Shown: piece by piece, positions 1-64,000 of the stretch | Layout: each line of letters begins with the position of its first letter | Position numbering within the stretch: the first letter of the stretch is position 1 | Program-made: the position numbers and the translations under genes | Notes under the pieces: model-generated | Told to the model about the DNA's origin: nothing | Databases searched by the model: none | Seen by the model: only the letters and a program-made list of their open reading frames with translations | NCBI GenBank assembly: GCA_030549335.1 | Contig: CM060195.1 | Coordinates: 30,260,874-30,324,873 of the forward strand | Direction of reading: 5' to 3' | Length of the DNA stretch: 64,000 bases | Source of the DNA: Pontederia crassipes | Lineage: Eukaryota; Streptophyta; Magnoliopsida; Commelinales; Pontederiaceae

Positions 1-1971
1 TTCAAAGGAGTGGAGCATGAATATTTCTTAGTTCCTAATGGATTAATTTTTAAGTTTTGAATTAAAAATAGTTATTGTAAATATAAAGTATAATTTTATT
101 ATTTATAAAAATAAATTTTAAATTTAAAAAATTATATGGAAAAATTGTGAAAATATATATTACTTATAAAATTCTTTCTAAAATTGATTATATTAATGAA
201 ATATTAAATTTTTAATTAAATAATAAATAATATTATATTATTCCTTTATTATACATATTTTATAATTATTAAATAATTTATTTTATAATAGAAATGTGTG
301 AAAGCAAAGAAAAAGAAAAAAAGAAATAAAAAATATCGCATCATGCAAAAAAGAAAACGACTGATTTCGTTACAATGCTCTAGTTCTATAAAAAAAAGTT
401 GAACCGGAGCACTTGAAATTAGGTCATACGGTGATACGGTGATTTGGTTCCAAGTTTTAATTCCCTTTAGACTTGTTTGATATGAGAACAAAACACTTGG
501 GGTGCGTTTGATTAAAGATATATAGTATTATTTGGAACGTAAAGATGCCAAGAAATTAAATTTAAAGAAATACATTTCAAGTAAAGTTAAATTTTTATGT
601 TTGTTTTAGTTTAATAAAGGAATCATGTTCCCCTTCTCTCTCTTTCGATAAAAAAGTGTAATGACGAAGATTTAAAAAGTAAATTTAATAGATAAGTTTT
701 AATGGATGTTTGGATAAAAAATAAGAACTAAAAATATAATTTATTATTTTATGAGGTATAAAATTATAGTAAATAAGAATATGTTACTAATATTATATTT
801 GTGTAACTATTGTAATAACAATATTAAAATTTTAAATGTTTATAATATTACAACATGATACATAATGTTTTAAATAGTTTTTATTAAAAAAATGAGGGCG
901 CATTAAAAATAAACTATCAAATTTTTATAATATATGCTTTATAATTTTTTTGTCCTGAGATCTTTTTTTTTAAAATTATTTACTAAACACTTTAACTATT
1001 TTTGTCCTCTCTAACTTTCCGATTATAATTTTAAATATTATTTATCAAATATCTTAACCATGCTATCAAAAACCGAACTCTCAATTTTCAGTAGTTAATT
1101 GATATAGTAAATATTATTCCGTAACCTACATATACAGATATACTATAATTTATATAGGTGTAATAAAATAGTTAGGGGGAACAGTCAAAGCCCCTCCCCG
1201 ATTATAATGGACCATTTGATAGTTTAATTTTTTAATTCAAGTGATGATGGCATAAATTTATAATTTATAAAGGATACATAAAATATTATGAAGAAAATTC
1301 ATGACATCATACTATAGTTAAAAAAATAAAAAAACGTAAAATTGTAATAATGAAATCAAACTCATAAACACAAGTCAATCAACCCAGTTCTCTCTCTCTT
1401 CCTCATTCTCTCATCTCTGCCCGCATTATCAAGAGTATCGTTATTTGAGTCATTTTAGAATTAAGAGAATTTTATTTGCATGTCACTCAATTTATTTATT
1501 CAAAATTTAAGTAATATTCAAAATATTATATTGAACCCCACACCATGTTTACAACGGCACACACGAGATAATCCATTTTCTTAAAAAAAAGATACCTTAA
1601 AAGTTGTTAAAATATTAATTTATAGAAAATGCTTTGCACATGAATTTTTACTAAATACAAATAAAATAGAAATTAAAATTTTAATTGTACGTGACTTAAA
1701 ATTTTAAATACAAATCATTCAAAAATCATAATTTCTTTTTTTTTTAAAAAAGAGATAAATCTAAAATACAAATTTTTAAAATTAAATTGAATGGTCTAAA
1801 TAATAAATTTCGGTAAAACGTTTTTCGTGACAACTTTAAATCCTCATGTCCACCTCTCACTCGCTGCTTTCTATCAGGGCGACAGCGTCTGCAAGTATAC
1901 ATCAAACACTGTGCACGACGAGAGCAAATCATAATATATATATTTATTTCTAATTTATAAATTCTAATTTC
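1..1971. other. AT-rich intergenic DNA upstream of the TCP gene
   Basis: No gene is visible. The stretch is very AT-rich, with poly-A and poly-T runs and short open frames of low complexity. A diverged inverted repeat inside it is listed separately. Confidence 0.6.
903..1235. repeat. imperfect inverted repeat, possible old MITE
   Basis: The left arm at 903-922 (TTAAAAATAAACTATCAAAT) is nearly the reverse complement of 1214-1235. About 290 bases of AT-rich sequence separate the arms. No clear target duplication was found, so the assignment to a MITE is weak. Confidence 0.25.

Positions 1972-2027
<56 letters not shown>
1972..2027. repeat. (TAA)n microsatellite
   Basis: About 18 uninterrupted TAA units lie roughly 470 bases upstream of the TCP start codon, so within its promoter region. 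The tract is long and pure enough to be length-variable. Confidence 0.95.
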
Positions 2028-2099
2028 GAGCAAGAAGCGCAAGCCAGCAACAGCGGACGCCAAGAAGGAACAAAAAAAAATTAAAGTAACGATACATAG

Positions 2100-2498
2100 A
2101 GAGGAGAGAGAAAGAAGGAGAGAGAGAGACGTGGGTCCCATCATCCCCTTCCCCATGTGCTCTTCCTCTCTGTCTCCACCCGCTCCTGTCTCCTCTCCTC
2201 TCTCTCTCCCCTCCCTTTCTCTCTCGTCGGTTTCTCTCTCCTCGTCAATCATTAACCTTCTTCCTCTCGCCCTTCATCTCCTCTCGCAATTCCTCCTGCT
2301 CCCATTTCACCTCTCTCTCTCTCCCCCCCTCCCCCAGCGGCTGTATTCCTCCCCCACACCACACACCTCCCTCTCTTTCTCTCTCCATCCATTTTCATTT
2401 CTTCTCAAAGCAACTCGATTAACACTAACCGGCTACTGCAACGCTGCCGCTTCTGCTGTTACTGCTGCTTGTACTCGTCTCCTCCATTGGGACCTGCC
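2100..2498 (+). promoter_or_regulatory. CT-rich leader / 5' UTR region of the TCP gene
   Basis: The 400 bases before the TCP start codon are dominated by CTCT and TCCTCC tracts, then lead into GC-rich sequence at the start codon. Long pyrimidine tracts are common in plant 5' untranslated leaders. No TATA box was pinned down and the transcription start is unknown. Confidence 0.45.
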
Positions 2499-3395
2499 AT
2501 GAGCACCACTGACGGCGGCGGCGCCGCCGGGTCCAACGGCGCACTTCCCCTCGACGGCCCCCATCGCCACTACTCCCAACAGCAGCAGCAGCAGCAGAGA
2601 CAACTCGTTGTGGCGCCCACCGGCTCCACCGCCGAGGGGCGTGGGAACGGCGCGCTGGCTGTGAAGAAACCGCCCTCTAAAGACCGTCACAGCAAGGTGG
2701 ACGGCCGTGGCCGCCGTATTCGCATGCCCATCATCTGCGCTGCGCGGGTCTTCCAGCTGACGCGGGAGCTCGGGCACAAGTCCGACGGGCAGACCATAGA
2801 GTGGCTCCTCCGCCAAGCGGAGCCCTCCATCATCGCTGCCACTGGCACCGGAACCACCCCGGCGTCCTTCACCTCGTCCTCCACCTCCCTCCGCTCCTCC
2901 TCCAACGGCGGTGGCACCGCCCTATCTCTCCCCTCCCCTTCCTCAACCTCCACCTCCTCAGAACACAAGACGGGCTCCGGCGCCGCCGCACACCTCCTTC
3001 CCCCGCCCCTCGGCCCCGCGCCCTTCATCCTCGGCAAGCGGCTGCGCGCGGACGACGACCATTCTTCTGGCAAGGACGACGGCGCCGGGGCGGCGGGAGC
3101 AGGAGGAGGGATGATGGCGGGCATGGGGATCGGGCCTGCCGCCGCGGCCGGGTTCTGGGCGGTGCCGGCGCGTCCAGACTTCGGGCAAGTGTGGAGTTTC
3201 GCCGCGCCAGAGATGATGATGACGCAGGCCGGGCTGACAGGGAGGTTCGCCGGGCAACCGATCGGGGAGGCGTCTGCCGCCAGAGTCGGGAACTATCTAC
3301 CTTTACCAGGGCACCTCAACCTCCTCGCCTCCTTGTCGGGGACGCCCGGCTCCACCGCCACGACGGCCGCGCGGAACGACGACGAACCTCGCTGA
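2499..3395 (+). CDS. TCP7: class I TCP transcription factor, TCP7/TCP21-like
   Basis: A single-exon gene of 298 residues. The TCP basic helix-loop-helix domain runs from about residue 61 ([17 protein letters not shown]) to 115 ([10 protein letters not shown]). It has the short basic region of class I TCPs, which bind GGNCCCAC-type sites and regulate cell proliferation and growth. Outside the domain it keeps blocks I recognise from Arabidopsis TCP7 and TCP21 (CHE): [13 protein letters not shown] (175-187), [18 protein letters not shown] (217-234), [13 protein letters not shown] (256-268) and [11 protein letters not shown] (271-281), ending in DDEPR. A short polyglutamine run lies at 27-33. I chose the ATG at 2499 because it is the first in-frame ATG before the conserved part; an upstream in-frame TTG is not a likely start. 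Codons are strongly G/C-ending, as in commelinid monocot genes. Expected location is the nucleus. Assignment within the TCP7/TCP21 pair is by eye. Confidence 0.95.
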
Positions 3396-4070
3396 ACGCC
3401 GTCAGTTGTGAGATAATTTAGAGAGGTAGTGGGGAAGTAGTAGGTCTTCTTCTTGTTCTCTTCTCTTTCATTCAAGTCATCACGTTATCAAAAGTTTAGA
3501 TTTTTGTGAAGTTTGAATTGTCAGTAGTAGGAATTCTGTTGCCCCATCTGTCTTTCTTTTTTTTTTCTCTCTTTATCCTCCTCCCCTTTTGGTCCCTCTT
3601 CCTCTTTTTTGGTCTCTAAGTTAGAGCTCTCCGGATTGATTAACTTACCATGTTTCCCCGCAAATGATCGAAAATTCGATGCGTTTGAATTGGTTCCTGG
3701 GGCCAAGAACTCGATCTTCAATGCGACAGCTTCAAAGTGGCATTTTTTTAGTTCATGTGCTATTGAGCCAGAAGGGGGGAAGTTGGGAGCTTCATTAAGT
3801 TTGGCGATGTATCATGTTCTTGGTAACCTTGTGGTAGTATCATGTTTTGGTATGGAGAGCACTGAAGAATGTGATTGCGAAGGAAGAAAGAAAGCTTCTT
3901 TATCTCCGGTCTGTAAGTTCTCCATTGGCGAAGCTCCAGATGTATATTCTAGTCATATTCCTTTGATTTACTCTGCATGGTGAGTAATAATGCGAGTTGC
4001 TCTGTATGTAATTTCTTGGATTGTTTCGAGTGTATTGAGTGCCAATAAACTCTAGTTGTTCCTCTCGCTG
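3396..4070 (+). other. probable 3' UTR of the TCP gene
   Basis: The sequence after the stop codon is T-rich and has an AATAAA at 4044-4049 that could serve as polyadenylation signal, giving a 3' UTR of about 670 bases. An open frame at 3609-3983 lies within it, lacks an ATG start at its beginning and resembles no family I know, so I treat it as untranslated. Confidence 0.4.
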
Positions 4071-5796
4071 ATGCTTCCTGCATATCTTTGTCTTATAATT
4101 CTAGTGTGAATATTGTCTTAAATTCTTCTTTCAACTCTATCTGCATTCTGTAAATTAGTGTCTATATCTGTCAAGGATGGTGGCTTATGGTCGCTTTCTA
4201 CTGTTGATTATTTAGTGTCTGGCCAAAGTCCAGTGGTGATAGTTGTTTTCTACAATTGGCTAGAATAATTTGTGACAGATGGAAGTTGACCTATATTAAA
4301 CTTTTTTACTATGCCGATCGTGGTACTCTAATGCAGCAACTGTTTACCTGTATCAGAACATTTAACTCATAATTGCCTATTGGCTCTACTTATATATAAT
4401 GACTTGTGGTCCATTTTAAATCCACTGTTCAAAGCTAGCAGGGTGACAAACAATTCATCATCATCCATTTTTTGTTTCTGCTTGTTTGGTTTTTGTACAT
4501 TTAGATTCATTTGAAGATCACACCACTGAAGTTTAAGTCCAAAACTGAGATTATTAGTCTGCTGTTTCTTGTGAGTGTCTTCTGGCAGGTCGTGGTAAAC
4601 TGCATCTGCCCTATCCGAATGTTTGGAGATGCATGGTAACAATTAGTTTATGCTGCAACAATTATCTGATTTCTGATGGTAAATCTTGTGGTCCGAGCAA
4701 CCTTTTGGTGATTAGAAACAGAAAGGTTATTGTGCACACCACACAGGTCACAAGATGGACAATTCTTTTTTGTGAACTAAAATCAGTATATGGCTCTATC
4801 GTATTGTTGTGTTCAGATGTGTATTTCCGCACTGTTGTCCTATCTTCTCTCCTTGTGTTTACACACACATTTGAACCTCACTGTTGATTTCATTGCATGT
4901 GAACCTTCATAATGGATCGACATATCTACAAATTGAAGAATAATCCACAGACATGAATCTGTCAACAGTGGCTCTCTATAATGTCTTCTTTCCAAGTGCA
5001 CATAGTTGTCGGTTGGTTTTTATGTGCGTAATTCAGAGTTTGACATTTTCAGCAGCTTCCCTTCTCACCTAACTTTATTCTTAGACTCCATGCCAAACTT
5101 TGCTTACTGTAATACCTTTTTTCTTTCTCTATTTTTGCTTGCTGCTGGATTTTTTCCGAATGAACATAGTTTTATTGGCTCCCTGCAGTGTCTCTCATCC
5201 TGCCTTGAACATTTCTGGGATAGTCCCTGCTATCGACTCTGCAAGTGTATTCATGTTTGCTTAGTCACAAGTGGTAATTATCAAAGATGGCCTTGCAAGC
5301 TTCTCTTTTTTCTCAAATATGATCTTGACCCCTTTGTTGGTTCTTTGACCAGTGTGGGTCTTGCCCTTCCTTAATTTGTCTGTTGGAAAAAAAAATTTAA
5401 TGTTGCTTGCCTGATTGATGGCAATGTGTGGTTGTGGGGGCTTCCTCGGTAGCACCTTCATTTTCATGGCACATGAAAATCTAGCAGGAGGCCAGAAGTA
5501 GAAGTCAGCTGTTGACTTGGAAAACATTGATAATATTTCTTTGCAGAAACAGTAATGACCGTGATAGAGGTACTAAACATGTATTTAACATGTTGGATGT
5601 GGAGGAGTTTTCATGTAACACAAGTCATGGTGGTTTAATATTATAAAAATCTTTTATAGAAAAATAACAATTAGAACAGAAAAAAAAACAAATTTATAGA
5701 GCTAAAAGTTTACTACACCAAGCTTATCAGATATCTAAAATTAAACCCCTTGAAATATCAAATATTACAAGCAATAATTCTGTTCTTATCTTATAT
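4071..5796. other. intergenic, no gene recognised
   Basis: Moderate base composition with several short open frames (for example 4633-4887 and 5006-5374), none of which shows a recognisable domain. It could include untranslated or intronic sequence of an unrecognised transcript. Confidence 0.4.
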
Positions 5797-6215
5797 TAGA
5801 GAATTAATTTCTTCAACTTCCCTCAATTATAGTGAATTTTTGCATCTAATGAATTTATTGTAGGACGTTTTTAAATTATATCACGATTTTTTCTTTAGTC
5901 CATTAATATGATTATATTAATTTTTGTATTTTTTTTAATTTTTCATATTTATTAAAAGATTAAATTGTCTTTCCAACTGTCTTTTTTTAATATTTAAAAA
6001 TAATAAATGATATACATTTTCAAATTTTGAAAAGAAGAGGGCATTTAGTCTTTTTTATTGTTTTTTAAATATTAAATAAAAAATAGTTCGTGAATGGATT
6101 AAAGTGGAAATCATAATATAATTTAGGAATATTTTACGGTAAGTTCATATATTAAAGTTAAACGCAAAAAAATATTAAGAGGAATTTAAAGAATTAATCA
6201 TATATTAAATAGAAA
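5797..6215. repeat. diverged fold-back element (MITE-like)
   Basis: The left half (around 5797-5900) can be aligned loosely to the reverse complement of the right half (around 6100-6215), including paired segments resembling AATTATATCACGATTT and its complement. The element is about 420 bases and AT-rich. Arms are strongly diverged and no target duplication was identified. Confidence 0.35.
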
Positions 6216-6429
6216 ACTCGACCGTCTATATTAAATTTGAGGAAAATGAGTATGTAGTGCATCCCCACACAAACACTATCCTCATTAGTTCATTTATTCC
6301 CATATAATTTGATTTGATGATTAACAAGTCAGTGACAACATTGACCACCACTATAGCTTTCATGATCATAATCAACCTTAATTAATTGGAGCATTAGTTA
6401 CTTCATGATGCCTATCCTGATGTACGTAT

Positions 6430-7914
6430 GAATTCATCATATGGATTTTAACTTAATCCGATCAATTGACATCATTTCATCATACGAGAATATGAGTTAA
6501 GTCATATGTTAACTTTAATTTTTTTTAGCAGTATAACTATTTCTGGTTTCTGATTGCTTAAAACTGGAGGAATGTGATAATCACCAGTCTTACCAAGACA
6601 TATTCATCAGATAAGAATCATGTGTTGACAAAATTGCACATTTTCTTTTGCCCAAAAGCAGTCTATTGTCTTCAACAACTGACATAATAAGTTGAGCAGC
6701 ACTCGTTACTCTTCTTCCATGTCCAAATTGCACTCATTACTTTTTAGTAGCCCTCCTGAAACAAAATTGAAAAGTTACCAACAACAATTGATCAATTTGG
6801 TATTGGAGAAAATATATTGCACCTAGCCAAAGAGACCTTTTTGCAGGTTCCAGACTCGACTGCAACATGTGTGACTTTCTTTCCTTCCTAGGATGATGTT
6901 GCCCTGCAAATTATAATCTTGATCTCTCAACACTCAACAGATTGAAAGCTGTCAGAAATTTAAGGTTGTGGCATGTTGTTACAGGGAACACCATATCGTT
7001 GTTAAGGATAAGATTGCAAAAAAAAAGGTATCTGATAATTATTATAGCACACCAACTTTGGTCATTATCTAAAGAGGTCACCAAAATTAATCAACTATTA
7101 ATAAAAGCCATTTTTTTGTCATAAAGATAACTTTTTACAAAATCTTGCAAATGTAACTATATTCATACGTTTCGCTAGCTATATATGTCAATGTTATCAA
7201 AATAAGATCCGGTTCAATTAGTTCAATCGCGAACCAGTCGTTGATTCGGTCCGGTTGCATGTCAAACTTGATTTTGACATTGAATAAAAAAAATGAAAAA
7301 AATAAAAAAATGACGAAAATAAGAAAGTTAAAAAGGGGAATATAGGAAGGTTAAAGAGGAGGAACAAATGATATGTATAAAATTAATTAGGAATTGAAAT
7401 AAAAAGGCAAATATTTACAATTGAATAACATGAAAATGAAAAATTATCAAAGGGCATAAATAAAGAAAATAAAAAGATAAGTGTTTAAGAAAAAAGAAAT
7501 AAGAATAATTTAAGATAAAATTTATCAATATAACATCTATCATCATTAAATAATAATACTAAATTAATGATAATCTATTTATATTTATATGTTAACCATT
7601 ATTATTTATCATTATTAAAACTTTTAATAAATAAAAACCATATTATATTAAATTTATTTTTAATATATTATTAGTATAATATTCATATATTATATCATAT
7701 AACTTATATTATATCTTCATAATTATTATAAATAGTATTATTTTAATAAACTTGGTCAGTCCGATTTTGAAAAGATATTGATATATATTGATAGACCTGA
7801 TAGGCCGCTAGCATTTGTTATTACGAAGCGTATAAGCAAGATCGGAAATATGTCGTCTTTGACTAACAATAGGGATTAAGTAATATTATTTTTAAACAAC
7901 ATTGCGGGGATAGG

Positions 7915-7951
<37 letters not shown>

Positions 7952-8792
7952 GCGCGTGTTCGATCCACGCTCAACGCATTTTTATTTTTATTTTAATTAA
8001 AACGTCATGAACCCTAATCCTAGAAGTTTCACACTTACCTCTCTCCTTAGTAATTTCTTATTTTGCGTTTCCCTATTAATGCGTATATGAATCCTGTTGT
8101 CAAGCGTTCTTGGCATCTTTTCTTTTTTTTTCCCTATTCATTTTTTAATATGAATAATTTCTTGAGCCAAAAAAAATTGGCCTGCTGCTATTTGCTGCTG
8201 AAACATTTGAAACTCTTGGGCAGGTTAATCAGAAAGCTAACTGTCCTGCGCCAACTGTAGCAGTTTGCACATACAAATAGCTCCTGGAAACAGAAGAAAT
8301 ATCTTGATTATTACCAGCTCATCTTGCATGTAATCCAGTTCAGAATAATGCTGAATCTGAAAAACCAATAATAGTCTCACTACCTATTTTCCTTTTTCTC
8401 CATGAGAATTTGGAGAAGACAATGCTTAAAAATCACCTTATTCAAAACTCTGTTCATGATTCATCACAAAGAAATCTATCTAAAAGTTTTTTTTTCTCAT
8501 CTTAACCGAATACTTAGTGAAGCTTTGGGATTATGAACATTGTTTCAAGATCTTGAAAAAAAAAGAAAGATTACTGTGCACTTAATGATAACTTGGGAGG
8601 TGTATTTGTTGGTTACAAAATTTGATTGATCTCTTATTTTAAAAGATCTGACATTTCATGCCTATGTAGCATATGAAATTACTCATGATTCATTGGACAT
8701 GAAATGCTTTAAGAATTTCCCACTACAGTTGCCATGCTCTTTTGTTACTTCTAAGGATAAGAAGCGTCTTCCTGCACAACTCAACTGGTTTT
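6430..8792 (+). repeat. tandem duplication, copy A
   Basis: This 2.36 kb unit is followed head-to-tail by a second copy at 8793-11270. Matching landmarks include TTCATCATATGG at each start, the block CTGGTTTCTGATTGCTTAAA, a tRNA-Phe region, and AGGCCTGCTGCTATTTGCTG. Both copies end in AACTCAACTGGTTT. Copies differ by many substitutions and small indels, so the duplication is not recent. The tRNA in this copy has decayed. Confidence 0.85.
7904..7978 (+). pseudogene. tRNA-Phe(GAA) pseudogene
   Basis: This 75-base sequence matches the intact tRNA-Phe at 10225 except for a change in the D-stem (GGTC for GCTC), two extra bases in the T-arm (GCGCGTG for GCGTG) and a change in the acceptor stem (CAACGC for CACCGC). 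The extra bases spoil the T-stem, so the RNA is unlikely to fold or function. The anticodon loop CTGAAGA is intact. Confidence 0.8.
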
Positions 8793-9460
8793 GAGTTCAT
8801 CATATGGAATTTAACTTAAACCGATCAATTGACATCATTTCATCATACAAGAACATGAGTTATAACTTCATATTTTTTTGAACAATAAAACTATTTCTGG
8901 TTTCTGATTGCTTAAAACTGGAGGAATGTGTTAATCACCAGTTTACCAAAACATGTTCATGAGTTAAGAATCAATTGTTGACAGAATTGCACAGTTTCTT
9001 TTGCACAAAAGCAGTCAATTGTCTTCAACAACTGACATCTAATAAGTTGAGCAGCACTCATTACTCTTTTTCCATATCCAGATTAAAACTTACCTTTTAG
9101 TAGCCCTCCTGAAACAAAATTGAATAAGTTATTAACACTTGAACAATTTGGTGTTGGAGAAAATATTGCACCTAACCAAAGAGACCTTCGCAGGTTGCAG
9201 ACTCGACTGCAACAGGTGTGACTTTCTTTCCTTCCTAGGATGATGTTGCCCTGCAAAATATGATCTTGATCTGTTAACAGATTGAAAGCTGTCACAAATT
9301 TAAGGTTGTGGCATGTTGCTACTGGGAATAAGATTGTAAAAAAAAAAGAGTATCTGATAATTATTATAGCACACCAACCTTAGTCATTATCTAAAGAATG
9401 TATGCCACAAAAAATTAATGAACTATTAATAAAAGCCAGATTTTTTTTGTCATAAAGGTT

Positions 9461-9575
9461 TTTTTGTTGTAGGGCGGGCAGGCGAAATCGGCTTAGATGC
9501 GCGCCCGTCCGATGCGCATCACATCGGACGGGTGCCGTTTAATGGGTGGACTGTCCCCCCATTAAATCCTTTTAT
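9461..9575. repeat. GC-rich insertion with two perfect hairpins
   Basis: Copy A lacks this segment. It holds CCCGTCCGATG (9504-9514) facing CATCGGACGGG (9522-9532) across a 7-base loop, then TTTAATGGG (9538-9546) facing CCCATTAAA (9558-9566). Both stems are perfect. GC content is far above the flanks, which suggests an inserted piece of a mobile element or other foreign segment. Confidence 0.6.
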
Positions 9576-10224
9576 AAAATCTTGTAACTATAAATATTCA
9601 TACGTTTCACTAGCTATATATATCAATGATATCAAAATCAGATCGGACTGATCGAATCGATCAGTTCTAGTTGCATGTTAAAATTGGTTGACATTGAACC
9701 GAAAAAATGATAAAAAAATGAAAGAAAATGATAAAAATAGGAAAGTTAAAAAATGGGGGAAAAATAAAGAAATATAAAGAAGATTAAAGAGGAGGAAAAA
9801 TGATATGTATAAAATTAATTAGGAATTCAAATAAAAAAGGTAAGTATTTAAAATTCAATAATATTAAAATGAACAATTATTAAAGGGCATAAATAAAGAA
9901 AATAAAAAGAAAAGTGTTAAATAAAAAAAGTAAGAATAATTTAAGATAAAATTTTATTAATATAACAACTATCATAAAAATCTATTTATATTTATATGTT
10001 AACCATTATTATTTATCATTATAAAAACTTTTAATAAATAAAACTATATTATATTAATTTTTAATAGATTACTAGTATAATATTCATATATTATATCATA
10101 TAACTTATATTTTATCTTCATAATTATTATAAATAATATTATTTAAATAAAAATTTAATTTAATTCAATTGAATTCAGTCGGATCGATCCAAGATCTTGT
10201 TTCAGATATAAACGTCAATGTATT

Positions 10225-10229
10225 GCGGG

Positions 10230-10272
<43 letters not shown>

Positions 10273-10297
10273 GCGTGTTCGATCCACGCTCACCGCA
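10225..10297 (+). tRNA. trnF-GAA: tRNA-Phe(GAA)
   Basis: The 73 bases fold as a standard cloverleaf: acceptor GCGGGGA/TCACCGC, D-arm GCTC...GAGC, anticodon arm TCAGA-CTGAAGA-TCTGA with anticodon GAA, and T-arm GCGTG-TTCGATC-CACGC. To my recollection it equals the nuclear tRNA-Phe of wheat, including the A in the acceptor stem opposite G5. The CCA end is not encoded, as expected for a nuclear gene. T-rich sequence after it (TTTTATTTTCTTTTT) can act as the RNA polymerase III terminator. Confidence 0.95.
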
Positions 10298-10434
10298 TTA
10301 ATTTTATTTTCTTTTTCAAATTTTATTTTGCAGGAGAAAAAACAAGGCCTGCTGCTATTTGCTGCTGAACCATTTGAAAACCTTCGGCAGGTTAATCAGA
10401 AAGCTTAACCGTCCTGCGCCAACTGTAGCAGTTC

Positions 10435-10790
10435 TTGTTGGACATATGTGCCATGGGATGGATGTCGTGACATGCATAATTGCATGAATGCAGTTAATAA
10501 CTACACGTATGAGCAATTATATAACTACGCACTTGATTACACTATAAAAGGAGATGATGTTCTTCTTAATGTGTGTGGTTGTTCTTATGTGATGTGAAGA
10601 ACTCCGACGATGAGTCCATGCAGCAATCCGATGAACTCTGTCGCAAGTATGTGATATTTGGATTGTGAACACATGGTTCTTTTTCGTACGTGATTATGAT
10701 TCCGACAACGAATTCGAAATAATGTAGAAAAGTCTCTGGCGAGATATTCCAAAATATCTCTATTTATTTATTACCAATTCCTTCGGCACA
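10435..10790. mobile_element. LTR-like insertion (possible solo LTR or TRIM) in copy B
   Basis: Copy A runs straight through this position, so the ~355 bases were added to copy B. The insert starts near TGTTGGACATATG, ends near TTACCAATTCC, and has a TATA-like ACTATAAAAGG at about 10541. Size, termini and promoter motif suggest a short solo LTR or TRIM fossil. Flanking duplications are not clear, so family and exact ends are open. Confidence 0.4.
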
Positions 10791-11270
10791 TACGAATAGC
10801 TCTTGGGAAGAAATATCTTGAATATTACCAGCTCATCTTGCATGTAATCCAGTTCAGATAATGCTGAATCTGAAAAACTACCTATTTCTTTCTTCTCCAT
10901 GAGAATTTGGAGAAGACAATGCTTAAGAATCATCGGATTCAAATCTCTGTTCATGCTTCATCACAAAGATATCTATCTAAAAGTTTTTTTTTTTCATCTT
11001 AAACGAATACTTAGTGGAGCTTTGGGATTATGAACATCGTTTCAAGATCTTGAAAGAAAAAACAAGGAATTACTGTGCATTTGTTAGTTACAAAATTTGA
11101 TTGATCTCTGATTTTAAAAGAGCTGACATTTTCATGCCTATGTAGCATATGAAATTATTAATGATTCATTGGACATGAAATGCTTTAACAATTTCCCACT
11201 GCAGTTCCCATGCTCTTTTTGTTACTTTTTAGGATAAAAAAGTGTCTTTCTGCACAACTCAACTGGTTTC

Positions 11271-12228
11271 GAATGCCATTTATTAGTAATAAAATTAAAG
11301 AATGGCTTCTCGAGGTGCCAACATTGTTCTTCCAAGAACTGGAAGAATCAGGCAAAAGTTGCAGTCACAGTCTGCCTAGGGAACAAGTGTTTTATATACT
11401 GAAGATGTTATCTACCGGCACGCCGAATGTCCAGTCCAGGGAAATGCAAATGAGGCTCAATTCAACATTAAGATGATCTCCGCATAGTTCATGATATCTG
11501 AATTCTGGACTTCATGATATCTTCGTTGTCTGTGGCAGACACTTGAAAGGAATCGAGATCAGCTTTAATACCACTTTTTCTCCGGCTAGAACTTGTTGGA
11601 GCACGAGTCGAATTATGCTTTGATCCTTTGTTATAATGCCTCGAATTGTACCAAAAAAAAAAAATAGAAAAGGTAATCCTGATCAAATAGGAGAACATAA
11701 TCCTGCTTTAAATAAGTAAATAAAATTGTAATCAAATTGATTGCATATCAAACTTGAAATTTAAGCTCTAGTAGAAATTTGATTCAAACTCTAACATGTA
11801 TCGAGTAACACATTAATCTACTCTGTGGACGGACTGTTTTGGTCACTCGAATCTTGGAGGATCAGATATTATGATTTTGAATCCTGTTGTTTGTATTGGA
11901 TCTATGAACACTGAAAATGAAATAGTACACTGAAATTATTCACTGGAAAGAGTTGCAAATGCCCCTTCGTTTTTTTTTTAAAAAATGTATAGTAATTCTA
12001 TGGTAATCTATTTTTGTTTTAAAACAATACCAAATAAAAAAAGAGCTAAAAATGACAACTCAATGCCATAAACCAGAAAAAAAGATTCAGATCATTTATG
12101 ACATACTAATAATAAGGGAATTAAAATAGAAGAATTTGCATGAAAACTTAAATCCTAATAAAAATCTTAAAAGATTAACAGACAGGCAGACAATAAAAGG
12201 ATTTTGGTTTAAATAATTAACTAAAAAC
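11271..12228. other. intergenic, no gene recognised
   Basis: AT-rich sequence with a few short open frames without known domains. Confidence 0.5.
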
Positions 12229-12284
12229 TGCCCCCATGCAGGATCGAACTACAGACCTTCAGTTTACAAGACTGAAGCTGAGCA
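12229..12284 (-). pseudogene. tRNA-Thr(TGT) fragment
   Basis: On the minus strand this reads a near-complete 3' part of a nuclear tRNA-Thr: anticodon arm TCAGT-CTTGTAA-ACTGA (anticodon TGT), variable region AGGTC and a T-arm with TTCGATC, ending in GGGGGCA. The D-arm is reduced to GCTCAG joined directly to the anticodon arm, and the 5' acceptor strand is missing. It is therefore a truncated copy and not functional. Confidence 0.7.
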
Positions 12285-14133
12285 GATTTGTAAGATAAAA
12301 TTTTATATATTATCTAAATAAAGGATCATCTAACCGTTTCTGTCGACGTGACGCAATAAAAATAATAAAAATATTATAAATATGTAATAAAATAAATTAA
12401 AAAGGCGGCAGGTTGCCCTCGCCGGAGCCGGAGGAAAGGGGACTCCGCTCCGGGACGTTGCGATGCAGCGGGGAATCATGTGTTGTCGTTCGTCTTCTCA
12501 TTTCTCACCTCGCCTTCGCGCTCTTCCTAAGCGGCGACTTCCTGCGATGAGCTTCTCGTCCGGTCCGGGCACGCAGCATGTATTTGTCGGCGTTGTACCA
12601 AGCTCAGACTTTGGTACAATAATCCTCTTTCTCTCTCATTTTGTAATCCATTCTCTGTTCTGCAATATTGGAAAAGGAAAATTGTTCCACTCGATGCCTT
12701 GGAGAGTTGACTTTGCTGCATGAGTTTTGCAACACCGACCGAATTTCTCATTTCTTGTTGTTTGATGATCCGAAATAATCTGCCATAATTAACATTTTAC
12801 CTTGAGAATCGCAGCTGATGAACTGGCCCCAAGATCTCAATTCAGATTTTCTGATTCCTATTTCAAATTTTTTTTCCAGCTTCTCCTGAGTTTGAATCAG
12901 GACAAGGTTAACATTTGTCCTAATTTCTGTTACAAACTTGAGGGATTCAGATACTTGATCTTTTGATATCTTTGTACATTGTTATAAAGATATGAAATGA
13001 GGCCCATGGGACAATGGCACTCTTCGTGGTAGAGTTGGCCGTGGCTGGAAGCCATCGCCGATCGAGACAACTATGGGCGTAATGTTACATTGGAATTCGC
13101 GATAGGTTTTAGTGAGGAGGTAGGGGATCTTTTTATAACATTAAAGCAAATATAATAAGGATAAAAGGAGTATACAGCTCCATTTTGAGACTGTAATCTA
13201 CAGCTCTTTATCAGAGCTGTCCAAAGTAAAAATCCTTGCGGACAGTGAACCTTCCTGAGATAGTGTCGTCTACATAGTGAATTCGTCACTAAGGAGGTGA
13301 AAAGTTGCTCCATTATTCTCTCTCATCTCCCTTCTCTCTACAACTCCCTTCTTTCTTTTATCACAGTATGTCATTCTTCCTCTCTCTAGTGATGTTAGTT
13401 TTTGTTTCCTTTCTTTCTTTCTTACTTGCTCTCTCTTTTTCTCTCTCTATATCCCCTTAGACCATCTCTCCTTTTCAGTTTCGGGATTGGAACATGAAGC
13501 AAGAGTTTGGCTTCCAAGATGTAGTCGAAAAAATAGAGAAAAAAAGATTTTAATTACAAATTTATGCTCTTTAGAAATTTGTTGATAATTTTGAGGATTT
13601 CAATCAAAATTAGCAGTGGAAGGAGGAGCCCCCGATTCGAAGATTAATAGTTACGAAGGTTTCAATTGAATTTCCTTCGTCTGATAAACATATTATTTTC
13701 TCCTTTTTAGATTGATTGCTTAGTAGCTAGGCGAGCTCACTAGAACATGAGATTTCTAGAGCGTGATCTCAACCATCCGCACCAGTGCCCAGCTCGTCGA
13801 GCACAAGATTTCGAGGGTCGACGAAGCAAGAGGTACCTTTGGCGGACCTCAAAGACAGCTTCTTTGTTTGAAGAAAAAGAAAGAAAAAAAGCGAAGGCGT
13901 AAGATAAGGTCATCCATTATGGAGTTGTATCACTAGTCTTGGGTTTCCATGCTCAACCTTAATGTGTTGATCATCCCACTGGTTGCACAAGATAGAGAGA
14001 GGAGACGTAGAGAAGAAAGTGGAGAAAGAGAGAGGTAAAGGAAAAGGATGGAGGGAGGGAGATACAGAGGCGAAGGGATTTGGGGAAAAAGAAATATGAT
14101 TTTTTTTCTCTAAAAAAGGAAGTTCCATGGCAT
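12285..14133. other. intergenic with a possible GC-rich gene fragment at 12400-12620
   Basis: The part at about 12400-12620 is GC-rich and has an open frame from ATG 12463 (MQRGIMCCRSSSHFSPRLRA...) that could be a detached first exon: the sequence around 12613 reads like a splice donor (CTTTGGTACAATAA). No family is recognised and no downstream coding exons are evident. The rest is AT-rich with CT-rich tracts around 13310-13460. Confidence 0.3.
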
Positions 14134-14136
14134 TAA

Positions 14137-14531
14137 GGCCATGTTTGATTGGGAGGAAAAGGAGGAGAGGAAGAGAAAAAGGATAATGAATTTTTCCTAT
14201 TTGTTTGAATTAAGTTGGAGAGAAATAAAAGTGAAAGTCCTCTCCTTTTCTCTTCATTCTTTTCCAATTTTTTTTCTTCAAATTGAGATGGAAAGAAGGA
14301 AAAAGACATACTTAACATGTATTTTTATTTTTAACCACATAAATTAAACATATAAATTATATATAAAGAATAGAATCATCCAAATAAAATTATCATTCTC
14401 TTTCCTTCTCTTTAATAATGTGAACCAAACACTAATAATTATTCACCCTCGTTCTCTGCATTCTCTTCTCATTTTTTTTCTCATCTTTTTTCTTCCATTC
14501 ATTTTTAATAAAATTTAAACCAAACAGACCC
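14137..14531. mobile_element. Tourist-like (PIF/Harbinger) MITE
   Basis: A 395-base element with terminal inverted repeats GGCCATGTTTG.../...CAAACAGACCC, flanked by TAA at 14134-14136 and 14532-14534. A 3-bp TAA/TTA target and no coding capacity are the hallmarks of Tourist-like MITEs. The interior is purine-rich on the left and pyrimidine-rich on the right, consistent with long degenerate inverted repeats. Confidence 0.7.
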
Positions 14532-14534
14532 TAA

Positions 14535-14887
14535 ATCAGCCTCTAATGACTTCAATTTATTGCTTTATTTTACGAAAAAAGTGAGCACAGCACATCCATC
14601 GACCCCATATAATAAATACATAATGTTAATTTTGTTTGTCCTGAATGGCTCTGTCCTTGCGTATGGGACATTTGAACGGTCTTACAAATTTAAGGGCTAA
14701 CTTGTTAGCTGGATTCCATCATGATTGGTGCATATATTGAAATTATTACCACAGAATGCATTATGTGACTTTTATTTTGGGAAAATATATAGTAAATCCA
14801 CCCTTTCAAGGAAAAAAGGTGAAGTCCTTGGAATTTAAGGATAATCTGGGAACGAGTATGCTATGGGTTCGATCATTTACGTGTACT
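14535..14887. other. short intergenic spacer
   Basis: Between the MITE and the gypsy element. One open frame (14756-14977) runs into the LTR and shows no known domain. Confidence 0.5.
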
Positions 14888-14892
14888 TTACT

Positions 14893-16706
14893 TCTAACGC
14901 TCCAAATCGTGCCACACCACGTGACAGAATACATTTCGAAAACGTTACGGATCATTCTTACGTGTACATCTTATTAATAAAAAATAAGACTTTAACTAGT
15001 CAACTCAACATCGATAAAAGCTAATTAATCATAATTAGATAATAAAAGAGAGTAGCATCATAATATGCGCAAGAATGATAAATGACTTCATAGGAGTCCA
15101 AAGAAAAACTAATACATCAAGTAATAAAAAGAAAGGAAAAAGTTATCCATCATCTAAAGGACTCGATAACCACGTGCAACCACCTACGAGCTCGATCTGT
15201 CACCGTTGGCCACCTTTATCATTCTGACCTTGGCCTGCATTTAAGAACATGCATGGGAGAACCTTCCTATGAGTTTTACAACTCAGTATGAAAGTAAGAT
15301 AAATATCATCATAAGATCATGACACTAGATATGAATCATAAGGATAATATCATCATATAAGAGAAAAGTGAATCATCATCATAATAGGATAATAGAAACA
15401 TATAAAGAGACATGAATAAGAGGTCATAAGTAAACATAATAAAACAGATAAAAGCCGATCATCACAAGAGTGATTCTTTATTCATATGTGTTCATCTTCT
15501 TCATCATCTTATTATTCATCTTTGACTTATTTGGGATATATTTCAACCCACGGAGAGGCCTGCCTCAACCTATCCATCATCATTATCATAACTGATAGAG
15601 CCAGCCCATAACTGACCGTAGTCAGCCCATAACTGTCCGAAGTTAGCCCATAACCTCATCGTCATCAGTCCATCATAAAAGAGCTCTCCATTTAACGATT
15701 TGCATCTTTTATCTCGCATCTTTTAATTAATAAAATCAGATCTTGATAAGAACTTTAAATCAGGATAAAAGATAAGATCATGAAGAGTTAATCAGGGGTA
15801 TAAATGTAATAATCATCATAATTAAGATCTGGAGTAGGAACACAAATCAGGAGTCTAAACATCATAAGATTGATTAAGATCATGTCGGAACTCGGGTCGA
15901 GTAGGACGAAACTCGGGTCGGATTCATACATGGTCATTCTCGGTAAAAATCAGGGAAAACCCGGGTCGAGTTCGGGTTACACCCGGGCCGGGCCGAATAA
16001 TCTTCTTGTTGGGACAGCCGTCGCGCCTGACTATTCATCGTGAAACTCGATCCGGGTTGTCCTCAACCCGGGCCGGGTTTGTCCAGTTGCAGAGCTCCGA
16101 GAGCGCAACAATGACGGATCCGGACCGAGTTCCTACGAACTCAGTCCGGAGGAGAACTTGCCTGGGCCGGGTTCTTCATACGCAGAAACTGTGCGAGTGC
16201 GTAGTATGCGTTCTGTTCATCTTTTCCGGTGACGGCCGTCATCAATCGACATCATAGAATATCATGCTATATCTAGGAACTAACTAGAACATGCTTCAAG
16301 AAACTATCACGAATCTATCCTAGTTCCATACCTTTTAGTTTTCGTCCAAGAAACTATTCATGCAGTCTTCTTCTTCCTCTTCCTCCTTTGCCCGCTCCTC
16401 TTTGTCCAGATGCACGACCGATTCCGTCTGAGTCCTCCGGTGTGTCCCTTGTATGGCGGCGGCCATCAGGGATGAGAAGGAAATGAAAAGGATGCACGTA
16501 CGAGGAGGAACTAGGGTCGGCTCGTGAGAAAATGAAAAGGGGATTCTTGTTTGATTTGGCCTCATATTTATAGGAGAGAAGTTTGAGTTTGGTTGAAACC
16601 AACTCCTCATAAAATCTGATCCCAGATTTTATCTTTTTCCTTCTTTGTTTTATATTCCTTTTCTTTTTCTTTTATTTATTTTCCCCAATTAAGCTCGGGC
16701 GTTACG
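14893..16706 (-). repeat. 3' LTR of the gypsy chromovirus
   Basis: Matches 21055-22878 along its length, for example AACTCGGGTCG blocks, the GGACTCGATAACCA block and the terminal CTCGGGCGTTAC. It is 1814 bases long. Confidence 0.9.
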
Positions 16707-16752
16707 TCATAAACCCCTTAAAATAAAATTCGTCCTCGAATTCAGTCAGGAG

Positions 16753-19700
16753 TTAGGACTTACCAAATAATGTCAAAAATTCTCTTTGCATCTCAGACTC
16801 GAGTTCCCAGGTTGCTTCGTCACCTCGGTGATGGCTCCAAGTCACCTTGACTAGTGGTAGCTTCTTGTTGTTGTGACGTTGGACCTTGATCTCTAGAATC
16901 TGAAAGAGTTGCTCCTCATAGGTAAGGTCATCTTTGAAATTGGGTTCTTCATACCTTACCACATTTGCATCATTATGTTTATACTTTCGGAACGACGTGG
17001 AACACATTATGAACTCGCCCATAGAATGAAGGTAAGGCTAGTCTGCAAGCACCCTCTCCAACTAGCTCAAATACCTCAAAAGGACCAACATATTTTGGAC
17101 TGAGTTTTCCTCTTTTACTGAACCTCATCACTCCTTTAGTTGGGGAAACCTTCAAAAGTACTTGGTCACCTGTCTGAAAATTTTGTTCACGTCGTCCTAT
17201 GTCAGCATAAAACTTTTGTCATGCTTGAGCTGCCTTCATCTTTTTTTGTATTAACTCAACTCTTGTTGAATATTTCTCTGTCTGTTTCAACTTCTTAGCA
17301 TCCAAAATCTTTCTTTCACTTATCTCATTCCAGCATGCAGTTGAACGACACGGTCTCCCATACAAGGTTGCAAAGGGAGCCATAAGAATGCTGAAATGAT
17401 AACTATTATTATAAGCAAACTCAATCAGCGGTAGGTGATCATCCCAGTTGCCCTTCCAGTCAAGGGCACATGCTCTTAACATATTTTCAATTGTTTGGAT
17501 CGTCCTTTCAGTCTGACCGTCCGTTTATGGATGGAATGTCGTACTGTAATTCAGCCTCGTTCCAAAAGAGTCTTGTAGGCCTCTTAAGAATCTGACTGTA
17601 AACCTTGGATCCCTATCTGATACAATGGAGGTGGGGACCCCATGAAGTATGATGATCTCATGAACATATAAATCCATGAGACTCTACACTAATTGTTTGG
17701 ACTTTATGAGTAGAAAGTGTGCAGACTTCATTAACCGATTTACAATCACCCATATGGCATCATGTCCCTTCTGGGTACGGGATAAGCATGTTATGAAATT
17801 CATGGTAATATCTTTCCACTTCCACTGTGGAATGACGAGAGATGTGATCTTTCCGTAAGGCATTCATCCATCACTTCCCTTTTGAGAGCTTCATCACTTG
17901 GGACCATAGACGATTTCTGTATCGGATCCCACCATCTGTTGAGAGCTTAAAATCTTCTTCTTCTTTCTTGCATCTTCCCAACATCTTGGCATACTCAGGA
18001 TCTTGGGTCTGAGCCATAATGATCCTATCCACCAGATTCAGCTGTATCTGATGCATAATTAGTACTGCTCCATTCCTTCTAGGCCTTGACTTTCATAAGG
18101 TTAGTTCCTACATTATCTTATACATCCCATCATCGTTGCAGAGTTCGCCTTACTAGAGTGGTAATTAATGGCGAACTCATAGTCTTTGAAATATTTCTTC
18201 CATCTTCGTTGTCACATATTGAGGTCTCGTTGAGAGAAGACATATTTGAGACTCTTATGGTCGGTGAACACCTCAAATTGTACTCCATAAAGGTAGTGTT
18301 GCCAAATATTTAATGCGAAGACTATTGCTGTAAATTCAAGGTCATGAGTTGGGTAGTTCACTTCATGCTTCTTCAGCTGTCTAGATGCATATGCGATCAC
18401 TTTTTCATGTTGTATGAGTACACATCCCAGTCCTGTGCCACAAGCATCACTGTACACCACATACCCGTCAGTACCTTTCGGAATGGGGAGTATGGGTACA
18501 GTGTTCAACCTGGCCTTCAATTCTTGGAAACTATCCTCGCATTTCTGTGTCCATATGTACTTCACACATTTCTTTGTTAGGTTCGTCAAGGGAGATGCAA
18601 TTTTTGAAAAATTCTTGATGAACCTGCGGTAGTAATCTGCCAATCCGAGGAAGCTACGGATTCCAGCGGCATGTTTGGTCTTGACTAGTGGGATACCGCT
18701 TCTACTTTGGAAGGATCCACAGAATGTCCTTCTTCGAGATTACGTGTCCAAGGAACATAATCCAATCGAGCTAGAACTCACACTTCGATAGTTTGCCATA
18801 TAACTTGTGTTGCCTTAGCTTTTCCAAAACTATCTTCAAGTGTTCTTTGTGTTCTTTATTTTTCGAATAAATCAAGATGTCATCCACAAAGACAATGACA
18901 AACTGATCCAGATACGGTCTGAACACCTGGTTCATGAGATCCATGAAGACTGTAGGGACGTTCGTCAGTCCAAAAGGCATCACTAGATATTCATAGTGAC
19001 CATACCTTGATCGGAAAGCTGTCTTCTGTACATCTTCATCGGCCACTCTAAGTTGGTGGTACCCACTTATTAAGTCAATCTTAGAGAATACCGTGACATT
19101 TGACAGTTGATCGAAGAGGTCGTCGATCCACGGTAGAGGGTACTTGTTCTTGACTGTGACTTTATTCAACATCCGGTAATCAATGCACAATCTTAGAGAG
19201 CCATCATTCTTTTTAACAAATAGCACTGGAGCATCCTAAGGAAATACACTCGGCTTGATAAGCCCCTTGTCTAAAAGTTCTTAAATTTGCTTTTTCAATT
19301 CATGCATCTCAGCCGGTGCCATCTTGTAGGAGGCCTTCGAGATCGGGGCAGTGTCTGGGAGGAGGTCGATTCGAAAATTGCTCTCTCGTTGAAGTGATAA
19401 TCTGGAGATGTCGTCCGAAAAAACATCCTGAAAATCCTGAACTACATCCAGTTGTTGTAGTTGGATCCCTGGGTTGTCCATCTTCATTACATTCACAAGG
19501 AAACCTCTGCATCCCTTCTGTATCATTCTTTGTGCCTAATGACTTCGGTGTCTACCGGTACTGCATCTTCTTATAGGTGGAAGACTCTTCCACGCACCAT
19601 GTTGTTCCCGCCTCTTGTATCACGTGGAGCTGGTGCGGGATCATCCTTCTTAGTAGGACAGTCATGAATGAAATGTCCTTGTTGACCACAGTGCAAGCAT

Positions 19701-20880
19701 ACCCCACCCTTCATCCTACATTCCCCTATGTGGAACATTCTACAGTGGGGACAGGCACCAGTACCCTTGCCTGTTGTTGGGGCTGCAAAAAGGGTCATGG
19801 CTTAATTTACTTTTTCATAAGCATCTTAACTTTATGTTCATCATCTTTACTTCATACGGCCTCGCTCTGTGATCCCGACGTTGGTTCCTACGGTCGGGTC
19901 CTCCTCGGTTCTTATCATTCCAGCGAGTCTGGTTTTGCGCAGAGGGCTACATGAGAGCTTTTCTTTTCACATCCTTCAGCTCTTGCTGCTCCCTAGCTTA
20001 GTTCCTTTTCCATAGTAGTTGCTAACTCCACTGCCAGACTCACATTTGCACATTGACCTGCTAAGGTGCTGGTCCTGATGGTCTGGTTTAAGTCAAATGA
20101 TCTGCCTTCTGTCTATCGCTCATCTTGAGAGTGTTGTACCTCTCTAGACGAACGAATTTGACATAGTATTGAGCCACCGTCATCTGGTCTTAGGAGTGTT
20201 CATCGGGTCGGGTCGACCCATGAACCCGATAACCCGACCCGACCCGTCGGGTCAACTTGGGTTGGAAAGTTGACCCGACCCGACCCGATTGACCCGACCT
20301 TTTATATTTTATTTTTTTTCTTTTTTTATTTAAACTTAAGTCTTATATTTGATTTAAATTTTTTTAAAAAGATTGAAATAAAATATTTTAAGTGTAGAAA
20401 TAATATTAAATAGTTAGAAAACATATTTTATGCCTTTAAAATGATATTAAATAATATTTTTTATATTAAATAAAATATAAAATAGTAAGAAAAAAATTAA
20501 AAAAAAAGAAAATTGCTCGACCACCCGACTCGAACCGGGTCGGGTTGGGTCGGATCCAGCCCCCCTGAAACTCTTGATCCGACACAACCCGACCCGACCA
20601 AATTTGGTCGGGTCGGGTTAGAATATTTAATATTATTTAAGACCAAACTGAGTTGATGGCGTCATAACTGGTGCAACCTGAACAGACAGTGGATGAATTG
20701 TTGGTGTCCGTGACGGTGGGGGTTGCACTAGTGGAGACTGAACTGTCGGCTCCATAGCACGAGCCTGACTCATTTGGACCTCATTCTGGTCCGTTCCTTC
20801 TTGTTGCATATTTCCAATTCCGCCGCTACCACGAGATCATCTCCGACCCCAAGCTCTAGCAGCAAGTGCGCGGCTTGGAG
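16753..20880 (-). other. gag-pol remnants of the gypsy chromovirus
   Basis: Read on the minus strand, from high to low coordinates: gag remnants (about 20880-19800) with a CCHC zinc knuckle near 19640-19760; protease/RT linker (19526-19281); reverse transcriptase with FVDDILIYS-type active site (19226-18771); RNase H (about 18643-18212); integrase (about 18056-17219, with the YGRPCRS block); and a C-terminal chromodomain-like segment with VTWSHHRGDEATWELE (17022-16753). Treated as a fossil; the reading frame is lost in many places and no product is expected. Confidence 0.85.
20191..20640. mobile_element. hAT-like MITE inside the gypsy gag region
   Basis: The insert begins TAGGAGTGTTCATCGGG and has GC-rich GGGTCGGGTCGACCC repeats at both sides of an AT-rich core. 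The core closely resembles that of a second copy at 37742-38104 (shared CTTTTTTTATTTAA, TTAAG/TTTAAATTTT and ATTTTATGCTTTAAAAT blocks). A perfect 34-base palindrome (20586-20619) lies near its right end. The TAGGGGTG-type start suggests a hAT-related MITE; the right boundary is approximate. Confidence 0.55.
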
Positions 20881-21036
20881 GCATCTACATCATCATACAT
20901 CGTCATATTTAGAAAAATGTCCTACACCTTATGAGATAAGATAAACTTACTTGACTTCAGGTGGCGCGATGACTGCTCGTGGGGCTTCCATATGGACTAT
21001 GACATCATATATTAGGACATAAGAATGACCTAACTT

Positions 21037-21052
21037 TAGGCTTTGATACCTA
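21037..21052 (-). other. primer-binding site of the gypsy chromovirus (tRNA-iMet type)
   Basis: On the minus strand the sequence immediately inside the 5' LTR reads TAGGTATCAAAGCC, close to TGGTATCAGAGC, the usual complement of initiator tRNA-Met in plant gypsy elements. Confidence 0.75.
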
Positions 21053-21054
21053 AC

Positions 21055-22878
21055 TTTAACGTCCCCAAATCGCACCCCGCCACATGGCAGAATACGTTTC
21101 GAGAATGCTACGGATCATCCTTACGTGTACATCTTATTGATCAACTTTGACTAGTTAACTCAACATCGATAAAAGCGAAAGACTTAATCATCATTAGACA
21201 ATAAAAGATAGTAGCATCATAATATGCGGAAGAATGATAAATGACTTCATAGGAGTCCAAAGGAAAACTAATACATCAAGAAATAAAAAGAAAGAAAAAA
21301 ACTATTTATCATCTAAAGGACTCGATAACCATGTGCAGCCACCTACGAGCTCAATCTGTCACCGTTGGCCACCTTCATCATTCTGACCTTGGCCTGCATT
21401 TAAGAACACGAAGGGGAGAACCTCCCTATGAGTTTTACAACTTAGTATGAAAGTAAGATAAATATCATCATAAGATCATGACACTAGACATGAATCATAA
21501 GGATAATATCATCATATAAGAGGAAAGTGAATCATGATCATAATGGGATAATAGAAACATATAAAGAGACATATGAATAAGAGGTCATAAGTAAACATCA
21601 TAAAACATGCAAAAGCCGATCACCACAAGAGTGTTTCTTTATTCATATGTGTTTATCTTCTTCATCATCTTATTATTCATCTTTGACTTATTTGGAGTAT
21701 ATTTCAACTCACGGGGAGGCCTACCTCAACCAGTCCATCATCATCATCATAACTGACAGAGCTAGCCCATAACTGATCGAAGTCAGTCCATAATGTGGTC
21801 GTCACCAGTCCATCATAAAAGAACTCTCCATTTAACGATTTACCTCTTTTATCTCACATCTTTTAATTAATAAAATCATATCTTGATAAGAAATTTAAAT
21901 CAGGATAAAAGACAAGATCATGGAGAGTTAATCGAGGGTATAAATGTAATAATAATCATCATCATTAAGATCTGGAGTAGGAACACAAATCAAGAGTCTA
22001 AACATCATAAGATTGACTAAGATCATGTCGGAACCCGGGCCGAGTAAGACGAAACTCGGGTCGGATTCATACATGGTCATTCTCGGTAAAAATCAAGGAA
22101 AACTCAGACCGGGTTCAGGTTACACCCGGGCCGGGTTCGGATCATCTTCTTGTTGGGACAGCTGTCGCGCTCAACTATTCGTCGTGCGTGAAACTCAATC
22201 CGGATCATCCTCAACTCGGGTCGGGTTCATTCAGTTGTAGAGCTTCGAGAGCGCAACAATGGCGGATCCGGGCCGAGTTCCTACGAACTTGGTCTGGAGG
22301 AGGACCTGCCCGGGCCGGGTTCTTCATACACAGAAACTACGCGAGTGTGCAGTACGCGTTCCGTACATCTTTTCCGACAACGATCGACATCAATCGACAT
22401 CATAGAATATCATGCTATATCTAGGAACTAACTAGAACATGCTTCAAGTCTAAAATCAGGATTCTATCATGAATCTATCCTAGTTTCATACCTTTTACTT
22501 TCTGTCCAAGAAACTTTCGTGCAGTCTTCTTCTTCCTCTTCCTCTTTCTCCTCTTCTTCTGCCCGCTCCTCTCTGTCCAGATGCACGACCGATCCCGTCC
22601 GAGTCCTCCGGTGTGTCCCCTGTATGGTGACAGCCGTCAGGGATGAGAAAGAAACGAAAAGGACGCATGCACGAGGAGGAACTAGGGTCGGCTCATGAGG
22701 AAACGAAAAGGGAATTCTTGTTTGATTTGGCCTCATATTTATAGAAGAGAAGTTTGAGTTTGGTTGGAAATCAACTCCTCATAAAATCTGATCCTAGATT
22801 TTATCTTTTTTCTTCTTTGTTTTATATTCCTTTTCTTTTCCTTTTATTTCTTTACTCCAATTAGGCTCGGGCGTTACA
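21055..22878 (-). repeat. 5' LTR of the gypsy chromovirus
   Basis: 1824 bases long, paired with 14893-16706, and bordered by the TTACT target duplication on the outside and the primer-binding site on the inside. Confidence 0.9.
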
Positions 22879-22883
22879 TTACT

Positions 22884-23480
22884 TCTTGGTATTGTTATTT
22901 TTGGGAGGAATAAATATCGATAATGCTTTGAATATGAACACAGTTGTAATTCTATATGGTCCCCTTTCTTAGTCAGGCACTTTAGCACATTTTCAATACG
23001 AGGGTCTCATTGCCCGGTCTGTAATTCATATTAAAAGGGAGTGTCTATATAAACTCTCTAGAGGTTTAAAGAGAAAGTAATCTGATCATTGTAATATTCT
23101 TCTATTTCTTCCATCTAATAAAATTCTGCATCGCCTTAAATTTCTCGAGTTTTCTCGCGGTGCATAATTTCTCTCATGTAGAAATCCTAAGAATAAGGAT
23201 ACCAATCGCATAGACATCCTACTTTATTAGTGAGAGCTTATACCATTACATTAAAAAATAATATTTACAAAGGATAATCCTCATTCTAATGGAACTATTG
23301 GATTATCGTCCTTTCTCGTTTAAAAAAGCTGTATCATGCTAATCACCAGCTAACAACCTAAGCCAGTTTTACAACACATGACACGATATTTCCTTATGAA
23401 AAGATAAGTATTTCTTTGGTACTAGATCGACCATAGAACAACTAGAACTAACCCCATTGATGTCGTGTTCCTTATAATCT
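22884..23480. other. intergenic, no gene recognised
   Basis: Contains a TATA-like CTATATAAACTC at about 23046 followed by TTTAAAGAG... and AATAAAATTCTGC, a layout seen in old LTRs, but no partner repeat or ends are visible. Confidence 0.35.
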
Positions 23481-23830
23481 TGTGATCTGTTGTCTCCCTC
23501 CAAATCGAGACGATTGCGAGAATGAAATGTCACAAGTGACTTATAAATCATTAGCATCCTGAAATTCTCCAAACTTCCTTTGCAATGAAACAACCAAAGA
23601 AGAGATGGTTGATGTCCTTAGCCTCATTTTGTAGAAGGTACATAAAACATCTACAGGGGGCTGCTAATGCAGCCGCTATACTTTTGTAAATAATCTTCCA
23701 TGCTACAAGAGCGACAGCTATTTTAATGCACAGTGGTGCAATTGATCTCCATATAAGCCAAGTAAATCGGCATGGAGTTGCAAGCCCTCATCTCTTATTA
23801 ATGTCAAGTAGACCTTCCTTATTGAGAATT
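23481..23830 (-). mobile_element. LINE-type non-LTR retrotransposon fragment (zf-RVT domain)
   Basis: On the minus strand around 23760-23540 the translation gives WRSIAPL followed further on by NEAKDINHLFFGCFIAKEVW, the pattern of the zinc-binding domain (zf-RVT) found at the C-terminus of plant LINE reverse transcriptases (consensus NEE..HLFF.C..A..VW). No reverse transcriptase core was found nearby, so this is a 3'-terminal fragment. The first zinc cysteines are not conserved. A host gene carrying the same domain is less likely. Confidence 0.6.
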
Positions 23831-26540
23831 GTCTAGATGTCAAGAGCCAAAAATTTTGCTTTGATAAGTTGAGTGAGAAATTCTATGGTCATGCTTTGTC
23901 ATCTGCCTTTCCTTTGTAATTAATATTTATTACATCCATAGATATGCTTATCTAGTATTCCTGATACCGATAATGGTCCTTCTCTAAAAACTTTAGCTAG
24001 AAGCATTTCATAGATATCTTATTGACGGTCTAGGACATTAATGTGTAAGAAAGAATGTGTAATAATATGGTTTATCATGTTCCAATAAAGATTCAAGACC
24101 TATTCATTAGTGAAGTGAATCATGTGATTCATGCACTCTTCTTTTGACATCCATCTTAACCAAGGTTTATGTTTCTTAGTTCTGCAGATATGCTTATTAT
24201 AATTCCATTTGTGTGAAGATCTTGCTAGTAAAATCTCTCTATTTAATATACATTTTTATGTTTGTAGAAAAGCATGGCTGAAGGCATAGATTATTGTGAT
24301 CGACAAAGGAAGTCATTAGAAATAGACATTGCTGTGATTATGGAGGTAAATACTGCTGAAATTTCTATTATCCCCTAATTTTGAAGTAGCCTTCATCTTT
24401 AACTGAGAACAAAATTGAGCATGTCTTCATGTGCAAAACATGAGCATGTGTTGTTTTTTTTCCCTTCTAACTGTGCTGCGATGACACATCTTTCAAAGTG
24501 TTCCTTTGTTAGCACATTCATAAAAAACTTCAAAAAGTTATCACTCGTATGCAGATAGCTTCCAAGAAGAAGAACATTGCAGTAGGTCTTTTGTTGCAAG
24601 CAAAGCTGAGGCAGGCAACCACAAGCTCATAATGTTATTAGACGTTTGTTTACTGGTAATTCTTTAGATGAATGGAGAGGCATGTATCCAGACTAGGAAG
24701 TATCCTACGAAAATTCCCTTGGCATAATTGAATTTTGTCATACCATAGATTGAAGAATTTTCACTTGGTAAATCTTTTTTACGGTTTCTAGTTGCCTATT
24801 AATCTTGATTTTTGTGACCTTCCTGTTGGAGAAGTTATGACAGGGAAACATAATTTGGACTTCAACAAGGGTACCAGAAACATGAACACAAAGCAGTACT
24901 TCAGAAATGTGGCGAAGACACTGAAACAAACACCGGAATTTGAGTTGCCTTCTTTTTATGGTAGCCGTCTAGTGGGAGAAGGCACTAATAGTTGTAGACT
25001 ATTGCATATGAACACATATACCAGAATTGTAGTACTTTGTTGCCACTTCTAAGTATTAATTACATCCGAAGAAAACTTTGAAGTCACAATAACTAGCTAT
25101 ACCGACGTGTATGTTCACTATCGTCCGTCCCCCTACCCGCCCTTATATAATGGCCAAATGTGTCCATTACGCATCTCATCACTATGGTCATAATGGCCTC
25201 ATAATTACTATAATTATCATTTTATTAACAACCATAACGGTCATATATTCAACATAGAGCACTTAACCATGACGAGCAAGGCCCGTAGTTGAGGACTTCA
25301 TGGTAGCTTATTTCCTCTCCTTGTGAGTCTGCACTAGATTTTAGAGCTTTTTTTTTTGCGCTGTTTCTATAAGATGAGTTGGCTTCAATCTTTAACTTGA
25401 TAAGTGAGGCATAATCCTCTTTTTTTCTTCTTGCTCCCTCCTTTTGAAAAAAGAAAACTTGAAACGCTTGATGGTATTTGAGTTTCAATTGCTGTAGCAC
25501 GTAATTCAGCTTTCAAAGACGTTAAGATAAATGTTGTCTCTAGGTAGGATCCTAGGGATTTAGAGGATTGTAAGATTCTACTCATGAATAAATTTTTTTA
25601 ATATAAAATAATATATTTATTCATAAATATTACATTTATATATAAGTTAATAAACATTGACTATTAATATTTTATTCATATTTTCAAATTTAATATATTT
25701 TTATATCATGTGAACTAAAATATGATATATTCTTAAAAAACACTGAAATAAGTGAGAATTAGATTCGTAACAAAGTTATTAGATGTTAAAATTCATAAGT
25801 GAGGAGAATAGCATGTACTATACGTACGTATATATATAACTAATTGTAAAATCGAATTTTCTCAAGGTCCATTATGTTTACTTTTAATTTTTTATTCAAA
25901 AAAATAAATTTATAGTAATATCATAAAATATAAAATCTTAAGATCCGACTATAGATCTGGTATAGATTCTAAATTTAATATTCTTTGTGTATGATCGAAA
26001 TCGTTCTCTCTCCGAAAGATTATAAGATCATAAGATCTTATTACTCGGATCGAGATCCTAACAATCATAGTTAGGATTATACATATGATCAAATGCATAC
26101 TTAAGGCATCTCTCTTTTTTTTTTAAAAAAAATCTCCTTTTAATTGTTGATGTTTCTGAATTTGTTCTTATAATTTCTTTTTCTTCATGGCAATTTAATT
26201 TTAATTGGTGGCATATTCTGGTTGTGCCGTACCCAGAATTCAATTTGAATCACAAATTTTCGGTGACATGAAATTACACAATACTTCAATTGTGCCACTC
26301 AATCAGGTCATTCCGAAGGCAAAAATATTTCTAAGGCATAGTATTGCTATTAGATTAAGCTTCAGCAATGCCATGATGCATGCATGGTACATCATTTATT
26401 TTCTGTCTGGGGAGAAGGATTTTGCACTTCGGTACGTCGAAATGTTATTCACCTCTTCGTAGAAATGACTTTTTCAAGATTAGGGATTTCATTTATCATA
26501 ATTAATTAGACACACACCACTTGATCCTGCACTCGGAACA
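23831..26540. other. intergenic, no gene recognised
   Basis: A frame at 24792-25052 (MPINLDFCDLPVGEVMTGKH...) and a short one from ATG 24275 are open but match no family I know. The part after 25580 is strongly AT-rich. These could be remnants of genes or transposons. Confidence 0.35.
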
Positions 26541-26545
26541 AAATT

Positions 26546-29100
26546 TATAACGCTCCCAAAATTCCCCCTCCTGCCACGTAGGCAGTCAGGTTGACTCCGG
26601 GAGTGCTACACTGCTTACTACATTATTGACCATGACCATTCAACAAAATGTATACGTGACATCAATATTATAAGAAAATATAATAAAAAACTTTAATGCG
26701 GAAGTTCAAACGTTGGAATAACAAAGGAACATAGTCACTCAATGCAGTCTGTAACAAGATGAGAAAAGACTCCAACTTTAACAAGTTCAACATTTAGGAA
26801 AAGCTCGACAAGCGGAATCACATGATGTCTATGAATAACAAAGTTAATCATCAAACTAAATGCAATTAAGGAGGCTTGATGATGTAAATAATCATGTGCA
26901 ACATCCTCCAAGCTCTGAGCACACCCACACCTCATTGAGCAGAATTCTCATCTGCAAAATTTCAATGCATGGGAATAGAATACTCGTGAGCAAAAAGTCC
27001 AGTACAGTAGAAGCATAGACGATGAAATAAGGATCAAAGATAATCATATAACCAATAGATCAGTAGTGAACGATAATATACTTTGACTTCTATACATTGA
27101 CTATATTGGGCCATATATCATGCTTCTACTGTACCAATATCTATACTTTGTTCTTTACTATGACTATACATTATTTTTACAGTACTCTGTGTTATCTGTA
27201 CCATACCATGTTCCATGTTTTGCTATACCATGTTTTATGCTTTACTCTACAATATTTTACTTTACATTAGTTTGCTGTGAGTTGCACTACGTCTTTTACA
27301 TTAGTATGATGTCCTTAAAGTTAGTTATCCTATGCGAGCTCGACTTTATTAGATTGGGATGCCAGAGGTGTCTCACTGAATTTGTAAAGCCAGTAAGCCC
27401 ATACTGGGATGTGGTGTGACAATGCATCACCCATTTCTGAATGCAAGTGGGAGAGGACCTACACTTCAGGAACAGTGGTCATTTAAGAACTTGTAGGTTC
27501 ACTGTCTCCTCAGCTAGCTACATGTCCCTCTGGCTCAGTGCTATGAAATCTTTCGGGGAAGAAGTGTGACAATGCATCACCCTTCTTCGAAGTACAGGTG
27601 GGAGAGGACCTGTAGTCTCAGGAACAGTAGTCATCGAAGACCAGTAAGTTCGCTATTTTCTCAGCTAACTATCTGCCCCTCTCTATGCCATACTGTGATC
27701 TTTGTTTCGTACAATGGGGCGGCACATATATCTTTGCTTTACTTATCTTTGTTTGTCATGAAATTTATGAATCAGAACCCAAGTGGGCATTATTGTCTTG
27801 ACAATAGGATTCGGCCCGTTATAGGTGAACTGGTTCTATCTCCTATTAGGGTTTGAGAGTGTGACTCAGATCGGATCAGAGTCCGACTCGGACCATGTCA
27901 ATTCTCATGCATCTGAATCAATTCTATGCCTTTCTATGGTATTGAGTGGGTTGAACCAGTCAGTTTGAATCGATGAGTTTGATTGAACCGGACGGTCTGA
28001 ACCGACTGGTCTGACTGGACTGGTCGATCGCTCTCTGTACCGGTCGATCATTCCTCCTGGTTCGGTCGAGCCGAATTGATCGACTTGGACCGATCGACTA
28101 TTCCCTGTGGATTAGTCGATCGTTCTTCCTAAGCCAGTCGACCGCTCTATGAGACCGGTCGACCGACCTCTTTGTCGGGAGTTCTGTCGGTCCAGTCGAC
28201 CGTGCGCAGATGGCCGATCGACTGATTACTCTGTGTGTCATTAGATCGATCGTCCGTTTGAAGGGATCGGTCGACCGATCGTGTGATCATGGTGTTGCGC
28301 AGCGCGCGTCGGGCCGGTCGACCGTTCAGAAGATCAATCGGTCGTCTGTGAGATTGAGATCATCCGACATTCTTTAGATTGGTCGACTGCTCCTGTGGGA
28401 CCGGTCGTCCGACATGAGACACAGCAGAGAGGCTTCGCACGCAGGATCAGTCGACCGATCAATGGGTCGGTCGATCGATTCTCACGATAAAACAAAGTCG
28501 CCGGCCTTTTTCTCCAAATCTGGCCAGCCTCCGGCCATCGGATCGCGATAACATCAATACGAAACATGAAGTTCAGGAAGTCACAATCATAATAGGATCA
28601 TAGTATGCATCAAATGATCAATATTTCATCGTCTAGGGATTTAGAACGCTATGGTACCTTTTCCGATCGATTTGAGTCAGCCGGCGCTTCTCACTTCGCT
28701 TGTTCGTTCACCGGTCGTTCCTGGCCGATGAGGAGGTGAGCCTGGTCCTTGCGGATGTCGAGGGAAGTCACTGTGCGTCGATGGATCGTTGTTTGGTCTC
28801 AGTGCTCCGCCTCTGCTTCGCTGGTCGGTGCGTCGTTCGTCGGCAGCAACAAAAGAGGAGCAGAGGAAATGGAGCGTGCAACGGCCGGTAGAAGATCCAA
28901 GGGGCCTCGAGGGTTACCCTCGCGTCCCTTCTTGTAGTATCGACCGGACAAAGGGCCGGCAGGGGAGGATTTTCCTCCCCTGTCGGCCGTTTCTTCTTTC
29001 CTTTTTTTTTTAATCCGATTTCATTTCGAATTTCCTTCATTAATTACCATTGGATTCAATTTTCGAATTCTTTCCTTCTATGACATTTGCGGATGTTACA
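26546..29100 (-). mobile_element. solo LTR of a large gypsy-type element
   Basis: A 2555-base unit with ends TATAACGCTCC...GGATGTTACA on the plus strand, the same end style as the chromovirus LTRs in this window (TGTAAC... on the minus strand). It is flanked by a perfect AAATT duplication at 26541-26545 and 29101-29105. No internal domain lies between, so it is a solo LTR left after recombination between two LTRs. It carries an unusual palindrome cluster (27950-28490). Fossil, non-coding. Confidence 0.8.
27950..28490. repeat. cluster of degenerate GGTCGACC/TCGATCGA palindromes
   Basis: About twenty related sites such as CCGGTCGACCG, CGGTCGACCGATCG and GGTCGATCGATT occur at irregular spacing of roughly 20-40 bases inside the solo LTR. 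The rest of the solo LTR lacks them. The units are too irregular to be a simple satellite. Confidence 0.75.
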
Positions 29101-29105
29101 AAATT

Positions 29106-30260
29106 AGTCCTGGGAAACGAGGCAGAATATTTGTCATTCACTGTTATCTTGGCATCAAGCTAATCATGATATATACATTAAGGACTGTATCGATCTAATT
29201 GATCACATTATCCATATGTAGGCCGGTGGCACATTAAATCCTAAAGCCTAATTAAGATTAATCTAGGAAAAAAACTTTGGTCTAAAGTCCATAGTTTGGA
29301 TCACACACAGTACAAGTTCAGCAATCATTGCCATCATCTTGCACTAAATACATTCCCCCAGACATGTTTTCTGCACTTGATGCCATGAGAAGTTACAAAA
29401 ATTCCTGCGACTAATATATATGCAGCTAGAAGTGTTTGCAATCGTCATGGATCTATATCTATACTTCTATAGCCCAAGGTGTATCTGCTTCCATCCATTG
29501 GGTCATATATATATCTTAATATCTGGCCGAGTGCAACCAATCCTTTTCTGATAAGATTTCAGCAGCAGAACTCGAATCCAGCAAAGTTAAGTTATCGAGT
29601 TAGCTGTATGTGCTGATGCTTAAATCTACATGAATAGTATATATACCTAAAACCCTACCTCTGCCTAGATAAACAAGGAAAAGGCCAAGATAAAGAAGAT
29701 TAGAGGCTAAGGGAAGACAAAACTTCTGAATCAAATGATCAAGTTTTGTTATTAATAAATATTAATGTAGCAGTAACCAGAAACAAATTATTGCTGATCC
29801 AATCGAGCTTTTTACTCATATCATCCTATTCATCATCAGTGTTCTTAGTTTCTTTGAAACACTAATGTAATTAATTTGTACCTACTCAGTCCTACAGCAT
29901 AAGAACGGCGAAGTAATTATGAAGAATAGTAGGGCCTTAACACTTGACACATTCTTCAAACGAGACCAATTATTTGCGCCTCATTGACAGGATTAATGAA
30001 CAACAGATCACAAACATGTCACTTTATCCTCCACTAGCTAATTGTTTCTGAATGATTTTAATTGGTTTGTATTAGCTCAGCTTGTCACATATCAGGTTCC
30101 AAAATCTACAGTGCAGTGCATTAGACTGTCACCAAACTATTAACTTATTTTACAAATGTCCTTTTTATCTATCGGCCTTTTTCCGATCGCGTTGTAGATA
30201 TGACATCCACACAGCTTGTTTCTTTTTTCTCCACGCGAGCATCATTAAAAAAATAAAAAA
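29106..30260. other. intergenic, no gene recognised
   Basis: Moderately AT-rich sequence without a convincing open frame or repeat. Confidence 0.5.
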
Positions 30261-30266
30261 AAGGGT

Positions 30267-30372
30267 GCCACCCACTCTGGCAGCTTCGTGGGGGTCGGCG
30301 ACGTTCAATTCAGAAAGAGGGCGGGGAAGATAGGCTCCCTCAGGCGCCGACAAAGCTGCCGGAGGGGGTGGC
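30267..30372. repeat. GC-rich inverted repeat
   Basis: GCCACCCACTCTGGCAGCTT (30267-30286) faces AAGCTGCCGGAGGGGGTGGC (30353-30372), pairing at about 18 of 20 positions. A third related block, CGGAGGGGGTGGCGCTTTG, follows near 30403. The segment is a GC island in AT-rich flanks and may be the core of a small DNA transposon. Confidence 0.5.
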
Positions 30373-30429
30373 CCCATACGCCGGCACATGTAGGGAGGTT
30401 GTCGGAGGGGGTGGCGCTTTGTCTTTTTT

Positions 30430-32586
30430 ATTTTAATTTTTTAATAATATCATGTCGATCAATTGATAGCGTGAAAAAAAGAAAAATAAATTGTGTGGAC
30501 GTCGCATGGAGAACGCAATTGGAAAATGACCAATCTTAAGTAAAATTGATAAATGGAAATTAAAAAATAAAGTTAAAAAATGTTATAATTAGAAAGTATT
30601 TAGCTAAATTTCATCCTTACACCTTTCTTCCTGATTGAGTATTAATTGCCATGTTTTTCGTCCTGCTTGAGTATTAATTACTACTATGTCAGTCAGTCAC
30701 GCCTTGTGTCTTGCTTTCGTGATGAATGGACAATTTGATCTTATGCATGCATGTTGCGTTTAGACTTTTCTTTTTTGTTTGTTTTTTAAATTGAACACCA
30801 TTTATGATATTTCATTATCCACATATATAAAGAGTTCCATTAAATCGGCGACTTTGCAATCCGATCCAATATATCCCTATCTCTATGTATTGTGAGGGAA
30901 GCCACAATAAATGCCATATTAAGGTGTCATACTGTTTTCGTGCATGCATTGCATGCTACACATATAGAGCGGGCGAAAAGTGATAGTCATCTGATTTCAC
31001 TATTTTGCACATTGAAAGTATCTGTTTGATGCATTTGCAACTTAGTACATCTTTCTTTTAGACACTCCTAATAAATGGCATACGAATATCCATTATATTC
31101 TTTTTTCCTTCCAAATAAATGTGGCATCCATAAAGTTCATTGCTCTTAGAATTGCTTTACATGTAATTAATCTAATCTTATCCAACAAAGATAATATCAT
31201 AAAAAAATAGATGTATAGTTCTCTTATCTGATGAATGGATTTTTTTTTAAAAAAAAATTAATAAACTGATGGTATGCAGTCGATCTTTTCCTTTTTCTTT
31301 ATCCATTCATTTGGTTAATTCAGATAAACTTGATGCATAAACACGTTGCATTATAACATCTTAAGTCATCGACACGTGGATCTGTTTTAATTCGGAAAGA
31401 AAGTAACTATTTTTTTAAAGAGAAATTTGACGTGCCAGAACTGCACAAAGCAGCAGTGATAACAGGGGGGAAGTTGGACTAAGTAATCAATGATGTGATG
31501 CAAACTTGCATTGATGATGTACTTTGGAGCCCCGTTTATTGATATGTCGGTCACATGCAATCTGCAACTTCTCAAAATCAAGTCATCTTAATTACATAAA
31601 CTGCTGTCAATTAAATTTAGTCCATGCCATCTTAATTAGATTCGGAATACGTAATCTTAGATGGGACTACATAAAGATGCGTAGGGCCGAAGTCTGCTGT
31701 TTAAATTTTGAGATGGGATGAAGAAGCATTTTGAATCAGTTACCCTACTAATTAATTAAAAACTTTAGGGGTGGTGCTTCTTTGCATGAGATGAGACCAA
31801 TTAGATGCATGCTTTAATTATGTCTTGGGGGCACGTAGCAATTTTACATAGCTACTAATTTGCATATATAGCTTACAGGTTCAATCCTAATAGTTAAGTA
31901 ATCTTCGGCTAATCGTTTCTGGTACATGCCGAAATTAACTAAGTTTCCTTATTCTTTTACACTAATATTTCCTTAAATCCATTAAATAGTCTTTCGACTT
32001 TATATAATTATATAATGTTATTCAAGACGTATATATGTGAGACTAAGTCATAGCTTGACGTCGAAGAGGATCTAACGAGGAATTGCTCCAGGTAGGGACT
32101 AATTGAGTGTCTTCATGCACCTTAAAGTTTTCCGTGTAAAGCGCGGTACATATTTATCTTTATTTTTTCATATCTTTTTATTGATAATTTAGAAGATCAT
32201 TAGTGATAATAAAAATATAACTCAAATCATCAATAACAATTATATTTATTTTTTTAAAAAATTATAATAAATATAACAATTTTATATAAATTTTTATCTC
32301 GTAAATCTATTTTTTTTATCATAAATAATCCTCTAAGTTATTAATAAAAAAGATATTAAAAAATAAAAAAACATATGTGTAAGGTCGATTGACACGTTCT
32401 TCATATATATATATATATATATATATATTAGGACTCTTAATTAATCATGCAGTATTAATATTAGCAGTTGAGGATTTGATGATCACTATATTTATGTCCA
32501 CCACTGATGACAAAGTACGATATGGATGCTTATCTTGCTTGCATGGGCCACGAAATTGAATTAACTTCCAGAAGTTATACTACTAC
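30430..32586. other. intergenic, no gene recognised
   Basis: AT-rich. It includes an (AT)n microsatellite at 32404-32428. No open frame here shows a known domain. Confidence 0.5.
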
Positions 32587-32835
32587 ATGTGTCATGTCAT
32601 CTATAAGAAGAAGCTGGACCAGGTCAACATCAAGGCGCGGCGGCCGAAGAAGAAGGAGGAGGAAGAGGAGTGCCGTGCTGCGTGAAGGAGGCCGAGGGAA
32701 GTGCTCGCCGTCGGCCACGACGAGCTTTTCAGGCGGGTGGAGGCGTTCATCAGGATGCAGCACGACCACCTGCGCCTCCAGCGGCGGTAGTCGGAGCGCC
32801 GCCGCTTCCTGGAGAGGCTTCAGCAGGCTTCCTAG
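32587..32835 (+). pseudogene. DUF761/DUF4408-like gene, decayed
   Basis: From ATG 32587 the frame gives a lysine/glutamate-rich start (KKKLDQVNIKARRPKKKEEEEE) and then GHDELFRRVEAFIRMQHDHL, RLQRR and SERRRFLERLQQAS. The ELFRRVEAFI...LRLQR...ERRRF pattern resembles the C-terminal DUF761 motif of small plant proteins (cotton-fibre / Avr9-Cf9 rapidly elicited protein-like). Two in-frame stops (32683 and 32788) interrupt it; around the first, another frame reads VKEAE, which suggests a small indel. GC content is far above the flanks, as for a former host gene. Function of the family is poorly known. The assignment is by eye. Confidence 0.5.
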
Positions 32836-35800
32836 CACCATTAGTTAATTAATTGCTTTTGTGTCTAATTAATCTTCTCTGCTCACTGTAACAGCATCAT
32901 TAATTAATGCTAAATCACATATTTATGTTTAGCAATCTACGTGCACAAGCGTAGTGCAATGCAAGTGCATGCAGTGTAACCTTTTCACGCATATAGTTTT
33001 ATTACTATTTGCTAATTATATTAGATGCTCGAAAGGTTCATGAACACAACACAAGAGTTGGATTTGGTTGGATACAACTTAAGAAAATTTTAACCCAAGT
33101 AGACCCGACGGTTCTACCTTTTTTTAATTTTCATTACACTTTATTTTTTTATTTACTTTAGGGATTTTATATAAATTAAGCTTTAAAACATATATACGAA
33201 AGTAAAACATTTAAAACATAGAAAGTTTTTAAACATACAATTGTGTTTAAAATAAAATATTAAACATAATTTTACATGAAAAGTTTCAAATAAAAAAATG
33301 GACCCGAATTTGATCCCTAAAAGCCACGCAATCTGACCACGTCGATCGAGTTTGAACCAAAATCCATATCATTGTGGACCATTTAATTAATTTGAATTGA
33401 TAAGCATTTAGTGATGATACCACCGGACTTGATGTTCATTAATTATAGGTACTTATTTTTTTATAGTTGGCCACGTTCAAATTTCAAAGTTAATCTTTAG
33501 ATTTAAAAATAGCAGAAAACAAGATGAACATCTCAATGCGTATTTATCTTTTAATTCAAAACATTTTCTTAAGACGATATCGTATATGTCATATTTACTT
33601 TTTTCAATTTTTTGGTTGAGTGTAAAAGGTAGATTTAAAACTTTAACCCATTTTATAACCAAATACACCATTTGATGCATGCTTCACGATCAGCAAGGAG
33701 AGATCGAGTTATCCAAAACAAAAAATATCACACCGGGACAAGGGACGGTTGAACTGATCATTCTCATTTTTCACCTGGCTTAGAAATCATGCAAATCTCA
33801 CATGAGGACAACAACTACATCAAGTTCTTTGAACCAAGGAGTAAATTAAGGGTCGCATCCTAATGAACCAATAGTCACTAGTTTATTATTATTATTAGTA
33901 GTAGTAGTAGTAGTCTAACGACTAAAAGCTTTGAAGACAAAAGAAAGGTCATATATGTTCTTTTGAGGAAAAAATATAAGATTATTGAGATCAAGTGTAA
34001 AACCCAATTATCAAAGAAGGAGTTGTATTGATCACGTCATTCACATATAATTCAACTGCAAGTAATCTCCTCAATTGACTTGGGGTTCAAGTACTCTTCC
34101 CCATTTTGTGTCTTTGTGCTTTCTTTCATGGTCCTCCTCCTGTCATTTTTTTTTCTTCCTTTAGATTTGTTTATCTTCCATTGAAGCTTCCATGACTTCA
34201 TTAGTTGGTTGTCGAATTTTTAAATAATTGACCGTAGACCATGCATTGGTGCCATTAATAATAATATATTGCCATGTTTGGGATATATGCACCTGCAAGT
34301 AAGCGACGACCTCATTAAACTTAGAAACTTGAGGTCCATCCATCACAAGGTAGAAATTTCGCACTTTTGACCGCATGTACTTTTAAAGAAGTAGGAGTTT
34401 GACCACAATTAATTAACAATAAAATTAAGCTCGATCTACTGTTCAATCAAGACATCTAACTACATAACTAATGATAATGTCAAACCGGAATGAAATTACA
34501 CACGCAATAGATTATGCTAATTAATTTTAACGTATTATATATATAGTATATAATTATGAGAGAGAGAGAGAGTAAGCGGTCACGACGTTCGAATTTTGTA
34601 TTGTATTAATAATGATATATGATATTATAATGATATATTATATATATCACATTACTATGATCATCTTTGTTATTATTATATATAATTAAACTGAAGTAAA
34701 ATATATTATCAATAAGTAAAATATATATGACATAACAATGTTGTAATAAACTTCTTTAAATAATAATAGGATAAAGATAACATTTATCTTATCTTTATAT
34801 CATTACAAGGAAACATAATTTTGGGGCAAAAGATACAACCGTTTCATGATATATATCAGGTGTGCATGCATGAATTATGATAGTAAATTATAGATAGCTA
34901 ATTTTAAAATAACGAATTATAAGTAATAAAAGTATATATTGTGTATTACGCTGAAAAGAAGGTAACCGAAAATAACGTCATGTTTATATTATAATGATAA
35001 ACTATTTAGAATTTTTTAATTTCTTTTCAGTTATTATCGTAAAAATAAGAAGAAAATAGCGGCGAAGTTTATATTTTGAGCTTTGAAACTCACAAACTTT
35101 TATTTTTTGTTCAAATGAGTATATAATAAACTTTTAAAAAGTCAAGCTGCCCTTGCACCCATTGAATTTATTTGACGAAAAAAATATTTTAAAAAGTATA
35201 TTAGTATATTTGGATGTAAAACATAAATCTACAGGAATTTATTAAGAATCATAAATCTGACTTCTTAATAGATGTAATGAATACTTTTTGTTTCACGGTA
35301 TTAGAATGTATTGAAACTTTTGGAAAGGGTCAAAATGGCAATTCGATTTTACTTCACAAGTCATGCAATAAAAGAAAGAAAGAGAAGAAAAATAGCTTCC
35401 AAACCAGATTAAAAGCCCAACAAATACTTTAGTAATGGGCTGGCCCAAGCCCATCCCAACAGCGGGCTTCCAAAACTTTATTATACCGGGACTTGAAACT
35501 TTGGGCAAAATGCAGCTATAACTCACCTCAACTAAATAAATATATTTCTATTAGTCTTTGGGAGGTTTAAAAAAATCAACACTATTAATCGATATAATAT
35601 TTTTGCATCAAGATTTTAGATGTTTAACTGACTACATTTTCTTTTTCGAAAGGAACATGAAACTAAAAAACGTCAACCACTGAAAAGAAGAAAAAAGAAC
35701 TGGATGGTCTAGAAGTCTCTTTTTTTTTTGAAAAAAAAATAACCAAACGGCATTAAATTAAATACTGTGAGCTTGAACACTTTATAAACTAAACGTTGTC

Positions 35801-36380
35801 TAATTTACGAGTTTGTAAATATTATCGTTTCCATTATCTCCTCTTTTTTTTTTCTTTTCCGGCTAATGAAATTTGTTTTGCCATATCCGAAGTTTGCTTG
35901 CATGTGATGCATGAAGGCACTTGACACATGTTCTTGCTTCCTGCTTAGTGGATAATAACATGTGTGGCTGCAAGCTTGAGAGGTGGCTAAGATCCTGAGT
36001 CATTGCCCCCTCATGGAGTCTCAGTTTGGACAACCGATTGATTTATTATTTTTGTGGTTGTGATTGCCCTCAAGATTCTTGCAGATAATCTTTGTAAACT
36101 GCCCAAAGTTAGCTGTCACAAGTCATGATACCTAAAAGAAACAGTCAGAATACTTATTCTTGCATTATGCTTGAATGCACATTTTATCTGATATTTATCA
36201 GAATTTTTCTTCCTAAAGCTTTATCAGGGTAATTAATAGTTTGTCTCCCTAGAAATATCACAACCTTAGAGTCAAACAGCAAAGTTCCAATTTGTTGGCA
36301 TGGAAGCAGCAGTGCCTTTGGAAGAAAGCTCTTTCTTCAAGTCTAGCAATGAATATCACAGAACAATCCCTTTCAATATT
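32836..36380. other. intergenic, no gene recognised
   Basis: AT-rich throughout. It includes a compound (TTA)n(GTA)n microsatellite at 33883-33914, a short GA repeat near 34559-34573, and many short palindromic AT runs around 34530-34760. No open frame shows a known domain. Confidence 0.5.
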
Positions 36381-36549
36381 AGTTCAATAAAAAGAGAAAA
36401 CATCAAAAGAAACAAGGAATAGTGTGCTAAAATTTGGACTCCTGCTAGAAATCTTATAAGCAACACAAGTGAGATTTTTTTTTTTTTCAATGTCAACCCA
36501 AGAACTACAATCAAATTTAATCCTGGAATCTCCCATACAAGGCCAAAAC

Positions 36550-39500
36550 TTATGCATCTTCATTAATGTCTGTGAAAATCTTCTTGCAGGCCTCATAACA
36601 CATGAAGGAGATCCCTGCTGCCGGCATCAATTTCATGTAGCTGGGACCCAAACCCTTATAAAGTCCCCCAACACCTTCCTTCTCCAATATGCTCAAGAGA
36701 GCATGGAGCATGTTCTTGTAGACGTGCCTACCACCAACAGCTCCAAGTTGCATACGCTTGCGGGCGATCTCAAGAGGGAAGGTAGCGGTGCTTGATATTA
36801 CACCGGCCGCCGATCCGATGAGAAGTATTGCAATGTTCCCTATCTCCTCCTTTTGGAAGACCTTCCTATGGAGCTTCTTGAGGGATTCATAGGCAAAATA
36901 ATTAGTAGCAGCATAAGGAACGACTCCAATGAGGCTAGGGACAAGACCTCTGTATAGCTCCGAAGGGCCTCCTTCCCTCAATATTTTGACAAAAGCATGT
37001 TGAAAGTCATCATAGACACCTCTCTGAAAAATAAATTAAGAGGTGTGACGTGAAAATACAAAGTCATATGCCATTTTCTCGATATTACAGACCTGTACTG
37101 TTATCCGGGTCTTCAATAGCTCTAGAGGATATGTGAAAAGGGTAGAACTGAATCCCGCGAAAGCTCCAGCGACCAATGACGAGGGAATGGGAAGCATGGG
37201 CAGATTACCATCTTTGGGATTCAAAATATTTTGAGCTGTATCATAAGCGAATAACTGCATGGTACATAAGAAACCCTTAGGCATGCCGAAATACTGACTG
37301 TCGTAAAAATGAGAAATTCAGATAGCAATTGCCGGCAAAAGAAGATTTCCAGATACAAATGCACAGCAAAGTATCGAAGTACTGTAATATGGTTAAAACC
37401 AATTTCTACTGTCCAGTAAGAAATGAAGTGATAAAATTAGCTGAGGGGGCACATATATGATTGTAGTTTACAAACTTGCAAGAGAAAATTGAAAAGGATA
37501 AAGAATTTCCCTCAGATGCTTGATTCACTAATATTTATTTTGACATCAAATGCAAAATAAATCACGTGATTCATGATATGGAAGCAATTCTTCTGCAAAT
37601 TAAGTTATCAAACAAGAAAGATAGGTAAACCTCAGCATGTGATGAATTAATGCATCATAATAAGGACCAGTAGGGATATCTTAAAATTGGAATTGAAATT
37701 TAAATCAATAAGTAACAGTCATCAACAAATTGCTAAACATCTAGGGGTGAATCCGATGACCCAACCCTATAACACAACTGGTGGTCAGGATGGGTACGCA
37801 TTGGGAACAGAGACAATTGGAAGACCCAATATTTTATTACTTTTTTTTTACTTTTTATTTAACTTTAAGCTTATGTTTCATTTAAAATTTTAAAAATTAT
37901 GAAAAATAAAATGTGGAAGACTTATTTTATGCTTTAAAATTAATATTAAGCAATAGTTTTTATATTAAATAATGCAAAAAGAAAAGAAAAAAAGGAAAAT
38001 GGTGTTCAGGTAACCAAATCACCCGCCAAGTCAACCCAACCAGGGCCTCGTTGCATTGGATTCAAGCATAAATTTGGATACAACCCGACTCACGAACATC
38101 CTTAAAAATATTAGTCTGAATGAACAATAACTATGACAACTCCGCCTATGTTTTATAGCCGGTCCCAAGCCCGGATAAAGGAGGAGGGTTGTGTTAGGTC
38201 CCGACAGCCAGCGTAAAACCCTATCAAATCTCATGAACATGGATCAATGAATATGTAAGATCTATTGGTGAATAATATACCGAAAGGTTTGGTTACTAAT
38301 AGAGCGGAATGACGTCGTATGATCCATGTAGCCGGCCCCACCTAGTGGGATAAGACTTTGTTGTTGTTGTTGTTGAACAATAACTATGACAAAATTTTGA
38401 TCTCAACGAGTAATAATTTTGAGAAACTTTCAGTACCTTAACGAGTAATAATTGCGAGAAAAGATAAAACGGCCAATGTGAGGTACAACTGACACGAAAT
38501 ACTAACTTTATGTGGATGCTAAGGCTCTATCCTTTTAAGATAGTGGAAAATTCTGTGCCATATTAGTTAGTTGGAGATTCCTGTCTGACAAAACCTAAGA
38601 CTTAGATGGGTAATAAGTTATTCCAAATCAGATAATTAAGGAGATGCTTGAGATTTATGATCATATAGGTTGTAATATTACCAATAGCACTAAAATAAAC
38701 TGCATCAGATGCAATGAATAAGACAGCATGAAGTCGTAGTGATATAAAAATGACCAACTTATGAACTTATCACTAAAGGGAGACGGACATGCCAAAGGCA
38801 TGAAGGAAACTTTGTACTCCACAAGGTTAATGTAGGAACTTGTTTTTGAAGAAATGAATCAAGAATTTAGTACTTTCAAAGAATTAAAGATGAAACATCA
38901 GATAAATAGACTCAAAGCTATTTCAGTGGCATGTTTGTGTTCTTGAACAGACAACCCATGCGTACTGCTAGCAAACTTGGAAGTTAACTGTAGTTACCTC
39001 AATTGCTTTGCTCGGTGCAACTCGGATGACATTAACAAAATTACCACGAAATAGTCCCTTCCATCCCTCTGTCTTGGTAATAGATTCGAAAACCTCTGCA
39101 ACCGAATTCCCATTGCTCCCGACCATAAGATGCGTCTTGATTGTCTCCAGGGGAGCAACACAAGTGCGCGAAACAGCACCAGCAATTGCTCCACTAACCA
39201 ACCTCCTTAAATGGGGGTTTCCAATCCGAATCCTTATCCTCAATCCAGCTTTCTTCCCTTTCTTATTAACCAAAGCAATTGTCTCCTCCTCCTCCTCCTC
39301 CTCCTCCTTGATGTCACTTGCTTCCAGCATTAATTGAGGTGCAACTATTCCTCTTGAGCCGCTTATGCAGTATCCTCCCAACTCGGTCGGGGCATACTTC
39401 AGACAGAGATCAGTTCCGGGAACCTTCACGTTGTTGCCTCTACTACCTCTGAGCGAGTTCGGTGGCACACCGAAGCCAACTCCTGCCTGCCCGACACTGG

Positions 39501-39606
39501 CAAACAAACCACCAGCCGGGTAGAATCCCTCCTGGAGGTTCCATGAGAGACCCAAGTCCGGGAGGGGAAGGGGGAGGAAGATGGCTTGTGAGCTCTTATC
39601 TGCCAT
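36550..39606 (-). CDS. BT1: BT1-like adenine nucleotide transporter (mitochondrial carrier family)
   Basis: Three coding exons on the minus strand: 39606-38998, 37254-37093 and 37023-36550, all with GT-AG introns in phase 0, giving 414 residues. The three mitochondrial-carrier repeats carry the signatures PLETIK (152-157), PLELLK (246-251) and PLEIAR (340-345). The block VSRTCVAPLETIKTHLMVG is typical of the Brittle-1 subfamily, whose members move ADP-glucose or adenine nucleotides across the plastid or mitochondrial inner membrane. The 130-residue N-terminal extension, including a run of eight glutamates (101-108), could hold a targeting signal. I chose ATG 39606; an upstream in-frame TTG is not a likely start. 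Length fits the family (about 390-440). Intron 1 (38997-37255) carries a MITE and a SINE. Substrate cannot be told from sequence. Confidence 0.93.
37742..38104. mobile_element. hAT-like MITE in intron 1 of the carrier gene
   Basis: Starts TAGGGGTGAATCCG and ends near CACGAACATCCTTA, an imperfect terminal inverted repeat. Its AT-rich core matches the MITE at 20191-20640, showing one family with two copies in this window. A clear 8-bp target duplication is not visible. Confidence 0.55.
38140..38374 (+). mobile_element. SINE with (TTG)n tail
   Basis: A 235-base insert flanked by a perfect 18-base duplication GAACAATAACTATGACAA (38122-38139 and 38375-38392). It ends GATCCATGTAGCCGGCCCCA...GGGATAAGACTTTGTTG with a short TTG tail, a 3' end I recognise from the widespread Au-type plant SINEs. 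Non-coding, RNA polymerase III-derived class. The perfect long target duplication implies fairly recent insertion. Family name is from memory. Confidence 0.8.
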
Positions 39607-40420
39607 CAGGTTGAGGGAACAGGGAAGAAATGTACGATTTTTCTCTATATCATCAAGCAAAATCTCAAGGCAGTGTCTCTTGGTCGTCCCGGATTTTCAG
39701 GGGATTCCTGTGATAAATTTGTAGAAGCCTAAAAAAGCTAGAAAAAAGAAACATTTGTTCACTGAATTTGACAGAGATTAAACGAGAAACTTCATTTGGT
39801 GAAAAATGTAGATAGACTTATTATAAGGAAGTTAAAAGCCCATAGAGGAAAAAAAAAGACATTTTTCCTATACCAGGACTCAGGCAGACAACGAATGGCG
39901 AAAGTTTGCTACTTTCTGTGCTTAAAGGCATGGAAACGCAAAACAAGGGCCACATGACAAAAACGGTTCTTTTTTTGTGCAGGAGTTAGAAAACGAAGGA
40001 AACAAAGTACAAAGAAAGGAACACTTTTGTTCAGAAGGAAAAGCAAACACGGGTTTTTTTTTTCTCAAAACATTGTTCCTTCAAAAAGCATAAAGATAGA
40101 AACTTGGCAAAACCCAGTTTGAATTCCGACTCTGCTGAAGAATAAGAGAGGTAATTCAACAACGGAGATTATTCTGGTTACCTGAGAGAGGGAAGAAAAA
40201 CAAATCGGACACAGGAGGAGGGAGGAGGAGACGAGAGGGCCAACAAGGAGCAAGAGACTCCGTTCGACGGTGCAGCCTTCTCCTCTGCCCTTCCCGCCGC
40301 CTGCCCTCTGCTCTCTGCTGCCCTCCGTTCGATGTGCCGCTGTTGGGATGGGAAGTGGGAACCAAAGGGAGAAAAGAGGTAGTGGAGCTCGCTTCAACAT
40401 GGCGACACGCGGGGGAGGAA
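39607..40420 (-). promoter_or_regulatory. probable 5' UTR with an intron, and promoter region of the carrier gene
   Basis: On the minus strand a CT-rich GC island ends in CTCTCTCAG|GTAACC (exon end 40182), and an acceptor ATCACAG|GAATCC follows at 39707. This suggests a non-coding first exon (from about 40400), an intron of 474 bases and a short leader before ATG 39606. A short upstream open frame starts at an ATG in the first exon (MLKRAPLPLFSLW...). Inference from splice-like sequences only. Confidence 0.45.
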
Positions 40421-41321
40421 GGGAGGTTGGCAATTTTTTGGCCTTTTGCTGCACTCTGCCTGTTTACCGTATTTACCCCTATTCTTTTATGGTAATTTCC
40501 CTGTTCCCTTGTTTCAGCCCCCCAAGAGTAGAAGGATATTGTCGACTTATTACCCCAGAGCGCCGCCCATTTTTTTAGGGGCTCTCCGTAGCCGAAATTA
40601 GCACCACAAAAATTACTTCCCCCAAAATGCAAATTGAGTATATAAAAAAATTTCAAAAAATAGTAACGGCGATAATTGTTTCTGTGATTTTTGTAGGAAG
40701 AATGAAGGAAAAACAAATCGTTTATTATTATCTCTCTTTAAAAAATTCCAAACTTTTAGGATTATTCACTTATTTTGCTTATTCCCTTTTTTCCTTATGA
40801 TATTTGTTTATTTTTAAATTTTGGAAATAGAAAACAAATGAGGTCGTTAAGACGAGGTGAGTGAAATCGAGGGTGGGTTTTTATTTTTATTTTGAAAATA
40901 TAGATTAAATTAAAGAAGCATACAACTAAATATATGATAATGAAAAATAAATAAATGTAATAGAAGAAAGGTCGGCAGTGCTACTGCTAAGTATTTTGAA
41001 GTTTAAATGAAAGTTTTTTTTTGGCGAAATTTGAGAGGAAGAATAATTAAAATACAAGGGGAAGATAAAAAGAAGTGGAAAATAATATTAACTAAAAATG
41101 TGAACATATTCTTACTGAAAATTTTTAACGTTGTCTGTTGACGACCATTTTTTTAATAATGTTCTTAGACATGGATCAGAAGGAGTGATATTCATACCAA
41201 AACAGAATGACCTAAAAACAAAAGTGTTTGCCATCCTCTCCAAATTAAATTAATTTTTGCTTCGAATGTGAAATCTTTTTTGAACTTAAAGATTGTAAGT
41301 ATTTCTTCATCAATCGCACTA
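40421..41321. other. intergenic, no gene recognised
   Basis: AT-rich spacer between the carrier gene promoter and the nested retrotransposon block. Confidence 0.5.
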
Positions 41322-41326
41322 CAAAT

Positions 41327-43872
41327 TGTAACAACTCAAAAAATTCCGAATTAAATAACTAGATAAAGTAAATATTTATTTAAGGTTATTTCTTCTAATC
41401 ACCCCTAAACTATCATGATTTTTCATATCTAATTTCAAACTACGAACTTCATTTTTTAGGTCCTTAAACTATCATAATTTTTTTAATTTGATCTTTCCGT
41501 CCAATTTCGTCAATTTTTCCGTTATTTTTTATTTTTCGCATTTGTGAAAAGTCCATTATATCCTTGCTATAGTGTTACTCTACTTTTCTTAAAATAATTA
41601 AAAAAAGTCTACGGGCGACGCCCCCCGTCGCCGGGGTGAAAGGAGGGTGTCAATGCCCCTTTTCTCCCTTGCTCGCGGTGAGGGAGATTAGGGGGGCCGC
41701 CACCCCCCCTTCCTCCCTCGCCTGCGTCGGTCCCCTTTCGCTCCGACGACATGGGGGCAACGCTCTCGCAGTCTTTTTTTAATCATTTTTTATATTATTT
41801 TAAGAAAAGTAGAGTAACATTTATAGTAAGGGTATAATGGACTTTTCACAAATGTGAAAAATAAAAAATAATGGAGAAGTTGACGGAATTTGATGGAAGG
41901 ATTAAATTGAAAAAATCATAATAGTTTAAGGACCTAAGGAACAAAGTTCGTAGTTTGATGTTAGATTTGAAAAATTGTGATAGTTTAGGGGTGATTAGAG
42001 GAAATAACCCATTTATTTATTTATATTCAATTTTTTTAAAATAAAGGATAAAAGAAGTTACAAAAGATAAAGTTTACATTGAAGAAAAGAAAGGAAAGGA
42101 ATGAAAAAGAAAAGTTATTTTAAATTAAAGATAAAATTAAGATGTTAAGATAGGGTTAAGAAGTTAAGTTGGGATGAGATTTTAATTAATTAATTTTGAA
42201 TTAGATAGACTAATTATTCCGTAAGTTGTTGGACCTCTCTATAATTAGGACCGCTTCCCCATATTAGTCTTTACCATAAAGTTGAGTTTTGAAGCCAACT
42301 TTAAAGCCCTAAATATTTCTTCTCAGTGTGTGTGCACGATCGCTCTAAATATTTCATCTCTAGTCTTGTTCACAGTTCAATGCTATGTCAAAGGATACTC
42401 AGGTATTGGATATCCATTGTCGGACCTCGTTGAAAAATGTGTTCAAAGTCTCGGATTTTAGGTAGTATGAAATAATTGAAGTACGTGAAATTTCAAATTC
42501 ACTTTTGGATATGATTTCTTAATGAAATAGATAAAATGATGGATGGAATAAGATTGATTTACGTTCCCATATATTGCATGAATAATTTTATATAGTTTTT
42601 ATGCCAAAAGTGAAAGTTATTATAAGCCAAAATTTTGACAATTGGAACCCGACCCGCGTATAGAAAAATCTGGCCTGGGTTCTTGTGTAAAATAGAAACT
42701 AGATGTGGTGTTGCTTTGACTCTGACCCAAATTCGAACAAACCCAGCCCTCAACAACTCAGCTCGAGTTATGTCGCATCCATTTTCGATGTTCGGGCCCC
42801 CCAAGTTGGGTTCATACTCGGTTCGAGTATTCGCATATCACCATGTTGGGTGATGATGACAGTAGACCCGACCCGAGTCACCTCGGACTTGGCCTTTGTT
42901 ATTTTTGAAAATTTGTAAAGAGGCAAATCGAAGAAACTCAATCGGAGTTCTGACTTACCCAGCCTAGGCTTTTGTTGATAGTTGAGGGTTTAGTTTTATA
43001 TTAATTGTCCCTATTAAAAATAGTTTTACTCTTGTATTAATTATGTTAAGTAGAGAACGACTAAATAGGTTAATCGATAAAATATGTAAAATGAGGCTTC
43101 ATGTGTACTGATGAAATGCAACAAATTGAAGGTGGATATTAGTAGCCCCACCACCCTAATGAAAACATTTAAGATGAATATTAATAGCCCCATCATCCTT
43201 AGATTAATGTAAAATGATCTCAATCTTTATTGGGCCGTAATTGCCCTATTTTTTGTCATGTTTTGATCCACATTGATCCCACATAAAAGTGTCATGAATG
43301 TCCATAGTAAAAGAAGTTGAATTCACATTATACAACATATATAGATGCAATATGAATAGTTTAAAGTAAGAGATGCAGTGAAAGAACAGAACAAAATGAT
43401 ACATGATGAAAAAGAGAAGAATATAAAGAATAAAAAAGAAACAATTGAATTGATATAATTGTTTTAGCATACTTAAAGTTTGACTATTTTGATTAAATTT
43501 TTCCATCTGATTATATTAATCTTATTTACTAAGGTTTATATTCATGAATATTATATGTCCCTTTGTTTGAATTTCACATATAACTGAACAAGCAAGGATG
43601 GAGGCACGTGCAAAAATGTTTATGGTGATGTAGTTGCACATGACATAGTCACATAATTTATGTCAATTTATTTTACTTTAGTTGATATTCTGATGTAATA
43701 GAATGGATAGGAGAATAATTTGGAATCAATTGATATGTTAGCTTCCACAATCTTATGATATTAATAATTGAGGGTATCATATTTAACTTATTGTGTTATT
43801 TCTTTATGCATCTGTGAAAGTTCAATGGACAAGTTAAAGAGTAGTTAACACGTAGATTTTTGGAGTATTACA
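41327..43872 (+). repeat. 5' LTR of the outer chromovirus
   Basis: Starts TGTAACAACTC and ends GGAGTATTACA. From 42367 on it aligns with 60474-62274 (shared TTTTAGGTAGT, GATATGATTTCTTAA and ATGCCAAAAGT blocks). It contains the 628-base Mutator-like MITE. Confidence 0.8.
41383..42010. mobile_element. Mutator-like MITE with long inverted arms
   Basis: 628 bases with terminal repeats GGTTATTTC(T/C)TCTAATCACC at both ends; the inverted arms extend for more than 200 bases. It is flanked by a perfect 9-base duplication ATTTATTTA (41374-41382, 42011-42019), the target length typical of Mutator-like elements. The central 150 bases are GC-rich (GGCGACGCCCCCCGTCGCCG...), unlike the AT-rich arms, and may be captured DNA. 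Confidence 0.85.
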
Positions 43873-44920
43873 GTTGATATTAGAGCCAAAGGTTCTTAGG
43901 ATTTCATGTGTTAATAGATAAAGAGTGCAGTAATCATGAATAGCAGCTACTTCATCGCTAACTTACTAACTACGGTATTGTTTAATTTAGGGACAACCCA
44001 TTCTTTCATTTTTTAGGAATGCACTAAAACAATGGGGGGTTACCACAAGGATGGGTATGTTGCACTCAACCAAGTACATACCAGGAGTATCGATCGACAT
44101 CAACTAATGAAACTGTTCGACAGATCTCATCATAATCAAGATATGTGATTATGATGTGATATTAGGTATGGACTGATGATCCTACCATGATGCTTCCATA
44201 GTATGCAAAGAGAATAAGGTTGTAATTGGATCTTTAGGGAAGCATACTAAAATTGTTAGAGGGTCCACACAATAAAAGGAAAGCAAGATTATGATCTCTG
44301 CAATGAAGGCATGCAATTGATGTAGAAGGGTTGTAGATGATTTTTTTGGCTTGTGTAACTGCTACATATTCAACGGTCATACATCTTCAGTAGATGGAAG
44401 TGGTGTTCCCTGATGACATATCAAGCTTACCCCCAAGAAAAGAAGTGGATTTTCATATAGAGCTATTTCTTGGAACGACCTCGATTTTCAAGGTGCCGTA
44501 TCGGATGACACCAACAAAGTCATTAGAATTGAACAAGCAGATACATGAGCTACTAGATAAAGGATTCATTTGCCATAGTGTGTCACCTTGAGGTGCTCCT
44601 ATCTTATTCGTGAAGAAGAAAGATGGTTTGATCAAGCTCTACATCGATTATAGAATGCTACACCAAATGACAGTGAAGAACAAGTACCCATTTGCCAAGG
44701 ATCGATGATATATTCAAACAACTCTCCAAGGCAAAGATCTTATCAAAGACCTTCGAAGTGGCTACTATCAGCAACACATTGCTGATGAGAATATACCAAA
44801 TATCACATTTAGGCTTAGGTACGATCATTATGAATTTTGTGTTATGCACGATGTATCCCTCTTTTAATGTATTGGGAAGGAGGTAGAAAATCGAAGCTTT
44901 AGCGTGCGTTCGGGATGACC

Positions 44921-47643
44921 CACTACAAGAAAATTGTCAATTTGCGACGGACAAACATCCTTGTCATTTACGGATGGCATTTGCGACGGACAAAAAAAGC
45001 TTCCAAAATATCGAGGGCCAAAATATCCTTCGCTACTATAGATGAAAAATACTCATCGGTAAGTTATCGACGGATATATCCTTTGGAATTACCGAGAGAT
45101 TTAGATGCCATTATGAAGGCCGGACCCGTCGGTAATTATATTTATAATAATGTATATGATATAATATAAGTATATATTTGATATTTTATTATTTAAATTA
45201 CTGACGGGCATAACCTTCGAGATTACCAAGGGATATTTATCCGTCGGTAATTCCGAAGGCTAGGACCGTCGATAATTAATTTTTATAATATATATATGTA
45301 ATGTAGTATTAATATATGCTTAACATTTTATTACTTTAATTACCGACGGTCCTAGTCTTCGAAATTACAGACGGATAAATATTTCTCGATAATTTCGAAG
45401 GCTAAGCCCGTCGGTTACTAAAATAATAATTTATTAGTAATGCTTATAATATAATAAAATGCATATTTCTTACATTTACTTTTGTTCTTTTCTTGATGCA
45501 TTAATATAATATAATATATTAACTAAAATATCATTATTTTCATAATTGTCTTTAATATTTTATTTTTTTACTCATTTACTTTAATATATTTACAGGTATA
45601 GAATGTAGATTATAAATAAATTTAGAATATAAAATAGAAGAGTTTTAATAAAATTAAAATATGTTAACTTCCTATACAAGATATAACTAATTTTAATCAC
45701 AATATAACAAATATGTTAATATATGATTAATATGTTAATATATGATTAATATGTTATATCTAATGATAATATTAAGATATATAAGTTACTCTGGATAGTA
45801 TGTATACATATTAAGATATATAATATGGATAGTATGTACACATATTGATTAACATTACTACTATATACACATTAACATTATGAAATTAAGACATATAATA
45901 TTAAGATATATGTGTCTTTTATAATATGTCATCTTGTATACTTTTAAAGGGTCATTTTTTATTTATATAAAGGTTCATCATAACTTATAAAATTAGATAC
46001 AAATTTAATCTATTAAGTTACTTTTTATTAATTGTGAAATGTCAATTTAATCTTTATTATCTTATTACAAGAAATATTTATTAAAAATAAAAAATATATG
46101 GATAAAATTATTTATAAAAAAACATATTATGTCTTTTATAATATGTACTTTTAGAGTCATATTATATTATAACATAATACATACATATCTTTCATTTATT
46201 TATAATACTTATATTATATTATTAATGTTTTTAGTCATATATATAAATATAGATAATAATTTATTATTAATGTTTATAATATAATAATATCGCTCTTCCA
46301 TTTACTTAAAATATTTATAATATAATATGATATTATTAGTGTTTATAATCATATATATTAATACATATAATATTAATATTGTTTAATAATAATATTATAT
46401 GTATAAATATTGATCTTAAATGATATTACTTTAATTACCAAAGGGCAATTCCTTCAAAAATATCGACGGGTATCAAATGTTTCGGTAATTTTGAAGGAAG
46501 TATCATTCGATAATTAATATTTAAAAATTATATATAATATAAGATAAAATATATTATTAATATGTTAATATTATATTTATCGATAGATAAACTTTCGTCG
46601 ATATTACCGAATGTTTCATCCGTCACTAACTCTAATTTTTTTCCGCCCAATCTTCCCTCCCTCTCCCTATTTGTTCCCCCGCCCAACTTCTCTCCCTATA
46701 TCACTCTCACTAGTCCCCCCTCTCTCTCCCTCTATACGTCTCTCTCCCACGACAGCGGCAACGACTCCCATAGCTCCGGCGACCTTCCACGACTCTGCCG
46801 ATCTTGACTCTGGCCGCCCTCCCCCTCTCTCTTGACTATGGCTGCCAGTGGTTGGATCCGGCGCCTGCGGCGGCCGCACATGCCACCGGATCCATCGCAC
46901 AGGATGCCAGATCTTGTGCCTGCAGTCGGATCATGCGTTGGCATCCGAATCCGACCACAGGCATCGGATCCATCGCTGCACGCTGGAACCGCTTCTCGCG
47001 CGCCGGAACCGCCACCCGTGTGCTGGATTCGGTCTCCATCCCCCTCTCCCTCTCCCTCCCTCTCTATCTCGATTTCGGCCGCCTGTTTCGGATCGGTTGC
47101 CAGCATCGATTCGATAGTAGGCGGCCTATTTTTTTTAATATTTTTTAAAACTTTTCAATGGATGTATTTTCCGCACTCCATCAATGCATGCAATCGGTGT
47201 CGCCCGTCGAAGGCTTCGGCGGGTGTGACCCACCAAAGCCTTTGACGGGTCACACCCTTCGAAGGTTTTGATGGGAGTTCTCCCGTCAGAACTAAAGATA
47301 GCTTCTCCCATCGAAACCTGCGAAGACTTTCTCATCGGATTTCGACAGCACGATTGATAGCTTCTGACGGCAAAATTCGTTGGATGTTTGGAAGGATGAC
47401 CTTCCCTTTGGACATTTCGATGGATTCTACTCGTTGAAAATTTTGAAGGCAATTTATCCGTCACAGACATTCGCCAAAACTTCCGAAGGAACGTTTGGGG
47501 ACCGTTGATAATTCTTTCCGATGAAAAAATTTCCAACAAACTACTATCCGTCGAAAAATCTGTCGCAAAGTCATATTTTACGATGGATTTCGAAGGTTTT
47601 GCAATGGATATATCCATCGCAAAATCTCAATATTCTTGTAGTG
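44921..47643. mobile_element. non-autonomous CACTA (En/Spm) transposon
   Basis: 2723 bases with ends CACTACAAGAAAA.../...TATTCTTGTAGTG and a 3-bp duplication ACC at 44918-44920 and 47644-47646. Subterminal regions hold many short GACGG/CCGTC-type motifs (for example ACCGTCGGTAATT and CTTCGAAGG units), as in other CACTA elements. The middle is AT-rich to 46600, then a CT-rich and GC-rich block to 47130. No transposase domain was recognised, so it depends on a helper. It split the RT region of the outer chromovirus. Confidence 0.93.
46630..47130. other. GC-rich cargo block inside the CACTA element
   Basis: A CT-rich run followed by GC-rich sequence with repeated GGATCC and CATCGGATCC pieces. 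A block of similar style starts the CACTA remnant at 59690. It has several overlapping open frames without known domains. It may be captured host promoter/leader DNA. Confidence 0.4.
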
Positions 47644-49352
47644 ACCAATGCACCTGCAGCATTCATGGACTTCATGAACAAAGTTTTTAGTCCACACCTA
47701 GATCAATTTATCATAATGATTTTAGATAACGAAGAACAACACAAGGAGAACTTAAGAGTGGCTTTAGAAACTTTGAGACAACACAAGCTTTATGCAAAGT
47801 TCTCAAAGCGTGAGTTCTTACTGGAGGAGATGAATGTTCTTGAGCCACATCATATCTAAGAATGTAATCACGATAGATCCAACAAAAGTAGAAGTAGTTG
47901 AGAATTGGAAGCAACCAAAGAACACTTCAAGATCTAGAGGTTTCTCGACCTCGTAGAATACTATATGAGATTTATCAAAGATTCTCCAACATAGCCGCCC
48001 CATTGACTAAGCTGACAAGGAAGGAGGAGAAATTTGTATGATTTCAGAGATGTGAGAACATCTTCCAAGAAATAAAGGGGAAGGTGACAACTGCCCCAAT
48101 ACTCACCCTACCCTTAGGAAGTGGTGAGTACAGGATTTATAGCAACACATTCAGGACAGGTCTAGGATGCATGTTGATGCATCATGGGAAGGCCATAGTT
48201 TACGCGTCCAGACAGTTGAAGAAGCATAAACTATTCCACCCATGACTTGAAATTGGTAGAAGATGCGAAGATATTATCTAATACGGAGAGGCATTCAAAG
48301 TATTCATAGATCACAGAAGCAGAAAGTATGTCTTCACATAGAGAGACCTCAACATGAGGCAAAGACAATGGGTGGAGCTACTAAAGGACTATGATACCAC
48401 CCAAGCAAATCTAACTCAATAGTAGAGGCACGAGGCAAGAAATAGGAAGGGACTCTTGCCTTCCTCAGGCTGAGATAGTGTTAGATGATAGAAGAATTGA
48501 GCAAGTGGAATCCAATGCCTGGGAAGAATAGAGTATTCGTGATGATGTAGAGGATCGAATTGGACTTGGTGAACTGGATCATCAAGATCCAACCCAATGA
48601 TATAGAGCACTAGGCGATGATGAAAAGGTGCAATTCGAATGAGAAAGATATTCAACAACCAGGATGGGGGAATCAAGATACAAAGGTCGCCTATAGGTCC
48701 CCAATGACCCAACTCTAAAGAGAGAAATCCTGAATGAGAGGGACAAACTGGAGTTTACAATCTATCCAAGATGTACTCAATGTACAAAGATATGCAAAGG
48801 AGTTTCTGGTGACTAGATATGAAAAGGGAGATTGTCGAGTAAGTGTCAAAGTGTTTAGTATGCCAACAAGTGACGATATAACACCAAAGACCCTATGAAA
48901 AAATGAAATGCTTGGGCATCCCACAATGGAAGTGGGGCGAGATTATATGGACTTTGTCACTAGTCTACCGCACACTCAAAAGGGTTTATGGCGCCATATG
49001 GGTGGTCAGATCGATTGACAAAGGTTGTGCATTTCCTACCAAGAGAGTATGATGAATCTATATGTCCAAGAGATCATCAAGCTAGATGAGATCCCCATAG
49101 TGATAGTATCAGCTCGAGTCCTAGGTTCACCTCCAAGTTTTGAAAGAGTCTGGAAGAAGCTTTTGGGACCAAGCTGAATTATAGCACAACCTTTCATCCG
49201 TGACAGAGCGGACCATCCAAACTTTGGAGGACATGCTAAGGGGATGTGTTATTGATTAGCATGGGACTTGGGATGATCACCTACCGTTGATAGGATTCGC
49301 CTACAATAGTAGTTTCTATTCCAATTTTGGCATGACCTCATTTGCAGTTCTC

Positions 49353-51106
49353 TGATGCGTTGTATTTGTAACAATAAAAATTGCTAGCAAGTACACTAGT
49401 CGCTCAAGTAATATAGTAAAAAGGAGTAAGAGTGTCGAACCCACGAGGAATATTATTAATTCAATATCTGGATTTATAAATTAATAAGAGAGGAAAAACA
49501 TGAATTTTTGGAAAGAAGTTTTATGAAATAAAATAAAGAAAATAAGATAAAGATAAGATAATGGTGTTGAAGTTAGGCCTTAGGATGAAAATAGATCAGG
49601 ATAAATATTTGAACCATAAAAGATAAATTTAATCTTTAAAGATGGATTAGGAATTTTCTCAAGTTATTAATTTACAAGATTAACATCACAGAGTCCACAA
49701 ACTGGTAATTCTGCTATTTAATCCGGTAAATCAAACTATCTTAAATTTAATCAAACCTAAAGTCCCACAAACTAGTATTCGTCAGATAAGATTAGAATTA
49801 AGATGCATTAATATGAAAATCCTAGACTATTAATCACTCCACAAACTGGTTAGATTAACAGACCACATAAACCTGATTCTCCACACACTAGTTATCAAAT
49901 TTATGTCAATTATTAATTTCACATAAAATCAATTAATTTAATTAATGAATTCTGAAATTAAATAATCCACAAACTGGTAAGTACTCAACTCAGAAATCCA
50001 AATAATTAAATCAAAAGCATTAAGCACAATTAACTAATTGATCAGAAAAGATTAAAACAAATAATATAGGGTCCAAATAGTTTCCCTTCAATAATAATCT
50101 CCTAAAATGAAATAAATAAAAATATGGAGTTCATCCTAGAAATTCTTGAGAGATAATAACAAAATAATAATAATTGGAAGAATTACACCCAAATAAACAA
50201 AAGTCGAAGCTTCGGATCACGGGCAGATAGTCGGGCAGCCTCTCGGACTTGATCAGGGTCGCGATCAACTTCCAGCCGTCGCACCTCTCTCCTTTTGGTC
50301 GTAGCCTGCAGAGCTCACGACTCGCCGTGGAAGAAACCTGAACTTCAGAGCACGAATTGAAACGATGGATTCTTCACGTATTTATAGGGTGCGGACGGCC
50401 TTCAATTTGATCTCGACCGTAACATCGTACGGTTGACTTTAAAATTATAAGATAAACTCGGCCAAAGATAAATCATTTTATCATTACGCCCAAAGATAAA
50501 TCTTTCTTATCTTTTTACGCCCAAAGATAAACTCGGCCGTAAGGAAATTATTTTATCTTTACACCTTCATATATCGGCCAAACGATGATTTCATTGCCAT
50601 TACCCCCTCCAAATCTCGGCCGTAAGGAATTATTTTATCTTTACTCCCAAAGAGATAAAATTTCTTTTATTCCCTCAAAATTTCGGCCGTAAGGAATGAA
50701 CTTATCTTGTTACGCCCAAAAGATAAAATCAATTGATTGTTACACCCTTCATATTCATGCCATTACGCCCTCCAAATTTTGGCCATAAGGAAAGACTTCT
50801 TATCATTACCCCCTCCATATCTCGGCCAAAATGATATCTTTTATCCTAATCTCGGCCATAATGATAAATTCTTCGGAATTTCGGCCGATACAGTACAATC
50901 CATTTAAATCTCGATTTTTCCTGCAAAATATTTATCAAAATTTAGTTAATCCATCCACAATTAAAATATTCAGAGATTTTAATAATTAAAATTGATAAAT
51001 CCGGAATTATGATTAAAAGTGACTAAAAATGATGCATGCCATGATCAAATTATAGAAAATTTAATTAAAATAATTAACTAAAATATGTTGTATTTTGTAT
51101 GCATCA
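49353..51106 (-). repeat. 3' LTR of the Athila-lineage element
   Basis: 1754 bases, nearly identical to 57697-59450. It contains about a dozen TCGGCCGTAAGGAA-related motifs between 50400 and 50900. Confidence 0.95.
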
Positions 51107-51122
51107 AACTCCCCCAAGCTTA
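51107..51122 (-). other. polypurine tract of the Athila-lineage element
   Basis: On the minus strand AAGCTTGGGGGAGTT abuts the 3' LTR, the place and composition expected for priming of plus-strand DNA synthesis. The same string recurs near 52231-52246 upstream, a second tract just after ORF1. Confidence 0.8.
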
Positions 51123-52362
51123 AAGTCTTGCTTGTCCTCAAGCAAAAATTCAAAGCAAGACTCAAGAAAGTTCCATCGTAGCCTTCACATTGTCAACTGA
51201 CTAATTTTCTCACACAATTCTTCTACACACCTACTACTCAGCATCTTATCATTTTCCATGCACTTAGCTTCATAGAAGTTCTGAATGCTACACAAATTTA
51301 AACAATCTCAAATTCAGCCTTGCAGAAAAATAAATTGTTTGTCAAATAATAGCATTGATATTGAACACATAAGTACTAATTGCGCTTAAAACTTTTTCTT
51401 CTTCTTTTTTTTTCTTTTCATTTTCAACTTTATTTTCAATCATTTAAAGTTCTAATCTTCAAGCAGGATTGCACAAGGAAGTCCATGTAGCGGGCTTTGG
51501 ACTGATGACTCCCAGACCAGATGACCTTAGGGCACCAGGTGATAAAGCACCCCTCGAGTTTACTTGTCCGAACAACCAAGGTTCTGAATGAAGAGTTCGA
51601 ACTTAGCCATGATTCAGTACTCATGTGCTTCTCCATATTTCACAAGATGTCCATGTAACAGGTTTTCGATCGACGAATCCCAGAGCAGTTGCCCTTAGGT
51701 CGCCAGGCATGAACCCCTACGGATCTAATTACCCGAACACACCTTGGTTCCGGATAACACTTTTGTACCTACACATAACTTTATTCAATTTTTTATTATT
51801 ATTATTATTATTATTTGTTGGGGTTTAACTAACCCTTCTTTTTTTTTATAAGCTCAAAAAGTACTTGATATGGTCAATAAGAAGTCTACTATTATCAAGA
51901 CTTAAAAGAAATAAAAAAGGCATGAATATGATTTTGTCGTCTAGTCATTCATAATTCTACTTAGCATAGGCACATAGTCCATAAGTCTGATACTAAAATA
52001 GCAAGTGATAAGAAAGAAAAGTATTCAAATTTCATCAATTAACAATATGTCTTTGAACTTCTACTAAGATAATTAAAACAATAAGACAAGAGTTTGTTAG
52101 ATGGTAGCAAAAATAAATGAATGCAATGGTATTTTTTAGAAAATTTTCAAATTTTTCAAATTTTTTGGATTTTTTTATAAATAGATGCAAACATAAGCAA
52201 ATAAACAGAAAGAAACATGTAATGCGTGAAATGCAAACTCCCCCAAGCTTGAACTAGACACTGTCCTCAGTGTTAAGCCAGCAAGGGAAAGTGATACATA
52301 CTCAATAAAAAGAAAAATTTAAAGAAACGAAAATAAAGAAAAGGGAAAAGACACAACCGGAT

Positions 52363-53895
52363 TTACTGTCTGCGGGGTGGCGATGGTGGATGGTAGCCGA
52401 GATTTCCTTGGCGCATATGATACTCATGGATGCGTCTCGTCATGCGCGCATATTGATTCTGAAGGGATTCGAAACAACCCTGACGATCATCCATATTTCT
52501 AAAATCAGCTCGAATGTTGGTCAACTCTTGTGCTTGTCGAAGTTGCTCTTCCTGAATAGCGTGCAACTGCCCTGACTGACGAAGTTGCTCTTCTTGAAAA
52601 GTGTGAAACTCCCCTACTTGACGAAGTTGTTCATCATACATTGATTCGCATAAGTTTTGCATGGAAGCATAGTCAGGCTGAGGTGGCGGAGGTGGATAGT
52701 AAGTCTGCTCTGGGGCTGAAGTAAAAGTGGGCTCCGGTGCTATATAGCGATTCTGCACAGGTTCTTGTAAAGGGGCAGATACTTCCATCGAATCGCGTTC
52801 CTCATAAGGAGTAGAATGTATGAACGAGGAATCAGAAGAGCTCTCTTGTGCTGGAGATGGAATCGGAGAAGGCACCGGCATATAAGGTGAATGGACGGAT
52901 GTGGCATATTGGGAAGCTGCCGGTGATGCAGCCTGGAATCCTTGTTGCTGTTGAAGGTAGGGTTGGGCTGCCGCATAATCAGTAGAATCAAACCAGGAGA
53001 AAGGTTCATCCTGATGTAGCTGTCCGACAGAGGTAGATGATCCTGTAGGTGGGATTACTGGAGCTATGACCTGCCTAAAAAGGAGCCAATTATTTGGATT
53101 AATCGGCGTAAAAGCATCTCGATCTGAGCAGGGCACCTCCTGATGGTGGCCTTTAAAAATAAAAACTTTGATCCCTGAGTTGTTGGTCTTCACGAGACCC
53201 ATAGCCTGAATGGTCCTACGAGTGAGGTGAGTGTTTCCTGGCACAGCTTCGAGATCATTCAAGTCAAGTTGTAGGTGCTGAGCGATAGGTGTGAGAAGAG
53301 CACCCATATTAATGCTACCGCCACGATGAGTAGTGCGGCGCTGGAATCGACGAATGAGGAAGGCACCCACATTAACGGGAGTTCTGTGAAGCATGCTGTG
53401 GATGAGATATAACTCTCCTTCTGAGACGGCACCATCATTATCATTGCGTCCACTTATGGTGTTGCTTAGCATGCGATGGACGTAGCGCAAAACAGGATTC
53501 TGAATTGAGCTATCTTTAGCGGTGTTCCAAACCAATCGGTCTTCTTCTGTTATATGTTTCCAAAAAGTTTCAGCATCAAAGTCAGCAGGTACAGAAAGAG
53601 ATCCATGGTTGGGAAATCCATAGATATTATTAATCTCTCCTAGAGTGAGAGTAAATGGTCGTCCATAAAGTTGGAATGAAATGCGGGGCTGATCATAGTT
53701 CCTGCCATCTAAATTAAAGATTTCCAGAGATGAGAGGAATTCCATAATTAGTACTTCATAAGTTGGCCACCAAGAATGCACAAAGTCAGATAGTCCAATT
53801 TGAGAAAATAATAGATGAGTATCTACAAGTAAATTATACTCCCTCAGCAATTCAGTATCTGAAAATCTGGTGGCATGAATTCGAATATCACACAT
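52363..53895 (-). CDS. Athila ORF1-like protein of the retrotransposon
   Basis: An open frame of 510 residues lies between gag and the 3' LTR. Its first half (WWPTYEVLIMEFLSSLEIFN..., LYGRPFTLTLGEINNIYGFP, and HSMLHRTPVNVGAFLIRRFQ) has the features of the 'Arabidopsis retrotransposon ORF-1 / ATHILA' family. That family is known from the Athila lineage and has no proven function. The second half is proline/glutamine-rich, followed by repeated EEQLRQ units, likely coiled-coil, at about 420-470. The frame is long and open, in keeping with the element's youth. It belongs to a mobile element, not the host. Confidence 0.75.
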   Translation of the reverse strand: MCDIRIHATRFSDTELLREYNLLVDTHLLFSQIGLSDFVHSWWPTYEVLIMEFLSSLEIFNLDGRNYDQPRISFQLYGRPFTLTLGEINNIYGFPNHGSLSVPADFDAETFWKHITEEDRLVWNTAKDSSIQNPVLRYVHRMLSNTISGRNDNDGAVSEGELYLIHSMLHRTPVNVGAFLIRRFQRRTTHRGGSINMGALLTPIAQHLQLDLNDLEAVPGNTHLTRRTIQAMGLVKTNNSGIKVFIFKGHHQEVPCSDRDAFTPINPNNWLLFRQVIAPVIPPTGSSTSVGQLHQDEPFSWFDSTDYAAAQPYLQQQQGFQAASPAASQYATSVHSPYMPVPSPIPSPAQESSSDSSFIHSTPYEERDSMEVSAPLQEPVQNRYIAPEPTFTSAPEQTYYPPPPPQPDYASMQNLCESMYDEQLRQVGEFHTFQEEQLRQSGQLHAIQEEQLRQAQELTNIRADFRNMDDRQGCFESLQNQYARMTRRIHEYHMRQGNLGYHPPSPPRRQ

Positions 53896-54069
53896 CCGTT
53901 CATATCGAGCTTGATACTCCGGCTTAGTCCAATAATAATCTCCGGGGTAGGAGATTAATTGTGAGGGCTGTGGGGCCGGCTGAGCATTCGGATGTCGTCG
54001 TTCATGACGTCCCCTCCATATATTAGCAAATCATCTCATCTTGATCTGGACAAAAATAAATAAAGAAAA

Positions 54070-54650
54070 GGTACCAGCTCGGTGGAAGCGGCTGAGGTTT
54101 CGACCGTAGTATTCGATGAAGAACCGGCTGAAGGTCGGAGGTGACTCGGCCGTAAGGGACCGGTTGACGAAGAACTTTGGCCGTAAGGAATTGTTTGATG
54201 AAGAACTTCGGCCGTAATTATTGAAGCTTGGCCGTAGATTGGAGTTTGGCCGTAAGAAATTGGAGGCGTGACTCTGAACTTCGGCCGTAAGAGTAGATGA
54301 ACCTGTAGATTTCGGCCGTAACGAATGGCGGTGAGATTTCGGCCGTAAGAAGTCTTGATGCGCGGTGTTGAGGCAGATGGTAGGAGCGCGGTGAAAACTC
54401 GGCCGTAATAAGTGTCGGTGTGCGGTGGAAGACCGGCCGTAACGAACAGGGAAGCGCTGGAACTTCGGCCGTAAACTCGGCGCGCGGTGGCTCGGCCGTA
54501 ACGCACCCGGGGCGTAATGGGTCGTCTCCGGCCGTAAGAAATGGCGGTGAGAGCACTGGAACTTCGGCCGTAAGGAACAGGCGCGGCGCTTTTGGGCGTA
54601 AGGATCGGCGTAATGGTGTTGAGACTTCGGAACTTCGGCCGTAGAGAGAA
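54070..54650. repeat. array of TTCGGCCGTAA motifs between gag and ORF1
   Basis: About 16 copies of GGCCGTA, most as TTCGGCCGTAAG or CTCGGCCGTAA, at spacing of about 20-45 bases, with shortened forms (GGGCGTAA). Spacer sequences differ, so it is not a plain tandem satellite. On the minus strand the array stays open in more than one frame and yields LRPK / YGRS / TAEV repeats, probably a by-product of the motif. Confidence 0.85.
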
Positions 54651-55034
54651 TCAATTCTTGAAATTTATGCCCCTGAGTTTATCTCTCCTTACAAAACATT
54701 AAATATTAATTAAATTAAATGACTCCATAATAAAATAAATGTCTAATTAAAAATAAAACTATCACCGAAACTAAGATATTAACAACTAATTAGACTAATC
54801 TAAAAAAAATAAAAATAAAAAGGATAAAAATAGTTCTGATTTATAGTCGTTAGCTTGACTTAGTTCTGATGAAAATCAAGGCCTATTTTGCTCTTCCCCT
54901 CTTGGATTTTTCTCTGTGTTACTTGGGAGAGAGCCCGGTGTACGTCCAGTTAGTTGTGCCGCCATCTGGCCCAGTTGTCTTTCCAGATTTCGAATTGATG
55001 CATCCTGACTCGTGGCTCTAGATTCCATATTCTT

Positions 55035-56264
55035 TTACAACGCTTGCATTGTGTCTATGATCTGTGCCATCATCTCCTGCATATGATTTGATGATTGATA
55101 TTGGGGAGTATCAGGTTGCCTTTTCAGTATATAATCTTTTGATGGACCAGAAGATTGGCCTTGATTCTGATTATAGGCAAACTTCGGATTATGTCTCCAA
55201 CCATAATCGTTGTTCCTGTAAAATGGATTGGAAATAAAGTTAGCATTTTCAATTTGATTTGAATCTGAAGTGTTACCTGTAGGGCTATAATTGCTAGAAT
55301 TTCCCATTAGTGACATCATCTGCTCGAATTTTTGATTAAGTGACTCCAGCTGAGCCACTATTTCTGAAGACTGTATTCCTTGTGTAGCATGTACATCATG
55401 AGTTCGGCGAGATGGTCTCCTTTCTTGGCTTGACTTGAGTGCTGCAACTTCAATAATATCTTGTATCTCACTAGGACATTTAGATCCAAGTACTGTCCCT
55501 CCTGCTGATTGATCGAGTTTGTCTTGATCTGCAGGTCGTAATCCATGGTAGAAATCTTCCATCACTTGCCACTTTGGAATTCTATTATCAGGAACTCTGG
55601 CCAGCAGTTCCTTATATCGTTCACAGGTTTCATATAACGTCTCGTTATCGTCTTGAACAAATGCCCTCAGCTCTCTTCGATATTTGCCTGCCTTTTGTGG
55701 TGGACAATATTTTCCAACAAACTTTTTTACTAGCTCCAACCAAGAATGAATCGATCCTGAAGGCAAAGTTTTAAACCAGGTGGAAGCTTTGTCACGTAAA
55801 GATTGAGGAAATAATAATAAACGAATAACTTCAGAAGAAACATTATTATTTCTAAAGGTGCTCAGAGTGGCAAGAAATTTATCAAGGTGATCGTGAGGGT
55901 CTTCATGAAATCCTCCTCCAAATTGGGATGCTTGTATCATCCTCACGATTGCGGGATTTATCTCAAAATTATTTGCGTTAATATCAGGCAGCACGATGCA
56001 TGATTCTCGGTCACTGTATCTGGCCGAGACATATTCTCTCATAGAAAGTTCTGCTTCATCTTCTCACCGATTATTATGTGGTGGAACCAGTTCATTCTGT
56101 TGCTCCAGTCTCTGATTGTCGCGTGCTTGTTCCGCCATTTTTCTTATATTTCTTCGTAATCGACGATAGGTTCTTTCAATTTCAGGATCAAATTCCAACA
56201 GTGGATTTGAACTTCTAGTGCGCTTATCAGAAGATTCCAGGATTGGTTGTGATTTAATCTTCAA
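55035..56264 (-). CDS. gag region of the Athila-lineage element
   Basis: Contains a retrotransposon gag (capsid) domain: DPHDHLDKFLATLSTF, then IRLLLFPQSLRDKASTWFKT, LPSGSIHSWLELVKKFVGKY, and RRELRAFVQDDNETLYETCE with RYKELLARVPD. This pattern is shared by Athila and Tat capsids. An N-terminal portion (LEFDPEIERTYRRLRRNI) precedes it. No CCHC knuckle was seen downstream. The region looks nearly whole, with perhaps a single break. Confidence 0.8.
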
Positions 56265-56520
56265 TTAGTACCTGCAACAACCAATTTTCAGTAAGATAAA
56301 AGAATAAAATAAAATATATATACAAGAAGGAAGAAATATAGATAATAGGTCACGAAAAATGAGTTTTTAACAAATAAAGTCTTTCGGCATGATAGAATTT
56401 GAAAATTCGTCATTAAAATTAATTTTCGAGAGGAAATTTTCAGAAATTCTTCAAACCAATACGAATACCAAATATTAATGTCGACCAAAAGAATTTATGA
56501 TGATGTAACAAACGGCACAA

Positions 56521-57480
56521 AATAAGTCTGAACTAATTTGCGACCGTAAAGTTAATAATCAGACATAATCAAAAATTATTTTCAGAGAGGAAATAAGATT
56601 GATCGGCCGTAATACGAAATAGATTTACGGCCGAAATTAGATTAGTAATTCGAAGCTCGTTCGACCATAAAAATATTGAAATAGTGTCGAAGGCGTAAAC
56701 CAATTAAATTACGGCCGTAACAAACTAGTTATCATGGAATTTCGGCCGTAAGACAGAAAACTAAACAGGGTGTTCGACCGAAATAAATAAAAAAAAATCG
56801 TCGACGATTTTTTTACGGCCGAAGACGAGTAAGATTCATATCGGTCGTAAATCGATTAAGTCGAACGTGAGGTAAAACATCAACACATATAAATCGGCCG
56901 AAATGAGATTAAATCAAACTTATTCGTTCAGAAATATATTACGGCCGAGACAGACTAAATCGCTTTGGCCAAAACAAAGTTAAATCAAAAGTTCAAACTA
57001 TTATAATGTTACGGCCGAGAATGAAAAAATCACAAATAAATTGGTCTAAAAGGTCGTAAGATGGCGTAAAAACAAATGTTCAGAAATTTTACGGCCGTAA
57101 ACCAGCCATAGAAGCCTTTACTCGAGGAGGTGCAACCATGAGATCAATTCTCGGCCGTAAAAAGATTAAATCGTCAATTAAGACGAGTCACATCGGCCGA
57201 GATGATGTTAACACGAGGCCGTAAAGAAAAATAGGGTTTCGGCCGAAATAAAAATTGAATCATTACGGCCGAAAGTGAATTAAGAAGATTCTCTACGGCC
57301 GTAAAAAAATGAAATCAATTCCATGACGTAAAACAATGTTCGGATAAAAATATTACGGCCGTAAAAATTGAAAGTATAGAACTCAGAAATCATTCATTGC
57401 GAGGCCGTAAAATTAATAAAGCCGACACATTAAATCTCGGTCGTAAAATCATAAATCGACAATGTAATTCGGAAAATTCA
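56521..57480. repeat. array of ACGGCCGTAA motifs in the 5' leader
   Basis: About 20-25 copies of CGGCCG-centred motif in both half-forms (ACGGCCGAAA and TCGGCCGTAA), with full palindromes ATTACGGCCGTAAC (about 56709) and TTTACGGCCGTAAA (about 57088). The array lies between the primer-binding site and gag. Confidence 0.85.
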
Positions 57481-57672
57481 ATCGGCGTCGGATTTTAAAC
57501 CGAAAGTAGATAAATAAAAAAATTATCGTAACCTTTATCTGCAAAAGAAAAAAAATGTTAGTTTATTCACAAAAATAATTAAAACAATTAATACATATTT
57601 ATAAAGAATTATTTACAATTTATTTACATCTCCTAATAATTCATAAAAATTAGAAATTAATTAATAAAATAT

Positions 57673-57690
57673 TCCCCGGTAACGGCGCCA
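57673..57690 (-). other. primer-binding site, tRNA-Asp type
   Basis: On the minus strand TGGCGCCGTTACCGGGGA lies 6 bases inside the 5' LTR. It is complementary to the 3' end of plant tRNA-Asp at 17 of 18 positions, the usual primer of Athila-type elements. Confidence 0.85.
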
Positions 57691-57696
57691 AAAACT

Positions 57697-59450
57697 TGAT
57701 GCGTTGTATTTGTAACAATAAAATTTGCTAGCAAGTGCACTAGTCACTCAAGTAATATAGTAAAAAGGAGTAAGAGTGTCGAACCCACAAGGAATATTAT
57801 TAATTCAATATCTGGATTTATAAATTAATAAGAGAGGAAAAACATGAATTTTTGGAAAGAAGTTTTATGAAATAAAATAAAGAAAATAAGATAAAGATAA
57901 GATAATGGTGTTGAAGTTAGGCCTTAGGATGAAAATAGATCAGGATAAATATTTGAACCATAAAAGATAAATTTAATCTTTAAAGATGGATTAGGAATTT
58001 TCTCAAGTTATTAATTTATAAGATTAACATCACAGAGTCCACAAACTGGTAATTCTGCTATTTAATCCGGTAAATCAAACTATCTTAAATTTAATCAAAC
58101 CTAAAGTCCCACAAACTGGTATTCGTCAGATAAGATTAGAATTAAGATGCATTAATATGAAAATCCTAGACTATTAATCACTCCACAAACTGGTTAGATT
58201 AACAGACCACATAAACCTGATTCTCCACACACTAGTTATCAAATTTATGTCAATTATTAATTTCACATAAAATCAATTAATTTAATTAATGAATTCTGAA
58301 ATTAAATAATCCACAAACTGGTAAGTACTCAACTCAGAAATCCAAATAATTAAATCAAAAGCATTAAGCACAATTAACTAATTGATCAGAAAAGATTAAA
58401 ACAAATAATATAGGGTCCAAATAGTTTCCCTTCAATAATAATCTCCTAAAATGAAATAAATAAAAATATGGAGTTCATCCTAGAAATTCTGGAGAGATAA
58501 TAACAAAATAATAATAATTGGAAGAATTACACCCAAATAGACAAAAGTCGAAGCTTCGGATCACGGGCAGACAGTCGGGCAGCCTCTCGGACTTGATCAG
58601 GGTCGCGATCAACTTCCAGCCGTCGCACCTCTCTCCTTTTGGTCGTAGCCTGCAGAGCTCACGACTCGCCGTGGAAGAAACCTGAACTTCAGAGCACGAA
58701 TTGAAACGATGGATTCTTCACGTATTTATAGGGTGCGGACGGCCTTCAATTTGATCTCGACCGTAACATCGTACGGTTGACTTTAAAATTATAAGATAAA
58801 CTCGGCCAAAGATAAATCATTTTATCATTACGCCCAAAGATAAATCTTTCTTATCTTTTTACGCCCAAAGATAAACTCGGCCGTAAGGAAATTATTTTAT
58901 CTTTACACCTTCATATATCGGCCAAACGATGATTTCATTGCCATTACCCCCTCCAAATCTCGGCCGTAAGGAATTATTTTATCTTTACTCCCAAAGAGAT
59001 AAAATTTCTTTTATTCCCTCAAAATTTCGGCCGTAAGGAATGAACTTATCTTGTTACGCCCAAAAGATAAAATCAATTGATTGTTACACCCTTCATATTC
59101 ATGCCATTACGCCCTCCAAATTTTGGCCATAAGGAAAGACTTCTTATCATTACCCCCTCCATATCTCGGCCAAAATGATATCTTTTATCCTAATCTCGGC
59201 CATAATGATAAATTCTTCGGAATTTCGGCCGATACAGTACAATCCATTTAAATCTCGATTTTTCCTGCAAAATATTTATCAAAATTTAGTTAATCCATCC
59301 ACAATTAAAATATTCAGAGATTTTAATAATTAAAATTGATAAATCCGGAATTATGATTAAAAGTGACTAAAAATGATGCATGCCATGATCAAATTATAGA
59401 AAATTTAATTAAAATAATTAACTAAAATATGTTGTATTTTGTATGCATCA
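57697..59450 (-). repeat. 5' LTR of the Athila-lineage element
   Basis: 1754 bases, same length as its partner at 49353-51106, with about nine mismatches. Includes the same CGGCCGTAAGGAA motif series between 58740 and 59240. Confidence 0.95.
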
Positions 59451-59455
59451 TTCTC

Positions 59456-59685
59456 CATGGAAGACCGTGTCATGCTTCCATATATTGGAATGAGGTATGT
59501 GAAAGAAAGATTCTAGATATAAAGCTGCTCAAACAAACAATGGAATATGCGGACAATGTGGAACTAATAAAAATCAAAATCAAAATTGCACATAATAGGT
59601 AGAAGTCATATGCCAATAAAGTAAGAAGGGAATAGATTTTCCAAGTAGGTGATAAAGTGTTGTTAAAGGTGTCCTTGACTAAAAA
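59456..59685 (+). other. integrase-end remnant of the outer chromovirus
   Basis: Continues the integrase sequence from before the Athila insertion (LHGRPCHAS, then FQVGDKVLLKVS), the standard C-terminal motifs of gypsy integrases. A little more follows after the CACTA remnant (about 60390-60470, KRGKLSLRYVGLFEVLD-like). Fossil. Confidence 0.75.
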
Positions 59686-60388
59686 TAACTCTCCCGCTGG
59701 TTTTTTCTTTTCCAACTTTTCCCTCTCTCTACCCCTATATATCACTTCTCCCTCTCTCCTCTCTCCTCTCTCTCCCTAATTGGCCGCGACTGGCGTGACG
59801 ACCGCCGTCCTGGAACCTCTCCCTCTCTGGCTCCCTCTCCTACCAGATCTCCATCTCTCTCGATCTCCCACTCCGAACGGGCGCCAGGTGGCCTGATCTT
59901 GCCGCGGGTGGCCTAATTGGCCGGATCTTATCGTGGGCGGTCGGATCGGCCGCCTGACGGCCAGATCATGCTATGGGCGGTCGGATTGACCGCCTGGCAG
60001 CCGAATTTTACCATGGGTGGCCTGATCAACGGCCTAGCGGCGGACAATTTTTTTTTATATTTTATAAATTATTTGCGATGGTTGCGGCTGTCAGAACCTT
60101 TTGACGATTGCGATCGTCAGAACTTTTCGACGATTGTGACCGCCAAAATGTTTCGACGATTGCGACCGTCGGAATGTTTCGACGGTTGCAGCTGTCGGAG
60201 TTTTGCGACAGTTCCAACCATCAGAACTTCCAACGAATTTTTTGGAACCGTCAGAAATCATTTTGCGTCTCCCTCTTTTTTGACGTATCATTTCCGTGGG
60301 TAAACCCGTCACAAACTTTCATTTCCGACGGTTTCTTTTGATTTTCTGACGGACGAAAATATCTGAAAACACCATTTTTCTTGTAATG
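59686..60388. mobile_element. CACTA remnant lacking one end
   Basis: Ends in ATTTTTCTTGTAATG, close to a CACTA right terminus, and interrupts the integrase end of the outer chromovirus. It starts directly with CT-rich and GC-rich sequence similar in style to 46630-47130 and shows no CACTA left end. A tandem of about five ~34-base units with CGACGATTGCGACCGTCAGAA lies at about 60100-60230, and GACGG motifs follow. Confidence 0.65.
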
Positions 60389-60473
60389 AGGGGTTATGTG
60401 GTTCAACAAAAGGGGGAACAATTTGAGATATGTTGGACTGTTTGAAGTATTGGATTTGGTAGAAGAAGGGGAT

Positions 60474-62274
60474 TGTTTGTAGTTCAATGCTTTGTCATAG
60501 GACACTCGAGTCTTGGTCAACCGTCATTGGACCTCGTTGGAAAGTGTGCACAAAAACTCAGATTTTAGGTAGTTTTAAACTAGGTACGTGAGATTTCATA
60601 ATCACTTTTGAATATGATTTCTTAATTAAAGAGATAAGATGATGGATGTAATAAGATTGGTTTATGTTCCCCTATGTTGCATGAATAGTTTTATATAATT
60701 TTATGCCAAAAGTAGTAGTGTACCAAAAGTTGTGATAAGCCAAAGTCTAAATAAATAGTATCTGAACCCCACCCACATGGAGAAGAACCGTCCTGGGTTC
60801 TTTTGTAAAATAGAAATCCGACATGGCGTTGCTTCGAATATGATCTAAATTTGGACAAACCGGACTTGGTCTGGTGTTTGGACCCCCTTTCGACGACCAA
60901 ACCCTAGTTGGGTTCGATCCCGATATTCGCACGTCACCATTTTGGGTAATGAAGTCAGTAGACCTGACCGGAGCCACCTCGTATTTGGCTCGAGTTCTGT
61001 TTGAAAATTTATAAAGAGACAAATTGAAGGAATTTGGCTGAGTTTAACTGAGCACGACTCGAATTCGAAGATGATCCGGCTCGAGTTTTGACCTACCCAC
61101 CCCGAGCTTCTACACACAATATGTATGTTAAATAGGTTAACAAATAAAATATGTAAAATGATGCTTCATGTGTACTAATTGTTAATGGAATAGTTGAATG
61201 GAACAAATTGAAGGTGAGTATTAACAGCTCCATCACCTAATGGAAAAATGGAGGATAAATATTAACAACCCCATCAACCCCTGGGATTAATGTAAAATCA
61301 TGTAATGGCCTTAGTCTAATCCACTTTGAGTGTCATGAATGTCCATAATAAAAGAAGTCGAGCTCGCATTATCACAACATATATAGATGTCTTAGGAATT
61401 GTTTAATATAAAAAGGCGTAGTGAAAGAACAAAAAAATAATAAAATAGAATAGAATAGAAAGTACATGACGAAAAGTTGAAAGAATAGAAAGAACTGAAT
61501 TGATAGAATTATTTTAGGATATTGAAAACTTGCTTATTTTAATTAATATTTCTTATCCAATTATATTAATGTTATTATTAATTTTTATACTCACGAATAT
61601 TTCATGTCCTTGTGTTTGAATTTCACATATAATTGAGCATGATAGAGACATGTGAAGTTAGAGATGTCCGTGATGATGTAGTTGCACATGAGATAGTCAC
61701 ATATATATTTTATGTCAATTTATTTTACGTTAGTTGCTACTCTGAAGTAATAAAATGGATATGATGATCATTTGTGAACGATTGATATGTTAGCTTCTAC
61801 ATTCTTATAATATTAGTGATTGATGGTCTTATTGATAGTTTATTATGTTATTTCTTTATGGATATGTTAAAGTCGAATGGTACAAGATGAAAAAGAGAAA
61901 GAACAAAAATATTAGAAAAGAAAGAATTGAATTGATAGAATTATTTTAGTATACTGAAAACTTACCTATTTTGATTGAGTTTTCTTATCCGATTGTATTA
62001 ATCTTATGTATTGAATTTTACACTCACGTTAAGGCTGGAGACGTGTGCAACTAAAAATGTTCGTGGTGATAAAGTTGCACATGAGATAGTCACATAATTT
62101 ATGTCAATTTATTTTACTTTAGTTGATACTCTAATGTAATAAAATGGATAGGAGGATGATTTGAAATCGATATGTTAGCTTCTCCACTCTTATCATATTA
62201 GTAATTGATGGTCATTGTTGACAAGGTAAACAGCATCTAACATCTCTGTAGAAGAAGGATTTTGGGGTGTTACA
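60474..62274 (+). repeat. 3' LTR copy of the outer chromovirus
   Basis: Aligns with 42367-43872 and ends GGGGTGTTACA beside the CAAAT duplication. A segment of about 430 bases occurs twice within it (about 61480-61840 and 61915-62220, sharing GATAGAATTATTTTAG and TTGCACATGAGATAGTCACA), so it holds an internal tandem duplication. Confidence 0.8.
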
Positions 62275-62279
62275 CAAAT

Positions 62280-62707
62280 AATCTGTCTCCGAAAATGCAT
62301 TTATGTACTCCAGGAAATCGGCAACAAGCAACACATTTCGTTCACGAAAGTTGATTGCAATGGCTTGCCATCGAACCAGTTACTTCATTCATTCAGTTAA
62401 GTTAACAATTCGCTTTATTCTCAGTTCGAAATGGAGTTTTACGTTTGCAATATTTAGCTTAACCGTCGACCAGGATTAATTTGAGCAATATTGCAGCATG
62501 CAGCGGAAACGCCACGGAACGTTGATGATGCATGGCTCACTTGCACTCTTACGTAACTCCCCCCCATTATAGATATAGATTTGCCTGCAGGGACGGTTCC
62601 ATCGAAACCATGCACGCGCGCTCCAAAGTCCATATTAAAGCACAAGACATATGATCTTGTAACCTTTGCTTGATACTAATAATTATAAGTTCATCAGCAA
62701 TTGTACA
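62280..62707. other. upstream region of the EG45-like gene
   Basis: Non-coding sequence between the retrotransposon nest and the EG45-like gene. A TATA-like run (ATTATAGATATAG) lies about 140 bases before the start codon. The retrotransposon ends only about 430 bases from the gene. Confidence 0.35.
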
Positions 62708-63251
62708 ATGACACCGATCATGCGGATGCACGGAGCACTCATTGCACAGGCAGCGTTGTTCATGATCATGAGCTTGCATCTGCCGAGTGCCGTCAAGGGC
62801 GACGTCGCCACCGCCGTGTCCTACGGTCCCCCTTACATCCGTGAGTCCTGGCTGTATATTAACACTTTAAATTCTAATACGAAATGCGATCAATCAATCG
62901 CTCTTCAAGGTTGATTACTATATGCAATAAATAATTGTACATGCAGCGACGAGATGCGACGGATCCAGCGAGGAGCAGTTCCCGGCGAGCAACATGTTCG
63001 CGGCGGTGTCGGAGGGGCTGTGGGACGGCGGCGCCGCCTGCGGGAGGAGGTACCTGATGCGCTGCCTCAGCGGGGCCGGCTCGGCCTGCACCGACGCCAA
63101 CATCGTGGTGCAGGTGGTGGACCTCTGCAGCTCCCGGCCTGCGCGGCCGTGCTCGGCCAACTTCCTCCTCTCCGCAGCGGCATTCAAGGCAATCTCCCAA
63201 TCCGATGCCCCTGACGCTAAGCTCAACGTCGAGTACACTCAGTACGTATAA
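62708..63251 (+). CDS. EG45-like domain protein / plant natriuretic peptide-like, secreted
   Basis: Two exons, 62708-62840 and 62947-63251, joined by a GT-AG intron (ATCC|GTGAGT ... ATGCAG|CG), give 145 residues. Residues 1-30 form a hydrophobic signal peptide. The remainder is a double-psi beta-barrel (expansin-like) domain: YGPPYIPTRCDG (39-50), GLWDGGAACGRRYLMRC (68-84), IVVQVVDLC (97-105) and FLLSAAAFKAI (117-127). Six cysteines (48, 76, 84, 92, 105, 113) fit the family. Such proteins are apoplastic; some, such as AtPNP-A, affect water and ion balance and stress responses. An ATG at 62720 could also start translation. The end is uncertain: with a second intron from ACTCA|GTACGT to GTGCAG|GATATGA (63418) the tail would be EYTQI instead of EYTQYV. 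GC-rich codons. Confidence 0.85.
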
Positions 63252-64000
63252 ATATATTATTATTGCACCATTATAATTATCGATATCAATATATCATGTG
63301 TACGTAAGTTTTAATATTGGGATGTTTAATTTCTCTTTCTCTATGCATTGCGTGGTTACATCGTCCTTATTAATGTTTTCTCCTGAATTAACAGTGGATC
63401 GTTTCATCTTCGTGCAGGATATGACACAAACCGCAACATGCATACGTTCGCTTGTACATAAGATTGTGGAAGCAACGATGTAATTGGTGGCGTATAGTTT
63501 GTGGTTGCGTGCATTATAAATTAGTTTATACATAAGTTTTAATTGTTCTATCGTTTGTACATAAGGACATTGGAAGACATACCGAATGAGTAATTCGTGA
63601 CTTGCAGGATTCGAGATTTATCAAGTTTTTTTGTCACCTTTTTTCTTTCCCTTGAGCATCGAAAATTAAGTGCCATCAATTTTTATTTTAAATAAATAGA
63701 AAAAAACTCTTGTTTATATATAAACAAAAAAGTTTCTTTCTTTAAACTTTTATTAAACAATGACGAAGCTCAGCTATAAAATCGGATGAAAATACGCATC
63801 ACCTTTGTCGATGATTTAGTCCATCCCGTCTGTCAATCTTGATATATTTTTCTATTACTTCTTAAGATTTGAGAGTAAAATATTGAAAAAAAACACAATA
63901 ATAATATAATCTAATTGAGGCACGCCCAAGTCCTCCTGGAAGAAACAGGAGGCAACGGTCCCTCTTTCAATTCTTTCTTTTTGTTATTATTTTTTTTATG
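63252..64000. other. 3' flank, no further gene recognised
   Basis: AT-rich sequence following the EG45-like gene, with a possible small last exon at 63418-63424 as noted for that gene. The window ends without another recognisable gene. Confidence 0.5.

What the first reader, a model, noticed from the sequence alone, without database searches (positions are those of the whole stretch)
54070..57480. Dispersed palindromic motif TTACGGCCGTAA in the non-coding parts of one retrotransposon
Seen: roughly 40 or more CGGCCG-centred sites in two blocks (54070-54650 and 56521-57480) plus further copies in both LTRs (about 50400-50900 and 58740-59240), some as full 12-14 base palindromes and many as half-palindromes. 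They are almost absent from the gag and ORF1 blocks. Spacers between sites are unrelated, so this is not ordinary tandem repetition. Inference: possible binding sites for a dimeric protein, host or element-encoded, used for transcription, packaging or silencing; each site also brings two CpGs.
Basis: partly seen in the sequence, partly recalled or inferred. Interest (0 to 1): 0.8.

Follow-up and report, generated by a model that had tools for sequence, protein, structure and literature searches.

The report
Repeated CGGCCG motif in plant retrotransposon
A recently inserted plant retrotransposon carries dozens of copies of one short DNA motif in its promoter and in other stretches outside its recognised genes, probably docking sites for a regulatory protein, in a layout already described for an unrelated retrotransposon group.

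Summary
In a 10,098-bp Athila-type (Ty3/gypsy) retrotransposon on the minus strand (LTRs 49353-51106 and 57697-59450, TSD TTCTC), CGGCCG occurs 35 times against 0.62 expected in dinucleotide shuffles, with none in gag, ORF1 or the region after ORF1. The shared form is directional, about YTTCGGCCGTAA around a palindromic core. Sites fill three places: U3 just upstream of the TATA box, the 5' leader, and the 600 bp before the env-like ORF1 (PF03078). Flank identity is near random (0.29-0.37) against 0.73-0.79 for cores, though U3 and block B keep traces of tandem duplication. Predicted RNA structure is explained by the motif letters alone. The closest known thing is the CGG-CCG 'repeated motif' of Ty1/copia Sireviruses, in the same two main places (PMC2829016). 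I read this as a cis-regulatory array for a sequence-specific DNA-binding factor, in another superfamily: a new variant of a known kind. Whether ORF1 encodes the binder, as VANC does in VANDAL transposons, is open and testable. No other family copy could be examined.

The parts
49353..51106 (-). 3' LTR (in element sense), 1754 bp, TG...CA ends
   Evidence: aligned to the other LTR with 9 substitutions; I cut the alignment at TGATGC...GCATCA, its last two mismatches lie outside the LTR
57697..59450 (-). 5' LTR (in element sense), 1754 bp; element flanked by the 5-bp duplication TTCTC
58723..58731 (-). TATA box CTATAAATA of the 5' LTR (sense offset 720)
58737..59234 (.). U3 motif cluster in the 5' LTR (18 sites within 2 mismatches, 11 within 1: 6 plus, 5 minus), sense offset 217-714, ending just before the TATA box
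   Evidence: coordinates are those of the 3' LTR copy plus 8344; no U3 difference between the LTRs
50393..50890 (.). same cluster in the 3' LTR
57674..57690 (-). primer binding site TGGCGCCGTTACCGGGG, 6 bp from the LTR end
   Evidence: seen; tRNA-Asp assignment recalled, not tested
56521..57490 (.). block A: 5' leader motif block between PBS and gag; 20 sites within 1 mismatch (11 plus, 5 minus, 4 tied), with the only 3 full 12-base palindromes (56709, 57089, 57353)
54876..56264 (-). gag, broken by two in-frame stops (56064-56066 and 55035-55037)
   Evidence: PF03732 E 5.3e-18 in the middle piece (55035-56063)
54060..54660 (.). block B: motif block between gag and ORF1; 17 sites within 1 mismatch, all in the same orientation
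54046..54069 (-). candidate splice acceptor TTTTCTTTATTTATTTTTGTCCAG| between block B and ORF1
   Evidence: a simple pyrimidine-tract scan that gave one other candidate (ending at 54800)
52363..54030 (-). ORF1, 555-codon open frame, env-like/ATHILA ORF-1 family; the in-frame ATG at 54037-54039 is followed at the third codon by TGA (54031-54033)
   Evidence: PF03078 E 7.8e-21, PF20167 E 4.4e-07 (below its curated cut-off); sequence
51107..51119 (-). polypurine tract region (GCTTGGGGGAGTT) next to the 3' LTR
   Evidence: seen

Best explanation
The motif blocks are cis-regulatory arrays: many copies of one roughly 12-bp site (YTTCGGCCGTAA, palindromic core CGGCCG) that a sequence-specific DNA-binding factor occupies in clusters at the LTR promoter (U3, directly upstream of the TATA box), in the 5' leader, and in front of the env-like ORF1. 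Shown: the arrays, their positions, their excess over chance, their directionality and the core-versus-flank contrast within this copy. Inferred: that a protein binds them, that clustering gives cooperative occupancy which activates or keeps open the element's promoter(s), and that arrays grew by local duplication while selection kept the cores. It works like the Sirevirus CGG-CCG repeated motif, here in a Ty3/gypsy Athila-type element with an added leader array. The binder's identity (host factor or element-encoded) is not settled.
For: 35 CGGCCG against 0.62 expected, 0 of them in gag, ORF1 or the post-ORF1 region. Separate word counts put TTACGGCC/GGCCGTAA first in block A and in block B; in U3 the leading words are TTTATCTT and overlapping words, then TTACGCCC/GGGCGTAA, a variant of the half-site. 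Core pairwise identity 0.73-0.79 against flanks 0.29-0.37. The U3 cluster runs from sense offset 217 to 714, TATA at 720; Sirevirus clusters start 200-400 bp into the LTR, extend 300-500 bp and precede the TATA box (PMC2829016, section 9 and passages). Block B precedes the env-like ORF, as 77 of 79 linker copies precede ENV in Sireviruses. CpG observed/expected 1.46, 1.51 and 2.25 in the three blocks against 0.64 gag, 0.73 ORF1, 0.49 post-ORF1.
Against: No binding, expression, methylation or small-RNA data. One copy only; conservation across the family untested. Sites were picked by their match to GGCCGTAA, so core identity is inflated by selection (the counts are not). U3 and block B keep tandem-repeat traces: 7 of 28 and 4 of 66 spacer pairs exceed the shuffled 99th percentile (0.1 and 0.6 expected); block A 7 of 171 (1.6 expected); spacers under 8 bp were dropped. 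In U3 the CpG excess is the motif itself: 0.81 after the wide mask, 1.26 after a narrower one. U3 has a different mix, with many GGGCGTAA variants. Bare CGGCCG is also above expectation outside the element (12 against 2.05). Block B's stop and ATG depletion is not predicted by this reading.
Confidence: 0.6

Rival explanations
1. VANC-like system: the element's own ORF1 protein (ATHILA ORF-1 family) binds the motif arrays and removes silencing marks, as VANC proteins do on motif arrays in non-coding parts of VANDAL transposons.
For: VANC21 binds a 9-base motif arrayed at high density in one orientation in introns, intergenic and terminal non-coding regions, grown by tandem repeats (PMC5735166); block B is 17 of 17 same-orientation. 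ORF1 keeps a 555-codon open frame although no pol domain was found and gag has two stops. A sunflower Athila aORF with partial similarity to PF20167, a relative of this family, was predicted nuclear (PMC11728184 passages). CpG-poor coding parts next to CpG-rich motif blocks in one element.
Against: No DUF1985 or DUF287 hit for ORF1 in Pfam at E up to 10 (filters drop most weak hits). The structure model is useless (pLDDT 35). The in-frame ATG of ORF1 is followed by a stop at its third codon. Sireviruses without ENV also carry the LTR motif (4 of 13), so an env-like protein is not needed there. U3 and block A sites lie in both orientations. No methylation data.
Confidence: 0.17
2. Neutral, decaying tandem repeats: hypervariable stretches expanded by slippage or reverse-transcriptase template switching, with the motif as the surviving homology at switch points and no binding function.
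For: TRF finds 31-bp and 41-bp units in U3, 31-bp and 18-bp in block B, 24-bp in block A; residual flank and spacer similarity in U3 and B. Tandem repeats in plant LTR elements are the subject of PMC7004042 and of PMC11963269 (search listing and abstract starts only).
Against: Cores are kept while flanks are near random, in three places of different composition, and in both orientations in U3 and block A. Neutral decay of methylated DNA should erode a core with two CpGs early (plant methylation biology, recalled).
Confidence: 0.15
3. RNA-level role: self-complementary sites pair within or between transcripts (dimerisation, packaging, or hairpins that feed small RNAs).
For: Block A folds better than dinucleotide shuffles (z -7.6, 0 of 20 as good), block B z -2.2 (0 of 20). 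Clustered Sirevirus palindromes are small-RNA hotspots in maize (citing passages in PMC10760457 and PMC5311732).
Against: With motif letters fixed and spacers shuffled the excess disappears: z -0.03 (B, 17 of 40 as good), -0.72 (A, 12 of 40), -0.38 (U3, 14 of 40). U3 sites lie upstream of the TATA box. Such stability follows from any repeated palindromic core.
Confidence: 0.06
4. Block B is partly coding: a translated N-terminal extension of ORF1 whose repeats happen to carry the motif, so the motif there is a by-product.
For: The 215-codon frame 54031-54678 is contiguous and in frame with ORF1, split by one TGA; the sense strand has 2 stop trinucleotides in 601 nt against 9.9 with motifs fixed (1 of 1000 shuffles as low).
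Against: Two frames are open for about 200 codons and the third for 146, not one; the motif falls in all three frames (10, 3, 2 of 15); no ATG in the block; no Pfam match for the frames of the block. Says nothing about U3 or block A.
Confidence: 0.02

Closest known systems
Sirevirus repeated motif (RM) with CGG-CCG signature (Ty1/copia; PMC2829016)
   Same: Many copies of a CGG-CCG-cored motif in the first half of the LTR upstream of the TATA box, and again upstream of the env-like gene; flanks diverged; CpG-rich.
   Different: The element is Ty3/gypsy Athila-type; the motif is mostly directional (YTTCGGCCGTAA) rather than a clean dyad; there is an extra array in the 5' leader; only block B passes a CpG-island threshold; no pol in this copy. 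The paper calls the motif Sirevirus-specific on a Ty1/copia comparison set.
VANDAL21/VANDAL6 target arrays of VANC anti-silencing proteins (DNA transposons; PMC5735166, PMC10398659)
   Same: Short motif at high density, same orientation in block B, outside the recognised genes, tandem-repeat growth; the element also encodes a protein of unknown activity.
   Different: Retrotransposon; different motif (YAGTATTAY or AGTTGTMC there); ORF1 shows no detected DUF1985/DUF287; mixed orientation in U3 and block A; no binding or methylation evidence.
Athila lineage of Ty3/gypsy (PMC6317226)
   Same: PF03078 extra ORF on the sense strand before the 3' LTR, Retrotrans_gag domain, long regions without recognised genes.
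   Different: No RT/INT to place it by phylogeny; non-autonomous copy; motif arrays are not mentioned in the passages I read.
MAIN/MAIL1 'DOWN' promoter motif (PMC7156037)
   Same: Transposon-derived plant mobile domain proteins linked genetically to a short DNA motif.
   Different: Host genes, different domain family; direct binding only proposed in the passages read.

Membership tests
Sirevirus-type CGG-CCG repeated motif | CGG-CCG core | tested here: met
   35 exact CGGCCG in the element; 31 with U3 counted once
Sirevirus-type CGG-CCG repeated motif | At least 8 copies in an element | tested here: met
   11 + 17 + 20 sites (U3 counted once) within one mismatch
Sirevirus-type CGG-CCG repeated motif | Whole motif palindromic (dyad symmetry) | tested here: not met
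   core only; full 12-mer in 3 of 31 exact cores; TTA on the left in 0 of 12 (block B), 0 of 4 (U3), 8 of 15 (block A)
Sirevirus-type CGG-CCG repeated motif | Cluster in the upper LTR half, starting 200-400 bp in, before the TATA box | tested here: met
   sense offset 217-714, TATA at 720 of 1754
Sirevirus-type CGG-CCG repeated motif | Extra copies upstream of the env-like gene | tested here: met
   17 sites in block B, directly before ORF1
Sirevirus-type CGG-CCG repeated motif | Clusters form CpG islands | tested here: inconclusive
   GC>=0.5, o/e>=0.6, 200 bp: island 54258-54667 (block B); U3 cluster and block A give none (G+C 0.37 and 0.36); islands 50174-50381 and 58514-58725 lie just after the TATA box
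Sirevirus-type CGG-CCG repeated motif | Host element is a Sirevirus (Ty1/copia) | tested here: not met
   ORF1 is PF03078, and the PBS is not the Sirevirus TATCAGAGC quoted in PMC2829016. It works like the Sirevirus motif but the element is not a Sirevirus
VANC anti-silencing system | Dense motif arrays in non-coding regions of the element | tested here: met
   block B's non-coding status is not certain
VANC anti-silencing system | Element encodes a VANC (DUF1985/DUF287) protein | tested here: not met
   no such hit for ORF1 at E up to 10; a distant relation is not excluded, since weak hits are filtered
VANC anti-silencing system | Protein binds motif and lowers DNA methylation | not testable with these tools
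   no laboratory data
Athila clade (Ty3/gypsy) | ATHILA ORF-1 domain in an extra ORF (found in 16% of Athila elements per PMC6317226) | tested here: met
   PF03078 E 7.8e-21, score 74.9, cut-off 20.2
Athila clade (Ty3/gypsy) | 5-bp target duplication (recalled as typical) | tested here: met
   TTCTC on both sides
Athila clade (Ty3/gypsy) | RT/INT phylogeny within Athila | not testable with these tools
   no pol domain in the 15 sense frames of 50 aa or more in the internal region
Athila clade (Ty3/gypsy) | tRNA-Asp primer binding site (recalled) | tested here: inconclusive
   TGGCGCCGTTACCGGGG present; match to the tRNA recalled, not computed

The most novel reading that the evidence does not exclude
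Probability: 0.13. Interest if true: 0.85.

Novelty: new variant of a known kind. Interest (0 to 1): 0.55.

Why it matters
Repeated CGG-CCG motifs at the promoter and before the env-like gene were described as Sirevirus-specific (PMC2829016, on a Ty1/copia comparison set). The same layout in a Ty3/gypsy Athila-type element points to convergence or shared use of one class of host factor, and ties the motif to env-like genes in both superfamilies. What those genes do was still called unclear in a 2020 review (PMC7264820 passages); the arrays give a concrete DNA target against which the ORF1 protein can be tested.

Tried and rejected
Other family copies: no whole genome is held for this window. 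ORF1 in viral contigs: no match. Gag in genome contigs: 31 pattern matches, none confirmed as a relative. ORF1 against solved structures: 2 weak hits (E 0.022 and 1.2), taken as chance. AlphaFold2 of the ORF1 domain (277 aa, no alignment): pLDDT 35, so no fold search was made. Motif letters in print: 170 papers, 20 listed, no listed title on retrotransposons. LBD (LOB-domain) factors as a host binder: 42 papers, 10 listed, no direct support in the listing; the idea rests on recall. Regular spacing: adjacent spacings in block B show no 10-11 bp phasing; the best periods are 13.75 bp in U3 (21 of 400 random sets as strong), 32 bp in B (64 of 400), 12.5 bp in A (155 of 400), so weak at most. RNA structure as the selected feature: rejected after the motif-fixed shuffle. 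Seeded motif learning in U3 drifted to an over-broad model and was not used. The first flank test stopped on a script error (which had printed the site tables) and was redone.

Prior reports of such arrays in Athila or other Ty3/gypsy elements: searched (609 papers, 25 listed; 2 papers, both listed; 19 papers, 15 listed); among the listed titles and abstract starts only PMC2829016, on Sireviruses, describes such arrays. The library holds open-licence PMC papers only. Bousios et al. 2016 (palindromes in Sirevirus LTRs) and Sasaki et al. 2022 were not held and are known to me only through citing passages and reference lists.
Full report
What the element is. The finding lies in one LTR retrotransposon on the minus strand. 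Two LTRs of 1754 bp (49353-51106, 57697-59450) differ by 9 substitutions and the element is bounded by the 5-bp duplication TTCTC. In sense order it holds: 5' LTR; primer binding site (57690-57674); block A (57490-56521); gag (56264-54876), interrupted by two in-frame stops, with PF03732 at E 5.3e-18; block B (54660-54060); ORF1 (54030-52363), 555 open codons matching PF03078 'ATHILA ORF-1' at E 7.8e-21; a region of 1256 bp without the motif; polypurine region; 3' LTR. No pol domain was found in any of the 15 sense-strand frames of 50 aa or more in the internal region (listed; scanned). So it is a non-autonomous Athila-type copy; the lineage label rests mainly on ORF1, not on an RT tree. That the host is a plant is inferred from these families.

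The motif. Against dinucleotide shuffles (300 per region, 40 for the outside), CGGCCG occurs 35 times in the element (mean 0.62, maximum 4). By region: 4 in each LTR (means 0.08 and 0.04), 12 in block B (0.42), 15 in block A (0.12), 0 in gag, ORF1, the post-ORF1 region and three short spacers. Exact GGCCGTAA occurs 28 times on the plus strand and 8 on the minus strand (means 0.09 and 0.05). Outside the element the 8-mer is below expectation (4 and 5 within one mismatch against 10.2 and 9.5), although bare CGGCCG is above it (12 against 2.05).

Its true form. Oriented by the better half, 48 sites within one mismatch of GGCCGTAA (U3 counted once) give YTTCGGCCGTAA; position 3 is T in 36 and A in 5. 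Of 31 exact CGGCCG cores, 21 are followed by TAA, 8 preceded by TTA, 3 both. The three full palindromes are all in block A. Orientation: U3 6 plus and 5 minus, block B 17 and 0, block A 11 and 5 with 4 tied. So the palindrome is the core; the site as a whole is directional in most places. U3 uses many GGGCGTAA variants on the other strand.

Cores against spacers. With cores masked, 14-base flanks have pairwise identities (left/right) of 0.29/0.37 (U3), 0.35/0.32 (B) and 0.30/0.33 (A) against shuffled means of 0.28-0.32, while 12-base cores reach 0.73-0.79. Core identity is raised by the way sites were picked. Residual similarity is clear in block B (both flanks, 0 of 500 shuffles as high) and in the right flank of U3 (1 of 500; left 320), and weak in block A (75 and 29 of 500). 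Spacer pairs above the shuffled 99th percentile: 7 of 28 in U3, 4 of 66 in B, 7 of 171 in A, where 0.1, 0.6 and 1.6 were expected; spacers under 8 bp were left out (2 of 10 in U3, 4 of 16 in B, 0 of 19 in A). TRF sees diverged 18-41 bp units. I conclude that arrays grew at least partly by local duplication and that the cores outlasted their surroundings.

Position. The U3 cluster spans sense offsets 217-714 of the LTR, and a CTATAAATA box starts at 720. Block B ends just before ORF1, with a candidate splice acceptor at 54046. Block A fills most of the leader between PBS and gag.

Base composition. CpG observed/expected is 1.46, 1.51 and 2.25 in U3 cluster, block B and block A, against 0.64 (gag), 0.73 (ORF1), 0.49 (post-ORF1) and 0.78-0.87 (R-U5). 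After masking motif-like letters it is 0.81 in U3, 1.30 in B (80 of 1000 shuffles as high) and 1.83 in A (0 of 1000). Other mask widths give 1.26, 1.47 and 2.03 (narrower) or 0.89, 1.16 and 1.80 (wider). So the excess beyond the motif is firm only in block A. That this reflects low methylation in the past is inference.

RNA. Blocks A and B fold better than dinucleotide shuffles (z -7.6 and -2.2, 0 of 20 each), but not better than sequences with motif letters fixed and spacers shuffled (z -0.72 and -0.03; U3 -0.38; 40 shuffles each). The structure is a by-product of the motif.

Comparison. The best match is the Sirevirus repeated motif (PMC2829016; I read section 9 and passages): a palindrome in 8-32 copies per element, 117 of 127 LTR copies in the upper LTR half starting 200-400 bp from its start, upstream of the TATA box, and 77 of 79 linker copies upstream of the env-like gene; 12 of the 13 motifs share CGG-CCG with family-specific letters around it. 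This element meets copy number, core, LTR position and pre-env position; it does not meet full dyad symmetry, and it belongs to the other superfamily. The authors found the motif absent from their other Ty1/copia elements; a database comparison gave mainly stress-related sites but no single common binding factor. The second match is VANDAL/VANC (PMC5735166, text parts 1-3 of 6 read; PMC10398659 passages): short motifs in dense same-orientation arrays in non-coding regions, bound by an element-encoded anti-silencing protein. A 2026 sunflower study cites VANC as an example in discussing lineage-specific methylation of Tork and Athila elements and leaves open whether their own ORFs act so (PMC12844716 passages).

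Mechanism. I commit to a DNA-level cis-regulatory array bound by a sequence-specific factor (0.6). Shown: arrays, positions, contrast of cores and flanks in one copy. Inferred: binding, cooperative occupancy, effect on transcription or chromatin.

Loose end. The sense strand of block B has no ATG and only 2 stop trinucleotides in 601 nt, TpG observed/expected 0.25; ATG absence is expected from the dinucleotide content (151 of 500 dinucleotide shuffles also have none), stop depletion is not (0 of 500). The frame contiguous with ORF1 is open for 215 codons up to one TGA. A founder effect in a duplicated array could produce this, which makes the shuffle figures too optimistic; a start-codon-free leader for an ORF1 message is another reading. 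I leave it open.

Noticed in passing
54060-54660, minus strand: No ATG and only 2 stop trinucleotides in 601 nt of sense strand, TpG o/e 0.25; two of the three sense frames open for about 200 codons and the third for 146; one frame contiguous with ORF1 apart from a single TGA.
   Followed up: partly
49353-51106 vs 57697-59450: All 9 LTR-LTR substitutions fall in the R-U5 part (1027 bp), none in U3 (727 bp); chance about 0.008 if uniform; four of them within 66 bp.
   Followed up: partly
50174-50381 and 58514-58725: A CpG island by the usual thresholds lies just downstream of the TATA box in each LTR, outside the motif cluster.
   Followed up: no
50380-50900: A second word, TTTATCTT/AAGATAAA, is counted 7 times (both strands) in U3 next to the motif; a binder is unknown.
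   Followed up: no
59920-60226: Tandem repeats of 40 and 26 bp with GGTCGGATC- and GACCGTC-like parts just outside the element; near 60380 a sequence resembling a CACTA-type transposon end (recalled, untested).
   Followed up: no
18215-19235 and 47512-47856: Other retroelement fragments: RVT_1 (E 1.3e-31) and RNase H (E 2.5e-28) at 18-19 kb; a weak RVT_1 match (E 0.006, below cut-off) at 47.5 kb.
   Followed up: no
36553-37035: Mitochondrial carrier protein exon (PF00153, E 1.3e-38), minus strand.
   Followed up: no
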